Assembly: GCA_027073945.1 (NCBI GenBank)
Contig: JALTEL010000347.1
Coordinates: 1-7,499 of the forward strand
DNA length: 7,499 nt
Origin: Caldifarciminota bacterium
Lineage (GTDB): Bacteria > WOR-3 > Hydrothermia > UBA1063 > CAJXJZ01
Direction of reading: 5' to 3'
Below, in pieces: positions 1 to 7,499 of the stretch. The position numbers and the translations under genes are program-made. Below the pieces are notes generated by a model, which saw only the letters and a list, made by a program, of their open reading frames with translations, did not search any database and had not been told where the DNA came from. Numbering within the stretch: the first letter of the stretch is position 1; each line of letters starts with the position of its first letter.

Positions 1-752
1 TTTCTGAAAAAGGTGAAGAAGATTTCAATTTTAATGAAAAATTTGAAGAGTTTTGTTCAAGTGCTGGTATTGATGAAATACCAGATATAAATCAAGACCA
101 AAGAATTATAATTGTAGGTAGCAAATTAAGAGAGAAAATAGGCTCAGTTGCTTTGTGGTTAAGAGAACATAGCATTGACATCAAAATAATTGAAGTTTCT
201 CTTCTCAAAGATGGTGATAACCTATTTTTGTCACCACAAATAATCATTCCAATTCCAACAACTGAAAAATTTGAGATTGGCAAGCACGTATCAAGAAAAG
301 ACAGGCCGTGGCTAAGTAATGGTGAAGAGTGGCATCTAAATAAGAGATGTGGAAAGGAAATAAAAAATAAGCTAATTCAACTTAATAACATCATAAATGA
401 AAATTTCGAAAATATCGAGGGACCTAATTGGAATCAAAAATTCTATGTTTCCTTTAAAGAAGGAAATCATATCTGGATCTCTATTAACACACATAAGACT
501 ACTCTTGTTTCAAATATTTTCATTAAAAAGGGGGATATGGAGGTTGAAAGAATATCAGAAGATTTGGGTATTAAAATCTTTGATAAAGAATCATCTCTGT
601 CAGAAAAGTTACAATTGGAAAGCTCAGTGGAAATAACAAACAAAGGAGAGTATGATAGAGTCAGAATAAGAATTAAGGAAGAATTTGATCTCACGAATGA
701 TAAATTCTTAAACTTCCTGAGAGATTGTTATGACTCATTTAAGAAAGTATAA
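1..752 (+). CDS. Partial nuclease-associated protein (DUF91-like and DUF5655-like), 5' end missing
   Basis: The frame is open from base 3 with no stop, so the true start lies left of the window; 249 residues are visible. A TTG at 153 could serve as a start but would cut into a conserved-looking block, so I do not use it. Visible residues 34-92 (RIIIVGSKLREKIGSVALWL, then a segment ending IIIPIPTTEKFEI) match, from memory, the region seen in proteins with a PD-(D/E)XK/DUF91-type nuclease fold, where an ALWLR motif is followed by a basic and acidic beta-rich stretch. Residues about 108-249, with GEEWHLNKR near the front and FLRDCYDSF at the end, look like a DUF5655-type C-terminal domain. The catalytic residues, if any, would be upstream and cannot be checked. 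There is no membrane segment or signal. Such proteins often sit in defence or mobile regions, but function here is inference. The gene is followed by 331 bp without a gene. Confidence 0.72.
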   Translation, partial: SEKGEEDFNFNEKFEEFCSSAGIDEIPDINQDQRIIIVGSKLREKIGSVALWLREHSIDIKIIEVSLLKDGDNLFLSPQIIIPIPTTEKFEIGKHVSRKDRPWLSNGEEWHLNKRCGKEIKNKLIQLNNIINENFENIEGPNWNQKFYVSFKEGNHIWISINTHKTTLVSNIFIKKGDMEVERISEDLGIKIFDKESSLSEKLQLESSVEITNKGEYDRVRIRIKEEFDLTNDKFLNFLRDCYDSFKKV

Positions 753-771
753 TCCCGCCAGGCCTTTCTTC

Positions 772-788
772 GGAATGCTTCGCATTCC
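772..788. other. Perfect hairpin, 7-bp stem with 3-base loop
   Basis: GGAATGC at 772-778 pairs with GCATTCC at 782-788 around a TTC loop, 20 bases after the stop codon of the preceding gene. No run of T follows, so a classical intrinsic terminator is not supported. It may still protect the 3' end of the transcript or be part of a folded recombination site. Confidence 0.55.
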
Positions 789-822
789 TCGACCACATTG
801 TATTCTCGCTTCGCTCGGTGGC

Positions 823-891
823 ACATAACAGGCGGATATGCGGTTCGTTTTGCTTCGCTCCGCGAGCTTCAGACACGCCAACACGTTAGCC
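823..891 (+). repeat. Integron attC-like recombination site (candidate)
   Basis: ACATAAC at 823-829 resembles an R'' core site (consensus RYYYAAC, one mismatch) and GTTAGCC at 885-891 resembles an R' core site (GTTRRRY, one mismatch). TAAC pairs with GTTA. Just inside, GGCG (831-834) pairs with CGCC (876-879), with unequal spacers of one and five bases. The 69-base length falls in the usual attC range, and the interior carries the CTTCGCTC motif I associate with attC loops. The right part recurs at 7086-7125. The inner stem is weaker than in textbook sites, so this is a candidate, not a firm call. Another possibility is an unclassified intergenic palindromic repeat. Confidence 0.38.
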
Positions 892-1046
892 GTTGTCATC
901 ACTTGGGAACAGGGCATAGAACCCACATTTTACAAATACCAAAACTCCCTTTGACTACGGGATGATAAGAAAAAGAGAGAATAATTTTGCAAACCGTTTT
1001 CAAAGAATTCAGGGAACTTGACTTTTGCCTTACTTTGCCGTATACT
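852..1046 (+). repeat. 195-bp direct repeat, left copy (site plus promoter)
   Basis: It aligns without gaps to 7086-7280 (offset 6234) with about 16 mismatches by hand count, roughly 92% identity. The repeat starts in the GC-rich arm of the attC-like site, runs through the GTTAGCC core and an AT-rich stretch, and ends at the -10 box. Beyond TATACT the two copies diverge quickly. The pair brackets both lipoproteins and the three metabolic genes in direct orientation. Confidence 0.9.
1018..1046 (+). promoter_or_regulatory. Sigma70-type promoter, copy 1
   Basis: TTGACT (1018-1023) is followed by a 17-bp spacer and TATACT (1041-1046). The predicted transcription start, near 1053, lies about 30 bases ahead of the ATG at 1084. 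The near-consensus boxes and their recurrence in three other places ahead of genes make this a convincing promoter. Unlike the other copies, the conserved 5'UTR is missing here. The gene is instead reached through a short leader that ends in the same GAGGTAAAAT string. Confidence 0.8.
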
Positions 1047-1083
1047 TTCAGATACCAAACCGTAATAAATCCTGAGAGGTAAA

Positions 1084-2070
1084 ATGAAAAAATTAATAGC
1101 ATACATGATATTTACCATTACTATATTGCCTGTATCCTGTTATCAACCGGAGCATGACGCAACAAAGACAATAAGAAACGATAATGCAGTCCAACTTACC
1201 CACTCAAACAACGGTGAAAGCTCTCAAAACCCTGCATTTTCGCCGGATGGGAATTATATTGTATATTCAAGATTTATAAACGGCTATAATTCCTCTGTTT
1301 CTGAAATTGTAAAAATGAAAACAGACGGCTCAGACGAACAAATAATTGTCCCTGCAAATAACTCTGCAAATGTCAATGTGCCTTTCGGTTGCTGGGTGGG
1401 CGATAGAATATGCTTCGCCTCTGACCGCGCAGGACATGCTGATGAAATATGGACAGTAAACGACGACGGGACGAATCTAAAACAAATTACAACACATGAT
1501 GAAAGCACGGGCATTTATTACATAGAGCCTGTTTTTAATCCGCAGAACAATGAGCAGATTGTGTTTGAATATGTCACGGGTGAAAACGATAATACGGCAA
1601 TTCATCAAATTGCCTTTCTCAATGTTAGAAATGGCAAAGTTACATTGCTCACGGACGGCATCTACGATGACCGCCTGCCGAGCTGGAGCAATGGAGGCGA
1701 TAAAATTCTTTTACAGCGCAAACAGTACGGACAGGAGCATGGCTGGAAGGTCTATCTCGCATACATTGACACCCTCACAAAGAGCCTGTCCGACATTCAT
1801 ACCATAAATAATGAAAATATTGACCAGACAGATTGTTCGTGGTTTTATGACGATAATTATATTCTGACCTCCTCGTATTTTGATGGCTCAAACATACCCA
1901 ATATCTTTTTGTTGTCCGTTTCAGACGGAACTCCGATACGAATCACAAACACACCGACAAACGAAGACGGAGCACCTGCTTGCTCACCTGACGGTCAAAA
2001 AATCGCCTTTGAATCGCATCCGAGAGAAGATGAGGATTATCCGTCCGATATCTGGATAATCAATCGATAA
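1084..2070 (+). CDS. TolB-like beta-propeller lipoprotein (first copy)
   Basis: The product has 328 residues. A basic start (MKK) and hydrophobic stretch end in LPVSC, giving a probable lipidated Cys19; Pro at -3 is unusual for a lipobox. The mature part is built of WD40-like (PD40) repeats as in TolB. FSPDGNYIVYSR lies at 52-63, an EIWTVNDDGTNLKQIT blade at 121-136, PSWSNGGDKILL at 199-210, SWFYDDNYILTSS at 252-264, and SPDGQKIAFES with DIWIINR at the end, roughly six blades. No catalytic domain is fused, so a binding or scaffolding role at the envelope is likely, with ligand unknown. True TolB has an extra N-terminal domain that I do not see. GAGAGGT at 1074-1080 is the ribosome binding site, and the repeat promoter lies just upstream. 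A second, divergent protein of this type is at 5972. Confidence 0.85.
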   Translation: MKKLIAYMIFTITILPVSCYQPEHDATKTIRNDNAVQLTHSNNGESSQNPAFSPDGNYIVYSRFINGYNSSVSEIVKMKTDGSDEQIIVPANNSANVNVPFGCWVGDRICFASDRAGHADEIWTVNDDGTNLKQITTHDESTGIYYIEPVFNPQNNEQIVFEYVTGENDNTAIHQIAFLNVRNGKVTLLTDGIYDDRLPSWSNGGDKILLQRKQYGQEHGWKVYLAYIDTLTKSLSDIHTINNENIDQTDCSWFYDDNYILTSSYFDGSNIPNIFLLSVSDGTPIRITNTPTNEDGAPACSPDGQKIAFESHPREDEDYPSDIWIINR

Positions 2071-2168
2071 TACAATCTTCAATACCACTTTACTCTGAGA
2101 GAATGAACCTGCAAAAATCAAAGGTTTTGAAATAATATGATGACTTACTTAGGACTATTTCAGGAATG

Positions 2169-2280
2169 GCAATTTTTTCAAAAAGAGGACTTGACCTTTC
2201 CTTTTCTTAGCTATATACTATTAGATGCTGAATGTAGATAAATTTTGCTATGTATAAAAGGAGGTAAAATCCCTGTCGTG
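2169..2280 (+). repeat. 112-bp direct repeat with promoter and leader, left copy
   Basis: It matches 5819-5930 without gaps (offset 3650) with only two mismatches (2173/5823 and 2233/5883). The unit covers the bases just upstream of the -35 box, the promoter, the 5'UTR, the Shine-Dalgarno and a GTG. Similarity stops at both ends within a few bases. The near identity of noncoding DNA points to a recent duplication or ongoing gene conversion. Confidence 0.93.
2191..2219 (+). promoter_or_regulatory. Sigma70-type promoter, copy 2
   Basis: TTGACC (2191-2196), a 17-bp spacer and TATACT (2214-2219) precede a leader of about 50 bases holding a strong Shine-Dalgarno, AAGGAGGT, at 2258-2265. Twelve bases separate that site from the GTG at 2278, which is longer than usual. 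It probably drives the leader frame, the PLP enzyme and the DUF1611 gene, and perhaps the epimerase. Confidence 0.85.
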
Positions 2281-2394
2281 AGAGCCAAGTCTGGGAAAGA
2301 TAGCAAAGTTATAATCCGAGCGCCTTACAATCAGGTTAATGGCGAAACAGATTTAGTGTATATAATAGAATTAGATACAATTTTCGAATCATGA
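2278..2394 (+). pseudogene. 38-codon leader frame; probable recombinase N-terminal remnant
   Basis: GTG opens a frame ending in a TGA whose bases overlap the next ATG (ATGA, 2391-2394). The first 20 codons align without gaps to the frame at 7339; both contain a V-x-I-R-x-P-Y-N-Q pattern (VIIRAPYNQ here, VTIRLPYNQ there). From memory this matches the start of tyrosine recombinases whose N-terminus reads like LPYN..LI.KIK.I.GRRW. Here similarity ends after PYNQ, and the last 18 residues look unrelated. The downstream gene has no good ribosome binding site of its own, so the frame may serve as a translated leader that delivers ribosomes to it. It could also be a non-functional relic; the protein itself is unlikely to act as a recombinase. 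Confidence 0.5.
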
Positions 2395-3452
2395 ACATAC
2401 TCGACGGTATAAAAACAGCAAATATCAAAATCACAAAAGAGATTCAGAGGCTCAGTAATTTGGTCAAAGACAAATCAATTTCGTTAATTGACAGGGTTGA
2501 ATCTTTTGAAGATATCATAAGTATTGAAGTCGGAGATACTTCCTTGATTCGTTCACGTAATATAGAAAGAGAATTTGATATACACCAGCTTTACATTAAG
2601 TATGAAGGCGAAAATCCGACAGGAACCCATAAAGATAGAATCGCATTTGCACAGGTTCTGGATGCCCTGCGCAGGGAATTTTCCACTGTAGTTGCTGCCA
2701 CCTGCGGAAACTACGGAGTAGCCATATCCTATGCATCTTATCTGGCGGGTATGAAATGCAATATCTACATCCCGGAAAAATTCCATACTGAGCGCATCAA
2801 GGAAATGGAAAAATTCAATGCAAATATTATTCGGTTCAATGGCAGTTACGAGGACAGTGTTTATGAATCCAGCAGGCTGGCAGAAAAAAATGAATGGTAT
2901 GATGCAAACCCCGGGGGAGCAAACTCATCGCTTCAAATTGCGGCCTATTCCGAGATAGCAAACGAAATTTACGATGAACTTCACGATGCACCAAAATACG
3001 TGGCTTGCCCCGTGTCCAACGGGACTTTGCTGGCCGGTGTCGGCAGGGGCTTTGAAAAACTCTACAAAAGGGGAAAAACATCGAGAATCCCAATACTGAT
3101 TGCGGCGTCAGCTACCAAAAAGAATCCGATAATCACATCATTCAATGCAGGATTGTCCTATTGCAAGGACCTTAATCCGAAAAAGATAAAAGAGACAAAA
3201 ATCAATGAGCCCCTTATAAACTGGCACAGTTTCGACGGAGACGAGGCAATTTATGCCCTGCATCAAACCAAGGGCGCTGCCTACCATGTTTCTGACAAGA
3301 AAATGCGAGAAATGACCTCCTTTTTACATAAAAGGGATGGCTTACATGTATTACCGGCATCCACTGCCGGATTAGTGGCTCTTCTGGAACATCACGAAAA
3401 AGAAAATTTCCCCAATGACAGATTTGTAGCAATAATAACCGGGAAATATTGA
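2391..3452 (+). CDS. PLP-dependent threonine-synthase-like lyase (fold type II)
   Basis: The product has 353 residues and is a tryptophan-synthase-beta superfamily (fold type II) enzyme. Lys81 in NPTGTHKDR is the expected Schiff-base lysine. TCGNYGVA (104-111) is the substrate loop usually written SSGNxG, CPVSNGTLLAGVG (206-218) is the phosphate-binding glycine loop, LPASTAGLVAL (321-331) matches the EPSSAxxLAAL region, and ITGKY closes the chain. The family includes threonine synthase, cysteate synthase and diaminopropionate-type synthases. His80 in place of Phe (threonine synthases read GSFKD) recalls the GSHK of tryptophan synthase beta, so the reaction is not assigned. No signal peptide is seen; it is cytoplasmic. 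No Shine-Dalgarno precedes the ATG, but the ATGA overlap with the leader frame suggests coupled translation. The next gene follows after one base, so the two are surely co-transcribed. Confidence 0.85.
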   Translation: MNILDGIKTANIKITKEIQRLSNLVKDKSISLIDRVESFEDIISIEVGDTSLIRSRNIEREFDIHQLYIKYEGENPTGTHKDRIAFAQVLDALRREFSTVVAATCGNYGVAISYASYLAGMKCNIYIPEKFHTERIKEMEKFNANIIRFNGSYEDSVYESSRLAEKNEWYDANPGGANSSLQIAAYSEIANEIYDELHDAPKYVACPVSNGTLLAGVGRGFEKLYKRGKTSRIPILIAASATKKNPIITSFNAGLSYCKDLNPKKIKETKINEPLINWHSFDGDEAIYALHQTKGAAYHVSDKKMREMTSFLHKRDGLHVLPASTAGLVALLEHHEKENFPNDRFVAIITGKY

Positions 3453-3453
3453 G

Positions 3454-4527
3454 ATGAATAAGCAGCAAAAAATCGACGGCACAGCGCTGGTGTATGCCGA
3501 TAGAGCATTTAACACGCCTAACGGAAAAACTGCTCACGGACTGGTGCGCTTTACCGAGAGATACGACATTGCAGGTGTTATTGATAGCAGATATGCAGGC
3601 AGCGATGCAGGAATGGTTTTGGACAATAAAAATTACAATATTCCAATTTTTAAAAACCTTGAAATTGCTCTGTCTGCCACAAAAAGTAAAAAACCGAAAA
3701 CACTGGTTATCGGCCTTGCTCCCGATGGCGGACGACTGCCCAAAAAGGGATTAGATGTTGTAAAGCAAGCTCTTGAAGCAGGGTTGAATATAGACAGCGG
3801 TTTGCATGATTTCATCTCTGATAATGCCAAACTGATGGCAATAGCCCGAAAAAACGGCTGTCGCGTGAGGGACATCCGAAAAATGCCAGAGAGAAAAAAA
3901 CTTCATTTTTTTACCGGTGATATAGAAAAAGTGAAGTGCTTGAAAATAGCTGTGTTAGGCACGGATTCCGCAGTAGGGAAAAGGACAACGGCATGGATGA
4001 TTGTTCATGGTTTCAGAAAGATAGGATTAAAAGCAGAATTGGTGGGTACAGGACAAACCGCATGGATGCAGGGAGCTAAATATTCCATAATACTGGATAG
4101 CCTTATCAATGATTTTGTCTCAGGAGAAATAGAGCATGCCGTATATGAAGCGTGGAAAAACGAAAGGCCTGACATCATCGTGATTGAAGGACAAGGAAGC
4201 TTGATGAACCCTGCTTATCCCGGTGGATTCGAAATACTTGCCGCAGGCCGTCCCGATTTCATTATCATGCAGCATGCACCGAGGCGTCTTGAATATGACG
4301 GATTTCCCGGTTACAAACTGCATCCTATAAAGGAACAAATTAACGCTGTTGAGGTTATATCAAAGAAAAAAGTTATTGCCATTACAATTAATCATGAAAA
4401 TATGAAAGATTCTGAAATTATGGATGAATGCAAGAAATTAACAAAAGAGACAGGTCTCCCGTCTTATGATGTACTTAAATACGGTGCGGACGAATTGGTC
4501 TCACAATTGAAAAAACTGCTCAAATGA
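3454..4527 (+). CDS. DUF1611 family P-loop protein (DgcN-like N-acyltransferase)
   Basis: The 357-residue product matches the two-domain DUF1611 (COG3367) family. Its N-terminal Rossmann-like half contains GVIDSRYAG (41-49) and VIGLAPDGGRLP (85-96). The C-terminal P-loop half carries the Walker A-like GTDSAVGKRTT (169-179), then GTGQTAWMQG (198-207), DFVSGEIE (220-227) and IEGQGSL (244-250), all conserved-looking family landmarks. Characterised members (DgcN) N-acetylate D-glutamate, and the family is typically encoded beside enolase-superfamily epimerases, as here (the epimerase starts 115 bp downstream). It starts one base after the stop of the PLP gene (TGA-G-ATG), so termination-reinitiation coupling is likely. 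The length is normal and no truncation is seen. The cytoplasmic location and family are firm; the exact substrate is inference, since DUF1611 members may acylate or ligate other amino acids. Confidence 0.88.
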   Translation: MNKQQKIDGTALVYADRAFNTPNGKTAHGLVRFTERYDIAGVIDSRYAGSDAGMVLDNKNYNIPIFKNLEIALSATKSKKPKTLVIGLAPDGGRLPKKGLDVVKQALEAGLNIDSGLHDFISDNAKLMAIARKNGCRVRDIRKMPERKKLHFFTGDIEKVKCLKIAVLGTDSAVGKRTTAWMIVHGFRKIGLKAELVGTGQTAWMQGAKYSIILDSLINDFVSGEIEHAVYEAWKNERPDIIVIEGQGSLMNPAYPGGFEILAAGRPDFIIMQHAPRRLEYDGFPGYKLHPIKEQINAVEVISKKKVIAITINHENMKDSEIMDECKKLTKETGLPSYDVLKYGADELVSQLKKLLK

Positions 4528-4563
4528 TCAATAGGGATTCTAAACCACATGCGTGTGTTGAAT

Positions 4564-4606
4564 CAGCCGAAACTGGCAATATGAACTCATATAAAATCGC
4601 CGGCTG
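4564..4606. other. Nested hairpin in the gap before the epimerase gene
   Basis: CAGCCG (4564-4569) pairs with CGGCTG (4601-4606), and inside it ATATG (4579-4583) pairs with CATAT (4588-4592) around an AACT loop. It fills much of the 115-bp gap between the DUF1611 and epimerase genes. No T-run follows, so it is not an intrinsic terminator. An mRNA processing or stability element that sets the ratio of the two products is possible. The epimerase ATG at 4643 lacks a clear Shine-Dalgarno. Confidence 0.4.
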
Positions 4607-4642
4607 TGAATTACACCGACACAAACACTAAATAGCATCGTA

Positions 4643-5707
4643 ATGAAAATACAATCTATAGAGTATTTCACTGTTGAAATGCCGCTTGCAAGTCCTTATA
4701 CTATTGCATACGAAACAGTTGATAGGGCAGTAAATGTAATTTTAAAAATCACTACCAATACCGGTCTAACAGGATGGGGTTGCGCTGCTCCTGACAGGGA
4801 GGTTACAAAAGAAACACCCGAAATAGTTTTAGACAATTTCAAGAATATTATAGAGCCATTGCTTTTAGGGGAAAACCCGTTTCAGTTAGTCAGATTCTTG
4901 GAAACACTTAAGGCAGAGTTACATGGAAATTCCTCAACCAAAGCTGCTGTGGATATGGCTTTACTGGACTTAACGGCAAGAAAAGCAAAATTACCTCTAT
5001 ACAGCTTACTCGGCGGATGCAAGCAATACATACCGACCAGTATCACTATCGGCATTAAAACATTGAAGGAGACCCTTAAACAAACCGGTCATTATCTCAA
5101 AAAGGGGTTCAATATCATAAAATTGAAAGGCGGATTGAATTTGGACGAGGACGTGGAAAAGATAATACAAATGCGTGAAAAATACGGATACGATTTTAAG
5201 CTTCGATTTGATGCCAATCAGGGATATAGCCTTGAGCAATCCATTGAATTTGTGAAAAGAACAAAGGATGCAAATATTGAAATTTTTGAACAGCCTACTA
5301 AGGCAAACAACTATAATTTACTCGGAAAAGTTACTCAAAATGTTGATATCTCCGTGATGGCTGACGAAAGCATGAAAACCTTAAAAGATGCCTTTAAACT
5401 TGTATCTAATGAACTTATTGATATGATTAACATCAAAATTATGAAAGTTGGTGGAATTATGGAAGCTCAACATATTAATTCACTCGCTCGTGCAGCAGGC
5501 AATGAAGTAATGGTGGGTTGTCTGGACGAATCTGCACTTGGTATTTCTGCAGGCCTTCATTTTGCCCTAAGCCGCATTAATATTGAATACGCTGATCTGG
5601 ACGGATACATGGAGCTACTCGAAGACCCCTTTAAAAACTTGTTTAAATTAAAAAACGGTATATTATACCCGGATAAAAGTCCCGGATTGGGAAAAATTAA
5701 ACTGTAG
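4643..5707 (+). CDS. Dipeptide epimerase, enolase superfamily (DgcA-like)
   Basis: The 354-residue product belongs to the muconate-lactonizing subgroup of the enolase superfamily. The N-terminal capping domain spans about 1-125. In the barrel, the KxK pair is K160/K162 (IKLKGG), the metal ligands are D190 (RFDANQGY), E216 (FEQP) and D241 (ADES), and the opposing lysine is K268 (IKIMKVGG). The late-strand D295 (GCLDES) and DLDG at 318-321 supply the D-x-D pair that holds the substrate amino group in L-Ala-D/L-Glu-type epimerases. All catalytic residues are present, so it should be active. The expected reaction is epimerisation of a dipeptide or, with the DUF1611 partner, racemisation of an N-acyl amino acid such as N-acetyl-D-glutamate (DgcA). 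No signal peptide is seen, so it is cytoplasmic. No repeat promoter precedes it; it is probably read from copy 2. The specificity within the family is not certain. Confidence 0.9.
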   Translation: MKIQSIEYFTVEMPLASPYTIAYETVDRAVNVILKITTNTGLTGWGCAAPDREVTKETPEIVLDNFKNIIEPLLLGENPFQLVRFLETLKAELHGNSSTKAAVDMALLDLTARKAKLPLYSLLGGCKQYIPTSITIGIKTLKETLKQTGHYLKKGFNIIKLKGGLNLDEDVEKIIQMREKYGYDFKLRFDANQGYSLEQSIEFVKRTKDANIEIFEQPTKANNYNLLGKVTQNVDISVMADESMKTLKDAFKLVSNELIDMINIKIMKVGGIMEAQHINSLARAAGNEVMVGCLDESALGISAGLHFALSRINIEYADLDGYMELLEDPFKNLFKLKNGILYPDKSPGLGKIKL

Positions 5708-5818
5708 CTGAAAATGGCTGTATGTAATGCGGGCGCGGTGATTTTAAAATCCTGTCTCAGCATAGCTCTTCATCACACTGAAATAAAGAATAAAACTACT
5801 AATACACACAAGAAAACA
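5708..5818. other. Short spacer without an assigned feature
   Basis: After the epimerase stop I see only a 12-base palindrome, GATTTTAAAATC (5740-5751), and AT-rich sequence up to the promoter repeat. No convincing terminator is visible, so read-through into the second lipoprotein gene cannot be excluded. Confidence 0.5.
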
Positions 5819-5930
5819 GCAAATTTTTCAAAAAGAGGACTTGACCTTTCCTTTTCTTAGCTATATACTATTAGATGCTGAAAGTAGATAAATTTTGCTA
5901 TGTATAAAAGGAGGTAAAATCCCTGTCGTG
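5819..5930 (+). repeat. 112-bp direct repeat with promoter and leader, right copy
   Basis: This is the partner of 2169-2280, with two mismatches over 112 bases. After the shared GTG (5928-5930) the sequence differs completely from the left copy: no recombinase-like frame continues, and a hairpin and a new ribosome binding site lead to the lipoprotein gene at 5972. Confidence 0.93.
5841..5869 (+). promoter_or_regulatory. Sigma70-type promoter, copy 3
   Basis: TTGACC (5841-5846), a 17-bp spacer and TATACT (5864-5869) form the same promoter as copy 2. The transcript would carry two potential initiation regions: the inherited AAGGAGGT (5908-5915) with the GTG at 5928, and AAGGTGG (5960-5966) serving the ATG at 5972. 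A frame from the GTG runs to a TGA at 6024-6026, out of phase with and overlapping the lipoprotein gene. Confidence 0.85.
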
Positions 5931-5958
5931 TGGGATGAATTATGTATCAATTCCCACA
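5929..5958 (+). promoter_or_regulatory. Hairpin just upstream of the ribosome binding site of the second lipoprotein
   Basis: TGTGGGA (5929-5935) pairs with TCCCACA (5952-5958) and TGA (5936-5938) with TCA (5947-5949), leaving a two-base bulge and an eight-base loop. The stem begins exactly where the repeat ends and stops two bases before the AAGGTGG at 5960. It would cover the inherited GTG and could insulate the downstream start from the inherited one. A regulatory role is inference. Confidence 0.5.
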
Positions 5959-5971
5959 TAAGGTGGTTTAA

Positions 5972-7030
5972 ATGTATAATGGAAAAAAATTGCCTGCTGT
6001 GCTTCTTGCGGGTCTTGTTCTTCTGATAGTAGCAATAACCTCAGGTTGCTTGAATAAGCATACAGAAGAGCCACAACAAGTTCTCCATCCCCTACCTTCA
6101 TCAGCAAAGATACTCTTCGTATCAAATATGGATACACATACACGTGCAAAGGAAATTTATTCAATGGATGAAAATGGGAGTGATGTTACACGTATTACTT
6201 ACTCTCAATATCATCATAGGCTGGTTGGCATAGATAAAACAAAAAGATACATTGTGACTACCCGTGTTGATAAAGATACTGACCCTCCTGCAGGGCTTGG
6301 TGACGAGGACAGGAAAAGTCTGTGGATTTTAGACCTTGAAACAGGGAACGAGAAAAGGCTGACTGACCCTGACAACAATGCGGAAGGCGATAGTTTCTCT
6401 CCTGATGGGGAATGGATTGTGTTCCACATGGTCCTTAAAGGAGAAAATCAGGCAGATATATACAAAATTAGAAAAGACGGAACTGATTTAATCAGGCTCA
6501 CCTACACAGAGGATGCTACGGAATCCGATCCTGCATGGTCCAGTGACGGAAAATACATTGCTTTTGTCTCATATAGCGCTAACGTAAGCAGATTTGTCCT
6601 TAAGATTATGAATACCGACGGAACAAACATACGGACTGTATACGATTGTAATGACAACATATCAACACCGTATTTCAAACCAGGAGTTTATGATCCATCG
6701 TGGAGTCCCGATGATAACTGGATTGTTTTCGAAAAGCCAATGCATTATGGTGGTGAAAACGGAGATGCAGGTATATGGCATATATTCAAAATTCATCCGG
6801 ATAGTTCTGGTCTTATTGATTTGAGTGAGAATGGAGGGCATACAGATATGGCGGAGTATCTTCCATCTTTTTCTGGGGATGGTGAATATATAATATTCAG
6901 TGCAAGATATGGCTCATCTGATCCGGGTAATGTGCAGATTGACCTATTTAAAATGGATAAAAATGGAGGTGCTGTTACAAAGCTCACCGATTTGAGCAGC
7001 ATTGAGGATTTCGGAGTGTGGATAAAATGA
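5972..7030 (+). CDS. TolB-like beta-propeller lipoprotein (second copy)
   Basis: The product has 352 residues. A basic start and a hydrophobic segment (about residues 8-23) end in ITSGC, so Cys26 is the likely lipidation site. PD40 repeats follow: SFSPDGEWIVF (141-151), PAWSSDGKYIAF (187-198), PSWSPDDNWIVF (242-253) and PSFSGDGEYIIF (298-309), linked by segments of the IYKIRKDGTDLIRLT type (163-177), giving a propeller of about six blades. It should be anchored in the envelope facing the periplasm and bind a partner or ligand that I cannot name. It shares architecture, though little exact sequence, with the lipoprotein at 1084, and both are driven by members of the same promoter family on either side of the enzyme operon. 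AAGGTGG at 5960-5966 is the ribosome binding site. The stop is followed at once by hairpins and the second attC-like region. Confidence 0.87.
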   Translation: MYNGKKLPAVLLAGLVLLIVAITSGCLNKHTEEPQQVLHPLPSSAKILFVSNMDTHTRAKEIYSMDENGSDVTRITYSQYHHRLVGIDKTKRYIVTTRVDKDTDPPAGLGDEDRKSLWILDLETGNEKRLTDPDNNAEGDSFSPDGEWIVFHMVLKGENQADIYKIRKDGTDLIRLTYTEDATESDPAWSSDGKYIAFVSYSANVSRFVLKIMNTDGTNIRTVYDCNDNISTPYFKPGVYDPSWSPDDNWIVFEKPMHYGGENGDAGIWHIFKIHPDSSGLIDLSENGGHTDMAEYLPSFSGDGEYIIFSARYGSSDPGNVQIDLFKMDKNGGAVTKLTDLSSIEDFGVWIK

Positions 7031-7125
7031 CACTAAGCAGGGTTGGGCACTCTGCGGTGCTTTGCACCTTGCCCAAATCTGCTCCGCTTCGCTCCGCGAA
7101 CTTCGGACACGCCAACACGTTAGCC
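7031..7125 (+). repeat. Second attC-like site with large folded arms (candidate)
   Basis: GTTAGCC at 7119-7125 and the bases around it are the same as in the site ending at 891. On the left arm CTAA (7033-7036) can pair with TTAG (7120-7123) and GTTGG (7042-7046) with CCAAC (7112-7116); outside these, ATGACA (7027-7032) pairs with TGTCAT (7128-7133). The left arm differs from the first site, as expected if each cassette brings its own R''/L'' half. The R'' core here (around CTAAG) fits the consensus less well than at 823. The left arm overlaps no gene except the last bases of the lipoprotein stop region. Confidence 0.33.
7043..7076. other. Two-tier hairpin after the second lipoprotein gene
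   Basis: TTGGGCA (7043-7049) pairs with TGCCCAA (7070-7076), and inside it GGTGC (7056-7060) pairs with GCACC (7064-7068) around TTT. The interior is asymmetric, with six unpaired bases on the left and one on the right. No T-run follows, so it is not a standard intrinsic terminator, though it could still protect the 3' end. Extra-helical bases of this sort are also typical of attC arms. Confidence 0.55.
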
Positions 7126-7280
7126 GTTGTCATCACTTGGGAACAGGACATAGAACCCACATTTTACAAATACCAAAACTCCCTTTGTCTACGGGATGTT
7201 AAGAAAAAAAGAGAATAATTTTCCAAACCGTTTTCAAGGAATTTAAGGAACTTGATTTTTCATTTTCTTTGCCATATACT
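7086..7280 (+). repeat. 195-bp direct repeat, right copy (site plus promoter)
   Basis: This is the partner of 852-1046, about 92% identical and gap-free. Unlike the left copy, it continues past the -10 box into the conserved 5'UTR and GTG seen at 2214-2280, so it joins both repeat families in one stretch and probably represents the most complete version. Confidence 0.9.
7252..7280 (+). promoter_or_regulatory. Sigma70-type promoter, copy 4
   Basis: TTGATT (7252-7257), a 17-bp spacer and TATACT (7275-7280) are followed by AAGGAGGT at 7319-7326. From the -10 box to the GTG at 7339-7341, 67 bases align gap-free to copy 2 with about six differences, four of them in the stretch between the Shine-Dalgarno and the GTG. 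Confidence 0.82.
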
Positions 7281-7338
7281 ATTAGATGCTTAATGTAGAT
7301 GAATTTTGCTATGTATAAAAGGAGGTAAAGTCCCCGCT

Positions 7339-7479
7339 GTGAAAGTTGAATTTGGAGGAAATAACAGAGTTACAATCCGACTTCCTTATAATCAGGCATT
7401 GATAAGGAAGATAAAAACGATTTCCGGCAGAAGACAGAATCCTTTAGATAATTCAAAAACGGGAGAGGATAATGAGTAA
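7339..7479 (+). pseudogene. 46-codon leader frame; longer recombinase N-terminal remnant
   Basis: The frame starts with the conserved GTG and reads RVTIRLPYNQALIRKIKTIS followed by GRR, then departs into NPLDNSKTGEDNE and stops. From memory, tyrosine recombinases of the LPYNPELI.KIKTI.GRRW type begin in this way and continue with a Trp-containing segment before the SAM-like and catalytic domains, all of which are absent here. The frame is therefore a truncated remnant or a reused leader. Its stop (7477-7479) lies eight bases inside the next gene, whose ATG at 7472 has its own purine-rich site. The lack of gaps against the leader at 2278, with many third-position changes, suggests past selection on a protein. 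Confidence 0.5.
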
Positions 7480-7499
7480 AGATAAAAAAGAGCAGCTAC
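7472..7499 (+). CDS. Start of an unidentified gene, cut by the window edge
   Basis: ATG at 7472 opens a frame reading MSKDKKEQL to the end of the window. A purine-rich GGGAGAGGA at 7461-7469 lies just upstream, and the start overlaps the end of the leader frame by eight bases, as the gene at 2391 overlaps its leader. Nothing can be said about function from nine residues. Confidence 0.5.

Follow-up and report, generated by a model that had tools for sequence, protein, structure and literature searches.

Why should similar promoter DNA stand in front of several different genes on one strand of a single stretch of DNA? The window, i.e., the whole 7,499-nt stretch analysed here, contains four related repeats (c1 to c4), each with one predicted promoter of the form TTGAnn-17-TATACT on the forward strand, at 1018, 2191, 5841 and 7252. 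A sequence-only reading had noted these four promoters in repeat DNA, and the comparisons below bear this out; it had further proposed a mobile or copied expression module that supplies promoter, 5'UTR and Shine-Dalgarno (SD) sequence to captured genes. We suggest instead that the reused promoter comes from one gene family, that of HTH-tyrosine-integrases, and that it is most likely a leftover of decayed integrase genes, not something built for the expression of captured genes.

Four related repeats and the genes behind them

Pairwise comparison within the window relates the four repeats well beyond chance: c2 and c3 are 98% identical over 112 nt (E 3e-40), c1 and c4 87% over about 233 nt (E 6e-66), c3 and c4 84% over 103 nt (E 3e-24), c2 and c4 81% over 147 nt (E 7e-33), and c1 aligns with c2 or c3 at merely 69% over 75 nt (E 2e-4). 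The identity of 90-98% given earlier for the whole set therefore applies to c2/c3 only, and all other pairs fall at 69-87%. The coordinates of the repeats and of the neighbouring features are collected in Table 1, where R1 is a model of the c1-c4 promoter stretch (see below). A search of the window with Rfam gave two matches far below the gathering scores, which were taken as chance.

Table 1. Repeats, candidate sites and genes in the window
Feature	Coordinates	Strand	Description
attC-like site 1 (candidate)	824..891	+	ATAAC...CGCCAACACGTTAGCC; upstream of c1
c1	852..1084	+	leader, promoter and SD, immediately 5' of TolB-like gene 1084; 87% to c4 over 233 nt; R1 63.9 bits at 997-1084
c1 promoter boxes (predicted)	1018-1023, 1041-1046	+	TTGACT, TATACT
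TolB-like gene	1084..2070	+	beta-propeller, PD40 repeats; start lipoprotein-like (by eye)
c2	2169..2335	+	promoter 2191-2219, AGGAGG 2259-2264, followed by codons of the integrase N-terminus (GKIPVVRAKSGKDSKVIIRAPYNQ); 98% to c3, 81% to c4; R1 91.8 bits
Leader ORF, 49 codons	2245..2394	+	with integrase remnant; stop overlaps PLP start codon (ATGA)
PLP-dependent gene	2391..3452	+	threonine-synthase-like; first in operon behind c2
DUF1611 gene	3454..4527	+	DgcN-like, but below the cut-off of that model
MR_MLE gene	4643..5707	+	below the cut-off of its nearest NCBIfam model, L-Ala-D/L-Glu epimerase
c3	5819..5930	+	promoter 5841-5869, AGGAGG 5909-5914, integrase-derived codons as far as GTCGTG; 98% to c2; R1 91.6 bits
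Second TolB-like gene	5972..7030	+	
Site 2 (candidate)	7086..7125	+	comparable 3' half-site, located 5' of c4
c4	7086..7325 (repeat as a whole 7086-7396)	+	leader, promoter 7252-7280, AGGAGG 7320-7325; 87% to c1; R1 80.3 bits at 7231-7325
ORF, 57 codons	7306..7479	+	integrase without interior: N-part to ISGRR, C-terminal tail NPLDN..., join near AATCC
Gene after integrase remnant	7472..7499	+	start MSKDKKEQL..., cut at window end; like G733 start MSKEKKEQL

The claim that each copy precedes a different gene or operon stands for c1, c2 and c3; c4 is followed by an integrase remnant and then by a gene truncated by the window end. Only for c2/c3 do non-homologous genes (the PLP operon and the second TolB-like gene, respectively) lie behind near-identical promoter repeats. 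These two copies form direct repeats on both sides of the PLP-DUF1611-epimerase operon, so recombination at the repeat, or its duplication, may have brought the operon here.

Plain gene duplication would make the promoters alike since the genes behind them are paralogues, and TolB-like genes do follow both c1 and c3. The two TolB-like proteins, however, share only 28% identity over 199 aa, and c2, the near-twin of c3, stands before the unrelated PLP operon; these identities already largely refute the explanation, which we regard as hardly tenable.

Promoter hexamers and placement of Shine-Dalgarno sequences

Judged by their hexamers, the c1-c4 promoters are predicted to be of the sigma-70 type; they may be active and may drive the downstream genes. 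The hexamer pairs by themselves are unremarkable, with 24 promoter-like sites in the window versus 21.4 expected. Between c1 and the three other copies, 11 of 12 hexamer positions are kept and the remaining module is conserved at 0.64-0.66, while c4 shares 10/12 with c2 or c3, which is not above the remaining module (0.87 and 0.86). Against G696, a related genome with an HTH-integrase gene, the four copies keep 9-10/12 hexamer positions, and the remaining module stands at 0.59-0.73; the -10 hexamer in G696 is TGTATT, and by eye it also differs in most other relatives.

The SD sequence directly serves the next gene in c1 alone, where GAGAGG (1074-1079) ends 4 nt before the ATG at 1084. AGGAGG and the ATG of the first complete gene downstream are 126, 57 and 146 nt apart in c2, c3 and c4, so the supposed supply of an SD to the downstream gene holds for c1 and fails for the other three copies. 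The AGGAGG of c2, c3 and c4 has its counterpart in the SD that belongs to the integrase gene, and the 5'UTR and SD, once read together as an expression kit, both correspond to the HTH/integrase gene's own start region. We also considered that the SD might be decayed HTH coding sequence, and dropped this idea, as there is a plausible SD at that place in G696.

A mobile promoter or expression module dedicated to placing copies of itself before genes, bringing promoter, 5'UTR and SD along, would explain why each of the four copies points in the coding direction and is followed by a different transcription unit. Yet the SD is misplaced for three of the four window genes, the copies have varying ends and no fixed element boundary, and the exact 20-mer core is absent from the genome and viral contig collections (genome_contigs and viral_contigs).

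Integrase remnants in c2 and c4

The ORF in c4 consists of N- and C-terminal integrase pieces only and lacks the catalytic domain, i.e., it is a remnant. It matches integrase P0121 with 80% identity (E 7e-12, 70% of the query covered), and its codons match integrase P0122 at 73%; both proteins have the PF13495+PF00589 architecture. At the DNA level, 7323-7442 is 82% identical to codons of the HTH-integrase gene in G696 (E 5e-26), the tail shares 49/59 nt with G733, and the next gene also matches G733. The integrase N-terminal codons behind the SD of c2 are 72% identical to those in G696, and the HTH codons of the G696 gene are absent from c2, c3 and c4. No full-length integrase was found in the window, nor was an integrase 3' end found behind c1, c2 or c3 (p 0.08-0.80). 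As c1 has no integrase codons, its link to the integrase is made by the promoter region and by c4. Counts of silent and replacement codons in the remnants fit constraint or its absence alike.

The c4 DNA had no match among plasmids; the c4 ORF matched three plasmid records at chance level and no phage; and the leader ORFs of c2 and c4 gave no candidate in the protein database. Among viral contigs, 95 pattern matches to the integrases were found, and none was confirmed. Close integrase relatives at E 1e-100 were found in 0/52 genomes in the phylum of G004 (a SAR324 MAG) and 0/118 in the phylum of G010, and at 1e-120 the class of G696 yielded G696 only, of 55.

Judged from these alignments, the promoter region and N-terminal codons are homologous to those of a real integrase gene, and the c4 integrase has lost its interior while keeping both ends. 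We therefore consider it probable that c1-c4 are left-over front ends of HTH-tyrosine-integrase genes from a family of integrative elements, i.e., a case of promoter capture by decay. Each copy would represent such a front end, with promoter, leader and SD, plus some codons in c2-c4; deletions would have taken away the codons of the HTH as well as all or most of the integrase, with the consequence that the integrase promoter would now read into whatever sits downstream. The four copies may have come from repeated insertion or from duplication, followed by deletion.

Related places in other genomes

A search of 395 related genomes with R1 found 12 places in 9 genomes, and at 10 of these 12 the match leads into an HTH_17 excisionase-like gene, an HTH-integrase fusion, or remnants thereof. 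By this measure, the related promoter stretch in other genomes precedes HTH(-integrase) genes or their wrecks, and the c1-c4 stretch corresponds to upstream DNA conserved within a single gene family, which is largely what the sequence-only reading had named as speaking against a reusable module. Aligned to the DNA upstream of the G696 HTH-integrase gene, the stretch shows 69% identity for c3 (E 4e-10) and 72% for c2 (E 1e-9), and 40 of 117 columns are invariant among c1-c4 and G696. A plain DNA search of five genomes gave a strong match in G696 only.

Three of the 12 places (in G696, G766 and G697) follow the 3' end of a tRNA-Asn at a distance of 131-145 nt, and a contig of G713 begins in the core seen at those places. 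Deletion derivatives are seen repeatedly: parts of both integrase ends or of the HTH survive in G766a and G733, and G697b has a cut HTH. Behind the G766a copy there are now restriction-modification genes, and behind the G697b copy an ATPase, whose match to BrxC/D is weak and below the cut-off. The copies in G787 and G1082 have no HTH; the former is followed by RadC and a UvrD-type helicase, and the latter match is probably due to chance.

A self-copying module is compatible with the non-HTH gene that follows in G787 and with the other genes behind the wrecks in G766a and G697b, but the predominance of one gene family at the related places speaks against it, and we consider it unlikely. What stands of the earlier proposal is that a promoter repeat of mobile origin precedes different genes in the window and in some relatives (G766a, G697b, G787); as to a module built for captured genes, the evidence points to promoters left by decaying integrase genes.

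The window itself has no tRNA gene. Nor does it show the element head that lies upstream of the promoter (tRNA end, core and following stretch): a five-sequence profile of this head scored at best 0.8 bits in the window, with shuffled sequences reaching 5.9. An element head upstream of c1 and c4 was also considered from pairwise comparisons and rejected: c1 versus G696 gave p 0.002, the other five of six comparisons gave p 0.07-0.16, and the profile gave nothing.

Could the repeats be integron cassette leaders?

Another possibility is that the window holds integron gene cassettes with their own promoters, the copies being shared cassette leaders behind attC sites. Both c1 and c4 start directly behind a common CGCCAACACGTTAGCC half-site; site 1 pairs as attC would (p 0.021, in a crude test of low power) and its length resembles that of the T. 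denticola attC sites, given as 63-68 bp (PMC3607928); L102 repeats have a similar 3' end on a contig that also carries a related integrase; and ORF-less cassettes with promoter activity are published (PMC6557892). Site 2, however, lacks a convincing partner on its 5' side (the same crude, low-power test gave none, or one at p 0.09), DNA folding gives no hairpin at site 1 (z +1.6) and a local one only at site 2 (z -2.1), and there is no such site at c2 or c3. The pairing test has little power, since most L102 repeats failed it too (1/4 at p 0.03). The related integrases score below the TIGR02249 integron-integrase cut-off (211 and 225 versus 265); they score above that of NF040815.

Nor did the half-site motif have an informative match wherever it was searched. 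Its 15-mer occurred in 0/124 and 0/82 genomes and in 20 viral stretches, none of which matched the window by BLAST at 1e-3; its 19-mer occurred in no viral contig and in 0/395 genomes; and the half-sites had one chance match among plasmids and phages. Taken together, an integron origin appears quite improbable.

Relation to known systems

Putative mobile promoters are nearly identical promoter-bearing repeats found before non-homologous genes; they, and promoter propagation, were reportedly described by Matus-Garcia et al. in 2012 and van Passel et al. in 2014. The window is similar in having like promoter DNA before non-homologous genes within one stretch, and differs in having an identified source gene, the HTH-integrase, in front of which most of the relatives found are still located. 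Genomic islands integrated at tRNA genes are likewise a known class. The heads in G696, G766 and G697, just behind tRNA-Asn and encoding HTH_17 with or without the integrase, resemble them, whereas the window has no tRNA, core or full integrase.

Silent transferred genes are described as capturing promoters through deletion or tandem duplication (PMC11111574); there, as proposed here, a downstream gene acquires a promoter once the DNA between the two is lost, whereas in our case the donor would be the integrase promoter of a mobile element, with derivatives in several places. Insertion sequences have outward-directed promoters (PMC9208149) and thus also exemplify mobile DNA that gives promoters to its neighbours, but here we see a tyrosine-integrase/excisionase head and no transposase IS end. 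Our literature search turned up no account of a reused promoter that derives from an integrase, and we do not claim that none exists.

Under the integrase-decay explanation, the window is a fair example of promoters left behind by mobile DNA, in which one can name the gene that a reused promoter came from and follow its decay in stages, from the HTH-integrase head through the interior-deleted integrase to the promoter only. If the promoters are active, they would mark a path, open to tracing, along which mobile DNA changes how genes nearby are expressed, and the origin of 'mobile promoters' would become directly testable.

A broader, rather doubtful extension is that in this family of integrative elements the excisionase/integrase head routinely decays by internal deletion and hands its promoter to cargo genes, defence or metabolic. 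If so, mobility would be lost and cargo expression gained in a single event. Paired inward-facing heads surround the restriction-modification pair in G766 and the ATPase operon in G697, and these pairs would then represent one step in this decay.

Source of the promoter copies

The four TTGAnn-17-TATACT sites lie where a sequence-only reading of the window had placed them, every one within repeated DNA. The identity of 90-98% claimed there holds for one pair, c2 and c3 (98% over 112 nt); in pairwise DNA comparison all other pairs fall between 69 and 87%: c1/c4, 87% over 233 nt; c3/c4, 84% over 103 nt; c2/c4, 81% over 147 nt; c1 with c2 or c3, 69% over 75 nt. The most complete copy is c4, its left part like c1 and its right part like c2 and c3. 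Promoter-like hexamer matches by themselves are no evidence, because the window contains 24 of them against 21.4 expected. Hexamer bases of c1 agree with those of c2, c3 and c4 at 11/12 positions (remaining module, 0.64-0.66); c4 shows no hexamer excess against c2 or c3 (10/12; remainder 0.87 and 0.86). Recent gene duplication does not account for the promoter likeness, since the two TolB proteins share 28% identity over 199 aa.

Features of the window and of related loci
Feature	Coordinates	TTGAnn-17-TATACT	Gene behind or inside
C-terminal protein part (+)	3-752
Site 1, attC-like half-site before c1	824-891
c1	852-1084	1018	TolB-like gene
c2	2169-2335	2191	PLP (threonine-synthase-like) - DUF1611 - MR_MLE epimerase-like operon, 2391-5707
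c3	5819-5930	5841	second TolB-like gene
Site 2, attC-like half-site before c4	7086-7125
c4	7086-7396	7252	gene start MSKDKKEQL..., 7472-7499
L172 promoter-HTH heads, inward-facing, 4.7 kb apart	5176-5546, 10320-9950		methylase / Tsp45I-type restriction pair
L176 promoter-HTH heads, inward-facing, 7.9 kb apart	5799-5945, 13756-13612		ATPase, weak BrxC/D match
L102 (G129:C141) attC-like repeats	106-231, 1505-1625, 4043-4163, 4871-4995

A protein search with the 57-codon ORF of c4 returned two candidates, both full-length tyrosine recombinases with PF13495 and PF00589. P0121 has 388 aa and is 80% identical across 70% of the query (E 7e-12); P0122 has 380 aa and is 73% identical. At 1e-60, integrase relatives occur in 22/124 genomes of the phylum to which the Cloacimonadales MAG G001 belongs; in the contigs compared they share about 35-50% identity with P0121. 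At 1e-100 they occur in 5/247 genomes of the phylum that includes the Desulfobacula MAG G003. In eight genomes of the former phylum (G076, G081, G082, G083, G096, G104, G108, G110) two related integrases stand in tandem, separated by about 0.16-0.5 kb.

Among the five is G696, whose integrase is 78% identical to P0121 up to query residue 286, where the likeness stops and a stop codon follows. The DNA before this gene matches window 5804-5918 (69%, E 4e-10) and 2171-2268 (72%, E 1e-9). The codons of the gene itself match 7323-7442 (82%, E 5e-26); the other four genomes gave short or no matches by plain DNA search. The hexamers of the copies agree with those of G696 at 9-10/12 positions (remainder 0.59-0.73). 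G696 reads Shine-Dalgarno (SD), ATG, an HTH_17 domain (PF12728), then codons GKIP; c2, c3 and c4 are without the HTH codons, and their SD directly adjoins GK(I/V)P. What had been taken for a 5'UTR and SD supplied by a mobile module thus corresponds to the region in which an HTH-integrase gene starts; the SD of c1 is correctly spaced, and c1 would hand it to its own gene. Replacement and silent codon differences (11 to 8 for c4/G696 over 40 codons; 10 to 6 for c2/G696 and 13 to 3 for c2/c4, over 25 codons each) are small numbers, compatible with constraint or free drift, and do not decide.

Distribution of the promoter

The model R1 was built from the sequences of c1-c4 and G696. On 33 sources it found the four window copies, G696 (twice, one place present in both L132 and L114) and one weak match (L124, 12.7 bits, E 0.029); it was absent from 17 contigs with integrase relatives in the phylum of G001. 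Within the order that contains G696, it matched 2/39 genomes at 0.01: G696 and G911, the latter at 22.5 bits and with no HTH seen in the forward frames inspected. In the phylum it matched at least 9/395 genomes at 0.001, in at least 12 places, a lower bound because 10 candidates were scored per genome under strict filters. The nearness of these promoter relatives suggests that the window may come from the phylum of G696.

The HTH frame is unbroken behind six of the 12 places, fused to the integrase in G696 and to an integrase wreck in G766a, and forming small stand-alone genes in G766b, G713, G795 and G697a. It is broken in four (G697b, G733, G682a, G682b) and was not found behind G787 (41.8 bits) or G1082 (21.9 bits), the latter probably a chance match. 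Inverted pairs of promoter-HTH heads enclose other genes in L172 and L176, the first of which are named in the Table.

Three of the 12 places (G696, G766a, G697b) begin 131-145 nt past the 3' end of a tRNA-Asn on the same strand, which overlaps the core AGCCAT-N4-ATGGCT; the G713 contig starts with this core. Such places resemble the left end of elements integrated at tRNA-Asn. tRNA and profile searches of the window found neither a tRNA nor the part of the element head that runs from the core to the promoter.

Probable decay of the integrase gene

G766a keeps the HTH and a C-terminal integrase piece, the middle being gone, and is followed by DNA methylase and Tsp45I-type restriction enzyme genes. 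G733 has a broken HTH and N- and C-terminal integrase pieces, then an ORF starting MSKEKKEQL (L177), the counterpart of the MSKDKKEQL gene of the window. In c4, an N-terminal integrase piece runs to ISGRR, followed by NPLDNSKTGEDNE, a stop and MSKDKKEQL; this tail matches G733 at 49/59 nt. The interior of c4 was likely lost by deletion at a short AATCC-like repeat, because P0121 reads Asn-Pro at both sides of the join. Integrase codons end earlier in c2 and c3, and c1 ends at the SD; sequence comparison with p values gave no demonstrable integrase 3' end behind c1-c3.

The best reading of these sequences is that, as the integrase gene decays, its predicted promoter would come to read into, and be captured by, the genes downstream. 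The 49-codon leader of c2 overlaps the PLP start in the sequence ATGA, so that coupling of the two may be possible; the SD lies 57 nt (c3) and 146 nt (c4) from the next ATG. As c2 and c3 are 98% direct repeats, 3,650 nt apart, flanking the PLP operon, it is plausible that recombination in this repeat brought the operon in, or could later remove it.

Relatives of the three operon proteins (54-73% identity in the best 25 of the fetched loci) were found in loci of Bacteroidota, Calditrichota, SAR324 and Desulfobacula. A stretch of about 2.3-2.6 kb, missing in the window, separates DUF1611 from the epimerase in 15 of these 25. The protein part at the window start has no Pfam match; it matches PDC-S11, a candidate defence family of PADLOC, at E 6e-18.

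Integron-like features

A common attC-like half-site, CGCCAACACGTTAGCC, directly precedes c1 and c4. In a pairing test with little power on the L102 repeats, a suitable 5' half was found for site 1 (p 0.021), and for site 2 either none or a poor candidate (p 0.09); folding gave no hairpin for site 1 and no more than a local one at site 2. The length of site 1 is close to the 63-68 bp given for T. denticola attC sites in PMC3607928; the related integrases score below the integron-integrase cut-off. The four L102 repeats, 79-86% identical, adjoin same-strand genes that have a XerA-like integrase upstream, and their bottom-strand folds have z of -0.4 to -3.2; L102 may be a cassette array served by a recombinase other than IntI.
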